Shown one piece after another: positions 1 through 46,619 of a DNA stretch of 46,619 nt. Source of the DNA: Bacteroidota bacterium (lineage in GTDB: Bacteria > Bacteroidota > Bacteroidia > Chitinophagales > JADIYW01). Positions within the stretch are counted from its first letter, which is position 1. The number at the start of each line of letters is the position of its first letter. The notes beneath the pieces are model-generated. The model was not told the DNA's origin, searched no databases, and worked only from the letters and a program-made list of their open reading frames with translations. The stretch is taken from assembly GCA_028288625.1 (NCBI GenBank), contig JAQBNI010000009.1, positions 1 through 46,619 of the forward strand, given 5' to 3'. The translations under genes were made by a program, and so were the position numbers.

Positions 1-1001
1 ATTACGCCGGGAGCGCCGGGAATGGTAACGCCGTAAACGTTTACGCCCGGACAAGTCATCTGTATCTCATACCAGATCGAAGGAAGGTTTAATCCAAGGT
101 GTGGATCACCGCATAAAATGGGTTTGCCTGATTTTGTTTTGCTCCCGCTCACACACCAGTTGTTGCTGCCATAGTTGCGATTTGAATACATTTCCTTGCA
201 TGGATTTTTATACAAGACATCAGCAATTTTATTTTTTTGCTTGGGTGAAAGTGAATCTACGTTTTTAAAATTCCATTTTGTTCCTACGGGAATGATCGGA
301 TCTAAATCCGGCGGAAAATCAGGAAACATTTTTTTATAATCTTCCTCACCAAACAATCGCAGGGCATTTGTATTCTCCACATCCGTATCATAATAAGTGA
401 GGTCCTTCGCCATATATTTTGTGAGTAACGCACATTTTAAAGGGGTCCATAATTCCGGTTTGTAACCGATCAGTTTATATTCGATGGGAAGATCTGCAGC
501 GGATAATTGCTGAATGTATGCATTCACACCTGAAGTAAAATTATCCATGATGCGCTTGCTCACCGGGTTCTTTTCAATTTCTACTAACGCAGTTTTTGCC
601 GCGCGCACTAAACCGATACGTCGTGTAAACCTGTCCATCGGTAAAGCTTTTTCGCCAACCAATTCCGTTAACCTGCCTGCTGCGGCAAACATCTGGAATT
701 CCATTTGCCACAAGCGATCGTGTGCTTCCACATATCCAAGTGCATACGTGAGATCTTCTTCATTGTCCGCAAAAATATGCGGAATTCCCAGCTCGTCATA
801 AACAACGGTGGCTTTCGCTTTTAAGCAATTTATTTCAATGCTTTTATTCCGCGTTTCGTGGTTTGCAGTACTTTTCCAGAAGCCGTGCGTTGGGGAGAGA
901 AACAAGCCGAAGGCAGGTGCATCTGCAGATGGTTTGTTTAAAAAATAAATAAGCACAATCAGTAAAATGGCGAGCAATACGCCTGTAACTTTTTTTGCCA
1001 T
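1..1001 (-). CDS. Penicillin acylase family protein (N-terminal part, runs off the window start)
   Basis: The minus-strand frame opens with ATG at 999-1001 and stays open to base 1, so the 3' part of the gene lies outside the window. The first ~21 residues form a hydrophobic signal or anchor segment (MAKKVTGVLLAILLIVLIYF). The middle reads VVYDELGIPHIFADNEEDL and then EAHDRLWQMEF, the usual alpha-chain signature of the penicillin acylase (Ntn-hydrolase) family. Near residue 281 comes YGSNNWCVSG, in which the Ser after Gly is the expected autoproteolytic cleavage site and N-terminal nucleophile of the beta chain; GDPHLGLNLPSIWYE follows as in the family. Such enzymes are periplasmic amide hydrolases (beta-lactam side chains, acyl-homoserine lactones or other N-acyl substrates); the substrate cannot be told from sequence. 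The gene is divergent from the PolX-like gene. Confidence 0.9.
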   Translation of the reverse strand, partial: MAKKVTGVLLAILLIVLIYFLNKPSADAPAFGLFLSPTHGFWKSTANHETRNKSIEINCLKAKATVVYDELGIPHIFADNEEDLTYALGYVEAHDRLWQMEFQMFAAAGRLTELVGEKALPMDRFTRRIGLVRAAKTALVEIEKNPVSKRIMDNFTSGVNAYIQQLSAADLPIEYKLIGYKPELWTPLKCALLTKYMAKDLTYYDTDVENTNALRLFGEEDYKKMFPDFPPDLDPIIPVGTKWNFKNVDSLSPKQKNKIADVLYKNPCKEMYSNRNYGSNNWCVSGSKTKSGKPILCGDPHLGLNLPSIWYEIQMTCPGVNVYGVTIPGAPGV

Positions 1002-1086
1002 GAGGATGAATTAACCAAATATAGCAAAAAGTAATAAAGTGAAAGATAGAAATTTGAAATTGTTCGGAATAAAGAAATTGAATTTT

Positions 1087-1094
1087 TACTTTTG
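1087..1094 (+). promoter_or_regulatory. -7 box (TACTTTTG) of the PolX-like gene
   Basis: This is a perfect TAnnTTTG, the -7 element of the Bacteroidota primary sigma factor, ending only 4 bp before the ATG at 1099. With a start site 5-7 bp downstream of the box, the transcript would be leaderless or nearly so. No good -33 TTTG is seen at the right distance. Confidence 0.5.
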
Positions 1095-1098
1095 AAGC

Positions 1099-2715
1099 AT
1101 GAATAACAAGGACATCGCACAACATTTTGGATTGCTCGCCGATCTCATGGAATTGCATAATGAAAATCCGTTCAAAATAAAAAGTTATGCATTTGCTGCA
1201 CGTCATTTAAAGAATCTCGATGTGCCATTAGGTGAATTGAGTGTGAATGAGCTGTCGGGAATTGAAGGAGTTGGTGCAGCGATCGCGGCAAAAATATACC
1301 AGCTCACACACACGGGTAAGCTCGATCTGCTTGAAAGGTATGCAGCAATGACGCCTGTGGGAATTATTGATCTTTTAAAATTGAAGGGCATCGGTCCGAA
1401 AAAAATTGCGCAGCTGTGGAAGGAACTGGAGATAGAAAGTATCGGTGAACTGGAATACGCATGTAACGAAAACCGGTTGGTGGAGTTGAAAGGATTCGGT
1501 AAGAAAACGCAGGAAAATATTTTACAGCAGCTGCAGTTCATCAGCCAGAATTCCAATAAGTTTTTGTGGGCAAGTCTCGAGGAATTCGCAAACGAAATTA
1601 TTGCAGAGCTGCAGGAAGCTTACCCGGAAGTTTTGGTTTCTGTTTCCGGTGATTTTCGCAGGAAAGAAATTGTGCTGGAACATGTAGATATTCTGATCGG
1701 AGATGAAAAGGGTATTGTGAAGACTGCTGTTGAAGAAAAATATAAAGGTAATCCTGTCGTATTTCATTTTTGTAAAGCGAATGAATTTTATGTAAAGCTT
1801 TTACAGTTATCAAGCGATGCGGAACATTTCGGTTTCCTTTCTTATAAGATCGATCCGTCGAAAAATTATAATGGCGAGAAAGAAATTTATGAAGCAGCAG
1901 GCTTTTCTTTTATTCCGCCTGAGTTACGTGATAACAAATTGGAATGGAAGTTGTCTGAAAAAAATGAACTGGATGACCTTGTTGAATTGAAAGATATTAA
2001 AGGTGTCGTCCATTCACACAGCAATTACAGCGACGGAGCGCCAACGCTGAAACAGCTCGCACAATATTGCAAGGAACAGGGATTTGAATATCTCGTGATC
2101 TCTGATCACAGCAGGAGTGCATTTTATGCGGGAGGCTTAACCATCGAACAGATATTTAAACAGCACGAAGAAATTGATGTACTCAACAAGCAGCTTGCGC
2201 CGTTTAAGATATTTAAAAGTATTGAGTCGGATATTTTAAATGACGGCAGCCTGGATTATGAAGATGAAGTATTAAAACAGTTTGATCTGGTTATTGCTTC
2301 CGTTCATTCGCAGTTAAAAATGAGCGAAGAAAAAGCAATGAAACGATTGATCACAGCGATAGAAAATCCATACACCACAATACTCGGGCATTTAACTTCA
2401 CGATTGTTGTTGTCGAGAGCTGGCTATCAGGTGGATCACAAAAAGATCATCGATGCGTCTGCGGCAAATGGTGTATGCATTGAATTAAACGCTAATCCGC
2501 GCAGACTGGATATGGATTACAGCTGGATCGATTACTGCAGGGAAAAGAATGTTTTGATTTCGATCAACCCGGATGCCCATAGTTTGCACGGGGTGCACGA
2601 TATTAAGTACGGCGTTTACGCAGCACGAAAAGGCGGATTGCTGAAGCAGCATACATTGAATACTTTAACAAAAGATAATTTTGAAAAGTATATAAAAAGC
2701 AGGAATAGCCGTTAG
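1099..2715 (+). CDS. DNA polymerase X family/PHP protein with a degenerate polymerase site
   Basis: This 538-residue protein has PolX architecture. It has an N-terminal 8-kDa-like HhH domain (FKIKSYAFAARHL), two further HhH motifs (IEGVGAAIAAKI near residue 55; LKGIGPKKIAQLW near 95), a palm region, and a C-terminal PHP domain from about residue 300. The PHP metal ligands look intact: HSHSNYSDG (H305, H307), VISDHS, SIESDIL, ASVHS, LGHLTSRLL, ELNANPRRLD and NPDAHS. The polymerase palm does not look intact. The family motif GS-RR...D-I-D appears as GDFRR...H195-V-D197, and the later DLR strand that supplies the third Asp reads VFHF. The protein is therefore probably a PHP phosphoesterase/nuclease with a DNA-binding HhH scaffold rather than a polymerase. 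Bacterial PolX normally fills gaps in base-excision repair. The start is supported by the family-typical N-terminus. Confidence 0.88.
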   Translation: MNNKDIAQHFGLLADLMELHNENPFKIKSYAFAARHLKNLDVPLGELSVNELSGIEGVGAAIAAKIYQLTHTGKLDLLERYAAMTPVGIIDLLKLKGIGPKKIAQLWKELEIESIGELEYACNENRLVELKGFGKKTQENILQQLQFISQNSNKFLWASLEEFANEIIAELQEAYPEVLVSVSGDFRRKEIVLEHVDILIGDEKGIVKTAVEEKYKGNPVVFHFCKANEFYVKLLQLSSDAEHFGFLSYKIDPSKNYNGEKEIYEAAGFSFIPPELRDNKLEWKLSEKNELDDLVELKDIKGVVHSHSNYSDGAPTLKQLAQYCKEQGFEYLVISDHSRSAFYAGGLTIEQIFKQHEEIDVLNKQLAPFKIFKSIESDILNDGSLDYEDEVLKQFDLVIASVHSQLKMSEEKAMKRLITAIENPYTTILGHLTSRLLLSRAGYQVDHKKIIDASAANGVCIELNANPRRLDMDYSWIDYCREKNVLISINPDAHSLHGVHDIKYGVYAARKGGLLKQHTLNTLTKDNFEKYIKSRNSR

Positions 2716-2722
2716 CATATCT

Positions 2723-2730
2723 TATCTTTG
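2723..2730 (+). promoter_or_regulatory. -7 box (TATCTTTG) for the DUF1573 gene
   Basis: A perfect TAnnTTTG lies 14 bp upstream of the ATG at 2745, just after the PolX-like gene ends. It would give a leader of about 9 nt. No convincing -33 element is seen. Confidence 0.5.
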
Positions 2731-2744
2731 AAAAAAAATCCTAC

Positions 2745-3281
2745 ATGCGAAAAATTATTTATGCTTTATCTATTATTTGTTTTATCATCTTGTTTGTTGC
2801 AGAGTGCAGGCAAAGGGAAAGCGAAGGAAAAATCGAAGTACAAAAATTCAACCGTGATTCTTTTTTAGCGACAAATAAAACAATTCACCAGGCTGATTCA
2901 ATGGCAAATATTACTAATGCAACAGAAGCAGAAAGGCAAAAAACCATCACCTCTATTAAGTTTGATAAGGAAGTGTACGATTTCGGTCAATGTAACGAAG
3001 GCGACGTGATCAAGAAAACCGTTGAATTTACAAACACGGGAAAATTGCCGCTGGTGATCACGCAGGCATACGGAAGCTGCGGTTGCACCATTCCGACTTA
3101 TGATAAAGAGCCTGTGCAACCGGGCAAGAAAGGTAAGATAGAAATTGAATTCAATTCCGCGAATAAACCCGGCGCAAATACAAAATCTGTTATGGTGGAA
3201 GCGAATACCAATCCGCCTATCACCACGGTTGTTTTCAGCGTAAAAGTAAACAGCAAGGAAAAGAAAGGTTGGTTTAATTAG
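2745..3281 (+). CDS. DUF1573 domain protein, exported
   Basis: The 178-residue protein has an N-terminal hydrophobic segment (IIYALSIICFIILFVAEC). The Cys there sits after Glu, so this is a poor lipobox; it may be a membrane anchor or a non-canonical lipoprotein. Residues ~66-175 match DUF1573: FDFG-like YDFGQCNEGD, FTNTGKLPLVI, the hallmark GSCGCTIP, PVQPGKKGKIEIEF and MVEANTNPP. DUF1573 has an immunoglobulin-like fold (ASH/MSP-like) and is abundant in Bacteroidota, usually at the cell envelope, but its biochemical role is not established. It is followed after 6 bp by the UbiA-type gene, so the two are probably co-transcribed. Confidence 0.85.
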   Translation: MRKIIYALSIICFIILFVAECRQRESEGKIEVQKFNRDSFLATNKTIHQADSMANITNATEAERQKTITSIKFDKEVYDFGQCNEGDVIKKTVEFTNTGKLPLVITQAYGSCGCTIPTYDKEPVQPGKKGKIEIEFNSANKPGANTKSVMVEANTNPPITTVVFSVKVNSKEKKGWFN

Positions 3282-3287
3282 CATTGG

Positions 3288-4178
3288 ATGAAGAACTATC
3301 TCTCTCTTGTAAAATTTTCACATACTGTTTTTGCAATGCCATTCGCGATGATCGGTTTCTTTTTAGGATGGCAGCATATTGCAACATCTCCTGATGCCGA
3401 AAAAAACTTATTCCTGAAATTTATTTTGATCCTTGTTTGCATGGTGACAGCGCGCAGCGCCGCGATGGCTTTTAACCGCTATGCCGATAGAAAATATGAT
3501 GAAAAAAATCCGCGCACTGCAATCCGCGAAATTCCAAGCGGCATCATCACGCCAAAAAATGCAATGTTGTTTGTGATCTTTAACTGCACACTTTTTATTA
3601 CCGCTACATTTTTTATCAATCCATTGTGTTTTTATTTGTCTCCCGTGGCATTGTCAGTAATTCTTGGCTATTCACTCACTAAACGGTTTACCTTTCTTTG
3701 CCATTTAATACTGGGCATTGGACTCGGACTCGCGCCGATTGGTGCATTTCTTGCAATAACAGGCAAGTTTGAAATGCTTCCCTTGTTCTTTTCTTTTGCT
3801 GTTTTATTCTGGGTTTCCGGTTTTGATATTATTTATGCATTGCAGGATGAAGCATTCGACAAAGAAAATAATTTGTATTCCATTCCGTCTTATTTCGGTG
3901 TCGGGAAAGCAAATTGGATCTCGCGCTTTTTACATGTATGCAGTGCGGCTTGCATTCTCGCAGCAGGAATTTACGGCAACTTCCATTTATCTTACTGGAT
4001 AGGGTTTATATTTTTTATAAGTTTGTTGATCTATCAGCATTCGCTGGTGATCCGCTTTGGTTTACAAAAAATCGACATGGCATTTTTTACTACTAACGGT
4101 ATTGCCAGTGTTGTGTTTGCTTTATTTGTGATCAGCGATATTCTTTATTCATCTCATTCATTCATCATTCAACATTAA
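3288..4178 (+). CDS. UbiA-type prenyltransferase (4-hydroxybenzoate/futalosine-pathway type)
   Basis: The protein is 296 residues, mostly membrane-spanning (8-9 predicted helices). Both Asp-rich motifs of the UbiA superfamily are present: NRYADRKYDEKNPRT (N-x3-D-x3-D, residues ~65-79), which binds Mg-diphosphate, and GFDIIYALQDEAFDKENN (QDxxxD, ~180-200). The N-terminus LVKFSHTVFAMPFAM is typical of the clade annotated as UbiA or MqnP. As Bacteroidota use menaquinone, a role as the futalosine-pathway prenyltransferase MqnP is more likely than ubiquinone synthesis, but the sequence alone does not settle this. It sits 9 bp before ruvX. The last codons fall within an ATTCAACATT-type low-complexity stretch that recurs elsewhere in the window. 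Confidence 0.88.
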   Translation: MKNYLSLVKFSHTVFAMPFAMIGFFLGWQHIATSPDAEKNLFLKFILILVCMVTARSAAMAFNRYADRKYDEKNPRTAIREIPSGIITPKNAMLFVIFNCTLFITATFFINPLCFYLSPVALSVILGYSLTKRFTFLCHLILGIGLGLAPIGAFLAITGKFEMLPLFFSFAVLFWVSGFDIIYALQDEAFDKENNLYSIPSYFGVGKANWISRFLHVCSAACILAAGIYGNFHLSYWIGFIFFISLLIYQHSLVIRFGLQKIDMAFFTTNGIASVVFALFVISDILYSSHSFIIQH

Positions 4179-4190
4179 TTATTCAACATG
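4161..4190. repeat. ATTCAACATT-type low-complexity repeat
   Basis: Two to three imperfect copies of ATTCAACATT/ATTCATCATT lie across the end of the prenyltransferase gene and the ruvX start. Similar stretches occur at 6183-6213 and 41366-41397. Confidence 0.5.
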
Positions 4191-4604
4191 TCAAAGATCC
4201 TCGCCATAGATTACGGAGCAAAGCGCACAGGTTTTGCTATTTCCGATGAAGGAAAGATCTTTGCATTTGGTTTGTCGACACAGGAAACGAAGAACGCATT
4301 TTTATACATTGAGCAACTCATTCCAAAAGAAAAAATAGATACGATCGTGATCGGTATCCCGAAACATATGAATAATGAATTAGCCGATATTGTTCCAAGG
4401 ATACAGCAGTTCAAAAATCAGCTGAAGAATAAATTTCCCGGAATAAATATTGTTGATATTGATGAGCGCTTTACTTCAAAAATGGCTTTTCAATCCATGA
4501 TCGATTCCGGGATGACAAAAAAACAGCGCCGGGATAAAGGCACAGTCGATCAGATCTCCGCAACGATCATCCTTCAAAATTATCTCGAAAGAATAAGTCA
4601 GTAA
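4188..4604 (+). CDS. ruvX: RuvX/YqgF family putative pre-16S rRNA nuclease
   Basis: At 138 residues it has the normal YqgF length. The RNase H-like fold motifs are present: ILAIDYGAKRTGFAISD at the N-terminus (the first Asp is the metal ligand), IVIGIPKHMNN in the middle, DIDERFTSKMA, and DQISATIILQNYL with the terminal catalytic Asp (KGTVDQ). The family member in E. coli is linked to pre-16S rRNA 5'-end maturation and was earlier described as a Holliday-junction resolvase homologue. It lies between the prenyltransferase gene and peptide deformylase in one orientation; a separate promoter seems to precede def. Confidence 0.92.
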   Translation: MSKILAIDYGAKRTGFAISDEGKIFAFGLSTQETKNAFLYIEQLIPKEKIDTIVIGIPKHMNNELADIVPRIQQFKNQLKNKFPGINIVDIDERFTSKMAFQSMIDSGMTKKQRRDKGTVDQISATIILQNYLERISQ

Positions 4605-4611
4605 TCTTTTT

Positions 4612-4619
4612 TATTTTTG
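4612..4619 (+). promoter_or_regulatory. -7 box (TATTTTTG) for def
   Basis: A perfect TAnnTTTG lies just after the ruvX stop codon, 50 bp upstream of the def ATG. It suggests def is also transcribed on its own. Confidence 0.45.
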
Positions 4620-4668
4620 TACCAATTACTAATAACTTATAACAGATAACAAATTACTATTTTTAAAA

Positions 4669-5226
4669 ATGATCCTACCAGTAACATTATACGGCGATCC
4701 GATACTTAAAAAACGTGCTGAAGAAATTATGCCGGAATATCCCGGTTTGACCGAAACGATCAGGAATATGTGGCAGACCATGTATGCTGCTTCAGGCATC
4801 GGTCTCGCTGCACCGCAGGTAGGTTTGCCGATCCGGATCTTCGTGGTAGATACAATGCAGCTTGCTGAAAAAAGAAAGAAGACGAACGGCATTAAAAAAG
4901 TTTTTATCAATCCAACCATCCTCGAGCAGGATGGTGAAGAATGGAAATATGAAGAAGGATGTTTGAGTATTCCCGGCATCAGGGAAGATGTTATGCGCCC
5001 GCCTGTAATTAAAGTTCATTATTTCGATGATGCATTTAATGAATTTACGGAAGAGTATGATGAGATCAATGCACGCGTCATTCAACATGAATATGATCAC
5101 ATCGAGGGAATTTTATTTACAGATAAATTAAAACCGCTGAAAAGAAAATTGCTACTGCCACGGCTGAATAAAATTGCCCGCGGTGAAGTAGACATCGATT
5201 ATCGTGTTAAAGTCTACAAGAAATAA
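4669..5226 (+). CDS. def: Peptide deformylase
   Basis: The 185-residue protein carries all three deformylase motifs: GIGLAAPQVG (motif I, ~44-53), EEGCLSIPG (motif II with the metal-ligand Cys) and QHEYDHIEGILF (motif III HExxH-type, here H-E-Y-D-H, with two His ligands and catalytic Glu). It removes the formyl group from nascent protein N-termini at the ribosome. Length and motif spacing are normal for type I bacterial PDF. Its start fits the family (MILPVTLYGDPILKKRA). Confidence 0.97.
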   Translation: MILPVTLYGDPILKKRAEEIMPEYPGLTETIRNMWQTMYAASGIGLAAPQVGLPIRIFVVDTMQLAEKRKKTNGIKKVFINPTILEQDGEEWKYEEGCLSIPGIREDVMRPPVIKVHYFDDAFNEFTEEYDEINARVIQHEYDHIEGILFTDKLKPLKRKLLLPRLNKIARGEVDIDYRVKVYKK

Positions 5227-5293
5227 ATTTAATTTGAAATCGCAGATTCACGAACACCATATAGAGACAAACAGAATTGAGAAAGATGTGGTA

Positions 5294-5352
5294 ATTTGAA
5301 AATTTGAAAATGTAAGGCATCTTCAAATTTACTCATCTTCAAATTTTCAAAT
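5294..5352. terminator. AT-rich inverted repeat between convergent genes, possible bidirectional terminator
   Basis: ATTTGAAAATTTGAA at 5294-5308 is exactly complementary to TTCAAATTTTCAAAT at 5338-5352, giving a 15-bp stem with a 29-nt loop. It lies between def (+) and the minus-strand gene ending at 5352. The stem is AT-only apart from two G-C pairs, so terminator strength is uncertain. Confidence 0.4.
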
Positions 5353-5993
5353 CATTTATATTTATCCGCTTCTTTCTTTTTCTTCTTTGCCTTGATATCC
5401 TTAATGAATTGTGCCCAGGCAAACGGGTTCGTTAAAGAAATTCCGGGATGCTGGTTCCCGTTGCGGTTATAGTAATAGTCGACCTGCGACTGCACGTATT
5501 GATTAAAATTCTCCTTGCCGTCAAACCTCATATTTTTTGAGATCTGGTCTGTTAAGATGGAGTTCTCGATGGTTTGCTGTGCAAGTTCCTGCATGTTGTT
5601 CGGAACTTTTAAATTGATCATTGCCTGGCGCAGCTGGCTTGGAGTTGGCAGCGGTCTGATCGTTACACCCTTTAACTCCACAACATCCCTGTCAAGTGTT
5701 ATTTCCTTTGTAAAACTCGTCACATCGAGGTCCTTCGGCACTGCAATTTTAAATGTTTTATAACCGAGGGATTTTGCAAGAATGGTATCGCCTTTTGCAA
5801 CAACAAACGTAAAGAAGCCATCCATACCTGTAATTGTTCCGCGATTTTCACCTTGAATATATACCGCGCAAAAAGGGATCGGCGAATTGGTTTCGACATC
5901 GCGTACATAGCCCGAAAATTGAATAACATCTTTAGCTTGTACAGCTAAAAAAGCTGCAGTATTCAATAGTAAAAGGACCAAAATACGCTTCAT
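5352..5993 (-). CDS. Exported carboxypeptidase-regulatory-like (CarboxypepD_reg) protein
   Basis: The start is placed at the Met whose codon is 5991-5993 because MKRILVLLLLNTAAFLAVQAKD forms a clean signal peptide; an in-frame Met five codons upstream is less likely. Residues ~28-110 (FSGYVRDVETNSPIPFCAVY, GTITGMDGFFTFVVAKGD, SLGYKTFKIAV) match the prealbumin-like carboxypeptidase regulatory domain found at the N-terminus of TonB-dependent receptors and in small envelope proteins of Bacteroidota. The rest (~100 residues) has no recognised domain and ends in a Lys-rich tail (KAKKKKKEADKYK). There is no TonB plug or barrel, so it is a stand-alone periplasmic or surface protein of unknown function. 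Confidence 0.75.
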   Translation of the reverse strand: MKRILVLLLLNTAAFLAVQAKDVIQFSGYVRDVETNSPIPFCAVYIQGENRGTITGMDGFFTFVVAKGDTILAKSLGYKTFKIAVPKDLDVTSFTKEITLDRDVVELKGVTIRPLPTPSQLRQAMINLKVPNNMQELAQQTIENSILTDQISKNMRFDGKENFNQYVQSQVDYYYNRNGNQHPGISLTNPFAWAQFIKDIKAKKKKKEADKYK

Positions 5994-6182
5994 ATAAGTA
6001 ATTTTCAAAAACCGAAAATAATACCATTAATCCGTTAATGCTACGCTTTACAATATTATAATGTTTTTTAACAGGTTTGGTTGCTTGTCTAACAAAGTTT
6101 TTAAAACTTGGTAAGACTATAGCTTAGCTTTTCGAATTCTATAGTTTAATTATTTTCAACTAAATTTATCACTCATAATTAT

Positions 6183-6213
6183 ATTCAACATTTATCATTC
6201 AACATTCATCATT
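6183..6213. repeat. ATTCAACATT/ATCATT repeat before the dipeptidase start
   Basis: The sequence alternates ATTCAACATT and TATCATT or CATCATT, ending 3 bp before the ATG at 6217. The same pattern occurs at 4161-4190 and 41366-41397. Confidence 0.55.
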
Positions 6214-6216
6214 ATC

Positions 6217-7608
6217 ATGAACATCAACTCAACAATAGAAACAAACAGAGACAGGTACATACAGGAACTCATAGATTGGCTGAAGATTCCTTCGGTTTCT
6301 GCTGATCCGAAATTTAAAGAGGATGTGATGCGCGCTGCTGAATATCTGAAAGATCAGTTTATAAAAATAGGAATGGAAAATGTGGAGTTGTTGCCTACAG
6401 AAGGGAATCCTGTTGTGTATGCGGATAAAATTACGGATCCTTCAAAACCAACTGTTTTGGTGTATGGACATTACGATGTGCAGCCCGCTGATCCCTATGA
6501 ATTATGGACTTCCCCGCCATTTGATCCTGTTGTAAAAACAACTTCTGTACATCCCGGCGGAGCGATCTTTGCGCGCGGTGCATGCGATGATAAGGGTCAA
6601 GTATTTATGCACGTAAAAGCTTTGGAGATCATGTTGTCGGAAAATAACTTACCGTGCAATATTAAAATAATTATTGAAGGTGAAGAAGAAGTTGGTTCTG
6701 CTCATCTTGGAGATTTCCTGAAAAAATATAAGGAAAAATTGAAAGCGGATGTGATCCTCGTTTCGGATACGGGCATCATCAACAACGACACGCCTTGTAT
6801 TACAAATGGTTTGCGTGGTTTGTGTTATATGGAAGTGGAAGTAACCGGTCCGAACCGCGATCTGCATTCGGGAATTTATGGCGGCGGCGTAGATAATCCA
6901 CTGAATGTATTGTGCAAGCTGATCGGTAGTTTGAAAGATGATAACGGACACATTACTATAGAAGGTTTTTATGATAATGTGCAGGATGTGAGTGCGGAAG
7001 AACGGGCGCAGATCAACCAGATCCCGATTACCGTAGAGCAGTTTGAACAAAGCATTGGCTTGCCGAAAACCTTTGGTGAAAAAGGATATACGATGATGGA
7101 ACAATTGACTATTCGTCCGACATTGGATGTAAACGGCATTTGGGGTGGATACACGGGAGAAGGCGCAAAAACGGTTCTTCCGGCAAAAGGGCATGCAAAA
7201 ATTTCCATGCGGCTCGTACCCGATCAGTCTTCAAAAAAGATCGCTGAAATATTTACGAAACATTTTGAAAAGATAGCACCAAACACAGTGAAAGTTAAAG
7301 TCACTGAACATCATGGCGGCGAACCGGTAGTTACGCCCACGGATTCTATAGAATATAAAGCCGCGGAAATGGCAATGGAAAAAACATTCGGTAAAAAACC
7401 ACTCGCTATGCGCAATGGCGCCAGCATTCCGATCGTTGCATTGTTTGAAGAAATATTAGGATTGAAAAGCGTGTTGATGGGCTTTGGTTTAGACAGCGAC
7501 GCGATCCATTCTCCCAACGAGCATTATGGTTTGTTTAATTATTTCAAAGGCATTGAAACAATTCCGTATTTCTACCTGTTTTATGAGCAGTTGAGAAATG
7601 CGAAATGA
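6217..7608 (+). CDS. M20 family dipeptidase (CNDP/PepV-like metallopeptidase)
   Basis: The 463-residue protein belongs to the M20/M25/M40 family. Metal-site motifs are intact: VYGHYDVQPADP (H85, D87), ARGACDDKGQ (bridging D124), EGEEEVGS (catalytic and metal Glu pair), and a C-terminal DAIHSPNEHYGL His. The insert LRGLCYMEVEVTGPNRDLHSG is the lid/dimerisation domain of cytosolic non-specific dipeptidases. It probably hydrolyses dipeptides in the cytoplasm; there is no signal peptide. It overlaps the next gene by 4 bp (ATGA), which suggests translational coupling. Confidence 0.93.
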   Translation: MNINSTIETNRDRYIQELIDWLKIPSVSADPKFKEDVMRAAEYLKDQFIKIGMENVELLPTEGNPVVYADKITDPSKPTVLVYGHYDVQPADPYELWTSPPFDPVVKTTSVHPGGAIFARGACDDKGQVFMHVKALEIMLSENNLPCNIKIIIEGEEEVGSAHLGDFLKKYKEKLKADVILVSDTGIINNDTPCITNGLRGLCYMEVEVTGPNRDLHSGIYGGGVDNPLNVLCKLIGSLKDDNGHITIEGFYDNVQDVSAEERAQINQIPITVEQFEQSIGLPKTFGEKGYTMMEQLTIRPTLDVNGIWGGYTGEGAKTVLPAKGHAKISMRLVPDQSSKKIAEIFTKHFEKIAPNTVKVKVTEHHGGEPVVTPTDSIEYKAAEMAMEKTFGKKPLAMRNGASIPIVALFEEILGLKSVLMGFGLDSDAIHSPNEHYGLFNYFKGIETIPYFYLFYEQLRNAK

Positions 7609-8174
7609 AAATCACCGGAATAAAAAATCTTGATCTGTTCAAATACTCGCTGGTTATTTTAATCAGTTCGCTTGTTTTTATATTTTTTCCTTTTGCTTTA
7701 TTGCTGTACCATTACAAGGAGCCGGGTAAATCTTTCCTTGTAGATTTTCATTACATTTTTATTTGTTTCGGTGTTGGTGTTTTATTGCTAAATGCTTTTT
7801 TATTATTCTGGATATTAAACCGTGTTATTCGCTCAAATAACCTGCAATACATTCAAAAGTTCGAAACGCATTTTTTTCAGTTGCTGAATTATGCGCATGA
7901 AACTGCAAGTAAAATGGATAATAAAGATTTAAATGAAATGAATTTTTCTATCAAAAATTTCATTTCGCAAAACATGCACACATTCAACAAAAAAGAAGAT
8001 GCGGTAGAAATACTGCGATCTACATTTCGAAGTTCTGTTTTAGAAGGTGATACTTCCGCTTCATCAAAACATTATTTCCTGCAAATGAATACCTTGCTGG
8101 TTTATTTACTTTCTGCAGATATCGATATCGATCAATCAAAATATATTGCAATACTGGAATCTCATTTAATATAG
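7605..8174 (+). CDS. Hypothetical membrane protein with two N-terminal helices
   Basis: This is a 189-residue protein of unknown function. Two hydrophobic segments lie at about residues 13-35 (YSLVILISSLVFIFFPFALL) and 45-68 (FICFGVGVLLLNAFLLFWIL). The remaining ~120 residues are soluble, acidic/amphipathic and probably helical. No catalytic motif is visible. Its ATG overlaps the dipeptidase stop codon, so both are made from one message, but no functional link is evident. Confidence 0.6.
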   Translation: MKITGIKNLDLFKYSLVILISSLVFIFFPFALLLYHYKEPGKSFLVDFHYIFICFGVGVLLLNAFLLFWILNRVIRSNNLQYIQKFETHFFQLLNYAHETASKMDNKDLNEMNFSIKNFISQNMHTFNKKEDAVEILRSTFRSSVLEGDTSASSKHYFLQMNTLLVYLLSADIDIDQSKYIAILESHLI

Positions 8175-8276
8175 ACTGGAAACCTAATGCAAAACACTAA
8201 ATCGTTTGTCGAGACTTCATTTTATTCCTTATCTTCACATCCTCTTATTCTCTAATTTTACAATTCAACAATTACT

Positions 8277-10223
8277 TTGATCACCCGAGAAACGATATCA
8301 AAAATTCTGGATACTGCACAAATTGAGCAGGTAGTAAGCGATTTCGTAAATCTGAAAAGAGCGGGAAGTGTGTTTAAAGGAAATTGTCCTTTCCACCAGG
8401 AAAAAACACCGTCGTTTGTCGTCAATCCGAATAAGAATATTTTCAAATGTTTTGGCTGCGGAAAAGGCGGCGACAGCGTCAGCTTTATTATGGAACATGA
8501 GAAATTTTCATTTCCCGAAGCGCTGCGCTATCTCGCGAATAAATATCATATTGAAATTGAAGAAACGCATACTACTGTTGAAGACAAGCAAACACAAGAT
8601 GAAAAAGACAGTCTTTTAATTGCTTTGGGTTATGCGGCAAAATTTTATCAGACGCAACTCACGGAAACGGAAGATGGCAGAGCAATCGGGTTAACGTATT
8701 TTAAAGAAAGAGGTTTTTTAGAAGAGACGATCAACACTTTTCAATTAGGATATTCACAGGATAGCTTTGATACATTTTTTAACCAGGCAACGAAGGATGG
8801 TTATAACCCGGAAATTTTAATGAAAGCGGGTTTGATCAAGGAAAAGAACGGGAAACACTATGATTTTTTCCGCGATCGCGTGATGTTCCCCATCTTCAAT
8901 GTGTCGGGAAAAGTAGTGGCATTCGGCGGAAGGATGCTGAAGAACAACAAAGCAGATGCCAACATTTACAACCCGAAATACATCAACACGGCGGAGACGG
9001 AAGTCTACCACAAAAGCCAGGCGTTGTACGGAATTTCTCACGCCAAAAATGATATCCGAAAGGAAGACGTTTGTTATTTAGTCGAAGGTTATACAGATGT
9101 CATTTCATTATACCAGGCGGGAATTAAAAATGTCGTCGCATCAAGCGGAACAGCGCTGACTAAGGAACAAGTGCAGCTCGTAAAAAGGTTTACACAAAAT
9201 ATGGTGATCCTGTATGACGGCGATCCTGCTGGTATCAAAGCTGCGATGCGTGGATTGGATCTTGTACTGGAACAAGACATGAACGTAAAGCTGGTTTTAT
9301 TGCCTGATGGAGAAGATCCCGATTCCTTTGTAAAGAAAAATGGTACAGATCAGACACTGAATTTCATTCAAAAAAATCAACAGGATTTTATTTTATTTAA
9401 AGCGACACTGGGAATAAAGGAAGTCGGCAACGACCCGATCCGCAAATCAGACGTCATAAAAGATATCGTGCAAAGTATCGCGCTGGTACAGGATAACATC
9501 AAGCGACAATTATACATTAAGCACTGCGCGGATATCGTGGAGGTTCCTGAAAATATTTTGGTGAATGAAACAAATAAGATCCGCACGCAGTATTTCAAAA
9601 AGACGAAGGAACTCAATCAAAGTGAAGCGGAATCTATTACGGATTATGTAAAAACTGATGAAGCACATTCGCAGGTCATTTCCAAAACACCGGAATTATA
9701 TTACCAGGAAAAAGATATCATCAGGATTTTACTGGAGCATGGTGATAAGCAAATGACGGAAGAACAAACCGTTGCAGAATATATAATTTTTGAGTTGGTG
9801 GATATTGAATTTAAAAACGATGTATTCGGAAAGATCATGAAATTATTTATTGATGCTTACCAGGAAAATATTCCTTTTGAAGAATTGAAAAATTTAAACA
9901 ACATCAGTGACCCGAAAATTAAAGATTGTTTGGTGGAGTTAATGTCGTTTCCATATGAAGTAAGTCCAAATTGGTTTGATAAGCATGAGATCGTGGTGAA
10001 AGATGCAAACAGGACTTACAAAACCGATGTCATCTCCGTGCTTCAGCGTTTCAGTTATTTTAAAATGATGGAAGTGATTCGCATCCTGGATGATAAAATA
10101 AAAACCGCGGAAAAATCCGGTACTTTCGAAGAAATGATCGCAGCTATCCTCAAAAAAATGGAATTGATGGAAACCCGCAAAAAACTCGCAAAAGAAATGC
10201 AAACGGTTATACATCCGAGTTGA
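8277..10223 (+). CDS. dnaG: DNA primase
   Basis: At 648 residues it has the full primase layout. The N-terminal CHC2 zinc finger is C37-P-F-H40 ... C58-F-G-C61. The catalytic core has VEGYTDVISLYQAG (toprim Glu) and ILYDGDPAGIKAAMRG (DxD). A helical C-terminal DnaB-interacting region follows. It makes RNA primers at the replication fork. The start is TTG at 8277: the protein then begins (M)ITRETISKIL, matching usual primase N-termini, and no suitable ATG lies nearby upstream. A rare start codon on dnaG can hold its level low, which is inference here. The gene is followed at once by a hairpin repeat element. Confidence 0.95.
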   Translation: MITRETISKILDTAQIEQVVSDFVNLKRAGSVFKGNCPFHQEKTPSFVVNPNKNIFKCFGCGKGGDSVSFIMEHEKFSFPEALRYLANKYHIEIEETHTTVEDKQTQDEKDSLLIALGYAAKFYQTQLTETEDGRAIGLTYFKERGFLEETINTFQLGYSQDSFDTFFNQATKDGYNPEILMKAGLIKEKNGKHYDFFRDRVMFPIFNVSGKVVAFGGRMLKNNKADANIYNPKYINTAETEVYHKSQALYGISHAKNDIRKEDVCYLVEGYTDVISLYQAGIKNVVASSGTALTKEQVQLVKRFTQNMVILYDGDPAGIKAAMRGLDLVLEQDMNVKLVLLPDGEDPDSFVKKNGTDQTLNFIQKNQQDFILFKATLGIKEVGNDPIRKSDVIKDIVQSIALVQDNIKRQLYIKHCADIVEVPENILVNETNKIRTQYFKKTKELNQSEAESITDYVKTDEAHSQVISKTPELYYQEKDIIRILLEHGDKQMTEEQTVAEYIIFELVDIEFKNDVFGKIMKLFIDAYQENIPFEELKNLNNISDPKIKDCLVELMSFPYEVSPNWFDKHEIVVKDANRTYKTDVISVLQRFSYFKMMEVIRILDDKIKTAEKSGTFEEMIAAILKKMELMETRKKLAKEMQTVIHPS

Positions 10224-10230
10224 TGCTGAT

Positions 10231-10330
10231 GTCATCCCCGCGCAAGCGGGGATCTCATGATATTTGTAGTTCGATCCACCAAATAGCAGTAAACTTTATT
10301 CATGAGATCCCCGATCAGGTCGGGGATGAC
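10231..10330. repeat. Hairpin repeat element, GC-rich variant
   Basis: Two inverted arms bracket a ~45-bp middle. The left arm is ATCCCCGC-gcaa-GCGGGGAT (10234-10253) and the right arm ATCCCCGA-tcagg-TCGGGGAT (10307-10327). The outer ends GTC/GAC and inner CTCATGA/TCATGAG are also complementary, so the whole 100 bp can fold as a long cruciform. Its 8-bp stem with 4-5-nt loop matches the arms of the elements at 18899, 31216, 31342, 31902 and 32052. It starts 7 bp after the dnaG stop codon. Confidence 0.75.
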
Positions 10331-10383
10331 GGCATGCTGGTGTTAACAAATATCAATATAGTGGTAAAGCGGAATCATTTTTG

Positions 10384-10391
10384 TAATTTTG
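10384..10391 (+). promoter_or_regulatory. -7 box (TAATTTTG) for rseP
   Basis: A perfect TAnnTTTG lies 54 bp before the rseP ATG, downstream of the hairpin repeat. It gives rseP its own promoter. No good TTTG lies 19 bp upstream. Confidence 0.5.
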
Positions 10392-10445
10392 CCGTTCATT
10401 TTCAAACTAATAGGTGCCGGAATCGGCTAAATTTAAAACCTCGTT

Positions 10446-11822
10446 ATGTTATTATTCGTATTAGGCAGTACTGCAACAAAAATCATCTTATTAATTCTCA
10501 GTTTATCGATCCTTATCGTTTTGCACGAACTGGGACATTTCATTCCGGCAAAATTATTCGGGACGCGCGTTCATAAATTTTACCTGTTCTTCGATTTTTT
10601 ATTTCCGTTCCCGAACATCGCGAACTTCACTTTATTTAAAAAGAAAATTGGGGATACGGAATATGGGATCGGCTGGTTTCCTTTCGGGGGTTATGTGCAG
10701 ATCGCGGGTATGGCGGATGAAACACAGGATGCGGAAACACTGAAAAACACGCCACCACAGCCATGGGAATTCAGAAGCAAACCTGCGTGGCAACGCTTGA
10801 TCATTATGGTTGGCGGCGTAACGGTAAACATGGTGCTTGCAATGGTGATCTTTACCGGATTGCTGTGGAAATACGGCGAAGAATTTTTGCCGATGAAGAA
10901 TGCAGTGAATGGTGTGATGATCATTGATTCTTTAGGATACCAGTTAGGTTTGGAGAACGGAGATAAAATAATTGCCGTTGATCATCAGCCTGCAGGAAAT
11001 TTCGAAGAGTTTCAGAAAGACCTCGTGCTCAATAATGCAAAGTCAATTACAGTTAACAGGAACGGACAGCAGGTTGAGCTTCCGTTGAAAGCAGGATTCA
11101 TTTCAAAACTTATCAAGCAGAAAAAAGCGACTGTTATTTTACCGCGGGTGCCGAGTATAGTGGGAGAGGTGCAGGCAGGCTCCGGCGCTGATAAAGCAGG
11201 GATGAAGAAGGACGATATGATCGTTGCGGTGAATGATATTCCAACTCCCTTTTACGACCAGGTAAAAGCGATGATCATGGACAATAAAGGAAAGCCGGTA
11301 AAAGTTTCCGTGGAAAGAAAAGGACAAGTTGTTGCACTGCAGGGAAATATTTCGAAAGAAGGATTGTTTGGTTTCGGAACGAAATTATATCCGGAAATAT
11401 TAAAGACGGAACGTGTAGATTATAACCTGCCTGCTGCAATTACCGGAGGAATTCAAAAAGCATTCAGCACGCTCGCCAATTATTTTAAAAGCTTGAAGAT
11501 GCTGTTCACTTCAAAAGAAGTGAAAGTGAAAGACAGCTTGGGCGGATTTATTTCTATCGGGAAAATGTTCCCGGAAACTTTTGATTGGGAAGCATTCTGG
11601 ACGTTAACCGCAGTGATCTCCGTGATCCTCGCATTCATGAATATTCTGCCGATCCCTATGCTCGATGGCGGATATGTAATTTTCCTGCTGTATGAAATGG
11701 TGCGCGGAAAACCGGTAGGCGAAAAAGTGCAGCAGTACGCGCAAAGTGTGGGCTTGTTTATTATCCTCGGCTTACTATTGTTTGCGAATGGAATGGATGT
11801 AGTACGAGCGATTTTCCACTAG
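10446..11822 (+). CDS. rseP: RseP-type site-2 (M50) intramembrane metalloprotease
   Basis: The 458-residue protein has the M50 zinc motif H27-E-L-G-H31 in the first transmembrane helix. The second catalytic segment, NILPIPMLDGGY (residues 399-410, D407 as third ligand), lies near the C-terminus. Between them are a hydrophobic hairpin (MVGGVTVNMVLAMVIFTGLL), a first degenerate PDZ (~155-215) and a second PDZ (VGEVQAGSGADKAGMKKDD onward). RseP cleaves membrane-embedded anti-sigma factors and signal-peptide remnants; no sigma/anti-sigma pair is adjacent here. An unusual FPFPNIANFTLFKKK insert after the HExxH helix is common in Bacteroidota members. Confidence 0.93.
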   Translation: MLLFVLGSTATKIILLILSLSILIVLHELGHFIPAKLFGTRVHKFYLFFDFLFPFPNIANFTLFKKKIGDTEYGIGWFPFGGYVQIAGMADETQDAETLKNTPPQPWEFRSKPAWQRLIIMVGGVTVNMVLAMVIFTGLLWKYGEEFLPMKNAVNGVMIIDSLGYQLGLENGDKIIAVDHQPAGNFEEFQKDLVLNNAKSITVNRNGQQVELPLKAGFISKLIKQKKATVILPRVPSIVGEVQAGSGADKAGMKKDDMIVAVNDIPTPFYDQVKAMIMDNKGKPVKVSVERKGQVVALQGNISKEGLFGFGTKLYPEILKTERVDYNLPAAITGGIQKAFSTLANYFKSLKMLFTSKEVKVKDSLGGFISIGKMFPETFDWEAFWTLTAVISVILAFMNILPIPMLDGGYVIFLLYEMVRGKPVGEKVQQYAQSVGLFIILGLLLFANGMDVVRAIFH

Positions 11823-11923
11823 CGTGGAATTATAAATTATAAATTTTGAATTTTAAATTAAATGACTCAGTAAATTTCTTATTGAATGAGCGGTGAACTA
11901 TGAACTGTTAACCGTCAACTTCT

Positions 11924-11954
11924 TTTGTTTAATTTATTTTTTCTGCTAACTTTG
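11924..11954 (+). promoter_or_regulatory. Consensus promoter for tRNA-Leu
   Basis: TTTG at 11924-11927 and TAACTTTG at 11947-11954 are separated by 19 bp. Both elements and the spacing match the Bacteroidota -33/-7 consensus exactly, as expected for a strong stable-RNA promoter. Transcription would begin near 11960, leaving a leader of ~140 nt before the tRNA. Confidence 0.7.
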
Positions 11955-12065
11955 CAGTCCGTTCTTTTGAAATAGTCCACGGTCGATGGTCCACAGTCCA
12001 CGGAATTATACAGTAGGCAGAATTCAGTAATCTAATTACTAAGTACTAACTACTCAGTACTCTTT

Positions 12066-12093
12066 CTTACGACTTACGACTTACAACTTACGA
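12066..12093. repeat. Four tandem CTTACGA-type heptamers
   Basis: CTTACGA, CTTACGA, CTTACAA, CTTACGA run without gap directly upstream of the tRNA. The preceding leader is also simple: three GTCCAC-type repeats at about 11977-12001 and AGTACTAACTACTCAGTACT further on. Its function is unknown; it lies inside the predicted tRNA precursor. Confidence 0.7.
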
Positions 12094-12100
12094 CTCTCTT

Positions 12101-12180
12101 GCCGCGGTGGCGGAATTGGTAGACGCGCACGACTCAAACTCGTGTACGAAAGTGTGTGGGTTCGATTCCCACCCGCGGTA
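12101..12180 (+). tRNA. tRNA-Leu (anticodon CAA)
   Basis: A full class II cloverleaf is visible. The acceptor stem is GCCGCGG with CCGCGGT (first pair G-U). The D-arm is GGCGGAATTGGTAGACGC. The anticodon stem CACGA/TCGTG has loop CTCAAAC and anticodon CAA at 12135-12137. A variable arm (TACGAAAGTG) and the T-arm GTGGG-TTCGATT-CCCAC follow. The 3' CCA is not encoded. It reads UUG codons. A strong terminator follows at once. Confidence 0.97.
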
Positions 12181-12181
12181 C

Positions 12182-12217
12182 AAAAAAAGCTTCACATGAT
12201 TTGTGAAGCTTTTTTTA
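12182..12217 (+). terminator. Rho-independent terminator of tRNA-Leu
   Basis: AAAAAAAGCTTCACA (12182-12196), loop TGATT, TGTGAAGCTTTTTTT (12202-12216): a perfect 15-bp stem, including an A/T extension, ending in a T tract. Confidence 0.93.
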
Positions 12218-12325
12218 TTTATCGTAATTAAATTATAAAAATAAACTTGTTAGTAAATTCTTAATCACTTATTTTGTATTTAAGTATATATCTTGTGTTG
12301 AAATATCCCTGCAATTATTACTGAT

Positions 12326-13228
12326 ATGCAAAAAATAGTCACGTTTTTTTTATTAATTGTAATTCCCAGTGTATATAATTATACATTTTCTCAAACGGCT
12401 GAAGATTATTTAAAAAATGGTACTATAAAGTTCAGAAATGGAGATTTTCATGGAGCTATAGAGCTATATAATAAAGCCATAAAATTAGACTCCAATTATG
12501 CAGATGCATATAACAATAGAGCGCTGTCAAAAAATGAAATAGGAGATGTTAAAGGAGCAATAAAAGACTTCTATAGAGCGTTAAAATTGTATTCAACTAA
12601 TTTTAAAAGTACATATACCAGTGGGGTTTTCATTAACCCGAATAATTCTTTAAATTTTACACAGGCAGCAGACAAAAATACAACAATCGCTTCGGTTTAT
12701 AATAACATAGGCAATTCAATGAATTTAGCGGGAGAATACATCCTTGCTGTAGAGCACTTAAATAAGTCTATTGAGCTCGATCCAAATAATTCGAATGCAT
12801 ATCTTAATAGAAGCATTTCTTTTTATTATTCGGGTGATTTTATCAAGGCAATTAAGGATTGTTCAAAAGCAATTAAATTAAACCCAAATTTTCCAAAAGC
12901 TTACATAATCAGAGGCGTAGCTGAAGATCGGCTTAAAGATTATAAAAATGCAGTAAAAGATTTTGATATTGCAATTCAACTAAGCCCGGAAATTGGGAGT
13001 TACAATGAGAGAGGTCTTATAAAATATACACTTAATGATTATTATGGTGCGATCCAGGATTATAATAAAGAAATAGAACTGAAACCCAAAGATTCAATAG
13101 CATACAATAATAGAGGTCTTTCAAGGTATTTCCTAAATGACATAAAGGGTGCTTGTTTTGACTGGAATAGAGCTGGTGAATTAGGTTACATACAAGCCTA
13201 TGATTTAATCAAAGAATATTGCAAATAA
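12326..13228 (+). CDS. Exported TPR protein
   Basis: The 300-residue protein has a signal peptide (FFLLIVIPSVYNYTFSQ). It is then built of TPR-type 34-residue repeats with the W/Y-G-A-Y-P pattern: FRNGDFHGAIELYNKAIKLD, YADAYNNRALSKNEIGDVKG, YILAVEHLNKSIELDPNN, FIKAIKDCSKAIKLNPNF and others, six or seven in all. It ends with YDLIKEYCK, a tail shared with the next gene (LILIQKYCK). It probably acts as a periplasmic protein-interaction scaffold; no enzyme domain is present. Its codon use is visibly more AT-rich than the flanking housekeeping genes, and it sits directly downstream of a tRNA gene. Confidence 0.8.
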   Translation: MQKIVTFFLLIVIPSVYNYTFSQTAEDYLKNGTIKFRNGDFHGAIELYNKAIKLDSNYADAYNNRALSKNEIGDVKGAIKDFYRALKLYSTNFKSTYTSGVFINPNNSLNFTQAADKNTTIASVYNNIGNSMNLAGEYILAVEHLNKSIELDPNNSNAYLNRSISFYYSGDFIKAIKDCSKAIKLNPNFPKAYIIRGVAEDRLKDYKNAVKDFDIAIQLSPEIGSYNERGLIKYTLNDYYGAIQDYNKEIELKPKDSIAYNNRGLSRYFLNDIKGACFDWNRAGELGYIQAYDLIKEYCK

Positions 13229-13274
13229 TCATTGAGATAAGGCATTTTTTAAAAGGTAAGAGATAAATATTATT

Positions 13275-13889
13275 ATGAAAAAAATATTTCTATTGATTTT
13301 TAGTTTTTACTGCTTGCAAAATTGTTACTGCCAAAAAGGAAAAAGGTATTTTGAAGAGGGAAATGATAAATTTTCTGTTAACGATTTTAAAGGCGCAATG
13401 TCTGCGTATAATAGAGCAATCGAGATTAACCCAAAATACTTAGATGCTTATAATAACAGAGGAAAGTTAAATGTTTACCTGCAAAATTACCTGGAAGCTT
13501 TGTCTGACTTTAACAAGACAATAGAAATAGATTCAAATTATAAAAGTGGATATCAAAATAGAGGCGTTTTAAAAAGTAAGTTAAAAGATTATCAGGGTGC
13601 TATCGATGATTACAATAAGGCTATAAACATAGATTCAACCTTGTATGTAACTTATTTTTCAAGAGGTCAATCAAAATTTTATTTAAAAGACTACCAGGGT
13701 GCTATAGTTGATTATACTAAATCATTAGAGATTAATCCGAATTATGCAGCAGACTATTTTGACAGAGGACTGGTAAGGGTAACTATTGGAGGAACGGAAA
13801 AAGATAAAGGATGCTTGGATTTATATAAAGCTAAAACACTTGGTATTGTTAAAGACGCGCTTATTCTCATCCAAAAATATTGTAAATAA
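13275..13889 (+). CDS. Exported TPR protein, paralogue of the preceding gene
   Basis: A 204-residue protein with signal peptide (IFLLIFSFYCLQNCYCQ) and about four TPR repeats (FKGAMSAYNRAIEINPKY, YLEALSDFNKTIEIDSNY, YQGAIDDYNKAINIDS, YQGAIVDYTKSLEINPNY). It ends in KGCLDLYKAKTLG and LILIQKYCK, the same closing module as the neighbour at 12326-13228. It lies 46 bp downstream in the same direction, so the pair probably arose by duplication and is co-transcribed. Its function is unknown beyond protein binding. Confidence 0.78.
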   Translation: MKKIFLLIFSFYCLQNCYCQKGKRYFEEGNDKFSVNDFKGAMSAYNRAIEINPKYLDAYNNRGKLNVYLQNYLEALSDFNKTIEIDSNYKSGYQNRGVLKSKLKDYQGAIDDYNKAINIDSTLYVTYFSRGQSKFYLKDYQGAIVDYTKSLEINPNYAADYFDRGLVRVTIGGTEKDKGCLDLYKAKTLGIVKDALILIQKYCK

Positions 13890-13898
13890 TTTCACGCC

Positions 13899-13920
13899 AA
13901 AACGCCTGTTCGGGGCTTTT
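13899..13920. terminator. Possible bidirectional terminator between TPR gene and amidase
   Basis: AAAA(C)GCC-tgttcgg-GGCTTTT forms a 7-bp stem with one bulged base between the convergent genes ending at 13889 and 13936. A- and T-tracts flank it on both sides. The stem is weak. Confidence 0.4.
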
Positions 13921-13935
13921 CTTAAATGTACCAGA

Positions 13936-15357
13936 TCATTCAGAATACAAACCCTTAAACGGCTTTGCCTCTTCCAGCTCTAGCGCTAATTCGAGCAATA
14001 AAGCATCCTGCCCGAAAGGTGCAGCAAATTGAACGCCCACCGGTAACCCGTTCTCCGCTTCGCCTAATGGCAATGAGATTGCAGGTGATCCTGATATATT
14101 AAACAACGGCAGGAAAGTAGCAAAATCAGATGCGCGTGCTGATATTTCTTCAAAGCTTAACGAGGGGGAAAAATATCCGATCTTCGGCGTCACCTTTGTG
14201 GTCGTGCAGCTCATGATAACGTCAAAATCTTTCTCAATATCTTTTTCAGTTTGAGTCGCCACATTTGCAAGTGTGCGCAAACTTTTAGGCAGGCGTAGTT
14301 TATTTTTTCGGAAGATATTTGCCAGTCCGACTGTAAACGGTTCAAGCAGCATCCGGTCCACTTTCGATCCCAAAACCATACGTCCGAATTTTGTAGTCAT
14401 GTAAGATAAAAATCCGTAGTACGTCAGGTAATGCAATGTGACCTCTTCGATCTTAATCGGAACTTTCATCATTTCCACTTTATGCCCGAGTGATTCGAGT
14501 AACCGAACGGTTTCTAATTGTACGCGCCATACATCTTCGTCCATATGCCCTTGCTCGCCTTCCGGTAAATTTTCGAAAAAAACAATGCGCAGCCTGCGTT
14601 TCAAAGGCGTTTGTACATGCCCGATTTTTGGCAGCTTCCGGTTGTGATAATATTGTTCTGCGGCGCCATAAAATGCAGCGGTATCGCGTACGCTTCTCGT
14701 CAATACGCCGGAATAAACAATTTGTATGGGCAACGATTCTGTCCCTCCCATGGGATATAGGCGGTTACGTGAAGGTTTTAATCCCACGAGCCCGCAACAC
14801 GAAGCCGGCAGACGTGTTGACCCCGCACCATCATTCGCAGTGGCAATGGGAACCACGCCGCTGGCTACAAGCGCTGCTGAACCTGATGAAGAACCGCCTG
14901 TAGTGTGGTCGGTATGCCACGGATTACGAGTAATTCCCCAGCGCTCATTTTCCGTGCTGCAGATAAATCCAAATTCGGGAAGTGATGATTTACCTAAATA
15001 ATTTAAACCTGTCGATAAAAACTGCTGAATGTATTTGCCGTGGATCTTCGAAGGTTTGGCTGTAAAGGAGCCGGTTCCTTTTTGAGTCGGATAACCTCTG
15101 ATATCTTCATTGTCCTTTATAAATGAAGGGACGCCGTAAAACACGCCATCCTTTGCAAGTTTATCGTACTGCCGCGCTTCTTCATAGGTCTTCAGTACAA
15201 TGGCATTCAACGCACCGTTTACTTTTTCTGCACGGCTGATCGCTGCTTCCGTTACTTCTTCAACGCTAATATCTTTGCGCTTTATAGCTTCTGCAATGCC
15301 GGTAGCATCCATATTACCCATTGCATCGTTACTGAATGCGCTTACTCTTTTTTCCAT
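13936..15357 (-). CDS. Amidase signature family protein
   Basis: With the start at the ATG of 15355-15357 (MEKRVSAFSND), the protein has 474 residues. An upstream in-frame Met would extend it into the neighbouring gene's tail and adds no conserved sequence. The Ser-cisSer-Lys triad of the amidase signature is visible: Lys in PSFIKDNEDIRG, cis-Ser in TGGSSSGSAALVASG, and the nucleophile Ser in NDGAGSTRLPASCCGLVG (more usually DGGGSIR). The family hydrolyses amide bonds in substrates from small aliphatic amides to fatty-acid amides. There is no GatB or GatC nearby and GatA-specific features are not obvious, so it is probably not tRNA amidotransferase. There is no signal peptide. Confidence 0.88.
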   Translation of the reverse strand: MEKRVSAFSNDAMGNMDATGIAEAIKRKDISVEEVTEAAISRAEKVNGALNAIVLKTYEEARQYDKLAKDGVFYGVPSFIKDNEDIRGYPTQKGTGSFTAKPSKIHGKYIQQFLSTGLNYLGKSSLPEFGFICSTENERWGITRNPWHTDHTTGGSSSGSAALVASGVVPIATANDGAGSTRLPASCCGLVGLKPSRNRLYPMGGTESLPIQIVYSGVLTRSVRDTAAFYGAAEQYYHNRKLPKIGHVQTPLKRRLRIVFFENLPEGEQGHMDEDVWRVQLETVRLLESLGHKVEMMKVPIKIEEVTLHYLTYYGFLSYMTTKFGRMVLGSKVDRMLLEPFTVGLANIFRKNKLRLPKSLRTLANVATQTEKDIEKDFDVIMSCTTTKVTPKIGYFSPSLSFEEISARASDFATFLPLFNISGSPAISLPLGEAENGLPVGVQFAAPFGQDALLLELALELEEAKPFKGLYSE

Positions 15358-15419
15358 TTTAAAATTTAGACAATTAAGATAGATGTTTCTTCCGACTTTT
15401 ATCCACCCTCTGACCGATG

Positions 15420-16169
15420 TCAAAATTTCCACGAATGCTTCTCATTAAACTTGAACAAATAATAAGCATTGTTTTCTTCGTCGTGTTTTTCTTTTATATA
15501 TTGATTATACAATACCGCATCTTCCTTAAGTATCAGAAGTATTGCCGAAGTATTAAATGGCAAGATCTCGCCTGTTTTAAGCGATAAGATCAGGCGCTCC
15601 TTTTTTCCGATATGCACTCCTGAACCTGTTTCTTTAAATACATCATCCACATCATTCGATGGGGGAATACCGATGACCAAAAGTCTCATCCATTTATTAT
15701 CCATTTTATTGGATCTATGGTTATTGTAATAATTGATGACGGAATAAGTTCCCCACGTTACGATCGGATAAAAATTGCCATCAAACTTGTAATAGGCATA
15801 TCTTCCGTCGTAAAATCCCCAAACGGAATCTATCGATAGGTTAGCTTCCTTCAACAGCAATTTTTTTATATTTGCTTCCGTATGGATACAAGGATATTCC
15901 GGGAGGAAGTTATTTACAATCGTGTCATCTTTCTTTTTTGAAGATACGCAGTTTGTTTCCATGCGGATCTTCTTCAATAAAGTATCAAATTGTACGCCGC
16001 TAAGCAATGGTGTAAAATTTAAGAAATTTCCGAGTGATGTGTATATGCCCGGTTCATATGCACCAAATGTATTCGGCGAGATATTGGGATTAATTTTTTT
16101 TTCGCCGAACGCAGATTGGGAATAGGAGTTTAATACAGGTAATAAAAAAATGAGTAGTAATACTTTCAT
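15420..16169 (-). CDS. Exported protein of unknown function
   Basis: The start is taken at the ATG of 16167-16169, where MKVLLLIFLLPVLNSYSQ gives a signal peptide; the 12 codons upstream are not signal-like. The mature ~235 residues contain no domain I recognise. Visible features are an aromatic/Asn-rich stretch (DGRYAYYKFDGNFYPIVTWG) and a charged C-terminus (KEKHDEENNAYYLFKFN). It is probably periplasmic. It is in the same direction as the amidase, 62 bp upstream of it. Confidence 0.55.
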   Translation of the reverse strand: MKVLLLIFLLPVLNSYSQSAFGEKKINPNISPNTFGAYEPGIYTSLGNFLNFTPLLSGVQFDTLLKKIRMETNCVSSKKKDDTIVNNFLPEYPCIHTEANIKKLLLKEANLSIDSVWGFYDGRYAYYKFDGNFYPIVTWGTYSVINYYNNHRSNKMDNKWMRLLVIGIPPSNDVDDVFKETGSGVHIGKKERLILSLKTGEILPFNTSAILLILKEDAVLYNQYIKEKHDEENNAYYLFKFNEKHSWKF

Positions 16170-16242
16170 ATTTGATAACGGATCAAATATACGTAAACTA
16201 CCCATTTGAATCTCCGGGTTTTTAACCTGAAAGATTGAACTT

Positions 16243-16494
16243 TTATCTCTTCTTAATTGGAACCTTGATCCTCATTCCTGAACCTGTATCGGATACCGAC
16301 ATTTCAAATCCGGGCTCGCTTGCAGCAGGTGCCGGGGCAGCTTTTTCTTTAACAACAGTGGTCGTATGTTCTACAACAGGAGGTGTTTCGGGAGTAGCGG
16401 GAGTTACGGTTTCCGTATTCGTTTCCTTTGTTTCTTTTGTCGTGCATGCCGCAAATGTAAATGCAACAAATGCGATGATCATCAAACGTTTCAT
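16243..16494 (-). CDS. Small Pro/Thr-rich lipoprotein
   Basis: The protein is 83 residues with a good lipobox, LMIIAFVAFTFAAC, and Cys at about residue 17. The middle is low-complexity (TVTPATPETPPVVEHTTTVV, then KAAPAPAA), like an extended spacer. The C-terminus GFEMSVSDTGSGMRIKVPIKK is conserved-looking but unassigned. It is an envelope lipoprotein of unknown role. Confidence 0.65.
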   Translation of the reverse strand: MKRLMIIAFVAFTFAACTTKETKETNTETVTPATPETPPVVEHTTTVVKEKAAPAPAASEPGFEMSVSDTGSGMRIKVPIKKR

Positions 16495-16558
16495 AAGGTA
16501 TTGGTATTAGTGAATATAGATAACAGGTATTAGGGCTAAAATGTTTATTGTAAAAAAT

Positions 16559-16700
16559 GTCATTCCCGTTCAGGCGGGAATCTCACGATATTAGCAGTCT
16601 GATAAATTGAATGGATGCCGTGGATACTACGCAATTGAGAAACTAGTCGGGATTTCTTTCTCTCCGAAGGGATCCATCGGACCTTCGTCGTCGAAATGAC
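16559..16700. repeat. Hairpin repeat element, degenerate variant
   Basis: The left arm ATTCCCG(T)-tcag-(G)CGGGAAT is at 16562-16581, preceded by GTC and followed by CTCACGA as in the element at 10231. The right boundary is a diverged GTCGTCGAAATGAC near 16687-16700, with an imperfect CTCCGAAGGGATCC / TCGGACCTTCG hairpin inside. It lies downstream of trhO and looks like an older member of the same superfamily. Confidence 0.55.
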
Positions 16701-16709
16701 GTGCGCATT

Positions 16710-17771
16710 TTATTTAATTTCCGAAGAACGGATATTCGAAGCGTGTTTTTTGAAGGTCAGTTGATCGCCCCTTCCTTTCTTAAAAACTTTTCTTCCCGGA
16801 TCAATTCCCTTGCGCAATTCTTTTTGTTCTTCTTCCGGCAATGCAGCAATACTCATGCAATCTTCGCAGCAGCAGCCCTTATATTTCTGCGCGCATTGTT
16901 CGCACTGGATAAATAATAAATGGCACGCCTCATTTTTGCAGTTCGTATGTGTATCGGCAGGCGCTCCGCACTGGTGGCACTGTGCAATAATTTCACGAGA
17001 TATCTTTTCACCTAAACGGCGATCGAAAACAAAATTTTTCCCACGGAATTTATTTTTTAACCCCTGTTCCTGTACTTGTCTTGCATACTCAATAATTCCC
17101 CCGCTGAGCTGGTACACATTTTTAAACCCGTTGTGCTTCAGCCACGCACTTGCTTTTTCGCAGCGAATCCCTCCCGTGCAATACATCACTACAGGCTTGT
17201 TTTTTTCTTCCTGCAGCATATCAACAACCAACGGCAACTGATCGCGGAAGGTATCGACATCCGGTGTGATCGCTTTTTCAAAATGCCCGATCTCACTTTC
17301 ATAATGATTGCGCATATCTACGATAATCGTATCTTTTTGATCTGTGAGCTCATTAAATTCTTTTGCATTGAGATGAATGCCGCTGTTGCTCGAGTCAAAC
17401 GTTTCATCGTGCAAGCCATCGGCAACAATTTTATTGCGAACCAGAATTTTCAGCTTGGTAAAAGATTTCCCGTCATCATCCACAGCATAATTCAACCTTA
17501 TACCATTTAAAAAAGGATACGAATATAAATAGTCTGTAAAAGCCGGTATATTATTTCCGGGAACGGAAAGCTGCGCATTAATTCCTTCGTGCGCAACGTA
17601 TATCCTGCCGAGCACATTCAGCTTGTCCCAGGCTAAATAAAGTTCATCCCGCCAGGCTGTGGGATCGTCAATTCTGACATACTTATAAAATGAAATGGTG
17701 ACGCGATTTTCGTTGCTCTCCAGCAGGTTTTTCTCCAAAATACGCTTATCCACCCTATTCCAAAGTTGCAT
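16710..17771 (-). CDS. trhO: tRNA uridine(34) hydroxylase (rhodanese-like TrhO/YceA)
   Basis: The 353-residue protein has an N-terminal acylphosphatase/ferredoxin-like domain (VTISFYKYVRIDDP, GRIYVAHEGINAQLSVPG). A rhodanese domain follows (IIVDMRNHYESEIGHFEKAI), with the catalytic Cys198 in MYCTGGIRCEKASAWLKHNGF and then VYQLSGGIIEYAR. The C-terminus has a Cys-rich segment (CHQCG, CKNEACHLLFIQCEQC, CCCEDC) typical of the YceA/UPF0176 family. The family performs O2-dependent hydroxylation of U34 in tRNAs, the first step to cmo5U/mo5U. Confidence 0.92.
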   Translation of the reverse strand: MQLWNRVDKRILEKNLLESNENRVTISFYKYVRIDDPTAWRDELYLAWDKLNVLGRIYVAHEGINAQLSVPGNNIPAFTDYLYSYPFLNGIRLNYAVDDDGKSFTKLKILVRNKIVADGLHDETFDSSNSGIHLNAKEFNELTDQKDTIIVDMRNHYESEIGHFEKAITPDVDTFRDQLPLVVDMLQEEKNKPVVMYCTGGIRCEKASAWLKHNGFKNVYQLSGGIIEYARQVQEQGLKNKFRGKNFVFDRRLGEKISREIIAQCHQCGAPADTHTNCKNEACHLLFIQCEQCAQKYKGCCCEDCMSIAALPEEEQKELRKGIDPGRKVFKKGRGDQLTFKKHASNIRSSEIK

Positions 17772-17880
17772 GCTTTGTATTTTTTGGGTTAATAATTACA
17801 CACAAATATACGAGAATTAAAATCCTTTTCGTAATTTACCCTCGATTTCAAAGATCAACCAAACCAAAAATCAACCAAAC

Positions 17881-18636
17881 ATGAAAAAATTATTACTGAT
17901 CTTATTGCTATTGGGGGCAATTATTAGTCAATCAGAGGCAAAAATTCAAGCCGGCGTAGGTATTACCGTAGGTCCTTGCTTCGGAAGGTGGAATAACCAG
18001 TTTCTACACTCAAAATTATCTTCAGCCGGTGGTACTTTAAACCGCGAAGTTGGTGTTCACGCAGGTATAAACGGTAGAGTGTGGTTCAACAAATTTGTCG
18101 GTATCAATCTTGGTGTGGAATTCAACATGGGCGGCAATAAGTTTCAGGGATATACTCTTCCAAGTAATACTACCACACTGACCAAAGAAGTTCATAAAGA
18201 GAATCAATTGACTATTCCTTTAACTGCTATGATAGGCTGGGGTAACGAACGTTTAAGAATATTTTTTAACGGCGGAGGTTATTTCGGATATATCATCAGT
18301 GCACACGATAAATTATCACGAATGACAAAGGACGGTTCTGAAACTGTGATTTCAGAGGGTAAGTCTGATTTTGGAGACTATAACCGTATCGATCTTGGCG
18401 TAAGAGTAGGTGGAGGCATACAGGTATATGTAGATAAAGGCTTAAAGCATTGCGTTACGTTTGATGTAAATTATGATTTTGGTTTATATAAAGTATTCAA
18501 GAATGGCACACCAAGCTACTTTAAAGATCCGGATAAAGTGAAACTTACGCCTTCCAGGGTTATGATCGGTGTAGGTTATATTTATTCTTTAGGTAAAAGC
18601 CAGGCGGAAGAAAAACCGAAACGCGCAACTGAATAA
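17881..18636 (+). CDS. Outer-membrane beta-barrel protein (PorT-like)
   Basis: The 251-residue protein has a signal peptide (KLLLILLLLGAIISQSEAK). Alternating amphipathic strands follow: AGVGITVGPCFGRW, VGVHAGINGRVWFNKFVG, NLGVEFNMGGNKFQGY, LRIFFNGGGYFGYIISA, RIDLGVRVGGGIQVYVD and RVMIGVGYIYSLG. This is the pattern of the 8-10-stranded outer-membrane beta-barrel (PorT/OMP_b-brl_2) family common in Bacteroidota. Specific function is unknown. A strong terminator follows 20 bp after the stop, so it appears to be a single-gene unit. Confidence 0.8.
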   Translation: MKKLLLILLLLGAIISQSEAKIQAGVGITVGPCFGRWNNQFLHSKLSSAGGTLNREVGVHAGINGRVWFNKFVGINLGVEFNMGGNKFQGYTLPSNTTTLTKEVHKENQLTIPLTAMIGWGNERLRIFFNGGGYFGYIISAHDKLSRMTKDGSETVISEGKSDFGDYNRIDLGVRVGGGIQVYVDKGLKHCVTFDVNYDFGLYKVFKNGTPSYFKDPDKVKLTPSRVMIGVGYIYSLGKSQAEEKPKRATE

Positions 18637-18656
18637 TAAATTTCAAAGTAAAATAT

Positions 18657-18688
18657 AAAAGGGAAAGTTTAGCTTTCCCTTTTTTTTT
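18657..18688 (+). terminator. Rho-independent terminator
   Basis: AAAAGGGAAAG (18657-18667), loop TTTAG, CTTTCCCTTTT (18673-18683), followed by further T. It ends the beta-barrel gene unit. Confidence 0.92.
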
Positions 18689-18898
18689 GTTTTTTGGCGT
18701 TGCGGCACCGCGTTAATGCTATACTGCCGCCGCGCTGTTCGCTGCAATCTTTTTGTTATCAGTGTGCAAAACATCTACAATCATTACAAAAAGTATTTCC
18801 GCTTCCATCGCTAACGCGCATCCCGAGTGAAGGAATCTCGCTCAACTTTGCAGTTGCTTATTACCGAATAATTTTAGCTTGTTTGAAGAATAACATTT
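18689..18898. other. Non-coding stretch with decayed palindromic sequence
   Basis: No gene is supported here. A GC-rich imperfect hairpin (GCGGCACCGCG ... CCGCCGCGCTG, 18703-18740) and GAGTGAAGGAATCTCGCTC (about 18825-18843) look like decayed relatives of the hairpin element that follows at 18899. Confidence 0.35.
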
Positions 18899-19004
18899 CA
18901 GATCCCAAATCAAGTTTGGGATGTTAGCCGTGAAGGGAAGAGATGACGGCGAAGCCGTCATCTCTTCCCTGGCGCACCGTCATCCTGAACTTGATTCAGG
19001 ATCT
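18899..19004 (+). repeat. Hairpin repeat element, copy A
   Basis: The left arm is ATCCCAAA-TCAAG-TTTGGGAT (18902-18922). The central hairpin is a perfect 17-bp stem with loop GAA (18934-18970). The right arm is ATCCTGAA-CTTGA-TTCAGGAT (18982-19002). Arms match copies B, C, D and E around the GIY-YIG gene. It sits between the convergent ends of the beta-barrel gene and hemB. Strand is given by the left-to-right order of the two distinguishable arms. Confidence 0.9.
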
Positions 19005-19026
19005 AAATACACGATGTGTTACAATT

Positions 19027-19998
19027 TTATTTCTTGCAGTAAATAGCATAATCACGTGCGCCGTAAGAAATGATCACATCGGCGCCTGCGCGCCTGATGC
19101 TCAGCAATGTTTCTTCGAGACACTTATGATAATCAAGCCAGCCGTTCTTTGCTGCAGCCTGCAGCATGGCGTATTCGCCGCTTACATGGTATGCTGCAAT
19201 GGGAATTGGAAAATTTTGTTTCAGTTGCTGGATGATATCAAGGTAAATAGTTGCAGGCTTCACCATTAAAAAATCAGCGCCTTCTGCATAATCCAGTTCT
19301 GCTTCCAACAAGGCTTCGCGCTTGTTCGCGGGATCCATCTGGTATGTTTTTTTATCACCGGATTTTGGAGCCGATTCCAGCGCGTCACGGAATGGTCCGT
19401 AAAATGCGCTTGCATATTTTGCGGTGTACGACATGATAGAGGTATCCGTAAATCCTTTTTCATCAAGTGTATTCCGCAAGTACCCTATGCGTCCATCCAT
19501 CATGTCACTCGGACCAACTATATCGATTCCTGCATCTGCTTGGGCAATTGCCATCTTTGCAAGAATCGGCAATGTTTTATCATTCAATATTTTTCCGTTT
19601 TCTACAAATCCATCATGTCCATCACTGCTGTAAGGATCCATAGCCACATCGCTGATGAGGCAGATCTCCGGGAATTTCTTTTTAAATTCTTTTATAGCTT
19701 TTAAATAAAAATTCTTTGCAGCATAACTATAACTCGCCTTCGTGTCTTTTAAAGCATCTTCAACGGCAGGAAATAAAATAAAACTGTTTACACCATTGTT
19801 AACGCAAACTTCTATTTCTTTCAGTGCATGATCAATGCTTACCTGAAAAATTCCCGGTAAGGATTTGATGATGTTTTTTTTATTTTTTCCATCCACCAAA
19901 AATAATGGCTGCACTAAATGCGACGGATGTAAACTTGTTTCCTGAACGAGCGAACGGATTGCTGCGCTCGCCCTGTTTCTTCTTGGTCTGTGGATCAT
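19027..19998 (-). CDS. hemB: Porphobilinogen synthase (delta-aminolevulinate dehydratase)
   Basis: The 323-residue protein condenses two 5-aminolevulinates to porphobilinogen in tetrapyrrole synthesis. Both active-site lysines are present, in YTAKYASAFYGPFRDA and FLMVKPATIYLD (the second near residue 246, the Schiff-base Lys). The metal region reads SDVAMDPYSSDGHDGFV: the three Cys of the zinc-dependent enzymes are replaced by A, D and D, placing it in the Mg-type, zinc-independent class. The C-terminal PIAAYHVSGEYAMLQAAA and RRAGADVIISYGARDYA are typical. A second, truncated hemB 5' fragment lies at about 21192-21282, left by a tandem duplication. Confidence 0.97.
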   Translation of the reverse strand: MIHRPRRNRASAAIRSLVQETSLHPSHLVQPLFLVDGKNKKNIIKSLPGIFQVSIDHALKEIEVCVNNGVNSFILFPAVEDALKDTKASYSYAAKNFYLKAIKEFKKKFPEICLISDVAMDPYSSDGHDGFVENGKILNDKTLPILAKMAIAQADAGIDIVGPSDMMDGRIGYLRNTLDEKGFTDTSIMSYTAKYASAFYGPFRDALESAPKSGDKKTYQMDPANKREALLEAELDYAEGADFLMVKPATIYLDIIQQLKQNFPIPIAAYHVSGEYAMLQAAAKNGWLDYHKCLEETLLSIRRAGADVIISYGARDYAIYCKK

Positions 19999-20002
19999 GC
20001 TG

Positions 20003-20010
20003 CAAAATTA
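20003..20010 (-). promoter_or_regulatory. -7 box (TAATTTTG on the minus strand) for hemB
   Basis: A perfect TAnnTTTG lies only 4 bp before the hemB ATG, as in the PolX-like gene. A leaderless or near-leaderless message is implied. The same box survives in the duplicated fragment near 21278-21285. Confidence 0.5.
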
Positions 20011-20011
20011 C

Positions 20012-20046
20012 AAAAAAAGAAGGATCCGATATGTGGGATTCTTCTT
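20012..20046 (-). terminator. Rho-independent terminator of the first lipoprotein gene
   Basis: AAGAAGGATCC (20017-20027) pairs with GGATTCTTCTT (20036-20046), with an 8-nt loop. The A run on the + strand is the T tract when read on the minus strand. It directly follows the stop codon at 20049. Confidence 0.85.
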
Positions 20047-20048
20047 AC

Positions 20049-20849
20049 TTAAGGAATTGCACAGTAATAAATAAAATTCTGTACTACAGTATTCGTTCCG
20101 CTTGTCTGGGAAATCTGGAGTGCCTTCGTATCATCATAATCAAATATATAGTCATAGGTGATTGTTTTTTTCAATGCCATTGTATTCCGGTCATAAATTG
20201 TTTTTGTGGCAACCCAATTTTTAGAGCCCTTCCCATAAAGTTCGTTCAATACATATTGCGGGGCATTGGAAGTGAATTCCGGTTTAAAAGTATAAACTGC
20301 AGAATCATTGTAAGGTCCTCCGGGGTACAGGCTTTTAGTGATCTGGTAATCGATATTGCCGGAGGAATTGTAATGATTCGTTATATCATAGCCGTAAGTT
20401 ATAAAATCCGTTATTTCGTGGATTATCTGTCCGACACTATTACGGGTAATATAATCCCGATAATTGATCAATCCTGTTCCGGCACCTGTCCTGAATAAAG
20501 AGTCGATATAGCCATTGTTGTCCAGGTAGTACGCGTAAGTTTCGGAAAGATGAGAAAGGTCACCATCATAATCTTTCTGGGATATACTTTTATGTACTTC
20601 ATCGAGAATATAAACACTATAATACGTCAATCCGTAAGACTTGGTCATACTGATGATGGAATCCCCTGTACGGCTGGTTGTCGTAGTATCTGTGTTGCCG
20701 CCTCCCGCGCTTTGATACAGATCGTTATATGCGAGTTTGCAATTTGACAAAGGGAAAAAAAAGGGTGCGGGATTTGTGCTACTATTTTTTTTACATGAAA
20801 TGATACATGCTAAACCAAGCAGCAATATTAAATAGAGATTTTTTTTCAT
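20049..20849 (-). CDS. Lipoprotein of unknown function, copy 1 of a duplicated pair
   Basis: The 266-residue protein has a lipobox (LLLGLACIISC, Cys at about residue 19) followed by KKNSSTNPAPFFFPLSNCKL. It is Thr/Ser/Tyr-rich and shows repeated antiparallel-strand patterns (HLSETYAYYLDNNGYIDSLF, IINYRDYITRNSVGQIIHEI). It is paralogous to the protein at 21341-22141: the lipobox region SSTNPA, YKDYITRNS-G-hEITD-ITYGYD and the PGG-YNDS core align throughout. No enzyme motif is seen. Similar sequences are annotated only as hypothetical lipoproteins. It arose with its neighbour by tandem duplication of a hemB-lipoprotein-purC segment. Confidence 0.72.
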   Translation of the reverse strand: MKKNLYLILLLGLACIISCKKNSSTNPAPFFFPLSNCKLAYNDLYQSAGGGNTDTTTTSRTGDSIISMTKSYGLTYYSVYILDEVHKSISQKDYDGDLSHLSETYAYYLDNNGYIDSLFRTGAGTGLINYRDYITRNSVGQIIHEITDFITYGYDITNHYNSSGNIDYQITKSLYPGGPYNDSAVYTFKPEFTSNAPQYVLNELYGKGSKNWVATKTIYDRNTMALKKTITYDYIFDYDDTKALQISQTSGTNTVVQNFIYYCAIP

Positions 20850-20937
20850 AGCGTTTAATTTTAAATATCAAGTTAGTGCTTATTACGCAATAAAATTAGA
20901 TAATATTTAAATTAACGCTTTGAGTATATGGGATAAA

Positions 20938-21190
20938 CTACTTATTATTCATCTAATCTTTGAAGTGAAGTTTCAATCGCATCCTTCATAGGTTTTTCAT
21001 TTCCTGCAACATCCGCTTTAATAAATTTTTTGCCCATGATGTGCTCATACAACTCGATGTATCTTTCTGAAATAGAATTGATAATATCATTTGTCATTTC
21101 CGGAATTGTTTGTCCTTCCTTCCCTGGAAATTATTTTCCATCAGCCATTCGCACACAAACTCCTTTGACAGCTGTAGCTGGCTTTGTTAT
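20938..21190 (-). pseudogene. purC 3'-end fragment
   Basis: This stretch is clearly homologous to the last ~250 bp of the intact purC at 22241-23191, including GAAATTATTTTCCATCAGCC and AATTTTTTGCCCATGATGTG. A 1-nt deletion (the TTCCTTCCCTGG segment against CTTCTTTTCCCTGG in purC) breaks the frame, and there is no 5' part. It is not expected to make a protein. Confidence 0.88.
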
Positions 21191-21285
21191 CTTTTAAAGC
21201 ATCTTCCACAGCAGGAAATAAAATAAAACTGTTAACGCCATTGCTCACGCATTCTTCTTGGTCTGTGGATCATGGAACAAAATTA
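21191..21285 (-). pseudogene. hemB 5'-end fragment with an internal deletion
   Basis: Two pieces match hemB: CTTTTAAAGCATCTTC-CAGGAAATAAAATAAAACTG (compare 19746-19785) and CTTCTTGGTCTGTGGATCAT (compare 19979-19998). About 170 bp between them is missing. The ATG (21271-21273) and the -7 box remain, but the frame from that ATG hits a stop after 13 codons. It is fused directly to the purC fragment near 21190. Confidence 0.85.
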
Positions 21286-21286
21286 C

Positions 21287-21321
21287 AAAAAAAGAAGGAT
21301 CCAATATAATTGAATCCTTCT
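21287..21321 (-). terminator. Terminator of the second lipoprotein gene
   Basis: GAAGGAT (21294-21300) pairs with ATCCTTC (21314-21320), with the minus-strand T tract supplied by A's at 21287-21293. It is the duplicated counterpart of the terminator at 20012-20046. Confidence 0.75.
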
Positions 21322-21340
21322 CCTTATCTATTTAATTATA

Positions 21341-22141
21341 CTAATTACAATCATGCTGAAAATTTTCCACTAAAGTATATGATGAAGGTATTGTATTTAC
21401 TTGTGCCCGCTGCACCACTTTGTTTTGCGAATCGAAAACATATATAAAAGTATTGTAGCGCTTAACTGCCAGGGTCGCACGGTTATAAACCGTTCGTGAT
21501 GCAGGTAAATTCCTTGATGTAGAGCCATCAATATCATCAGTAATATAAAAAGGTTCTCCTGAATAAACCTGCGGAGTATAGGTATATAGAATAGAGTCAT
21601 TATATGTGCCGCCGGGATGTGTGCTTACCTCAATCTTGTAAGCAACATTACCATTTGAATCATATGTGTAGGTATCATCGTAACCGTACGTGATATAATC
21701 CGTGATCTCATGGACAACCTTCCCTGCTGAATTCCGTGTAATATAATCCTTGTAATCTACCATGCCCGAAGAAATCTGTACCCGGATAATAGAATCGATA
21801 AGACCGCCGCCGCTGAGGTAATATGTGCTCGTATAGGCAAGGTTAGATAAAGAATTATCGTAGTCGTTTTCAACTATCCTTTTATGAGTCTTATCAATTA
21901 TAAAGAAGCTATAAAAAGTGCTGCCGGATGAATTTAAAACATTAATGATCGAGTCGCCATGATAAGTAGTCACGCCGGTGTCGGTTGTACCAACAATGCT
22001 GTTATAATATTCATAATTCACCAGTTTACATTTAGCAAAAGGAATAGTGAATGTAGCGGGGTTCGTACTGCTGTTCTTCGAGCATGACATAATACATGTA
22101 ACAAGAAGAAAGAGAAATGAATGGAGGATAATTCTTTTCAT
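21341..22141 (-). CDS. Lipoprotein of unknown function, copy 2 of the duplicated pair
   Basis: The start is taken at the ATG of 22139-22141, giving MKRIILHSFLFLLVTCIMSC, a good lipoprotein signal; an upstream in-frame Met adds non-signal residues. The 266-residue protein matches copy 1 in length and pattern: SSTNPATFTIPFAKCKL, VDYKDYITRNSAGKVVHEIT, DYITYGYDDTYTYDSNGNV, HPGGTYNDS. Substitutions are spread along the protein, so the duplication is old enough for real divergence. There is no recognisable enzymatic motif. It is probably a periplasmic or surface lipoprotein, transcribed between purC and its own terminator. Confidence 0.72.
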   Translation of the reverse strand: MKRIILHSFLFLLVTCIMSCSKNSSTNPATFTIPFAKCKLVNYEYYNSIVGTTDTGVTTYHGDSIINVLNSSGSTFYSFFIIDKTHKRIVENDYDNSLSNLAYTSTYYLSGGGLIDSIIRVQISSGMVDYKDYITRNSAGKVVHEITDYITYGYDDTYTYDSNGNVAYKIEVSTHPGGTYNDSILYTYTPQVYSGEPFYITDDIDGSTSRNLPASRTVYNRATLAVKRYNTFIYVFDSQNKVVQRAQVNTIPSSYTLVENFQHDCN

Positions 22142-22240
22142 AGTGTTTAATTTAAAGATTAAGTTAATGCTTATTTGTTCAATAAGATTAGACAATATTT
22201 AAATTAACATTTTTATGAATGAGTATAAGGGAGAAATGAG

Positions 22241-23191
22241 TTAGTATTCGTCTATTTTCCGAAGCGATGCTTCAATGGCATCCTTCATGACTTTTTCATT
22301 TCCCGCTTCATCAGCTTTAATGAATTTTTTGCCCATGATGTGTTCGTACAACTCGATATATCTTTCAGAAATAGAATTGATAATGTCATCCGTCATTTCA
22401 GGAATCGTTTGCCCTTCTTTTCCCTGGAAATTATTTTCCATCAGCCATTCGCGCACAAATTCCTTAGAGAGTTGTTTCTGAGATTCATTATTTTTTAATC
22501 GCTCTTCGTAACCCTCCGCATAAAAATACCGCGATGAATCAGGCGTATGAATTTCATCTATAAGATAAATATCATCACCTATTTTTCCAAATTCATATTT
22601 TGTATCTACAAGGATCAATCCTCTTTCCGCTGCCATTTCCGTTCCGCGCTGAAATATATTTTGAGTAAATTTTTCTAACGCAGAATAATCTTTTTCAGAA
22701 ACAATGTTTTGACTGATGATCTCCTCTCTTGAAATATCTTCATCATGCCCGACAGTAGCCTTTGTGGTTGGCGTGATCACCGGGTAATCCAGTTTTTGAT
22801 TTTCTTTTAATCCTTCAGGAAGACGAACACCGCAAATTTCACGGATCCCATTTTTATAAGCGCGCCATGCAGATCCCGCAAGGTATCCGCGTATCACCAT
22901 TTCCACTTTAAATGGTTCGCACACTTTTCCTATAGTAACATTCGGATGCGGTACATCCAGCACCCAATTGGGAACAATATCTTTTGTTGCGGATAGAAAT
23001 GAAGATGCGATCTGGTTGAGCACCTGCCCTTTGTAGGGAATGGGTTTCGGCAGTACTACATCGAATGCAGAGATCCTGTCTGAAACGACCATGACGAGGT
23101 ATTTGTCATCAATATTATATACATCGCGGACCTTGCCTTTATAAAAACTCTTTTGCTTAGGAAAATTAAAATGAGTTTCGCTGATAGCCAT
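22241..23191 (-). CDS. purC: Phosphoribosylaminoimidazole-succinocarboxamide (SAICAR) synthase
   Basis: The 316-residue protein joins CAIR and aspartate with ATP in purine synthesis. Family motifs are present: [16 protein letters not shown] (ATP loop), [54 protein letters not shown] and [16 protein letters not shown]. The length is that of the longer eukaryote-like/Bacteroidota form rather than the ~240-residue E. coli enzyme, with a C-terminal extension ([20 protein letters not shown]). A decayed copy of this 3' end lies at 20938-21190. Confidence 0.97.
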
Positions 23192-23307
23192 TTTTTAATT
23201 GTTATGGTGATGAAATTGATTACGGAATAAATATAACAGAATAAAAATATGGATTTGAAAATGCGGTGCGAACTTAATCCACAAATAATATTTCTTAGCG
23301 TTTTGTG

Positions 23308-24267
23308 TTAGTGGTTTTCGGTGTTTAAATCCAACGCCTGTTTTACCGCTGACATTTGTTTATGGATCTTCTCGTGCTGCTTTTTCAATTCACCGTTTTC
23401 TTCTATATTCTTTAACATTTCACGCTTTTCATCCAATGTCCTGTACGCAGTCCAAAGCAAATGTTCCACTTTATCTGCAGTTCCATTTAAAAGAGATTCG
23501 CCTGACATAGCATGCCCGAACAGACAACGGTAACGCGGAAATTTTTCTTCATTCATCTTATATAATGGTCCTTCGCAATCCGGACAAATATATCGTGTTG
23601 GTGTTCCGTATTTTAACATGTTTTCAAGATTAGGTCCCTGCCCTTGTGCAATGTTGAGTTCCCATTGGAGCTTTTCTTCCTTTCCCTTTTTCATAACTTT
23701 TTCTTTAAGCTTTGTTTCAGAAATTGTATTGATCAGGGGCGCAATGCCGGACACCGGAACACAGTGATCAACTTCCACTTGTTTTAAAGCATTAAGCGGC
23801 ATGCCCGTAAATATGGTTTCCGACGGATCCTGGACAATCGTAATACCGCCGAGTTTTTTTATACTGCTTAAGCCGGCAGTTCCATCATCCATTACACCGG
23901 ATAAGACGATACCTGTAACAAGGGCTCCGTACGATACTGCTGCAGACCGGAATAAAACGTCTATTGACGGACGAAACCTGTTTTCTTTAGGTCCCTGCGT
24001 TAAATACATTTTTCCATTTTCGAGTATCATGTGCCGGTCGGGCGGCGCAACATAAATTCTGCCCGCCTTCATCACCGTATTATTTTTTGCATGCTGTGCG
24101 AGCCAGACACTGTTCACATTTAAAATTTCCGGGAGATTACTTTTTTTGTCTGCGGGAAAATGTATGACGACAAAGATTGCGGCGTCCAGAGATCGCCGGA
24201 GGTGTGCAGTTATTTCCTTCACACTTTCCAGGGCGCCGGCAGATCCGCCGATTACAAATATTTTCAT
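23308..24267 (-). CDS. Stand-alone CheB-type methylesterase domain protein
   Basis: The 319-residue protein carries a CheB methylesterase domain at residues 1-~190 with the catalytic triad visible: Ser9 in IGGSAGALESV, His in FVVIHFPAD, and Asp in SGVMDDGTAGL. There is no N-terminal receiver domain, unlike chemotaxis CheB. The C-terminus instead has a zinc-ribbon-like CPDCEG...CLFGHAMSG segment and a helical tail (REMLKNIEENGELKKQHEKI). Such orphan CheB proteins occur with stress and hybrid-kinase systems. No chemotaxis genes are near, but a single-domain response regulator lies 1.2 kb away. Confidence 0.85.
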   Translation of the reverse strand: MKIFVIGGSAGALESVKEITAHLRRSLDAAIFVVIHFPADKKSNLPEILNVNSVWLAQHAKNNTVMKAGRIYVAPPDRHMILENGKMYLTQGPKENRFRPSIDVLFRSAAVSYGALVTGIVLSGVMDDGTAGLSSIKKLGGITIVQDPSETIFTGMPLNALKQVEVDHCVPVSGIAPLINTISETKLKEKVMKKGKEEKLQWELNIAQGQGPNLENMLKYGTPTRYICPDCEGPLYKMNEEKFPRYRCLFGHAMSGESLLNGTADKVEHLLWTAYRTLDEKREMLKNIEENGELKKQHEKIHKQMSAVKQALDLNTENH

Positions 24268-24357
24268 ACTAAGTGTCTAAAAGATGAATTATTACATGTT
24301 AAACATTAATGGCAGTATTAAGTTTTTTTTGTCCAACCCTAAAGAAAGAAACATCTG

Positions 24358-24894
24358 TTATAACTCATAATCTTTAATTCCTTTCACTGTAATTAAGGCT
24401 AATCTTTTAGCAATTTTCGCGATCAGGGGATACACCTTTTTTTGAATAAAGATGGGAATACTTTCCTGGAAATATTGTCCCTTCATTTCAGTGATCATAT
24501 AACAATTATCTAAAAACGAGGCATTTTCAGAATGATGCGCATTGGCAGAAACATAAGTTTGCTCAAGAAAATATTCCATATCGAAAGCAGGCTTCAGTTT
24601 TACCTTTAGCTTTAACCGTTTCTGATCTACAGAAGAATAAGTGTGATAAGTATTTTCCGGAATCGTGAAAGATTCTCCGGGTTGAAGTATAACCTTTTTG
24701 TTACCGGATATCACTTCCGCCAATCCTTCGATCACTTCAAAGTATTCTGTTTGCTGTGTATGCTTGTGTGATGAAGGACCCTTTTGTCCCGGCAGTTGAT
24801 CAATCACTACTTCAAGGTATTTACCATCAGTTTCTTTTGTAGTTTTAAGAAACGTCGTAGTTTCACCTGTTGCTTCTAAGGTAAGCCGCTTCAT
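24358..24894 (-). CDS. Cupin domain protein
   Basis: The 178-residue protein has both cupin motifs: SSHKHTQQTEYFEVIEG (motif 1 with His-His-Glu metal ligands) and PGESFTIPENTYHTY (motif 2). The C-terminal ~60 residues are helical (IPIFIQKKVYPLIAKIAKRL). Metal-dependent small-molecule enzymes and sensors share this fold, so the reaction cannot be assigned. It is in the same direction as the neighbouring DUF2383 and CheB-like genes. Confidence 0.8.
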   Translation of the reverse strand: MKRLTLEATGETTTFLKTTKETDGKYLEVVIDQLPGQKGPSSHKHTQQTEYFEVIEGLAEVISGNKKVILQPGESFTIPENTYHTYSSVDQKRLKLKVKLKPAFDMEYFLEQTYVSANAHHSENASFLDNCYMITEMKGQYFQESIPIFIQKKVYPLIAKIAKRLALITVKGIKDYEL

Positions 24895-24918
24895 CTATTA
24901 TTTCGTCTAAGGGTAGCG

Positions 24919-25383
24919 TTAGTGCTCTACCAAAGTATCTTTCAGTGCTTTGATCTTATCATGTCCATTCCTAATCAGGTTATATTGTTCAGTAACCATT
25001 TGCCGCTGAGTTGCCGTGAGCGTTCCGCCGTCATCTTTTAAAACATTCTCGTATGTTTCCTTGGCAACATCTTCACCATATTCACAGCAATCAATAATTG
25101 CTTTGCGGTCGTTATTGGTCAAGGCTGCTTTAACATCCATCCACGCCCTGTATATTTTTCCTGTGGTTTTAGTGCCTTCCGTTGGTGTGCCGTGCAGTTT
25201 TGTTACTTCGTCTGCCAACTCTTGTTTGCATTTCTGGCTATCGTGCGCAAGGTGTCCGAATAAGTCCTTCAGATCCATTTCCCTGGTTTCTTTTGCTGCA
25301 GTTAAATATCCCTGGATCCGATCGTTATTGATCTCGATAAGTGTATTCAATACTTCTACAGTTTTTTCATTATTATTTTCCAT
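24919..25383 (-). CDS. DUF2383/PA2169-type four-helix bundle protein
   Basis: The start is set at the ATG of 25381-25383 (MENNNEKTVEVLNTLIEINN); the upstream in-frame extension (YKPSQLKSYQF...) does not look like the family. The 154-residue product is all-helical with the ferritin-like DUF2383 pattern: TLIEINNDRIQGYLTAAKET, LFGHLAHDSQKCKQELADEV, AWMDVKAALTNNDRKAIIDC and CCEYGEDVAKETYENVL. The family is widespread in stress and biofilm contexts and is of unknown biochemical function. Confidence 0.82.
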   Translation of the reverse strand: MENNNEKTVEVLNTLIEINNDRIQGYLTAAKETREMDLKDLFGHLAHDSQKCKQELADEVTKLHGTPTEGTKTTGKIYRAWMDVKAALTNNDRKAIIDCCEYGEDVAKETYENVLKDDGGTLTATQRQMVTEQYNLIRNGHDKIKALKDTLVEH

Positions 25384-25505
25384 GACAGTTGTTTTAAATG
25401 AGAAAAATATTTTGCAATATCGCAAAGTGTTTACAATACAAAACTGGTAACTCTTTAACTGAGATGGCTTATACAATTGTGTAAAAACATTGCAACATTT
25501 CCATA

Positions 25506-25928
25506 CTATCCATTAGGATGATGGCACAATTTCCAGTAATCTATTACAAGCGTAATAAGGTGTTTGATCTCTTTGTAACTGTTGGGTTTTTGGAAAAATC
25601 CCTGGACAGTCATTTGTGTATACGCTTCATTAACGACATCATGAGCAACGGACGTAGAATAAAAAACAAAGGGGATACTTTTTTTGCGGAGATGCGGATC
25701 ATGATCGATGTTTCGTTTAAATTCAATGCCGTTTTGTTGAGGAAGATTCACATCGCAAAATATGATAAACGGTTGATCGCTGGTGGTCTGCAGGTAATCG
25801 TAAGCGTCGAGGCAATTTACAAAGGAGATCAATTTATTATTAATCTTTAATTCACCGATCACTTCCTGGAAAAGCTCGAGATCGTCTTTATCATCTTCAA
25901 TTACTATGATCGGTCCTGATTTAGACAT
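25506..25928 (-). CDS. Single-domain response regulator (CheY-like receiver)
   Basis: The 140-residue protein is one receiver domain. The acidic pair is in IIVIEDDKDDLELF, the phospho-acceptor Asp in FIIFCDVNLPQQNG, the Ser/Thr switch in VFYSTS, and the conserved Lys in GFFQKPNSYKEI. There is no output domain, so it should pass phosphate on or act by protein binding. It belongs to the large Bacteroidota group that pairs with hybrid histidine kinases (Rcp1-like). No kinase is adjacent. Confidence 0.9.
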   Translation of the reverse strand: MSKSGPIIVIEDDKDDLELFQEVIGELKINNKLISFVNCLDAYDYLQTTSDQPFIIFCDVNLPQQNGIEFKRNIDHDPHLRKKSIPFVFYSTSVAHDVVNEAYTQMTVQGFFQKPNSYKEIKHLITLVIDYWKLCHHPNG

Positions 25929-26013
25929 GAGTATTTTTTGCTGTTAATATAAACAACAGTTATAATACATTGATTGTTTCCGGCTTAAAAATTTGTTGAC
26001 AAAAGTTTTTAAT

Positions 26014-26493
26014 TCAAGCTTTAACCATAAATTTTTCAATTTGCCTTCTGTGCCTGAGGATATGGACGATAGCATGTTCCATGAGCTGGTCGAAATCGTA
26101 GTGCTGTCCCCAGTTTGTTTTGATAATATTTTTCAGGATGTCATCAAAAGTAATATCGTATTTATTCTGAAGAGTTTCTTCCGTATAAACCAGCATTTCA
26201 TCGAGATGTGTGCAGGCTGATTGCGGCGTTTCTACATCATAAAATTCTTTTCTCTCCGTAAACGGATCGCCGAATTGTTTACGGATATAATTGCAATATC
26301 CGTATCCAGCTCTTACTACATGGTTCATAATGGTTTGAACAGATTTACAATCGGGATCGATTGTATCGAGATCTTTTATTTCAGAATATTCTTCCAAAGG
26401 AATTGTATTCAGTAAACTTTTTAATTCTTCAACAGCGCGCTCGTATTCATCCATCAGTGCGCCAACGGCTCCTTTCCTGTAATTTTTTTTCAT
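26014..26493 (-). CDS. DinB-like four-helix bundle protein
   Basis: The 159-residue protein fits the DinB/YfiT superfamily. A His in SVQTIMNHVVRAGYG and two in LMEHAIVHILRHRRQIEKFM would form the usual three-His metal site. Members include thiol-dependent S-transferases and stress proteins. No close assignment is possible. It lies in the stress-type group with DUF2383, CheB-like and the CheY-like gene. Confidence 0.75.
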   Translation of the reverse strand: MKKNYRKGAVGALMDEYERAVEELKSLLNTIPLEEYSEIKDLDTIDPDCKSVQTIMNHVVRAGYGYCNYIRKQFGDPFTERKEFYDVETPQSACTHLDEMLVYTEETLQNKYDITFDDILKNIIKTNWGQHYDFDQLMEHAIVHILRHRRQIEKFMVKA

Positions 26494-26513
26494 GGGGTGA
26501 AGATAATTGAAAT

Positions 26514-27095
26514 TTAATTTTTCAATAGCACTTCGTGAAGAATTTTGAATTGCTGAGGCATATTATTGTCTATCAATTTTTTTAAGATAGTAATTCTATT
26601 GCAAAGGAATTCTCCTTTATAATTAAGTTCATGTAGAATTGGTGTAAGCTTTAAAGAATCACGTATGGGCATGGAACGGGCAATGGATAAATGGGGTTGA
26701 ATGCTGTTATGTTTAAATTTGAATTCATCAATAAGCAAGTTATTAATAGTTTTTATTGGTTGGGCATTTTCTACAATTAATACAAGTGATTGTGAGATGT
26801 TCCCATGATCCCATAACTCCAAATGACCTAATTCTACAATAAAAGTATTGATGCCTGCCAAAGCTTTTTCTGCATGGTAAATAATAAAGGAGTCAAGATC
26901 TGACCGCATACTGCAAGCAAATAGAGAAATATGAGCCTTTGAATAACGTATATGATCCGGCAATAAAACTATATCCATTACTTTCTTTTTCAGGAAATTA
27001 AAATTTCTGATCACCGGGGTATCCGGGGGAATAATAAAAAAATACTCTGCTAAAGCAGGTTTAGTATCCTTAAATAATTCAAGCTGCTTTATCAT
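26514..27095 (-). CDS. 2H phosphoesterase (2'-5' RNA ligase/LigT-like) family protein
   Basis: The 193-residue protein has two H-x-S motifs, KAHISLF (residues ~54-60) and QPHLSIA (~134-140), at the spacing of the 2H phosphoesterase superfamily. The second His position and the surrounding beta pattern (FIVELGHLELWDHGN, SLVLIVENAQ) agree. 2H enzymes act on 2',3'-cyclic phosphates or 2'-5' bonds in RNA; the substrate is not predictable here. It is 20 bp upstream of the DinB-like gene in the same direction. Confidence 0.75.
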   Translation of the reverse strand: MIKQLELFKDTKPALAEYFFIIPPDTPVIRNFNFLKKKVMDIVLLPDHIRYSKAHISLFACSMRSDLDSFIIYHAEKALAGINTFIVELGHLELWDHGNISQSLVLIVENAQPIKTINNLLIDEFKFKHNSIQPHLSIARSMPIRDSLKLTPILHELNYKGEFLCNRITILKKLIDNNMPQQFKILHEVLLKN

Positions 27096-27193
27096 CGTGT
27101 TATACGAGGGGCATTAAAATTAATAAAATAAATACACGCCATATTAAAGAACAGCCCTCACGAGCTGCTGAAATATAAATTAATAATTGATAA

Positions 27194-27778
27194 TTACATG
27201 TAATACAATCCCGCAGGAGAATACACTGCAGGTAATGCGCCGCCAATGCCACTTGGAGGCAATTCTCCTTCCAGTATTTTTCCATCAAATTTAAATATTG
27301 CCTTGTGCGCTAAAGCTTCGATCACATTTTGTGTGAAAGGCATGCCTCCGGCGCGGTTGTAATATTGCGCTTCATCGAACTCCGTTAATTCCAATTCAAC
27401 CGTATGTCCTCCGGCTTCAATTTTCGTACTTACTTTATTGGGAAAATCAATGGTCAGAGAAATATTTGCTTTCAGGACGGGCGCATTTTCAAAAGGTGTT
27501 CCTTTAAAAATTTTAGGTCCGTAATATTTTCCAAGTTCTTCGTCTTCGGCAATAAAACCAAACAGATCCGGCATCTCTTTATTATCCGGGTTGATTAACA
27601 GCATACCGCCGGGCGTCATTCCCAAAGGTGTGTTCGTAATCCTCGCAACGTGCACGAGTACGTTCGGCAGTGGCGCATCCGGTGTAGGTTTCAGCATAGC
27701 ATCAATGCCGTCAAACCAGGAAAGAAAATCTGTTTTGTAATGCTTTCCGCCATTACCTTTGATCGTGAAGTTGCTCAT
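27194..27778 (-). CDS. Conserved hypothetical cytoplasmic protein
   Basis: The 194-residue protein has no signal peptide and no domain I can name. It has a Pro/Gly-rich beta-type composition (PLGMTPGGMLLINPDNKEMP, VELELTEFDEAQYYNRAGGM) and a C-terminus GELPPSGIGGALPAVYSPAG. The coding frame is supported by good codon bias and a clear ATG, and it is a free-standing gene between the 2H gene and phoH. No function is proposed. Confidence 0.6.
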   Translation of the reverse strand: MSNFTIKGNGGKHYKTDFLSWFDGIDAMLKPTPDAPLPNVLVHVARITNTPLGMTPGGMLLINPDNKEMPDLFGFIAEDEELGKYYGPKIFKGTPFENAPVLKANISLTIDFPNKVSTKIEAGGHTVELELTEFDEAQYYNRAGGMPFTQNVIEALAHKAIFKFDGKILEGELPPSGIGGALPAVYSPAGLYYM

Positions 27779-27823
27779 AAATTTATTTTAAAAGCAAAAT
27801 AGCAAATTATCATCGAATTGCAT

Positions 27824-27851
27824 AAAAAAAGCAGTCCATGTGGACTGCTTG
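27824..27851 (-). terminator. Rho-independent terminator of phoH
   Basis: AAGCAGTCC (27829-27837), loop ATGT, GGACTGCTT (27842-27850). Read on the minus strand it ends in a run of T. It lies ~95 bp past the phoH stop codon. Confidence 0.88.
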
Positions 27852-27944
27852 CAATATGAAATGGAAAGGTGTAAGTAAAAAGGTATAAGGTGTAAGTAAA
27901 ATAGGTAATGAAGAATATAGGATTTTATACTTATACCTCTTTAC

Positions 27945-28922
27945 TTAATTCTTATTATCGCGAAAATTTTGTTCACGCTCGCTTTCTTTATCAAACGCTT
28001 TGATAATATCTTTTACTAAGCGGTGACGAACAACGTCTTCTGCAGAAAGATGGATCATGCTTATTCCTTGTATTCCTTCCAGGATCTGCATGGTTTTCTT
28101 TAAACCTGACTGCTGATTTTTCGGCAAATCGATTTGCGTCATATCACCGGTGATGATACATTTTGCAGAAGGACCTATACGCGTCAAAAACATTTTTAAT
28201 TGCAGCTGCGTCGCATTCTGTGCTTCATCGAGGATCATGAACGCGTGATCGAGTGTTCGTCCGCGCATATATGCGAGCGGTGCCACTTCAATAACGCGGT
28301 TTGTCATGTAATATGCTAATTTATCTGCCGGGATCATATCATCCAATGCATCGTATAACGGTCTCAGGTACGGATCAATTTTTTCTTTCAAATCTCCGGG
28401 AAGAAAACCTAAATTTTCGCCGGCTTCCACTGCAGGTCTTGTAAGAATTATTTTTTTCACCCATTTATTTTTCAGCGCGCGTACGGCAAGTGCAACCGCA
28501 GTGTAGGTTTTACCTGTACCCGCAGGTCCGGCAGCAAAAAGAATATCGTTATCCTCGGAAGCATCTACGAGCTTCTGCTGATTTTCAGTGCGCGCACGTA
28601 TCATCATACCATTATTTCCATGTACCAAAACATTATCTTTGAACTGCGGAAAATGTGTTTCGTACGGATTGCGACCATGCAGAATTTCCTCGATGTGCTG
28701 ATCGGAAATTTTTCCATAGCGTTCGAGGTACTCCACGAGCTGGTGTACTTTTTCACTGAAAATATCTAGGTCTTCCTGGGAGCCGGCAACGATGATCTTG
28801 TTGCCTCTTGCGCTGATGTTAAGCCTGTTGAATTCTTTTTTAAGAATCTTTAGCTTGTTGTTGTTGAAACCGAAGAACTCTACCGGATCTACTGTTTCTA
28901 ATTTAATAGTTAGTTCGCTCAA
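27945..28922 (-). CDS. phoH: PhoH family protein
   Basis: The 325-residue protein is a P-loop ATPase with Walker A GPAGTGKTYTAVALA near residue 134, Walker B FMILDEAQNATQ, and the family-specific LTRPAVEAGENLGFLPGDLK and RIGPSAKCIITGDMTQIDLP. The N-terminal ~110 residues include a KH-like segment (LNISARGNKIIVAG). PhoH proteins are predicted RNA-associated ATPases related to superfamily I helicases. A dedicated terminator follows; the gene is divergent from the SAM hydrolase-like gene. Confidence 0.93.
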   Translation of the reverse strand: MSELTIKLETVDPVEFFGFNNNKLKILKKEFNRLNISARGNKIIVAGSQEDLDIFSEKVHQLVEYLERYGKISDQHIEEILHGRNPYETHFPQFKDNVLVHGNNGMMIRARTENQQKLVDASEDNDILFAAGPAGTGKTYTAVALAVRALKNKWVKKIILTRPAVEAGENLGFLPGDLKEKIDPYLRPLYDALDDMIPADKLAYYMTNRVIEVAPLAYMRGRTLDHAFMILDEAQNATQLQLKMFLTRIGPSAKCIITGDMTQIDLPKNQQSGLKKTMQILEGIQGISMIHLSAEDVVRHRLVKDIIKAFDKESEREQNFRDNKN

Positions 28923-29049
28923 TTATTTTCTTATTTTTACGCGTGAAATGCCTCTCTCACCTTTATAAAACGGTTTTGCGGCTGGTTTGGTTGCATTTCG
29001 TGTGCATTAATAATTTTTCTATCAAATTGAAAATAGTACTTATTTCAAA

Positions 29050-29817
29050 ATGGCGGTAATAACGTTATTAACAGACTTTGGAGACAAAGATTACTATGTA
29101 GGCTTATTTAAAGGGGATCTATACGCCTCCAGCCCCTCTGCAAAGATTGTGGATATCTCACATTCGATACCTCCTTACGATATAGTTACCGCTGCTTTTT
29201 TTTTAAAAAATGTATATGCGCACTTTCCGAAAGGCACGATACATATTGCAAGAGTGTTTGAACAAGGGCTCGGGAAGCAAAAGATCTTAGCTGCAAAATA
29301 TCAGAATTATTATTTTATTGCGCCGGATAACGGTTTATTGACGATGGTGTTTGAGGACAAGCCGGATCTCATTGTTGAAGTGGATATGAAGCAGGTAAAA
29401 TTCAATACGCTGGAAGAATATTATTGCAGGGTAGTTAAAGAGATCACGTTCAATAATAATATTGGCTCTATCGGAATGGCGACCTCGAAATATGTAGAAA
29501 AAAAATCGATGATCCCTGTGTTGCAGGAAGATAAAATTGTTGGAAATGTGATTCATGTCGATAATTTCGGAAATGCAATTACGAATATTCATCTCGGTGA
29601 TCTTGAAAGATTTAAACCGGATAAACAAATGCGTATCAATTATCGAAAGCATGATTATATAGACAGGATCGTACAAAATTATGGCGATGTTCCGCAAACA
29701 TATAGCCTGGCGCGTTTCAATTCTTTAGGTTACCTGGAGTTATGTATTAATTGTGGTCATGCTGCCGATCTGCTTGGTTTATCTAAGGGAGACGGCATAC
29801 AGATCTTATTTGAATAA
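29050..29817 (+). CDS. SAM hydrolase/SAM-dependent halogenase-fold (DUF62) protein
   Basis: The 255-residue protein begins ITLLTDFGDKDYYVGLFKG, the diagnostic start of the DUF62/SAM hydroxide adenosyltransferase family, with the catalytic-site Asp. Further family blocks are VDISHSIPPYDIVTAAFFL, IHIARVFEQG, FIAPDNGLLT and HVDNFGNAITNI. These enzymes split S-adenosylmethionine into adenosine and methionine using activated water. Length and order are normal. It is followed 21 bp later by the ABM monooxygenase-like gene and aroB, a likely three-gene unit. Confidence 0.88.
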   Translation: MAVITLLTDFGDKDYYVGLFKGDLYASSPSAKIVDISHSIPPYDIVTAAFFLKNVYAHFPKGTIHIARVFEQGLGKQKILAAKYQNYYFIAPDNGLLTMVFEDKPDLIVEVDMKQVKFNTLEEYYCRVVKEITFNNNIGSIGMATSKYVEKKSMIPVLQEDKIVGNVIHVDNFGNAITNIHLGDLERFKPDKQMRINYRKHDYIDRIVQNYGDVPQTYSLARFNSLGYLELCINCGHAADLLGLSKGDGIQILFE

Positions 29818-29838
29818 TGTCTTGAAAGAAAAATATCA

Positions 29839-30135
29839 ATGATCATCAGAATAGTAAAACTCACGATGCGCGAAAGCGATATAGCATCTTTCAAAGGTTA
29901 TTTTCAAACTGTTTGCGATATTATCCGGCGACAGCCCGGCTGCAATTCACTGCAGGCTTGGCAGGATATCCACAACCCTGATATTTTTTTTACATACAGT
30001 ATTTGGGATAGAGAAGATGATTTGGAAGCGTACAGGAATTCCGCATTTTTTCTTCAGTTCTGGAAAACTGTGAAACCGTGGTTCAGAGATAAAGCTGAAG
30101 TGTGGACATTTAATAAGATTGTTGATTTACCGTAA
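29839..30135 (+). CDS. ABM-domain (antibiotic biosynthesis monooxygenase-like) protein
   Basis: The 98-residue protein is a single ferredoxin-like ABM domain: IIRIVKLTMRESDIASFKGY, RRQPGCNSLQAWQD, FFTYSIWDREDDLEAYRNSA, FFLQFWKTVKPWF. Members are YgiN-like quinol monooxygenases or heme-degrading enzymes, or have no known activity. Its stop codon is next to the aroB start, so the two are translationally close. Confidence 0.82.
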   Translation: MIIRIVKLTMRESDIASFKGYFQTVCDIIRRQPGCNSLQAWQDIHNPDIFFTYSIWDREDDLEAYRNSAFFLQFWKTVKPWFRDKAEVWTFNKIVDLP

Positions 30136-30141
30136 GTGAGT

Positions 30142-31194
30142 ATGAAAAAAATAGAGCTGCACGATTACGAAATTATTTTTGATGATACATTATCATCTCT
30201 GAATGATTTTTTATCCAACCACAAATATTCTAAAGTTTTTGTTCTTGTTGATGAAAATACAAACCTGCATTGTCTTCCTTTATTGCAAAATATTTTAAGT
30301 GATGTTGCGATCATTGAAACAAAGAGCGGTGAAGAGAATAAAAATATTGCCTGGTGTGAAATGATCTGGCAGCAGTTGATCACTGGGAATGCAGACCGTA
30401 AAGCTTTATGCATTAACCTCGGTGGCGGCGTAATAGGAGATATGGGCGGGTTTGCAGCGAGCTGTTATAAAAGAGGAATTGACTTTATAAATATTCCAAC
30501 AACTTTATTATCGCAGGTCGATTCTTCTATTGGCGGAAAATTAGGAGTAGATTTTCAATACGGAAAAAATCTGATCGGCTTATTCAGAAATCCGAAAGCT
30601 GTTTTTATTTCTCCTGTTTTTTTGAAGACGTTGCCGAAACGCCAGTTAATTAATGGCTGGGCGGAAATATTTAAGCATGCGCTGATAAAAAATAAAGATC
30701 AATGGAATAAATATAAGGACATTGATATTTTAAAGGATGATGTTAGTGACATTGTTTATGAATCGTTGTTGATCAAGAAAGCAGTTGTGGAAGAAGACCC
30801 GTTTGAAAAAGGTCTTCGGAAAATTCTGAATTTCGGTCATACCGTTGGTCATGCCATAGAAGCATATTCTTTAGAGAATGACAAACAACATTTGCTGCAT
30901 GGAGAAGCGATTGCTATCGGCATGATCTGCGAAGCATATTTATCCGTAAAAAAATGCGGACTGAAAGGAGAGGAGTTGAATGAAATTAAAACACTGATCC
31001 TTAATTATTTTCCTAAACATGATATTTCAAATTATGATGAAAATAAATTGCTGGAAATTATCAGTGCAGATAAAAAGAATGACCGTGATGTGGTAAATGC
31101 TTCCTTGCTTTCTTCTATTGGAAATTGCGGGTATGATATTCCTATTTCAAGGGAAGAAATATTAGAGAGCCTGGTGTTTTATAAAAACGTCTAA
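30142..31194 (+). CDS. aroB: 3-dehydroquinate synthase
   Basis: The start is set at ATG 30142; a GTG two codons upstream is possible but not needed. The 350-residue enzyme converts DAHP to 3-dehydroquinate in the shikimate pathway. It has the NAD-binding block NLGGGVIGDMGGFAAS, then NIPTTLLSQVDSSIGGK (Asp and Lys of the active site), GWAEIFKHALI, VEEDPFEKGLRKILNFGHTVGHAIE (Glu/His zinc ligands) and LLHGEAIAIGM (His ligand). Length and motif order are normal. Repeat elements begin 22 bp after the stop. Confidence 0.96.
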   Translation: MKKIELHDYEIIFDDTLSSLNDFLSNHKYSKVFVLVDENTNLHCLPLLQNILSDVAIIETKSGEENKNIAWCEMIWQQLITGNADRKALCINLGGGVIGDMGGFAASCYKRGIDFINIPTTLLSQVDSSIGGKLGVDFQYGKNLIGLFRNPKAVFISPVFLKTLPKRQLINGWAEIFKHALIKNKDQWNKYKDIDILKDDVSDIVYESLLIKKAVVEEDPFEKGLRKILNFGHTVGHAIEAYSLENDKQHLLHGEAIAIGMICEAYLSVKKCGLKGEELNEIKTLILNYFPKHDISNYDENKLLEIISADKKNDRDVVNASLLSSIGNCGYDIPISREEILESLVFYKNV

Positions 31195-31214
31195 TTACAT
31201 TTTATTCAACTTTT

Positions 31215-31315
31215 CAGATCCCAAATCAAGTTTGGGATGCATTGGATAATGTAAGGGGAGCGGCGCTGCCGTTCCCCTTACATAGCACTACCATCCTGAA
31301 CTCGATTCAGGATCT
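31215..31315 (+). repeat. Hairpin repeat element, copy B
   Basis: The left arm is ATCCCAAA-TCAAG-TTTGGGAT (31218-31238). The central hairpin is ATGTAAGGGGAGCGGC with partner GCCGTTCCCCTTACAT (31249-31264 and 31268-31283; one G-T pair, loop GCT). The right arm is ATCCTGAA-CTCGA-TTCAGGAT (31293-31313). It begins 21 bp after the aroB stop. Same orientation as copies A, C, D and E. Confidence 0.92.
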
Positions 31316-31341
31316 TACGGTACATTTTATTCTCGACTTTC

Positions 31342-31462
31342 AGATCCCTTTAAAGGAGCCCTTCGGACAAATCAAGTTTGGGATGCCTTAGTTGTTGCAG
31401 GTGGGCAGCTCTGCTGCCCACCTGCATAGCATACAGCCCATCCTGAACTTGATTCAGAATCT
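31342..31462 (+). repeat. Hairpin repeat element, copy C (with insert in the left arm)
   Basis: The left arm ATCCC ... CAAATCAAGTTTGGGAT (31344-31384) is split by a 19-bp insert (31349-31367) related to the perfect mini-hairpin in copy E. The central stem TGCAGGTGGGCAGC pairs with GCTGCCCACCTGCA (31396-31409/31413-31426), loop TCT. The right arm is ATCCTGAA-CTTGA-TTCAGAAT (31440-31460), one mismatch from perfect. Confidence 0.9.
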
Positions 31463-31546
31463 AAACAGTTCGCTTAGTCAAAAAATATTTCTCATTTTTT
31501 ATGGAATCTGCAATCAAAATGTATCTCAATAGAAGAAGTGCTTATA

Positions 31547-31879
31547 ATGAATGCATCCTGCGTCTATATCATCACTAATTATACAAGAAGTGTATTTTAT
31601 CTCGGAGTTACATCGTGTATATGGAACAGAATACTGGAACATAAAACCGGCTACGGTTGTACCTTTTCTTCAAAGTATAATATAAAATATTTAGTTTATT
31701 TTGAAGAATGCGAATGCCTGGAAGATGCCCTTTACAGAGAAAAGCAATTAAAAGCCTGGAACAGAGAATGGAAAATAGAATTGATAAAGAAAGAAAATAA
31801 TGCAATGGAAGATCTTGCAAAAGATTGGTATACGAAAGAAGATATAAATGATTTTTTAGAATCGATGAAGTTATATTAA
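31547..31879 (+). CDS. Stand-alone GIY-YIG nuclease
   Basis: The start is taken at ATG 31547 (MNASCVYIITN); an upstream GTG at 31538 is possible. The 110-residue protein is one GIY-YIG domain. The two Tyr motifs are CVYIITN and FYLGVTS, followed by the catalytic Arg/His in WNRILEHKTG, the metal-binding Glu in ALYREKQLKAWNREWK, and a helical C-terminus. It has no UvrC-type extra domains. Short proteins of this group are frequent in Bacteroidota and are usually of unknown function. Here the gene is bracketed by two hairpin elements on each side (31215-31462 and 31902-32177), all in the gene's orientation, which suggests the nuclease acts on or spreads with them. Confidence 0.88.
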   Translation: MNASCVYIITNYTRSVFYLGVTSCIWNRILEHKTGYGCTFSSKYNIKYLVYFEECECLEDALYREKQLKAWNREWKIELIKKENNAMEDLAKDWYTKEDINDFLESMKLY

Positions 31880-31901
31880 GACAGGTTTTTTTTCTACTGT
31901 T

Positions 31902-31996
31902 CAGATCCCAAATCAAGTTTGGGATGCCTTGTTTTAGGTGAGCCGGACGGCTTCACCGCCCGGCTCACTTGTAATCCAATATCCTGAATTTGATTG
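31902..31996 (+). repeat. Hairpin repeat element, copy D (right arm decayed)
   Basis: The left arm is ATCCCAAA-TCAAG-TTTGGGAT (31905-31925). The central stem GTGAGCCGGACGG pairs with CCGCCCGGCTCAC (31938-31950/31956-31968), one A-C mismatch. The right arm starts ATCCTGAATTTGATT at 31981 but the closing CAGGAT is lost. It begins 22 bp after the GIY-YIG stop. Confidence 0.85.
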
Positions 31997-32051
31997 CTTT
32001 TCCAGTTCGCTTCGCTCGGGTCAGTCTAAGCTCTATATTTGTTCAAGCTTT

Positions 32052-32177
32052 CAGATCCCTCCGAAGGAGTCCTTCGGACAAATCAAGTTTGGGATGCATA
32101 CCGAGATGCGAAGGGATGACGGCTTCGCCGTCATCCCTTCGCATGTGTACCGTCATCCTGAACTTGATTCAGGATCC
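32052..32177 (+). repeat. Hairpin repeat element, copy E (with nested mini-hairpin)
   Basis: The left arm (32055-32095) is interrupted after ATCCC by TCCGAAGGA-G-TCCTTCGGA (32060-32078), a perfect 9-bp nested hairpin, and then resumes CAAATCAAGTTTGGGAT. The central stem is a perfect 18 bp with loop TTC (32106-32144). The right arm is ATCCTGAA-CTTGA-TTCAGGAT (32155-32175). It ends 11 bp before the osmC stop codon. Confidence 0.92.
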
Positions 32178-32187
32178 AAAACGAAAA

Positions 32188-32622
32188 TCATTTCAACTTC
32201 GCAGTCATCGTAATCTCTATCGCTTTCAATGCCTTAGATACCGGGCAGTTCTCTTTCGCGTCCTTTGCCAGCTCAATGAATTTTGCTTCATCAATATTCG
32301 GTACATCGCCCACAACATCCAGTTGAATACTCGCGATAGAAAAACCACCGTCTTTATTCTCAAGATTGAGGATGGCATCGGTCTTTAATTCATTCGGCGG
32401 GAAACCGGCTTTCGTTAGCCCAAAGCTCAGCGCCATGCTGAAACACCCTGCGTGTGCCGCTGCGATCAGTTCTTCCGGGTTTGTCCCGGCTGTGCCGTCT
32501 TCACTTTTAAAGCGTGCTGCAAACGAATACGGTGTATTCTGTAATACACCGCTTGGTGTCGTGAGTGCGCCTCCGCCTTCCATTCCGGTGCCGTGCCATA
32601 CGGCAGATGATTTTCTTTTCAT
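32188..32622 (-). CDS. OsmC-type organic hydroperoxide reductase
   Basis: The 144-residue protein has both redox Cys of the OsmC family: AAAHAGCFSMALSFGL (peroxidatic) and DAKENCPVSKALKAIEIT (resolving). It also has the N-terminal KRKSSAVWHGTGMEGGGALT and GTNPEELIAAAHA. It reduces organic hydroperoxides in the cytoplasm. The domain order and length fit OsmC rather than Ohr. It is convergent with the GIY-YIG region. Confidence 0.93.
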   Translation of the reverse strand: MKRKSSAVWHGTGMEGGGALTTPSGVLQNTPYSFAARFKSEDGTAGTNPEELIAAAHAGCFSMALSFGLTKAGFPPNELKTDAILNLENKDGGFSIASIQLDVVGDVPNIDEAKFIELAKDAKENCPVSKALKAIEITMTAKLK

Positions 32623-32664
32623 AATTTTATTTTAATGATAACTGCAAAGCCTTCACAAAGTTCA

Positions 32665-33279
32665 TCACAGTTTTTTCAATGCTTCTGCAATTTCTTTTGA
32701 CTGTGGATTGTATGTCAATGCGAGTTTATAATATTTTTTGGCTTCCATGATCTTTCCCTGCCCAACATAAATTGCACCAAGCAATGCATTTGAATCGTAA
32801 TCAAAAGGATAAAGCTGTAACACTTTGCTTACATATTTTTGCGCCTCGTCATAATTTTTCCTGTAGTAGTAAATATATCCAACGCGGTAATTAACGATGG
32901 TGTTATTCGGGTCTATAGTCAATATATCTTTGTAAGTTGCAAGTACATCATCCCAGTTCTGCAGCGCAGCCGTTGGATTTACATAACCAAAGCGGGCTTC
33001 AATACTTTTCGGCTCCAGCGCCATTGCCTTCTTGTAATACATTTGTGATTTCGTGTATTCTTTCTTCAGGTAATTCAACCAGCCCAATCGCAGGTTGATG
33101 GAATAAGAATTGGCATCGTAAACATCTTCCAGTTTCAGAATTGCAGCTAAATATTCTTTGTTGCTTTCACCTAAATAACTGCTGGAAAAAGCGGATAGAA
33201 TTTTGTCGTCTTGTGTTTGTGCTTTTGAGATTAGGGTAATAGTCATAGCTATTACGAGTGCAAATGTTGAGCGTTTCAT
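32665..33279 (-). CDS. Exported TPR protein, last gene of the pqqD-like operon
   Basis: The 204-residue protein has a signal peptide (FALVIAMTITLISKAQT) and about four TPR units (LRLGWLNYLKKEYTKSQMYY, YKKAMALEPKSIEARFGYVN, YRVGYIYYYRKNYDEAQKYV, ALLGAIYVGQGKIMEAKKYY). Its ATG overlaps the stop of the TPR-barrel gene by 4 bp, so translation is coupled. It is probably a periplasmic partner of the barrel protein encoded just upstream. Confidence 0.8.
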   Translation of the reverse strand: MKRSTFALVIAMTITLISKAQTQDDKILSAFSSSYLGESNKEYLAAILKLEDVYDANSYSINLRLGWLNYLKKEYTKSQMYYKKAMALEPKSIEARFGYVNPTAALQNWDDVLATYKDILTIDPNNTIVNYRVGYIYYYRKNYDEAQKYVSKVLQLYPFDYDSNALLGAIYVGQGKIMEAKKYYKLALTYNPQSKEIAEALKKL

Positions 33280-34649
33280 AATTTAAAATTTAATCCTATT
33301 AATAATGTATGTAATTGATAATCCTGGTTGCTAAAGCTGTCCTTTATTCCTTCAAACTGGTACGTAAGATACAAAGTTATTTTTTTGGTGGCATAAAACT
33401 CACCCGTCAGGCTGGCTTTGTATTTAATTTTATCAAGACTGTTGTATAGTTGTGAGCCGTCAAATAGGGCAAGCGGGTAACTGCCTTTGTACATGTACAT
33501 CGCATTAATGCCTACTCTTTTACACAGCAACGCACGGAACCACGGCGTAACAACAGCTGTTTTTACACGTGAGCTGATTACTGCAGTCACATCCGCGCCT
33601 ATCGTTAATCGTCCAAAGTTATAAGACAAGCCCAATCCGAACAATGCTTCATAACGCGTTTCTTTTGTATTCAGTAAATTGTTCACCGGTGCCGGCACAA
33701 CATCGCTGCTGCTGGTTATTGTAGGTCCCACATGGTTATCTATATGAAGCGTATCCGTATGACCATCGATATAATTAGGCGCAATAAAATCAAGAAAGAT
33801 TCCCGCATGCGGAGCAATAGTAAATCCTTGAATTGTTTTTGAAAGTGATGCCTGTATCAATAAAAGATTCTCTTTGTAAGTCCCTTTTTTTAAGACATGG
33901 TGGGAAGACAGTGTATCGCTGAATACAGTTGTGGGTCCGGGATTTTGTGGTGGGCGGCTATGTTGGGTAAAGGCATCGGAAAAATCCATCACTCCTTTGT
34001 AGTGTGCATAATGTAATCCGATATTCAACGTCATATTTTTTTTGAATTTGACCGAAGGTGCTATATAATACTGGTGCTGCATATAATGTCCCCAAACCTG
34101 TTTTTGCGCCTGAAATGTATAAGCATGGTAAAGGCTGAAAACAGAAGAATATTTTTCGTTGACACCCAATTGCATGTATCCCATATGATTTGCAATCTTT
34201 GTGTTGTTGGAGATCTTTACACCACCTTCTACATAAATGGATTCCAACGGTCTTTTTATTTTGTATTTAATTCTCTTTTGTGTTGAATCGGATATTGTCC
34301 GGTACGTATCATCAGCAGCTCTCTCATCATTTGATAACAACTGCGACCAGAACAAATATTCTTTCGCATCATCGCTGCCGGGATCATTCTTCAGCGCCAT
34401 TTTAAAATAGTTTGCAGCTTTGTAATATTGCAGCTTGTTGTAATAAGCAATACCGATCCGCATGTTCAGGTAATAATTATCAAAGCCTGCTTTTTTTGCT
34501 TTTTTTCCGAATTTGATCAGCGGTTTCCACTGGTGATCTAAATATTGACGGTAAGTTGTGGAGTCTGCCTGTTCAAAATCCATTTGTGCAAACAATGGGT
34601 AACCACTACACACGATCATCAAGACAAGGAAGAGTTTTAATTTAAACAT
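33276..34649 (-). CDS. TPR plus beta-barrel outer-membrane protein
   Basis: The 457-residue protein has a signal peptide (LFLVLMIVCSGYPLFAQ). An N-terminal TPR-like helical part (~25-130; YYLNMRIGIAYYNKLQYYKA, ANYFKMALKNDPGSDDAKEY) is followed by a C-terminal region of alternating strands ending in the aromatic/Leu terminal strand LHTLLIGLNFKL (SIYVEGGVKIS, VFSLYHAYTFQAQ, YYIAPSVKFKKNMTLNIGLH, RLTIGADVTAVIS). This suggests a periplasmic TPR domain fused to an outer-membrane barrel, as in some export porins. It overlaps the transporter/peptidase gene by 13 bp and the following TPR gene by 4 bp. Its role in moving a product of this operon across the outer membrane is inference. Confidence 0.75.
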   Translation of the reverse strand: MFKLKLFLVLMIVCSGYPLFAQMDFEQADSTTYRQYLDHQWKPLIKFGKKAKKAGFDNYYLNMRIGIAYYNKLQYYKAANYFKMALKNDPGSDDAKEYLFWSQLLSNDERAADDTYRTISDSTQKRIKYKIKRPLESIYVEGGVKISNNTKIANHMGYMQLGVNEKYSSVFSLYHAYTFQAQKQVWGHYMQHQYYIAPSVKFKKNMTLNIGLHYAHYKGVMDFSDAFTQHSRPPQNPGPTTVFSDTLSSHHVLKKGTYKENLLLIQASLSKTIQGFTIAPHAGIFLDFIAPNYIDGHTDTLHIDNHVGPTITSSSDVVPAPVNNLLNTKETRYEALFGLGLSYNFGRLTIGADVTAVISSRVKTAVVTPWFRALLCKRVGINAMYMYKGSYPLALFDGSQLYNSLDKIKYKASLTGEFYATKKITLYLTYQFEGIKDSFSNQDYQLHTLLIGLNFKL

Positions 34650-36799
34650 ATCGCTGAAATTTTATGGTTTCCTTTTTGAATTTCAATTTCTGATATCTTA
34701 TTATTTTCAATCGTCAGCTTGCTATGTACCTGCTTTGTCATTCTTCCAAAAATACTTCCTTTTGAATCAGACCGGATCACGATCTTTGTCGGGTGATGCG
34801 TATGGTCTACGCCGCCGAATTTCATTTCATATTCGGCTTCGCAATAATGAAAGAACGGGGCTGTAAAATCATGCAGGATCTTTATCAATGGATTAAAAAA
34901 TCCTTCGATCAACATTTTATCTTTCACAAAAATTCCATCGTAATATCCTAAAACTACTTTGTATGCCGATAAATAAAATAGATGGAGGAGTGAATTTTTA
35001 TCGCCGTAAAAATCAGTAAAATAAAATACTGTTCCGTTGTTTACAAAATATGCTGTTGATTTTGTCGTGTGACAATATATATAGGATTGATTATAGATCG
35101 TTGTAAATATTTCCCATTTCACTTCATATTCCTTTTTGTTCTCTGTTACCTTGAAAGTAAAAGTTTTACCCGGAATAAATCCGAATGCTTCCGTAAGTAA
35201 ACGTGTGGAAATAATATTGGAAACGATCTCATCTTTTTTAGGAATATCGAAAGCATGAAACCGGTATTTTTTATCCTGTTTGGTGAGGTAATAGCTTATC
35301 GGATGCAGGATAGTTTTAGAACCGATGAACGGTGTACTTTGCAATTGGAAATGCAAATGCGGTTCCGGCGATCTGCCTGAATTTCCTACAAGAGCGAGCA
35401 CATCGCCCTTCTTTACATAATCACCGGTCTTTACTTTAAAAGTATCTCTCTTCAGGTGAGATAACTTACTATAGAGATATTCGCTGTGTTTTATAATGAT
35501 CGTATTTCCCCAGTTTTCTTCCATGTTTACTTGTCCCACATTGTTTTCATCAATGCCATCTTGAAGCGTATCCACAATACCATCTGCAGGAGCAATCACA
35601 GGTAGATCGTAACAGTAGTAATCTTTTAAAGAAAATCCGGGTAATTTGAAAGTGTTTTTATCGTCATCAACAATATCAAAATCCCATGCGTATTTCCATT
35701 CTTCTTTATGTGTAATATTTCCTTCTTGTCCCTGAGAAATATGCCAGTTGCTCATTACGGGCAATGCAATGTGGTAATACGTTTCAGAACTGAATCTTCC
35801 TAAAGTATTATAATGTTTGTAATGATTTTTTTCCGGAGAATACTGTTGAAGTCTGACGAGCTGCAAGCCAAAAGAACTGCTTCGGGCTGATAAGACCGCA
35901 ATGGTTAAGATCACTACTATATTAAATGGAAGTGAATAAAAAGGAAGGTTTAATATGGTAAAGAATTTATTCAGCGCGCTGATCAGCAGTGCAACGATCG
36001 GCATCGTAAAGAATAAAAGAGAATAGGACTTTTTAGACGGGACGATATAAAATCCTCCCAAAGCAATAGCTGTGAGAATAAAATTAAAGCCGATATATGC
36101 ATAGATCAGCTGCGTAAAATCCCCTTTTAAATAGAAGTAGAAAAAATAGCCGATCAAAAAACCGATAATTGAAAGTGTAAATGCGATCCGTGAATAGATC
36201 AATAAGCCTATGGCTATAATTAAACCTGCGAGGTCGTTATATTGAAATAAGACGGCACCAAGCGATCTGAAATAGAGATATAAAACATCCGCATAAGGAA
36301 GCTTTGCAATGAAATCAGTCACAAATGTCAATGCCTGCGGGTAAAGATAAATGATATTGTTTTTTGGTGCGAGCGTATAAAAACTGCCGCATCCTAATAT
36401 CGTGATCCAGATCGCGATCAAAAACGGCATGCTTAAAAACGGCAATCCTTTTTTTGCAAAGGAAAGAGAAAACCAAACGGTTACAAAAAAAACGAGTATC
36501 GATGCAATTGCGAGTATAATGAAATAATACCCGCTCCACTCATAAAACGTACCTACGGCAATGCCGGTTAAAACAGAATTATATGTATACGATCCATCGC
36601 GGATCATTTCTTTATTAAAATTAAAAAGTGTTGCGATCAGCTGACCGATGAAAACGGCAATCAACCCGCTAACACCGGCTTTAATATCAAATAAGCTGAC
36701 AACGATCAATAAAAAAGCAAAGAGCTTGTTCTTCGAAAAGAAGATCTGTGAATAGCTATTGAAGCAGCCTTCTGCGTATAAGCTTATTTTACTTTTCAA
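34637..36799 (-). CDS. Urea-transporter-like membrane domain fused to an M23 metallopeptidase domain
   Basis: The 720-residue protein starts with ~10 hydrophobic segments (residues ~1-320) with urea-transporter (UT) family features: SYSQIFFSKNKLFAFLLIVV, SGLIAVFIGQLIATLF and GSYTYNSVLTGIAVG, where family members read YN-L-G. Residues ~360-490 form an M23/LytM domain: HKEEWKYAWDFDIV, LPVIAPADGIVDTL, NTIIIKH, VKTGDYVKKGDVLALVGNSG and EPHLHFQLQ, whose H-x-H (~478-480) is a zinc pair. The last ~220 residues are unassigned. The fusion is unusual. It may pair uptake or export of a small polar compound with a peptidase on the same membrane side. It overlaps both neighbours (11 and 13 bp). Confidence 0.82.
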   Translation of the reverse strand: MKSKISLYAEGCFNSYSQIFFSKNKLFAFLLIVVSLFDIKAGVSGLIAVFIGQLIATLFNFNKEMIRDGSYTYNSVLTGIAVGTFYEWSGYYFIILAIASILVFFVTVWFSLSFAKKGLPFLSMPFLIAIWITILGCGSFYTLAPKNNIIYLYPQALTFVTDFIAKLPYADVLYLYFRSLGAVLFQYNDLAGLIIAIGLLIYSRIAFTLSIIGFLIGYFFYFYLKGDFTQLIYAYIGFNFILTAIALGGFYIVPSKKSYSLLFFTMPIVALLISALNKFFTILNLPFYSLPFNIVVILTIAVLSARSSSFGLQLVRLQQYSPEKNHYKHYNTLGRFSSETYYHIALPVMSNWHISQGQEGNITHKEEWKYAWDFDIVDDDKNTFKLPGFSLKDYYCYDLPVIAPADGIVDTLQDGIDENNVGQVNMEENWGNTIIIKHSEYLYSKLSHLKRDTFKVKTGDYVKKGDVLALVGNSGRSPEPHLHFQLQSTPFIGSKTILHPISYYLTKQDKKYRFHAFDIPKKDEIVSNIISTRLLTEAFGFIPGKTFTFKVTENKKEYEVKWEIFTTIYNQSYIYCHTTKSTAYFVNNGTVFYFTDFYGDKNSLLHLFYLSAYKVVLGYYDGIFVKDKMLIEGFFNPLIKILHDFTAPFFHYCEAEYEMKFGGVDHTHHPTKIVIRSDSKGSIFGRMTKQVHSKLTIENNKISEIEIQKGNHKISAICLN

Positions 36800-38171
36800 T
36801 TTCCTGTGTTGAGTTTAGATTGAATGTTTTCAGGTAAGCGGGGAGCACCTCATTGATCTCAATGATGTCCAGCGTTTCTTTTTTCTTGATGACATTCGGT
36901 TTGCCGTTCATATCGATCAGCACTACTGCAGGGCGCATTGCGATGAACTGCATGGATTGCGTAATGTTATAAGCACCGACATGATGGACCACAACATGAT
37001 CTCCAGCTTTCATCGGCGGCAGTGAAATATTTTCGCGTACTACATCTATATTCATGCATAGCGGTCCGTACAACACGCAATCTTCCGTATGTAAGCCGAA
37101 TTCCTGTGCAGGAGAAATTTTATGATCGTACCAGAACGAAGTAAATAAAATATTCACTCCAAAATCCATGATCGTTGCTCTTCTGCCGTCGGATAATCTT
37201 TTATTGGAAATGACAGAGCCCAGTAAAAATCCCGCATCATCCACTAACGCTCTTCCTGTTTCCAAATATAAATAAGGAAGCTCTTCGGTTTCAAATCCTG
37301 CGTTTAGTAAAGCAGAACAAATTGCTTCTGCATATTGACTGATCTCGGGCACCGCATCCGCGCCAAGCTGGTATGTTCCTTTCAAAGTATTTTTTGATGC
37401 AAAGCCGCCGCCCATATCAATATAAGTGATCGTCTTTTTATATCGCTTTTTTATGCTCAGCGCGAGGTCTGCCATTTTTGTTGCAGCAATTCCATACGCG
37501 CCCGGAGAAAGCATGAACGTCCCGATGTGACAATGCAATCCGACTAAATTTAATTTATTTCCTGCGATGATCTTGTTGATCGCGTCCCAGGCTTGTCCGT
37601 TTTCATAATTAAATCCGAAGCGATCCCACATCGGGTAGATACCGGTGTCCATATTCACACGGATGGCTACGCGGGGCTTTGCATTCAACTCTCCCGCGAT
37701 CTCTATCAAACGATATAATTCATCGAGATGATCAATGTGTATAGGAGAATCATTTTTTATTGCGACACGGAGATCATCATCTGTTTTATCAGGACCGTTG
37801 AATAATATTTTATTTCCCGGCACGCCGTTCTTCAAAGCTTTTTCATATTCAAAACGAGAAACCACTTCTCCCCACGATCCTTCCTGGTGAAAAATATTAC
37901 AGATCGCATTGAGGTAATTTGTTTTGTACGACCATGCAAACTGAATTTTCGGATAGCGGGTTTCAAAAATGCGTTTTGCATTTTTATAATTTTCGCGGAT
38001 CTTTCTTTCCGATAAAACAAAGAGCGGAGATCCGAATTCCTTTATCAGCTCACTCACCGCGACACCATCGATATGCGTTGTAGGCGTGTATTCGGTTCGT
38101 GTTCCGAATTTATTCATCAGCCCTGTATTCAGCGGCTTAATGATTGGACGTTCATATTGCTTTTTTTCCAT
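36789..38171 (-). CDS. LysA-like PLP-dependent (fold type III) amino-acid decarboxylase
   Basis: The start is set at the ATG of 38169-38171 (MEKKQYERPII), 10 bp after the ATP-grasp stop; an upstream Met would overlap that gene by 38 bp. The 460-residue protein has the alanine racemase-like barrel and decarboxylase C-domain. It contains the PLP Lys in FAWSYKTNYL, the His in LVGLHCHIGT, the glycine loop DMGGGFASKN, LYLETGRALVDDAG (E-P-G-R position), the active-site Cys in YGPLCMNIDVV (usually GPLC-S-D), and GAYNITQSMQF. It resembles diaminopimelate decarboxylase but is too diverged for a substrate call. Embedded between an ATP-grasp ligase and a transporter/peptidase, it is probably a specialised decarboxylase and not the housekeeping LysA. 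Confidence 0.85.
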   Translation of the reverse strand: MEKKQYERPIIKPLNTGLMNKFGTRTEYTPTTHIDGVAVSELIKEFGSPLFVLSERKIRENYKNAKRIFETRYPKIQFAWSYKTNYLNAICNIFHQEGSWGEVVSRFEYEKALKNGVPGNKILFNGPDKTDDDLRVAIKNDSPIHIDHLDELYRLIEIAGELNAKPRVAIRVNMDTGIYPMWDRFGFNYENGQAWDAINKIIAGNKLNLVGLHCHIGTFMLSPGAYGIAATKMADLALSIKKRYKKTITYIDMGGGFASKNTLKGTYQLGADAVPEISQYAEAICSALLNAGFETEELPYLYLETGRALVDDAGFLLGSVISNKRLSDGRRATIMDFGVNILFTSFWYDHKISPAQEFGLHTEDCVLYGPLCMNIDVVRENISLPPMKAGDHVVVHHVGAYNITQSMQFIAMRPAVVLIDMNGKPNVIKKKETLDIIEINEVLPAYLKTFNLNSTQEIEK

Positions 38172-38181
38172 TCCTTTATTT

Positions 38182-39231
38182 TTATATTTCTCCGATTGTA
38201 GATATTTGTTCGAATTCACTGAGGTTGACGATCATGTCATAAGAATAGCGGATGAACATCTTGCCGACATCATACGTTTCAAACGGCACTACCTTATTTC
38301 CCTTTCCTAAATTTACCAATGCTTCGATTTGATTTTGTCCAGAACCGGCAGTTAAATAACACCATGCAGGGAAACGCGGATTGATTTCTATGAGAAAATA
38401 TTCATCATCCGATGTCTTTATAAATTCCAGTTCAAACGGTCCGCGCCACTTCGTTGCTTTCACCAATTTATGTGTCACATTGATGAGATTATCATCATCA
38501 AGTGTTACACCTGCCCATGCTTTTCCTTTATCTGTAATGTAAAGCTTACGCATCGGCACCGCGCCCAACGTTACACCTTCACCATTGCCGATGCCGCAAA
38601 CGTTTACTTCGGAGCCGTGCACAAATTCCTGTATCAGCACGGGCAATCCCCATTGAGTACTGATCTTATTAAAGTGCTGCATCGCCTGGTCGGTAGTATA
38701 AGCGATCTTTGCATCGTAAAATTTTCCTTTAACGACAAGTGGATAACCGATATCATTTGCAATGGCGGGGATCTCACTCATGTTATAAACCATTTTTGCA
38801 AACGGTACCTTGATGCCATGCTTCTCACCGTATTCAAATAAATTCACTTTATGGCGCGCTTCGAATTGTTCCTGTGTCGGAAGCACCATAGTGATGCCGA
38901 GCTCTTTTTCAAACTGTTCCTGTATCGCGATAAAATTAAAGAGCTCAGCATCGAAATTCGGAAACAGGAAATCAATATTTTCGATGGAATTGATATATTC
39001 GAAACGTTCAAATAAAATGGATTGTCCCGCTGCAGGATACGGCACCTGGTAAGTTTTATCTACAAGATCATGCATGTATATTCCCGGCTCCAGTGATTCG
39101 TACGATAAGCCGATAATTCGAACATCAAAACTTTTTGCATCGCGTAAAGCGCGGATAACTGAAATACCCGGACCCGGGCTATCAACTGCATTTAATCCTG
39201 TTACAGCAATGGTATATTTGGGTTTGCTCAT
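38182..39231 (-). CDS. ATP-grasp ligase (carbamoyl-phosphate-synthase-like)
   Basis: The 349-residue protein opens with a Rossmann-like pre-ATP-grasp domain (YTIAVTGLNAVDSPGPGISV, LRDAKSFDVRIIGLSY). The ATP-grasp fold follows: YPLVVKGKFYDAKIA (ATP Lys), LPVLIQEFVHGSEVNVCGIG, GPFELEFIKTSDDEYFLIEI and then NPRFPAW (Mg ligands E-x-N). Such enzymes form acyl-phosphates and join carboxylates to amines or thiols. The start ATG overlaps the stop of the PqqD-like gene by one base (TAATG), implying equal production of both proteins. A ligation on a peptide or on the small partner protein is the natural hypothesis, but is unproven. Confidence 0.88.
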   Translation of the reverse strand: MSKPKYTIAVTGLNAVDSPGPGISVIRALRDAKSFDVRIIGLSYESLEPGIYMHDLVDKTYQVPYPAAGQSILFERFEYINSIENIDFLFPNFDAELFNFIAIQEQFEKELGITMVLPTQEQFEARHKVNLFEYGEKHGIKVPFAKMVYNMSEIPAIANDIGYPLVVKGKFYDAKIAYTTDQAMQHFNKISTQWGLPVLIQEFVHGSEVNVCGIGNGEGVTLGAVPMRKLYITDKGKAWAGVTLDDDNLINVTHKLVKATKWRGPFELEFIKTSDDEYFLIEINPRFPAWCYLTAGSGQNQIEALVNLGKGNKVVPFETYDVGKMFIRYSYDMIVNLSEFEQISTIGEI

Positions 39232-39470
39232 TATTCTGTGAGTTTATAATTCTTCAGCATATTCTTAAAATCATACAGGTCCTTTTCTACCGTAGAAGCA
39301 TCGATCATATATTCTTCTTCGATGGATTTTGTGATCTCTTCGTCTGTTTTTCCATTTTGCAAAGCCTGGATGATCATTTGTCCGATTGGATTTGCGGAAT
39401 ATGAATCGCCTGTGGAAGGGTTAAATATAAAGCCTGAATCACTTAAGGCTATGTTTTTTCTCATCTTCAT
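39231..39470 (-). CDS. PqqD-like small protein (RRE-fold), first gene of operon
   Basis: The 79-residue protein fits the PqqD family, the winged-helix fold used as a RiPP recognition element. It has an N-terminal strand pair (ALSDSGFIFNPSTGDSYSAN), the helix IGQMIIQALQNGKTDEEIT, and EEEYMIDASTVEKDLYDFKN as the closing helices. In pathways with radical-SAM or ATP-grasp enzymes, PqqD proteins bind the leader of a precursor peptide. No radical SAM gene and no separate precursor peptide is seen here. The protein ends in ...NYKLTE with a C-terminal Glu, so it could itself carry a substrate, as LysW does; this is speculation. It is translated together with the ATP-grasp gene through a TAATG overlap. 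Confidence 0.75.
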   Translation of the reverse strand: MKMRKNIALSDSGFIFNPSTGDSYSANPIGQMIIQALQNGKTDEEITKSIEEEYMIDASTVEKDLYDFKNMLKNYKLTE

Positions 39471-39567
39471 ATCTGTCTGTTTATTTTTTTAAAGGTGGAT
39501 ATGGAATATCGCTCTATTGTATTCTTAATTCAGATGCTACAGCGATATTTCATATTATTTCTTTTGA

Positions 39568-39625
39568 TAAAGTTAACGATAAATAAAAAACAATAGTGTA
39601 TACAATTTCGGCTTGGTTGTGTAAG
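39568..39625 (-). promoter_or_regulatory. Promoter/operator of the pqqD-like operon: 21-bp-spaced direct repeats plus -7 box
   Basis: On the minus strand, CTTACACAA (39625-39617) is followed 21 bp later by TGTATACAC (39604-39596), and 29 bp after that by the -7-like TAACTTTA (39575-39568). The layout matches three other promoters in the window (40437, 41583, 46048). The leader to the ATG would be ~90 nt. Confidence 0.65.
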
Positions 39626-39650
39626 ATTTTGAAAAGAGGATTAAAATATG

Positions 39651-40247
39651 TTAAATGAGATTTTCTAAAGGCACGCGATCCTGCTTAGGCTGTTCTTTAT
39701 ATTGCGAAACGGTGTATCCTGTTGTTTTTTTAAATTGATTGCTGAGGTATTGCACACTGCTGTATCCCAGGGTGAAAGCAATTTCGCTTAAGCTGAATTC
39801 ATTGTTGGTGATCATTTCTTTTGCCTTTTCGATCTTTAGTAAGATGATATATTTTTCAAGTGTCGTATTTGTCACTTTTGAAAATACTTTGCTGATCCTG
39901 TCATATGGCAATTGCACGCGCTCGCTGATGTAGTCGGAATTGCGGATAAGCGAGTTCGTGTTGTTTGCAAAATGTATGAGCTCGATCGCAGCAACTTTAA
40001 TTTTTTCAGTGATCACAATATCGGGATCGCTGACCACAGTAAAACCGAGTTGTGTAAAATGTTTGATAATATCTGCTTCCGAAATTTTACCCGGAGCATA
40101 AGAAAGGATTACTTCTCCTAAAAATATTTTTTTGATATGGACAAATTCAACAGTATTAAAATAAAGCTCTATCAGGCGGATACAGCTTTTAGAGATCATA
40201 TTCTTCAATATGAAATGTCTTTCTATATACTCATCAACAGTATCCAT
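39651..40247 (-). CDS. AraC-family transcriptional regulator
   Basis: The 198-residue protein has a C-terminal AraC/XylS double helix-turn-helix (residues ~95-190): YISERVQLPYDRISKVFSKV (first HTH) and FSLSEIAFTLGYSSVQYLSN with QFKKTTGYTVSQYKE (second HTH, canonical). The N-terminal ~90 residues are not a recognised ligand domain. It lies immediately upstream of the pqqD-like operon in the same direction. AraC proteins bind tandem direct repeats about 21 bp apart next to the -35 region, and such repeats occur at four local promoters, making this the best candidate regulator. A half-site (TTGTGTAAG, 40350-40358) lies ~100 bp upstream of its own start. Confidence 0.88.
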   Translation of the reverse strand: MDTVDEYIERHFILKNMISKSCIRLIELYFNTVEFVHIKKIFLGEVILSYAPGKISEADIIKHFTQLGFTVVSDPDIVITEKIKVAAIELIHFANNTNSLIRNSDYISERVQLPYDRISKVFSKVTNTTLEKYIILLKIEKAKEMITNNEFSLSEIAFTLGYSSVQYLSNQFKKTTGYTVSQYKEQPKQDRVPLENLI

Positions 40248-40436
40248 TCTATACTGAATTCTCTTTAGATTGTCTTTTAAAGATGATATAAGTCTTCTTT
40301 TCAGGCAATTTCATCATAAAAATAAAAGAAACTTTGCAGTGTTATTAACTTGTGTAAGTTATAAAAAATTCTTCAAAGTTTTTGTTCGATTTGCATTTAG
40401 TCAATAATGAATAATATGTTTTTTACTCACCAAAAA

Positions 40437-40493
40437 ATTATACACAATAAAAAGAATGTTACACAAAATTTTAAAAATGATTATGCAAATTTG
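40437..40493 (+). promoter_or_regulatory. Promoter/operator of the LuxR-type gene
   Basis: ATTATACAC (40437-40445) and GTTACACAA (40458-40466) are 21 bp apart. CAAATTTG (40486-40493), one mismatch from TAnnTTTG, lies 28 bp after the second repeat's first base. The sequence aligns along ~60 bp with the promoter at 46048. It places the transcription start near 40499, downstream of the first possible ATG. Confidence 0.7.
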
Positions 40494-40542
40494 AATGTAT
40501 AACGTAACGCAAAGAAAAAAAATTGTAATAACTAAAAAGCAG

Positions 40543-41355
40543 ATGACAGCAGAATTGATATATAATGAAGCAATGCAAAACATGTATAACTTTTCATTAG
40601 TATTAGATGAGCAAAGTGTTATTCCGGAAAGTCAACATAAGGAAGATGTATCTCAAATGAAAAAAAATTTAAAGAATGAATATTTTTTCTTTGTTGTAAA
40701 TCTTGCGAAACACAAAATTGAACACGCCCATGGTATCAGCCGCTGGCTTGGTTACCCCGATAATAGCTTTACGTTTAAGAATTACATCTACATTATGCAT
40801 CCAAGCCAATACATGACTTTAGGAAAGATAGGCGGAAATATTTTGCAGACTTTATTTAAGCATGATTACGACATCAAATACCTGACGCACCGCTTTATCA
40901 GTAATACCGTATTGAAACATGCAGATGGTAATTATTTATTATTTAAACGAATTAGTAGCCCGTGGCAATGGGACAAGAATAAAAAATTATCAGCTTACCT
41001 GAATGAGTTTTATTTGCTGGGTGCTTATGATGGGGAGACTTTTAACCCGCGTTCTGCAAATGTCCATAATACCCATGGTGTGGAGAGTACAGTAGAAAGT
41101 GACGTCAGAGAAACCATAAGAAATAATTCCGAAGAATATTTACCTTTTACCACGCAGCAATATCGCATCCTGAGAATACTTGCTTATAACCCGGAATTAA
41201 AGGAAGACGAAGTCGGATCGATATTGTCTATTTCGGTAAATACAGTACACACCCATGCGAAAAATATTTTGCCTCTCGCACGCGATTATTTTTCACGACC
41301 TTTTTCTACCACGAAAGAAGTTGCATCTTTTATAAGGAAGGAAGGATTATTATAA
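40543..41355 (+). CDS. LuxR-type HTH transcriptional regulator
   Basis: Start 40543 (MTAELIYNEAMQN, 270 residues) is preferred over the longer ATG at 40495, because the -7 box at 40486-40493 puts the transcript start at or after that earlier ATG. The middle (FFFVVNLAKHKIEHAHGISR, YPDNSFTFKNYIYIMHPSQY) resembles a PAS-like sensor segment. The C-terminus is a LuxR-type HTH: LPFTTQQYRILRILAYNPEL, EDEVGSILSISVNTVHTHAK, with the recognition helix in SVNTVHTHAKNIL. It is divergent from the AraC-type gene. It shares operator repeats with the pqqD operon and the surface-protein operon, so it is a member or a second controller of that regulon. Confidence 0.8.
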   Translation: MTAELIYNEAMQNMYNFSLVLDEQSVIPESQHKEDVSQMKKNLKNEYFFFVVNLAKHKIEHAHGISRWLGYPDNSFTFKNYIYIMHPSQYMTLGKIGGNILQTLFKHDYDIKYLTHRFISNTVLKHADGNYLLFKRISSPWQWDKNKKLSAYLNEFYLLGAYDGETFNPRSANVHNTHGVESTVESDVRETIRNNSEEYLPFTTQQYRILRILAYNPELKEDEVGSILSISVNTVHTHAKNILPLARDYFSRPFSTTKEVASFIRKEGLL

Positions 41356-41365
41356 TTAATGATCC

Positions 41366-41397
41366 AATTCAACATTTATCATTCAACATTTATCATT
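41366..41397. repeat. ATTCAACATTTATC tandem repeat
   Basis: AATTCAACATTTATC and ATTCAACATTTATC follow each other directly, 10 bp after the LuxR-type gene. The same words occur at 4161 and 6183. The rest of the 41356-41664 gap holds the operator/promoter listed next and otherwise nothing recognisable. Confidence 0.6.
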
Positions 41398-41582
41398 TTT
41401 CAACATACCCTCGCAGGTGAAAGAATTTGAATTCTTTTTCATCAAGTTTGTAAAGCAGAAGTAAGTATGGTTATAAATTTACACTTTTAAAAAAAAATAA
41501 TTTTTTGTCACTACGCGAAATTTTTGATTCGCCTGCTTTGATGTTCCCGCATCAGAAAAATACCCACTTCACCCGGCAAAAA

Positions 41583-41639
41583 GTTACACAACATACAGGC
41601 AATCTTACACATATTTTACTAAAATATAAATTAATTTCG
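41583..41639 (+). promoter_or_regulatory. Promoter/operator of the T9SS cargo operon
   Basis: GTTACACAA (41583-41591) and CTTACACAT (41604-41612) are 21 bp apart. TAATTTCG (41632-41639), one mismatch from TAnnTTTG, begins 28 bp after the start of the second repeat. The start site would be near 41645, with a leader of ~20 nt. Confidence 0.7.
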
Positions 41640-41664
41640 ACTTATTAAAATTCTGTTCGCGTAT

Positions 41665-43395
41665 ATGAGACATTGGTTTACATACATTTTTTCGGTTTGC
41701 ATTTGCTTCATCAACGGCAGAATGTTTTCTCAGAATGAATTATACATCAAGAGCGTCGACCAGTTTTACAATAACGGCGCACTGATCTATGTTAATGGGG
41801 AAATAAATAACAACAACGGTCTTGTAACAAATAATACGACCGGAATTTATACGGGCATTATTGAGCTTACTGGAAATTGGAACAATACAATTACTTCTGC
41901 AAATTATGTTTCCACAGGTATCGAACGTTTCAGCGGAACAGCAAATCAATTGATCACCGGAACATGGAACGGCACTTCGGGAAACACCAATCAATTTTAT
42001 AATCTTAAAATAAATAAGACAACAGGTTATGTAAGTTTAGCACAAGACACCTATGTTAACGGGGCAGGAGCAGTGGCATTTGAATCATCAGGGGGAATAA
42101 TCAGAACAGCCACTGTTTCCTCTTCCAATACAGGGGACTATACTTATATACTGTATGTCCAAAATCCTTCAACAGCTGCGCTAACAGGTTACAATTTTCC
42201 ATCGGGCACAACTAAATATATAGAAGGAAAATTAAAACGCCAGGTGAACAGTGCAGGCACCTATGAATTTCCGGTAGGCTTTCAACCGGCAGACAAAGAT
42301 GGCATGGAGCCTTACAAGATCAAATTTAATTCTGCGCCTGCATCAACAGGTATTGTTGGCTACATAAGACCGGCGGCAACAGCGGCTTATTTTTCTGATC
42401 TCATTACCAACGGCGATATTTTATTTTATGATATCGGAGCGTATATCAGTCCGAACAATAATTTTTCGCAATGCACGGGCGGAGCGGATGGACATGATGA
42501 TGCCGCACAAATAAATATGGCGCTTACACACGAATGGATGGTTACTCCTGATGCAATTTCTTCCGTCGATTATGACATGACTGTTTTTCCGGGACCGCTG
42601 CTCGATAATATTTCTTATGCTGCAATTGGAAGTGCATGCAACAGCTTATATACGCAGGCAAAATATCTGGCAAGAGATGGAAGGATCGGCGGCGACCAAT
42701 CAGTTGGACCGACCACTAATTTTTCATTCCCGGGAGTAACAGGTTTGTACCAGGCGCCAACAGGAAATACAATTAAAAATCAAACCGGCTTTTCGCGCTT
42801 CAGGTTATTCGGTGCAACAGACAACAATACAACACTGCCCGTGGAACTGATGCAATTTGCTATAACTGCTGTCAACAACCAGTATTTCCTGCTGAACTGG
42901 GCGACTGCATCAGAAAATAATAATGCGGGTTTTGAAGTGGAAAGATGTGATGACTCTTTACACTTTTCTAAGATCGGCTGGGTACAGGGACATGGGAATT
43001 CTTCTATGATTGAAAGATATCAGTTTGATGACAAAGATGTTGTTGTTGAAAAGAATTATTACTACCGCTTGAAGCAAATCGATAAGGAAGGAAAGATAAC
43101 TTATTCAAGAATTGTCACTTCACGGTTAAGAGGAGAAAATATTTTTTCAATTTCTCCTGTTTATCCAAATCCTGTAAACGATGAAGCGTCAATCGATATT
43201 TATGCGCCAGAACCGGAAATTATAAAAATAGAATTTATTGATATACTTGGTCAGCAAATGCAGCAGCTCGAGTATCAATTAAGTCAAGGCTGGAATAAAA
43301 TAAAGCTTGAGGCGGGATCTCTTGCTGCAGGAACATACGTGCTGAATTTTAATTACAAGGAACAACAATACACTAAAAGATTAGTCAAAAAATAA
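41665..43395 (+). CDS. Secreted protein with T9SS C-terminal sorting domain
   Basis: The 576-residue protein has a signal peptide (WFTYIFSVCICFINGRMFSQ). A large beta-rich, Asn/Thr/Gly-rich body follows (GEINNNNGLVTNNTTGIYTG, LKRQVNSAGTYEFPVGFQPA). A late module, LPVELMQFAITAVNNQYFLL with NWATASENNNAGFEVERC, is common just before sorting tails in Bacteroidota. The last ~85 residues are a type A sorting domain: SPVYPNPVNDEASIDIY, IEFIDILGQQMQQLEY and LAAGTYVLNF...TKRLVKK. It should be exported by Sec, then by T9SS to the cell surface. It lies 9 bp before the 833-residue protein gene, so the two form an operon. Confidence 0.88.
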   Translation: MRHWFTYIFSVCICFINGRMFSQNELYIKSVDQFYNNGALIYVNGEINNNNGLVTNNTTGIYTGIIELTGNWNNTITSANYVSTGIERFSGTANQLITGTWNGTSGNTNQFYNLKINKTTGYVSLAQDTYVNGAGAVAFESSGGIIRTATVSSSNTGDYTYILYVQNPSTAALTGYNFPSGTTKYIEGKLKRQVNSAGTYEFPVGFQPADKDGMEPYKIKFNSAPASTGIVGYIRPAATAAYFSDLITNGDILFYDIGAYISPNNNFSQCTGGADGHDDAAQINMALTHEWMVTPDAISSVDYDMTVFPGPLLDNISYAAIGSACNSLYTQAKYLARDGRIGGDQSVGPTTNFSFPGVTGLYQAPTGNTIKNQTGFSRFRLFGATDNNTTLPVELMQFAITAVNNQYFLLNWATASENNNAGFEVERCDDSLHFSKIGWVQGHGNSSMIERYQFDDKDVVVEKNYYYRLKQIDKEGKITYSRIVTSRLRGENIFSISPVYPNPVNDEASIDIYAPEPEIIKIEFIDILGQQMQQLEYQLSQGWNKIKLEAGSLAAGTYVLNFNYKEQQYTKRLVKK

Positions 43396-43404
43396 TATTC
43401 TCCC

Positions 43405-45906
43405 ATGAAGAAATTTTTCATCGCCGGTTTGTTATTGATGCATGTAATGGTAGATGCACAAAACAATGTTGGAATCGGTACGAATACGCCCGGCGCCAGC
43501 GCAAAATTAGATATCACTGCAACGGATAAAGGTGTTTTATTGCCGCGTGTTGCATTAACGGGCACAACAGATGCAGCAACTATTACAACGCCCGCCACCT
43601 CGTTGCTGGTATATAACACTGCTACTTCGGGTGTATCACCGAATAATGTAATACCCGGTTATTATTATAATTCGGGGACAAGTGGATCGCCTGTATGGAC
43701 ACGGTTGAACACCAGCGCAAGTACAGATACACTTGGCTGGACAAAGGCAACTACGGCATCAACAAAAGCTTCACAAACGGATAACCAATATGTTACAGGT
43801 AATATCGGTGCGGGAGATTTTTCAGGAAGTTCTCCATCCGGTAAATTGGATGTAAAGGGAAATGTATTGGTACGCGGAATAAATACGAATACACCTTTAG
43901 CTGCAACATCCGCATTAGATCTTTATTTAGGAAGAGGAGGTAATAGCGCAATGGGAGCAGGACAATCATCTGCGGATGTTTCATTTCAATATGCAGGAAC
44001 TGCAGGTGCAGGCTGGAGAAATTTTATTGTTTCAAGACATGATAATGTAGTCAGTAGCAATAAAAATGCGATTGATTTTTATTTGAACAATAGTGTAAGC
44101 TCAGCGGCATCAACAGGATTAAATTCCGCGGGCACGCTATCCGCGGGTACTGTGCATGGGATGAGCATTACTGCAACAGGCGTTGGCATAGGAACAAATG
44201 CACCAAACACGAGTGCGATCCTCGATATAATTTCCACATCTAAAGGTGTTCGTTTGCCGAATGTAGCATTAACAGGAACAACAGACGCAGCTACTGTTGC
44301 AACTCCGCCTTTGTCGCTCCTCGTATATAATACTGCCACAGCGGGTGTATCGCCGAATAATGTTATACCGGGATTTTATTATAATTCCGGAACAAGCGGT
44401 TCTCCCGTATGGCAAAGGTTGAATACGAGTAACCGATCGGATACATTAGGTTGGACGAAAGCAGCTACATCTTCCGTTATGGCAGGTAAATCCGATAATC
44501 AATATGTAACCGGTAATGTAGGAATAGGAAATTTTTCAGCAAGTTCCCCGGGCGCAAACCTTGTTGTAATTGGAAACGGGATTATTGGCACAACTTCAAA
44601 CTCTGTATCCGGTACCAATTCACTTGCTGTGGGTACAGGCAATACAATAAGCGGCACCACATCTATTGCTATAGGAAATGGAAATACTATACTGGGAGCA
44701 AATTGTTATGCAGTGGGAACGCAGTCGCGCGCGGAAGCCGATCATTCCATGGTTGCAGGTTATACAGACACTTCTACAGCCAGCGCAACAGGCGTTTACG
44801 GGTATGGAAATAATGTTTCGGGCTTCACAGGATTTGCATCGGGTGACCGTAACAAAGTAAGAGGACAAAATGCATTTTCTTCCGGCTTTTCAAATAATGT
44901 TAATGGTGATGGCGGTTTTGCATCGGGTCAGAATAATATATCAGCATCTTATTGTGAAATTGCTATGGGGGCAAATGGGACGAGCTACACAGCCATAGGT
45001 ACAACATCGTTTAATTCTGCAGACCGGTTGCTGAACATTGGAAACGGATCGAGCAGTGCTTCACGTTCTGATGCGTTTACAATTTTTAAAAATGGCAACG
45101 TTGGTTTTTCAGCGTCTTCTCCATCCACGATAATTGCAATTGGCGGAGATGCGGCACGCACCATAGGAATGGAGCGTACTACTTTAATTGCAGATGCACC
45201 TGCATTAACCCTCCAGGCAGCAGGAGCAAAATCAGGACAAACAGATAAAGGTGGCGGTGATCTTATTTTATCTGCAGGTATAATTACGGGAAATGGAAAT
45301 GCAGCTGGAAGTTCAAATATAATATTCAAAACAGCTACTCCACTGGGTTCAAGCAGTTCCGCGGATCAATCGCCATCGCAAAAAATGAAAATTAAAGGAG
45401 ACGGAACAGTAAACATTACTAATCTTGCCGGAACAGGTAACAGGATAGTATATGCTGATGCCAGCGGAAATTTAAATGTTTCATCAGCCAGCGTAGTGAT
45501 GAACAGCAATCATCCTGCTTCATCGCCGCAAGCCGCGGGGAGTACGACAACTTCAGTAGTTCCTGTAACAGCCGACATGAATGTTTCTATAGGAGATGTT
45601 ATCATTATTCAATCTAATGTTGTGTTGAAACTCAGTTCAGGAGATAGTACAGATGATTTTTTTATTTACCCAACTATGAGCGGCACTGCAACAGTTGCTT
45701 TTAGTAACGCTACTTCTTCTCCTTATAAATTATTATACACTCCGGATGAAAGTGCAAGCGATCATGATAATTATAAACCAGTTTCTTACCTCGAATACGG
45801 AACCGTAACAGCAGCAGGAACATTAAATGCAAGATTAGATGTTCAGAATACAGGTGATGATACTTGGGAATACAGCCAGGCAGTATTGATCATGCGCAAA
45901 CAATAA
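43405..45906 (+). CDS. Large surface protein with duplicated module and YadA-head-like repeats
   Basis: The 833-residue protein has a signal peptide (MKKFFIAGLLLMHVMVDAQ). Two copies of a ~130-residue module follow, at ~21-156 and ~261-395. Both run VGIGTN-P--SA-LDI, GV-LP-VALTGTTDAAT, SLLVYNTAT-GVSPNNVIPG, YYNSGTSGSPVW-RLNTS, DTLGWTKA and DNQYVTGN. Residues ~400-560 contain 14-residue-type repeats as in trimeric autotransporter heads (SLAVGTGNTISGTTSIAIGN, FASGDRNKVRGQNAFSSGFS). The C-terminus is beta-rich, without a recognised T9SS tail. A fibre or adhesin at the surface is likely. It is co-transcribed with the T9SS cargo gene. Confidence 0.8.
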   Translation: MKKFFIAGLLLMHVMVDAQNNVGIGTNTPGASAKLDITATDKGVLLPRVALTGTTDAATITTPATSLLVYNTATSGVSPNNVIPGYYYNSGTSGSPVWTRLNTSASTDTLGWTKATTASTKASQTDNQYVTGNIGAGDFSGSSPSGKLDVKGNVLVRGINTNTPLAATSALDLYLGRGGNSAMGAGQSSADVSFQYAGTAGAGWRNFIVSRHDNVVSSNKNAIDFYLNNSVSSAASTGLNSAGTLSAGTVHGMSITATGVGIGTNAPNTSAILDIISTSKGVRLPNVALTGTTDAATVATPPLSLLVYNTATAGVSPNNVIPGFYYNSGTSGSPVWQRLNTSNRSDTLGWTKAATSSVMAGKSDNQYVTGNVGIGNFSASSPGANLVVIGNGIIGTTSNSVSGTNSLAVGTGNTISGTTSIAIGNGNTILGANCYAVGTQSRAEADHSMVAGYTDTSTASATGVYGYGNNVSGFTGFASGDRNKVRGQNAFSSGFSNNVNGDGGFASGQNNISASYCEIAMGANGTSYTAIGTTSFNSADRLLNIGNGSSSASRSDAFTIFKNGNVGFSASSPSTIIAIGGDAARTIGMERTTLIADAPALTLQAAGAKSGQTDKGGGDLILSAGIITGNGNAAGSSNIIFKTATPLGSSSSADQSPSQKMKIKGDGTVNITNLAGTGNRIVYADASGNLNVSSASVVMNSNHPASSPQAAGSTTTSVVPVTADMNVSIGDVIIIQSNVVLKLSSGDSTDDFFIYPTMSGTATVAFSNATSSPYKLLYTPDESASDHDNYKPVSYLEYGTVTAAGTLNARLDVQNTGDDTWEYSQAVLIMRKQ

Positions 45907-45932
45907 TTTTCTTTTTATTTCATAATTATTTT

Positions 45933-45958
45933 CATGGTTACACACAGGTGTGACCATG
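45933..45958 (+). terminator. Hairpin after the surface-protein operon
   Basis: CATGGTTACAC (45933-45943), loop ACAG, GTGTGACCATG (45948-45958): an 11-bp stem with one T-G pair, 27 bp after the stop codon. No strong T run follows, so it may be a weak terminator or an RNA-stabilising hairpin. Confidence 0.45.
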
Positions 45959-46047
45959 AATGTTATTTATTCTAAAATTTTACCAATTTAAATTCCCCTG
46001 CAAGGGTAGTATTTATTGATAGTTTGGAGTGATCATTATTTCAAAAA

Positions 46048-46104
46048 GTTATACAATAAAAAAGAAATGTTACACATTTATTAAAAAAGAATGACGCAAT
46101 ATTG
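46048..46104 (+). promoter_or_regulatory. Promoter/operator of the lipoprotein gene at 46149
   Basis: GTTATACAA (46048-46056) and GTTACACAT (46069-46077) are 21 bp apart. CAATATTG (46097-46104) sits 28 bp after the start of the second repeat, in the -7 position. The block aligns with 40432-40493 over most of its length. The leader would be ~40 nt. Confidence 0.65.
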
Positions 46105-46148
46105 TATACAGAGATTTATGTTTTTGATCACCTAATAAAAAAAGAAAA

Positions 46149-46619
46149 ATGAAAAAGCCAGGTTTCCAGATGTTAGCAGTTATGATAACTGCGGCATTTT
46201 TTCTTACTTCATGCATCCCAACAACAGGCGGTGTTGCTACTGCACCAACGCTTTCTGCAACTGCAATTGCATCATCTATTACAACATCGTCCGCTATCTC
46301 AGGCGGAACAATTACATCAAACGGCGGTGCAACAATTACAGCAAGCGGGATTGTATGGGGTACAACTTCAAACCCAACAATTGCGCTGTCAACAAAAACA
46401 ATTACTAGCCCTGTCATTACATCGGGCGCATTCATCGGAACCGTGAGCGGTTTAACTTCAGGAGCTACTTATTATGTAAGAGCGTATGCGACAAACAGCG
46501 TGGGTACGGGTTACGGTCCGCAGATCTCGTTCGTAGCCACAACAGGAGGAACAAGCAGCGATATTCCTGCAGTATTTACAAATCATTTTACGAGTGCGGT
46601 TACATTGTCAACAGAAGGA
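46149..46619 (+). CDS. Lipoprotein with fibronectin-type-III-like domain (runs off the window end)
   Basis: The frame is open from ATG 46149 to the last base (157 codons). A lipobox is present (MITAAFFLTSC, Cys at ~22), followed by a Thr/Ala/Ser-rich linker (GGVATAPTLSATAIASSITT). A beta-sandwich module typical of Bacteroidota surface proteins comes next: GGATITASGIVWGTTSNPTI, FIGTVSGLTSGATYYVRAYA and TNSVGTGYGPQISF. It probably continues with further domains. Its promoter carries the shared tandem repeats, so it should be co-regulated with the operon at 41665. Confidence 0.75.
   Translation, partial: MKKPGFQMLAVMITAAFFLTSCIPTTGGVATAPTLSATAIASSITTSSAISGGTITSNGGATITASGIVWGTTSNPTIALSTKTITSPVITSGAFIGTVSGLTSGATYYVRAYATNSVGTGYGPQISFVATTGGTSSDIPAVFTNHFTSAVTLSTEG

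Follow-up and report, generated by a model that had tools for sequence, protein, structure and literature searches.

Introduction

The repeats closest to those described here belong to the CGTC superfamily of REPs, surveyed in 2013 (Di Nocera et al., 2013, PMC3733652). According to the parts of that survey available to us, CGTC REPs combine a CGTC or TGTC tag, left unpaired at one end, a stem of 8-9 bp starting with AT, a loop of 4-5 nt and a CCA tail, occur mostly as head-to-head dimers with structured spacers, and include Neisseria dRS3 as well as Rickettsia RPE-4 and RPE-6. The superfamily "apparently lack[s] a dedicated transposase", and CGTC REPtrons were suggested to have disappeared; REPtrons were moreover described as incapable of self-propagation. 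Transposases were examined in that work, and the term "GIY-YIG" does not occur in it. TnpA-REP and its hairpin are described as co-evolving in the part of another study that was available (PMC8266576).

On the enzyme side, the available passages of Dunin-Horkawicz et al. (PMC1564403) assign the UPF0213 structures 1zg2 and 1ywl to the prokaryotic Slx1 family, for whose members a function in repair and mostly vertical inheritance were predicted; in the same passages the string "palindrom" is absent and "repeat" refers to ankyrin repeats. Among the matches listed in our literature searches no paper linked GIY-YIG nucleases to REPs, and since most subscription papers and the bioRxiv preprints were not covered, a prior description cannot be excluded.

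Here we analyze a window (the whole stretch of DNA under study, 46,619 nucleotides from a Bacteroidota genome) in which a minimal stand-alone GIY-YIG nuclease gene lies among hairpins of the CGTC type. We consider it probable that the locus is a "CGTC REPtron", i.e., a nuclease of this kind together with its own CGTC-tagged REPs, with non-autonomous copies scattered elsewhere.

Results

A Stand-Alone GIY-YIG Nuclease Gene Bracketed by Hairpin Elements

The nuclease gene spans positions 31547..31879 on the forward strand and encodes 110 aa from its ATG, or 113 aa from an alternative GTG upstream at 31538. PF01541 is the only Pfam match of the 110-aa protein (38.3 bits against a cut-off of 22.6), so that no additional DNA-binding (NUMOD) domain is present. 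Tyr7, Tyr18, Gly20, Arg28, His32 and Glu65 are invariant in a 33-sequence alignment (A4), and the GIY and YIG motifs with the catalytic Tyr, Arg, His and Glu satisfy the definition of the GIY-YIG nuclease superfamily, in agreement with the preliminary description of a 110-residue stand-alone GIY-YIG gene carrying its catalytic Tyr, Tyr, Arg, His and Glu. The protein belongs to the subfamily that we call group I (UPF0213 or prokaryotic Slx1-like type), the profile of which matched PDB 1zg2 and 1ywl. No intron was seen on reading the gene neighborhood in the window, a wider intron search not having been made; NCBIfam gave no match for four proteins and PADLOC none for two, and the eight Rfam matches below E 1 were none of them close to the gathering score.

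Five hairpin elements, all on the forward strand, were delimited in the window. Element A (18902..19002) is a solitary intact dimer distant from the nuclease gene. Elements B (31218..31313) and C (31344..31460) lie upstream of the gene, and D (31905..31995) and E (32055..32175) downstream, all four in the gene's orientation. B consists of two REP hairpins, forming a heterodimer, on either side of a central hairpin (31251-31281), and C is a dimer of the same type (central hairpin 31397-31425) with a 20-base insert in its left arm (31349-31368) and one change in its right arm. D has an intact left arm and a central hairpin (31936-31970), and its damaged right arm reads ATCCTGAATTTGATT and then passes into unrelated sequence. 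E is a dimer with its central hairpin at 32108-32142 and its right REP from 32151; its left arm is interrupted by a 20-base insert carrying the palindrome TCCGAAGGAGTCCTTCGGA (32060-32078). The inserts of C and E both come after ATCCC. At up to three mismatches, the window held three intact left arms (0.00 expected) and four right arms (0.01 expected). The sequence of the central hairpin varies from copy to copy, and as single-stranded DNA B to E fold far better than their shuffled counterparts (z of -7.1, -6.7, -5.9 and -10.6, respectively).

In A and E the right-hand hairpin has the sequence CGTC-ATCCTGAA-CTTGA-TTCAGGAT-C; in E, TTCAGGAT is followed by CCA. The complete CGTC tag is found only in these two elements; it has drifted in B and C, the right arms of which are each one base off the consensus. 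With an 8-bp stem and a 5-nt loop the arms fit the stem and loop dimensions of CGTC REPs, and A, B, C and E each have two hairpins that face each other across a spacer hairpin, D retaining one and a half. Judged by their letters alone, elements B to E are CGTC-tagged REPs, mostly arranged as head-to-head dimers. The preliminary description had given the elements two inverted arms around a central stem, which is correct for A, B, C and E, with the reservation that the left arms of C and E are interrupted, and fails for the damaged right arm of D. Its report of four same-orientation elements bracketing a GIY-YIG gene was borne out by direct reading with small corrections, and the pairing proved to be general. 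Two further observations were absent from it, namely the identity of the elements as CGTC-tagged REPs and the co-variation of arm and nuclease presented below.

REPs and GIY-YIG Genes in the Source Genome

Across the source genome 21 exact right arms and 21 left-arm cores were counted, and the looser pattern GTCATYC..GRATC gave 117 matches against 2 when read backwards, indicating a scattered repeat of high copy number. Apart from UvrC, PF01541 gave six small matches; those on C104 and C117 run off their contig ends and could represent a single split gene. A tagged hairpin lay within 450 bp of five of the six small genes with the looser detector, and of four when the tail was required; no hairpin was detected by this approach at the gene on C109, and the 18.5-kb stretch containing UvrC had no tagged hairpin. 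The arms differ from gene to gene: CGTCATTCCCGCG at C47, CGTCATTTCGAAG and CGTCATTATGA at C104 and C117, and CGTCATCCTGAAC at the window gene.

Four Y1/HUH matches, three of them over the cut-off, were found in the same genome. None of the four has a REP within 1.9 kb, and a HUH or RAYT enzyme of the same genome was rejected as the mobilizer for this reason. The earlier statement that the locus itself contains no RAYT gene likewise stands, the enzyme gene there being a PF01541 member.

Group I Nuclease Genes Are Associated With Tagged Hairpins Across Phyla

PF01541 yields between 1 and 25 matches per genome in 118 Bacteroidota genomes. Using a 6-bp detector on one PF01541 locus per genome (53 loci), we measured 0.43 GTCATYY hairpins per kb within 200 bp of the gene vs. 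0.005-0.024 beyond 1 kb; the reversed control gave no match within 200 bp and a single one at 200-400 bp. The signal came from one subfamily, group I (alignment A1): 16 of its 19 members were flanked, vs. 3 of 34 other stand-alone GIY-YIG genes (Fisher p 5e-8). This comparison rests on 50 of the 53 loci (L068, L074 and L087 were dropped for want of a usable frame) plus three genes of the source genome, sorted by HMM scores, a regular-expression sorting having misplaced L121 and L069. Group I was delimited after the flanks were known, so that the real tests are the later sets, which were picked by protein similarity.

A strict 8-bp hairpin detector missed families with bulged stems and gave any match at only 4 of the 30 best PF01541 loci; a detector combining tag, outer stem and tail was adopted for the pooled set described below. 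When the best group I locus of each Bacteroidota genome was chosen by HMM score (30 loci), all 27 with full flanks had a tagged hairpin. In a scan of all 64 tags in Bacteroidota with the 6-bp detector, GTC came first with 19 of 30 loci, the next tag reaching 10 and the median 2.

With only the window protein as query, a plasmid collection yielded 33 records, some being chromosomes, of which 16, picked for variety, were examined. Twelve of the 16 loci were flanked, including those of Sinorhizobium meliloti, Azospirillum lipoferum, Neisseria gonorrhoeae, Shinella, Neorhizobium, Rhizobium CIAT894, Photobacterium, Aeromonas, Planktothrix and Spirosoma; the four without a flanking hairpin were Novosphingobium aromaticivorans pNL2, Sphingobium, Rhizobium K1/93 and Sinorhizobium K101. 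The tag scan of this set was led by TGG (13 of 16 vs. 11 for GTC), which corresponds to the 3' CCA tail of these hairpins when read on the complementary strand.

Among the best 80 of 573 confirmed loci in named genomes, 70 were flanked within 400 bp, 41 of them on both sides. For these best 80 of 573 the REP density was 4.6 per kb within 200 bp vs. 0.05-0.22 per kb beyond 700 bp, controls with a CTG tag or with reversed reading gave 0 of 80, and GTC tied with TGG for first place in the 64-tag scan (70 of 80 each). Flanked loci within this best 80 of 573 came from eleven named phyla: Pseudomonadota (44/47), Myxococcota (4/5), Nitrospirota (3/3), Chloroflexota (2/2), Thermodesulfobacteriota (2/2), Bacteroidota (2/3), Planctomycetota (2/3), and one flanked locus each in Ignavibacteriota, Omnitrophota, Bdellovibrionota and Campylobacterota. 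Unranked Patescibacteria and Parcubacteria loci in the same selection were flanked too, and its single Deinococcota locus and a Berkelbacteria locus had no flanking hairpin. Query A2 was built from REP-flanked loci, and the named-genome set therefore leans to one REP type.

The sets were pooled into 194 group I ORFs scoring at least 100 bits, of which 174 were distinct with 450 bp on both sides. A tagged hairpin lay within 450 bp at 150 of the 174 loci (on both sides at 113), and none was detected within this distance at the remaining 24; other tags gave 2-7 and the reversed control 2 of 174. In a farther window (1.5-1.95 kb) a hairpin was present at 11 of 77 loci, and in a control family of small, stand-alone, multicopy genes, PF05635, 1 of 30 was flanked. 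The tag is not GTAG: it is CGTC in the window, and GTC leads or ties in the 64-tag scans, TGG aside. Chance and intergenic bias were rejected on the distance profiles, the 64-tag scans, the reversed controls, the other GIY-YIG subfamilies and PF05635.

The association of group I nucleases with tagged hairpins across phyla is secure, and a gene bracketed by its cognate hairpins, as in the pooled and named-genome sets, is a feature shared with REP-RAYT REPtrons. Flanking of homologues above chance had been proposed as a check of the preliminary idea, and its absence as a refutation; with 150/174, 70/80 (best 80 of 573) and 27/27 in Bacteroidota vs. 3/34 for other GIY-YIG genes, the check is met and the refutation excluded.

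REP Copy Number and a Different Repeat at Group II Genes

Group I genes occur in 50 of the 118 genomes, with several paralogues per genome. The REP-pattern count correlated with the number of group I copies (Spearman 0.44 over 118 genomes; 0.43, p 0.016, at the family level), and its median was 61.5 in genomes with group I vs. 33 in those without. The correlation is only moderate, and the pattern is noisy. The proposal that copy number tracks the nuclease was thus upheld only to a moderate degree, and the opposite outcome, equal abundance without the nuclease, was not met on average but has one real exception. This is G002, which has no group I gene despite abundant REPs: the genome gave 201 pattern matches, at least 60 of the approximately 100 listed being of the form GTCATCCTGAGC..CGAAGGATC. 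Among seven genomes rich in the REP pattern and devoid of group I, G002 alone looked REP-like, the others resembling coding noise; this reading relies on two sample matches per genome, with match positions for G002 and G105 only.

A different repeat, TGTC A NNN YGAGCGNAGTCGAR N'N'N', accompanies group II GIY-YIG genes, where it flanks 12 of 20 loci. The same repeat was found at 0 of 18 group I loci and 1 of 15 group III loci, the single case (L069) being a misfiled group II gene. Group II genes may serve repeats like those of G002.

Arm Type Varies With the Nuclease

At 68 of the 92 genes with hairpins on both sides the 9-nt arm is identical left and right, vs. 16% between different genes. When six arm types were placed on the protein tree, 15 changes were required vs. 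at least 40 (mean 45) in 200 shuffles; 119 of the 174 rows were typed for this test, 31 "other" and 24 unflanked rows being excluded. Across phyla the co-variation test is weak: the nearest protein from another phylum had the same REP type in 74 of 119 cases (within-phylum shuffles, mean 51.8, maximum 72), and with type A set aside the figure was 6 of 47, shuffles giving a mean of 0.4 and a maximum of 7.

The protein segment that follows EKQ[LI] was found on recounting to vary with arm type. IKG occurs with ATTCTGAG-like arms in 9 of 9 cases, K[AG]GSR with ATTGCGAG arms in 8 of 9 (the ninth, L168, has KAGSRQKK), K[KN]WxRxKK with ATTTCGA or ATCTCGA arms in 7 of 7, KR[WY]xRxWK with ATCCTCGGG or ATCCCAGGG arms in 6 of 6, K[KR]WxRxWK with ATTCCCGCG-like arms in 57 of 72, and KxWH[KR]xWK with ATCCTGAA-like arms in 10 of 16, the window gene (KAWNREWK) counting among the six exceptions. 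The bulged-stem families ATTCTGAG.., ATTGCGAG.. and ATTTCGA.. accompany a GIY-YIG gene as well. We infer, without binding data, that the variable residues following REKQ[LI]K contribute to reading the stem sequence.

Mobility of the REP-Gene-REP Unit and Selection on the Nuclease

In G054, the loci L178 and L190 share a 481-bp REP-gene-REP block at 94% identity with no same-strand similarity outside it, and the L190 site has an orthologue in G100 (L170; 86% identity over 2.2 kb). In A. lipoferum 4B a REP-gene-REP unit lies between sufB and sufC, the span of which is 1,701 bases in this strain vs. 1,116-1,213 in 11 other Azospirillum records (H35-H45, taken from a listing of 15 rows; the total of matching Azospirillum records was 23); the four Azospirillum records that were read had no REP at this site. 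The gltA-lpxB gap of S. meliloti Ak57 contains a unit together with part of another copy, and is approximately 700 bases shorter in three Sinorhizobium records, the one read at this gap having a solo palindrome and a decayed REP. Five Shinella records are approximately 600 bases shorter than Shinella WSC3-e at the site of its unit, by unaligned spans only. Empty sites for the Spirosoma and N. gonorrhoeae loci were searched and none was found.

In 8 genomes of the genus g37, to which G054 belongs, the block shared by L178 and L190 occurs at many sites, together with gene-deleted forms and gene-less forms of 148-149 bp. In the short form one palindrome, GTCATCCCG-n16-CGGGATGAC or nearly so, replaces REP-gene-REP. 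Solo palindromes of the type GTC..GAC can be read either as deletion scars or as targets. Judged from these comparisons of sites, the REP-gene-REP unit is demonstrably mobile: it occupies non-orthologous sites, filled sites can be set against empty ones, and gene-less and solo-palindrome derivatives exist.

At L178, L354, L347 and L362 the g37 block lies inside an element of 524-532 bp with inverted ends (TTGTAGATGT...), of which L190 has the right end only; no target-site duplication was identified, and no other protein fits into the 524-bp unit. Because the block often sits within an element with inverted ends of its own, another transposase could have moved it. The nuclease might accordingly be a passenger, the whole REP-gene-REP block being cargo and the REPs serving as ends or targets for some other transposase, be it a RAYT, an IS already present in the genome or an enzyme that acts on the terminal inverted repeats of g37, with the nuclease performing an unrelated job. 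The inverted ends and the 148-149-bp gene-less copies agree with this, as does the presence of Y1/HUH genes in the source genome, yet those genes are free of nearby REPs, and the tracking of nuclease clade by arm type is not needed for a passenger. Other GIY-YIG subfamilies are, furthermore, mostly without these hairpins, with the caveat that other loci were not systematically searched for inverted ends or transposases. We regard this explanation as unlikely.

The nucleases of three orthologous pairs are under purifying selection (dN/dS 0.14, 0.02 and 0.13), and 15 pairs of g37 copies gave values of 0.06-0.59 on few changes. Selection of this kind would also be expected of a domesticated caretaker, an Slx1-like enzyme acting on REP cruciforms at stalled forks by resolving or trimming them, without spreading the REPs, which would collect around its gene through autoregulation or as high-affinity sites; the predicted repair function and mainly vertical descent of prokaryotic Slx1-like nucleases, as given in the available passages (PMC1564403), point the same way. 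The patchy presence of group I in 50 of 118 genomes and its several paralogues per genome do not, and filled and empty sites, decayed and deleted copies and arms that match at each gene resemble mobile DNA rather than housekeeping, which makes a caretaker role quite unlikely in our judgment. That there is no link at all, REPs building up in any intergenic space or beside any small horizontally acquired gene, is practically ruled out: the REPs are indeed intergenic and the genes small, but the drop from 4.6 per kb within 200 bp to 0.05-0.22 beyond 700 bp (best 80 of 573) and the same-size controls (3/34 other GIY-YIG, 1/30 PF05635) have already refuted it.

Discussion

The most likely interpretation of these results is a REPtron in which a GIY-YIG nuclease substitutes for RAYT, although no biochemical or transposition data exist. 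A functional partnership of nuclease and REPs is likely; binding, cleavage and copying of the hairpins by this system are inferred. A REPIN/RAYT-like system with a different nuclease had been proposed at the outset, and the idea has survived the flank-enrichment and copy-number analyses that were run.

As for a possible mechanism, the group I enzyme would bind the hairpin formed in single-stranded or extruded DNA, recognizing the GTC-AT tag and the stem, in part by means of the variable stretch that follows REKQ[LI]K, and would nick near the tag or the hairpin base of the folded REP; host replication or repair might then generate copies of the hairpins or of the whole unit at other places. Upstream of the gene the nearest REP is in "+" orientation at 87 of 129 loci, and downstream the nearest one is in "-" orientation at 89 of 132, so that the tags tend to face outward. 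GIY-YIG enzymes hydrolyze DNA with no covalent intermediate, and the enzyme should therefore not join ends itself; spread might be more like homing than like the strand transfer of RAYTs.

A bolder reading, to which we give only slightly better than even chances, treats these units as a separate class of mobile elements, possibly among the smallest autonomous ones (approximately 400-550 bp), which would consist of one minimal Slx1-like nuclease and two hairpins. They would spread by "hairpin-homing", i.e., structure-specific nicking followed by host-templated copying, with no HUH, DDE, serine or tyrosine recombinase involved. Most CGTC REPs, Neisseria dRS3 included, would be their non-autonomous offspring, group II GIY-YIG enzymes would drive a second repeat superfamily (TGTC..GAGCGNAGTCGA..), and the short variable protein segment would be a readable code for the stem sequence.

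How CGTC REPs spread was unresolved in 2013, as far as the available text of the survey goes (PMC3733652), and the present analysis puts forward a specific enzyme that can be tested. The results suggest what proteins with no annotation beyond "GIY-YIG nuclease family protein" may do, and they suggest at least two separate origins of REPtron-like systems, with nucleases unrelated to each other. Should the association of arm type with the segment after REKQ[LI]K reflect recognition, a compact system would be at hand to study how a 100-residue nuclease reads hairpins.

Among known systems, the CGTC REPs and dRS3 resemble the repeats of this locus most directly, the right arm of window element E having tag, stem, loop and CCA, and the N. 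gonorrhoeae locus L130 having CGTCATTCCCGCG repeats; unlike in the CGTC REPs as surveyed, a GIY-YIG gene accompanies the repeats here. Group I shares its minimal domain with the prokaryotic Slx1-like or UPF0213 GIY-YIG proteins (1zg2, 1ywl). With GIY-YIG homing endonucleases of the I-TevI type and with Penelope-like elements, the locus would share a GIY-YIG nuclease mobilizing its own DNA, but it has no intron, second Pfam domain or reverse transcriptase, and its flanks are hairpins. With REP-RAYT REPtrons and REPINs (GTAG REPs, TnpA-REP, Y1/HUH) it has in common a small enzyme gene with its own hairpins on either side, numerous copies without the gene at other places and the co-evolution of enzyme and hairpin; it differs from them in its enzyme, an unrelated GIY-YIG nuclease without HUH/Y1 chemistry, in its tag, CGTC instead of GTAG, and in that the GIY-YIG unit itself moves.

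Association of tagged repeats with GIY-YIG and control genes

In the second subfamily of GIY-YIG genes (group II), TGTC..GAGCGNAGTCGA.. repeats with variable stems flank the gene at 12 of 20 loci (L072, L078, L083, L088 and L093, among others). Repeats were also found in a genome without a gene of group I, the stand-alone subfamily to which the gene of the window belongs: G002 contains at least 60 copies of GTCATCCTGAGC..CGAAGGATC among the matches listed. As a control we used PF05635, a family of small stand-alone proteins (23S rRNA IVP-like) that reaches up to 16 copies per genome in the 118 Bacteroidota genomes compared; despite this high copy number, its genes adjoin CGTC-type tagged repeats at 1 of 30 loci.

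Genomic contexts of group I units

In the suf operon of A. lipoferum 4B, sufB and sufC are separated by an inserted REP-gene-REP unit (L129:5850-6440). On a Planktothrix plasmid, a DISARM defence locus encloses a group I gene together with its repeats (L134:5680-6590), the gene being flanked by an MmeI-type gene on one side and by drmA on the other.

Central hairpins and inserted palindromes

Near-perfect central hairpins are present in all five REP dimers of the window, at 18935-18969 (element A), 31251-31281 (B), 31397-31425 (C), 31936-31970 (D) and 32108-32142 (E), yet their sequences differ; those of A and E have in common GATGACGGC..GCCGTCATC, which itself includes a CGTC tag. A 19-bp palindrome, TCCGAAGGA[GC]TCCTTCGGA, is inserted into the arms of REPs from two distinct families of the same genome (32060-32078, in element E, and L120:1292), and a decayed relative lies in element C (31349-31368). 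REP loops in genus g37, whose GIY-YIG unit often sits in a 524-bp element with inverted ends, contain TCCGCCAGCTGGCGGA. Still smaller palindromes seem to use hairpins as targets.

Gene-less and solo forms

Elements of 148-149 bp (L366-L369) have TTGTAGATGT-like inverted ends and a single central palindrome; they appear to be versions of the 524-bp GIY-YIG unit that lack the gene. At L389:866-895 we observed a solo palindrome, CTCATCCTCGGGCTTGTTCCCGAGGATGAC, at a site that in S. meliloti Ak57 is occupied by a REP-gene-REP unit; it resembles either a solo LTR or a target that was left unused.
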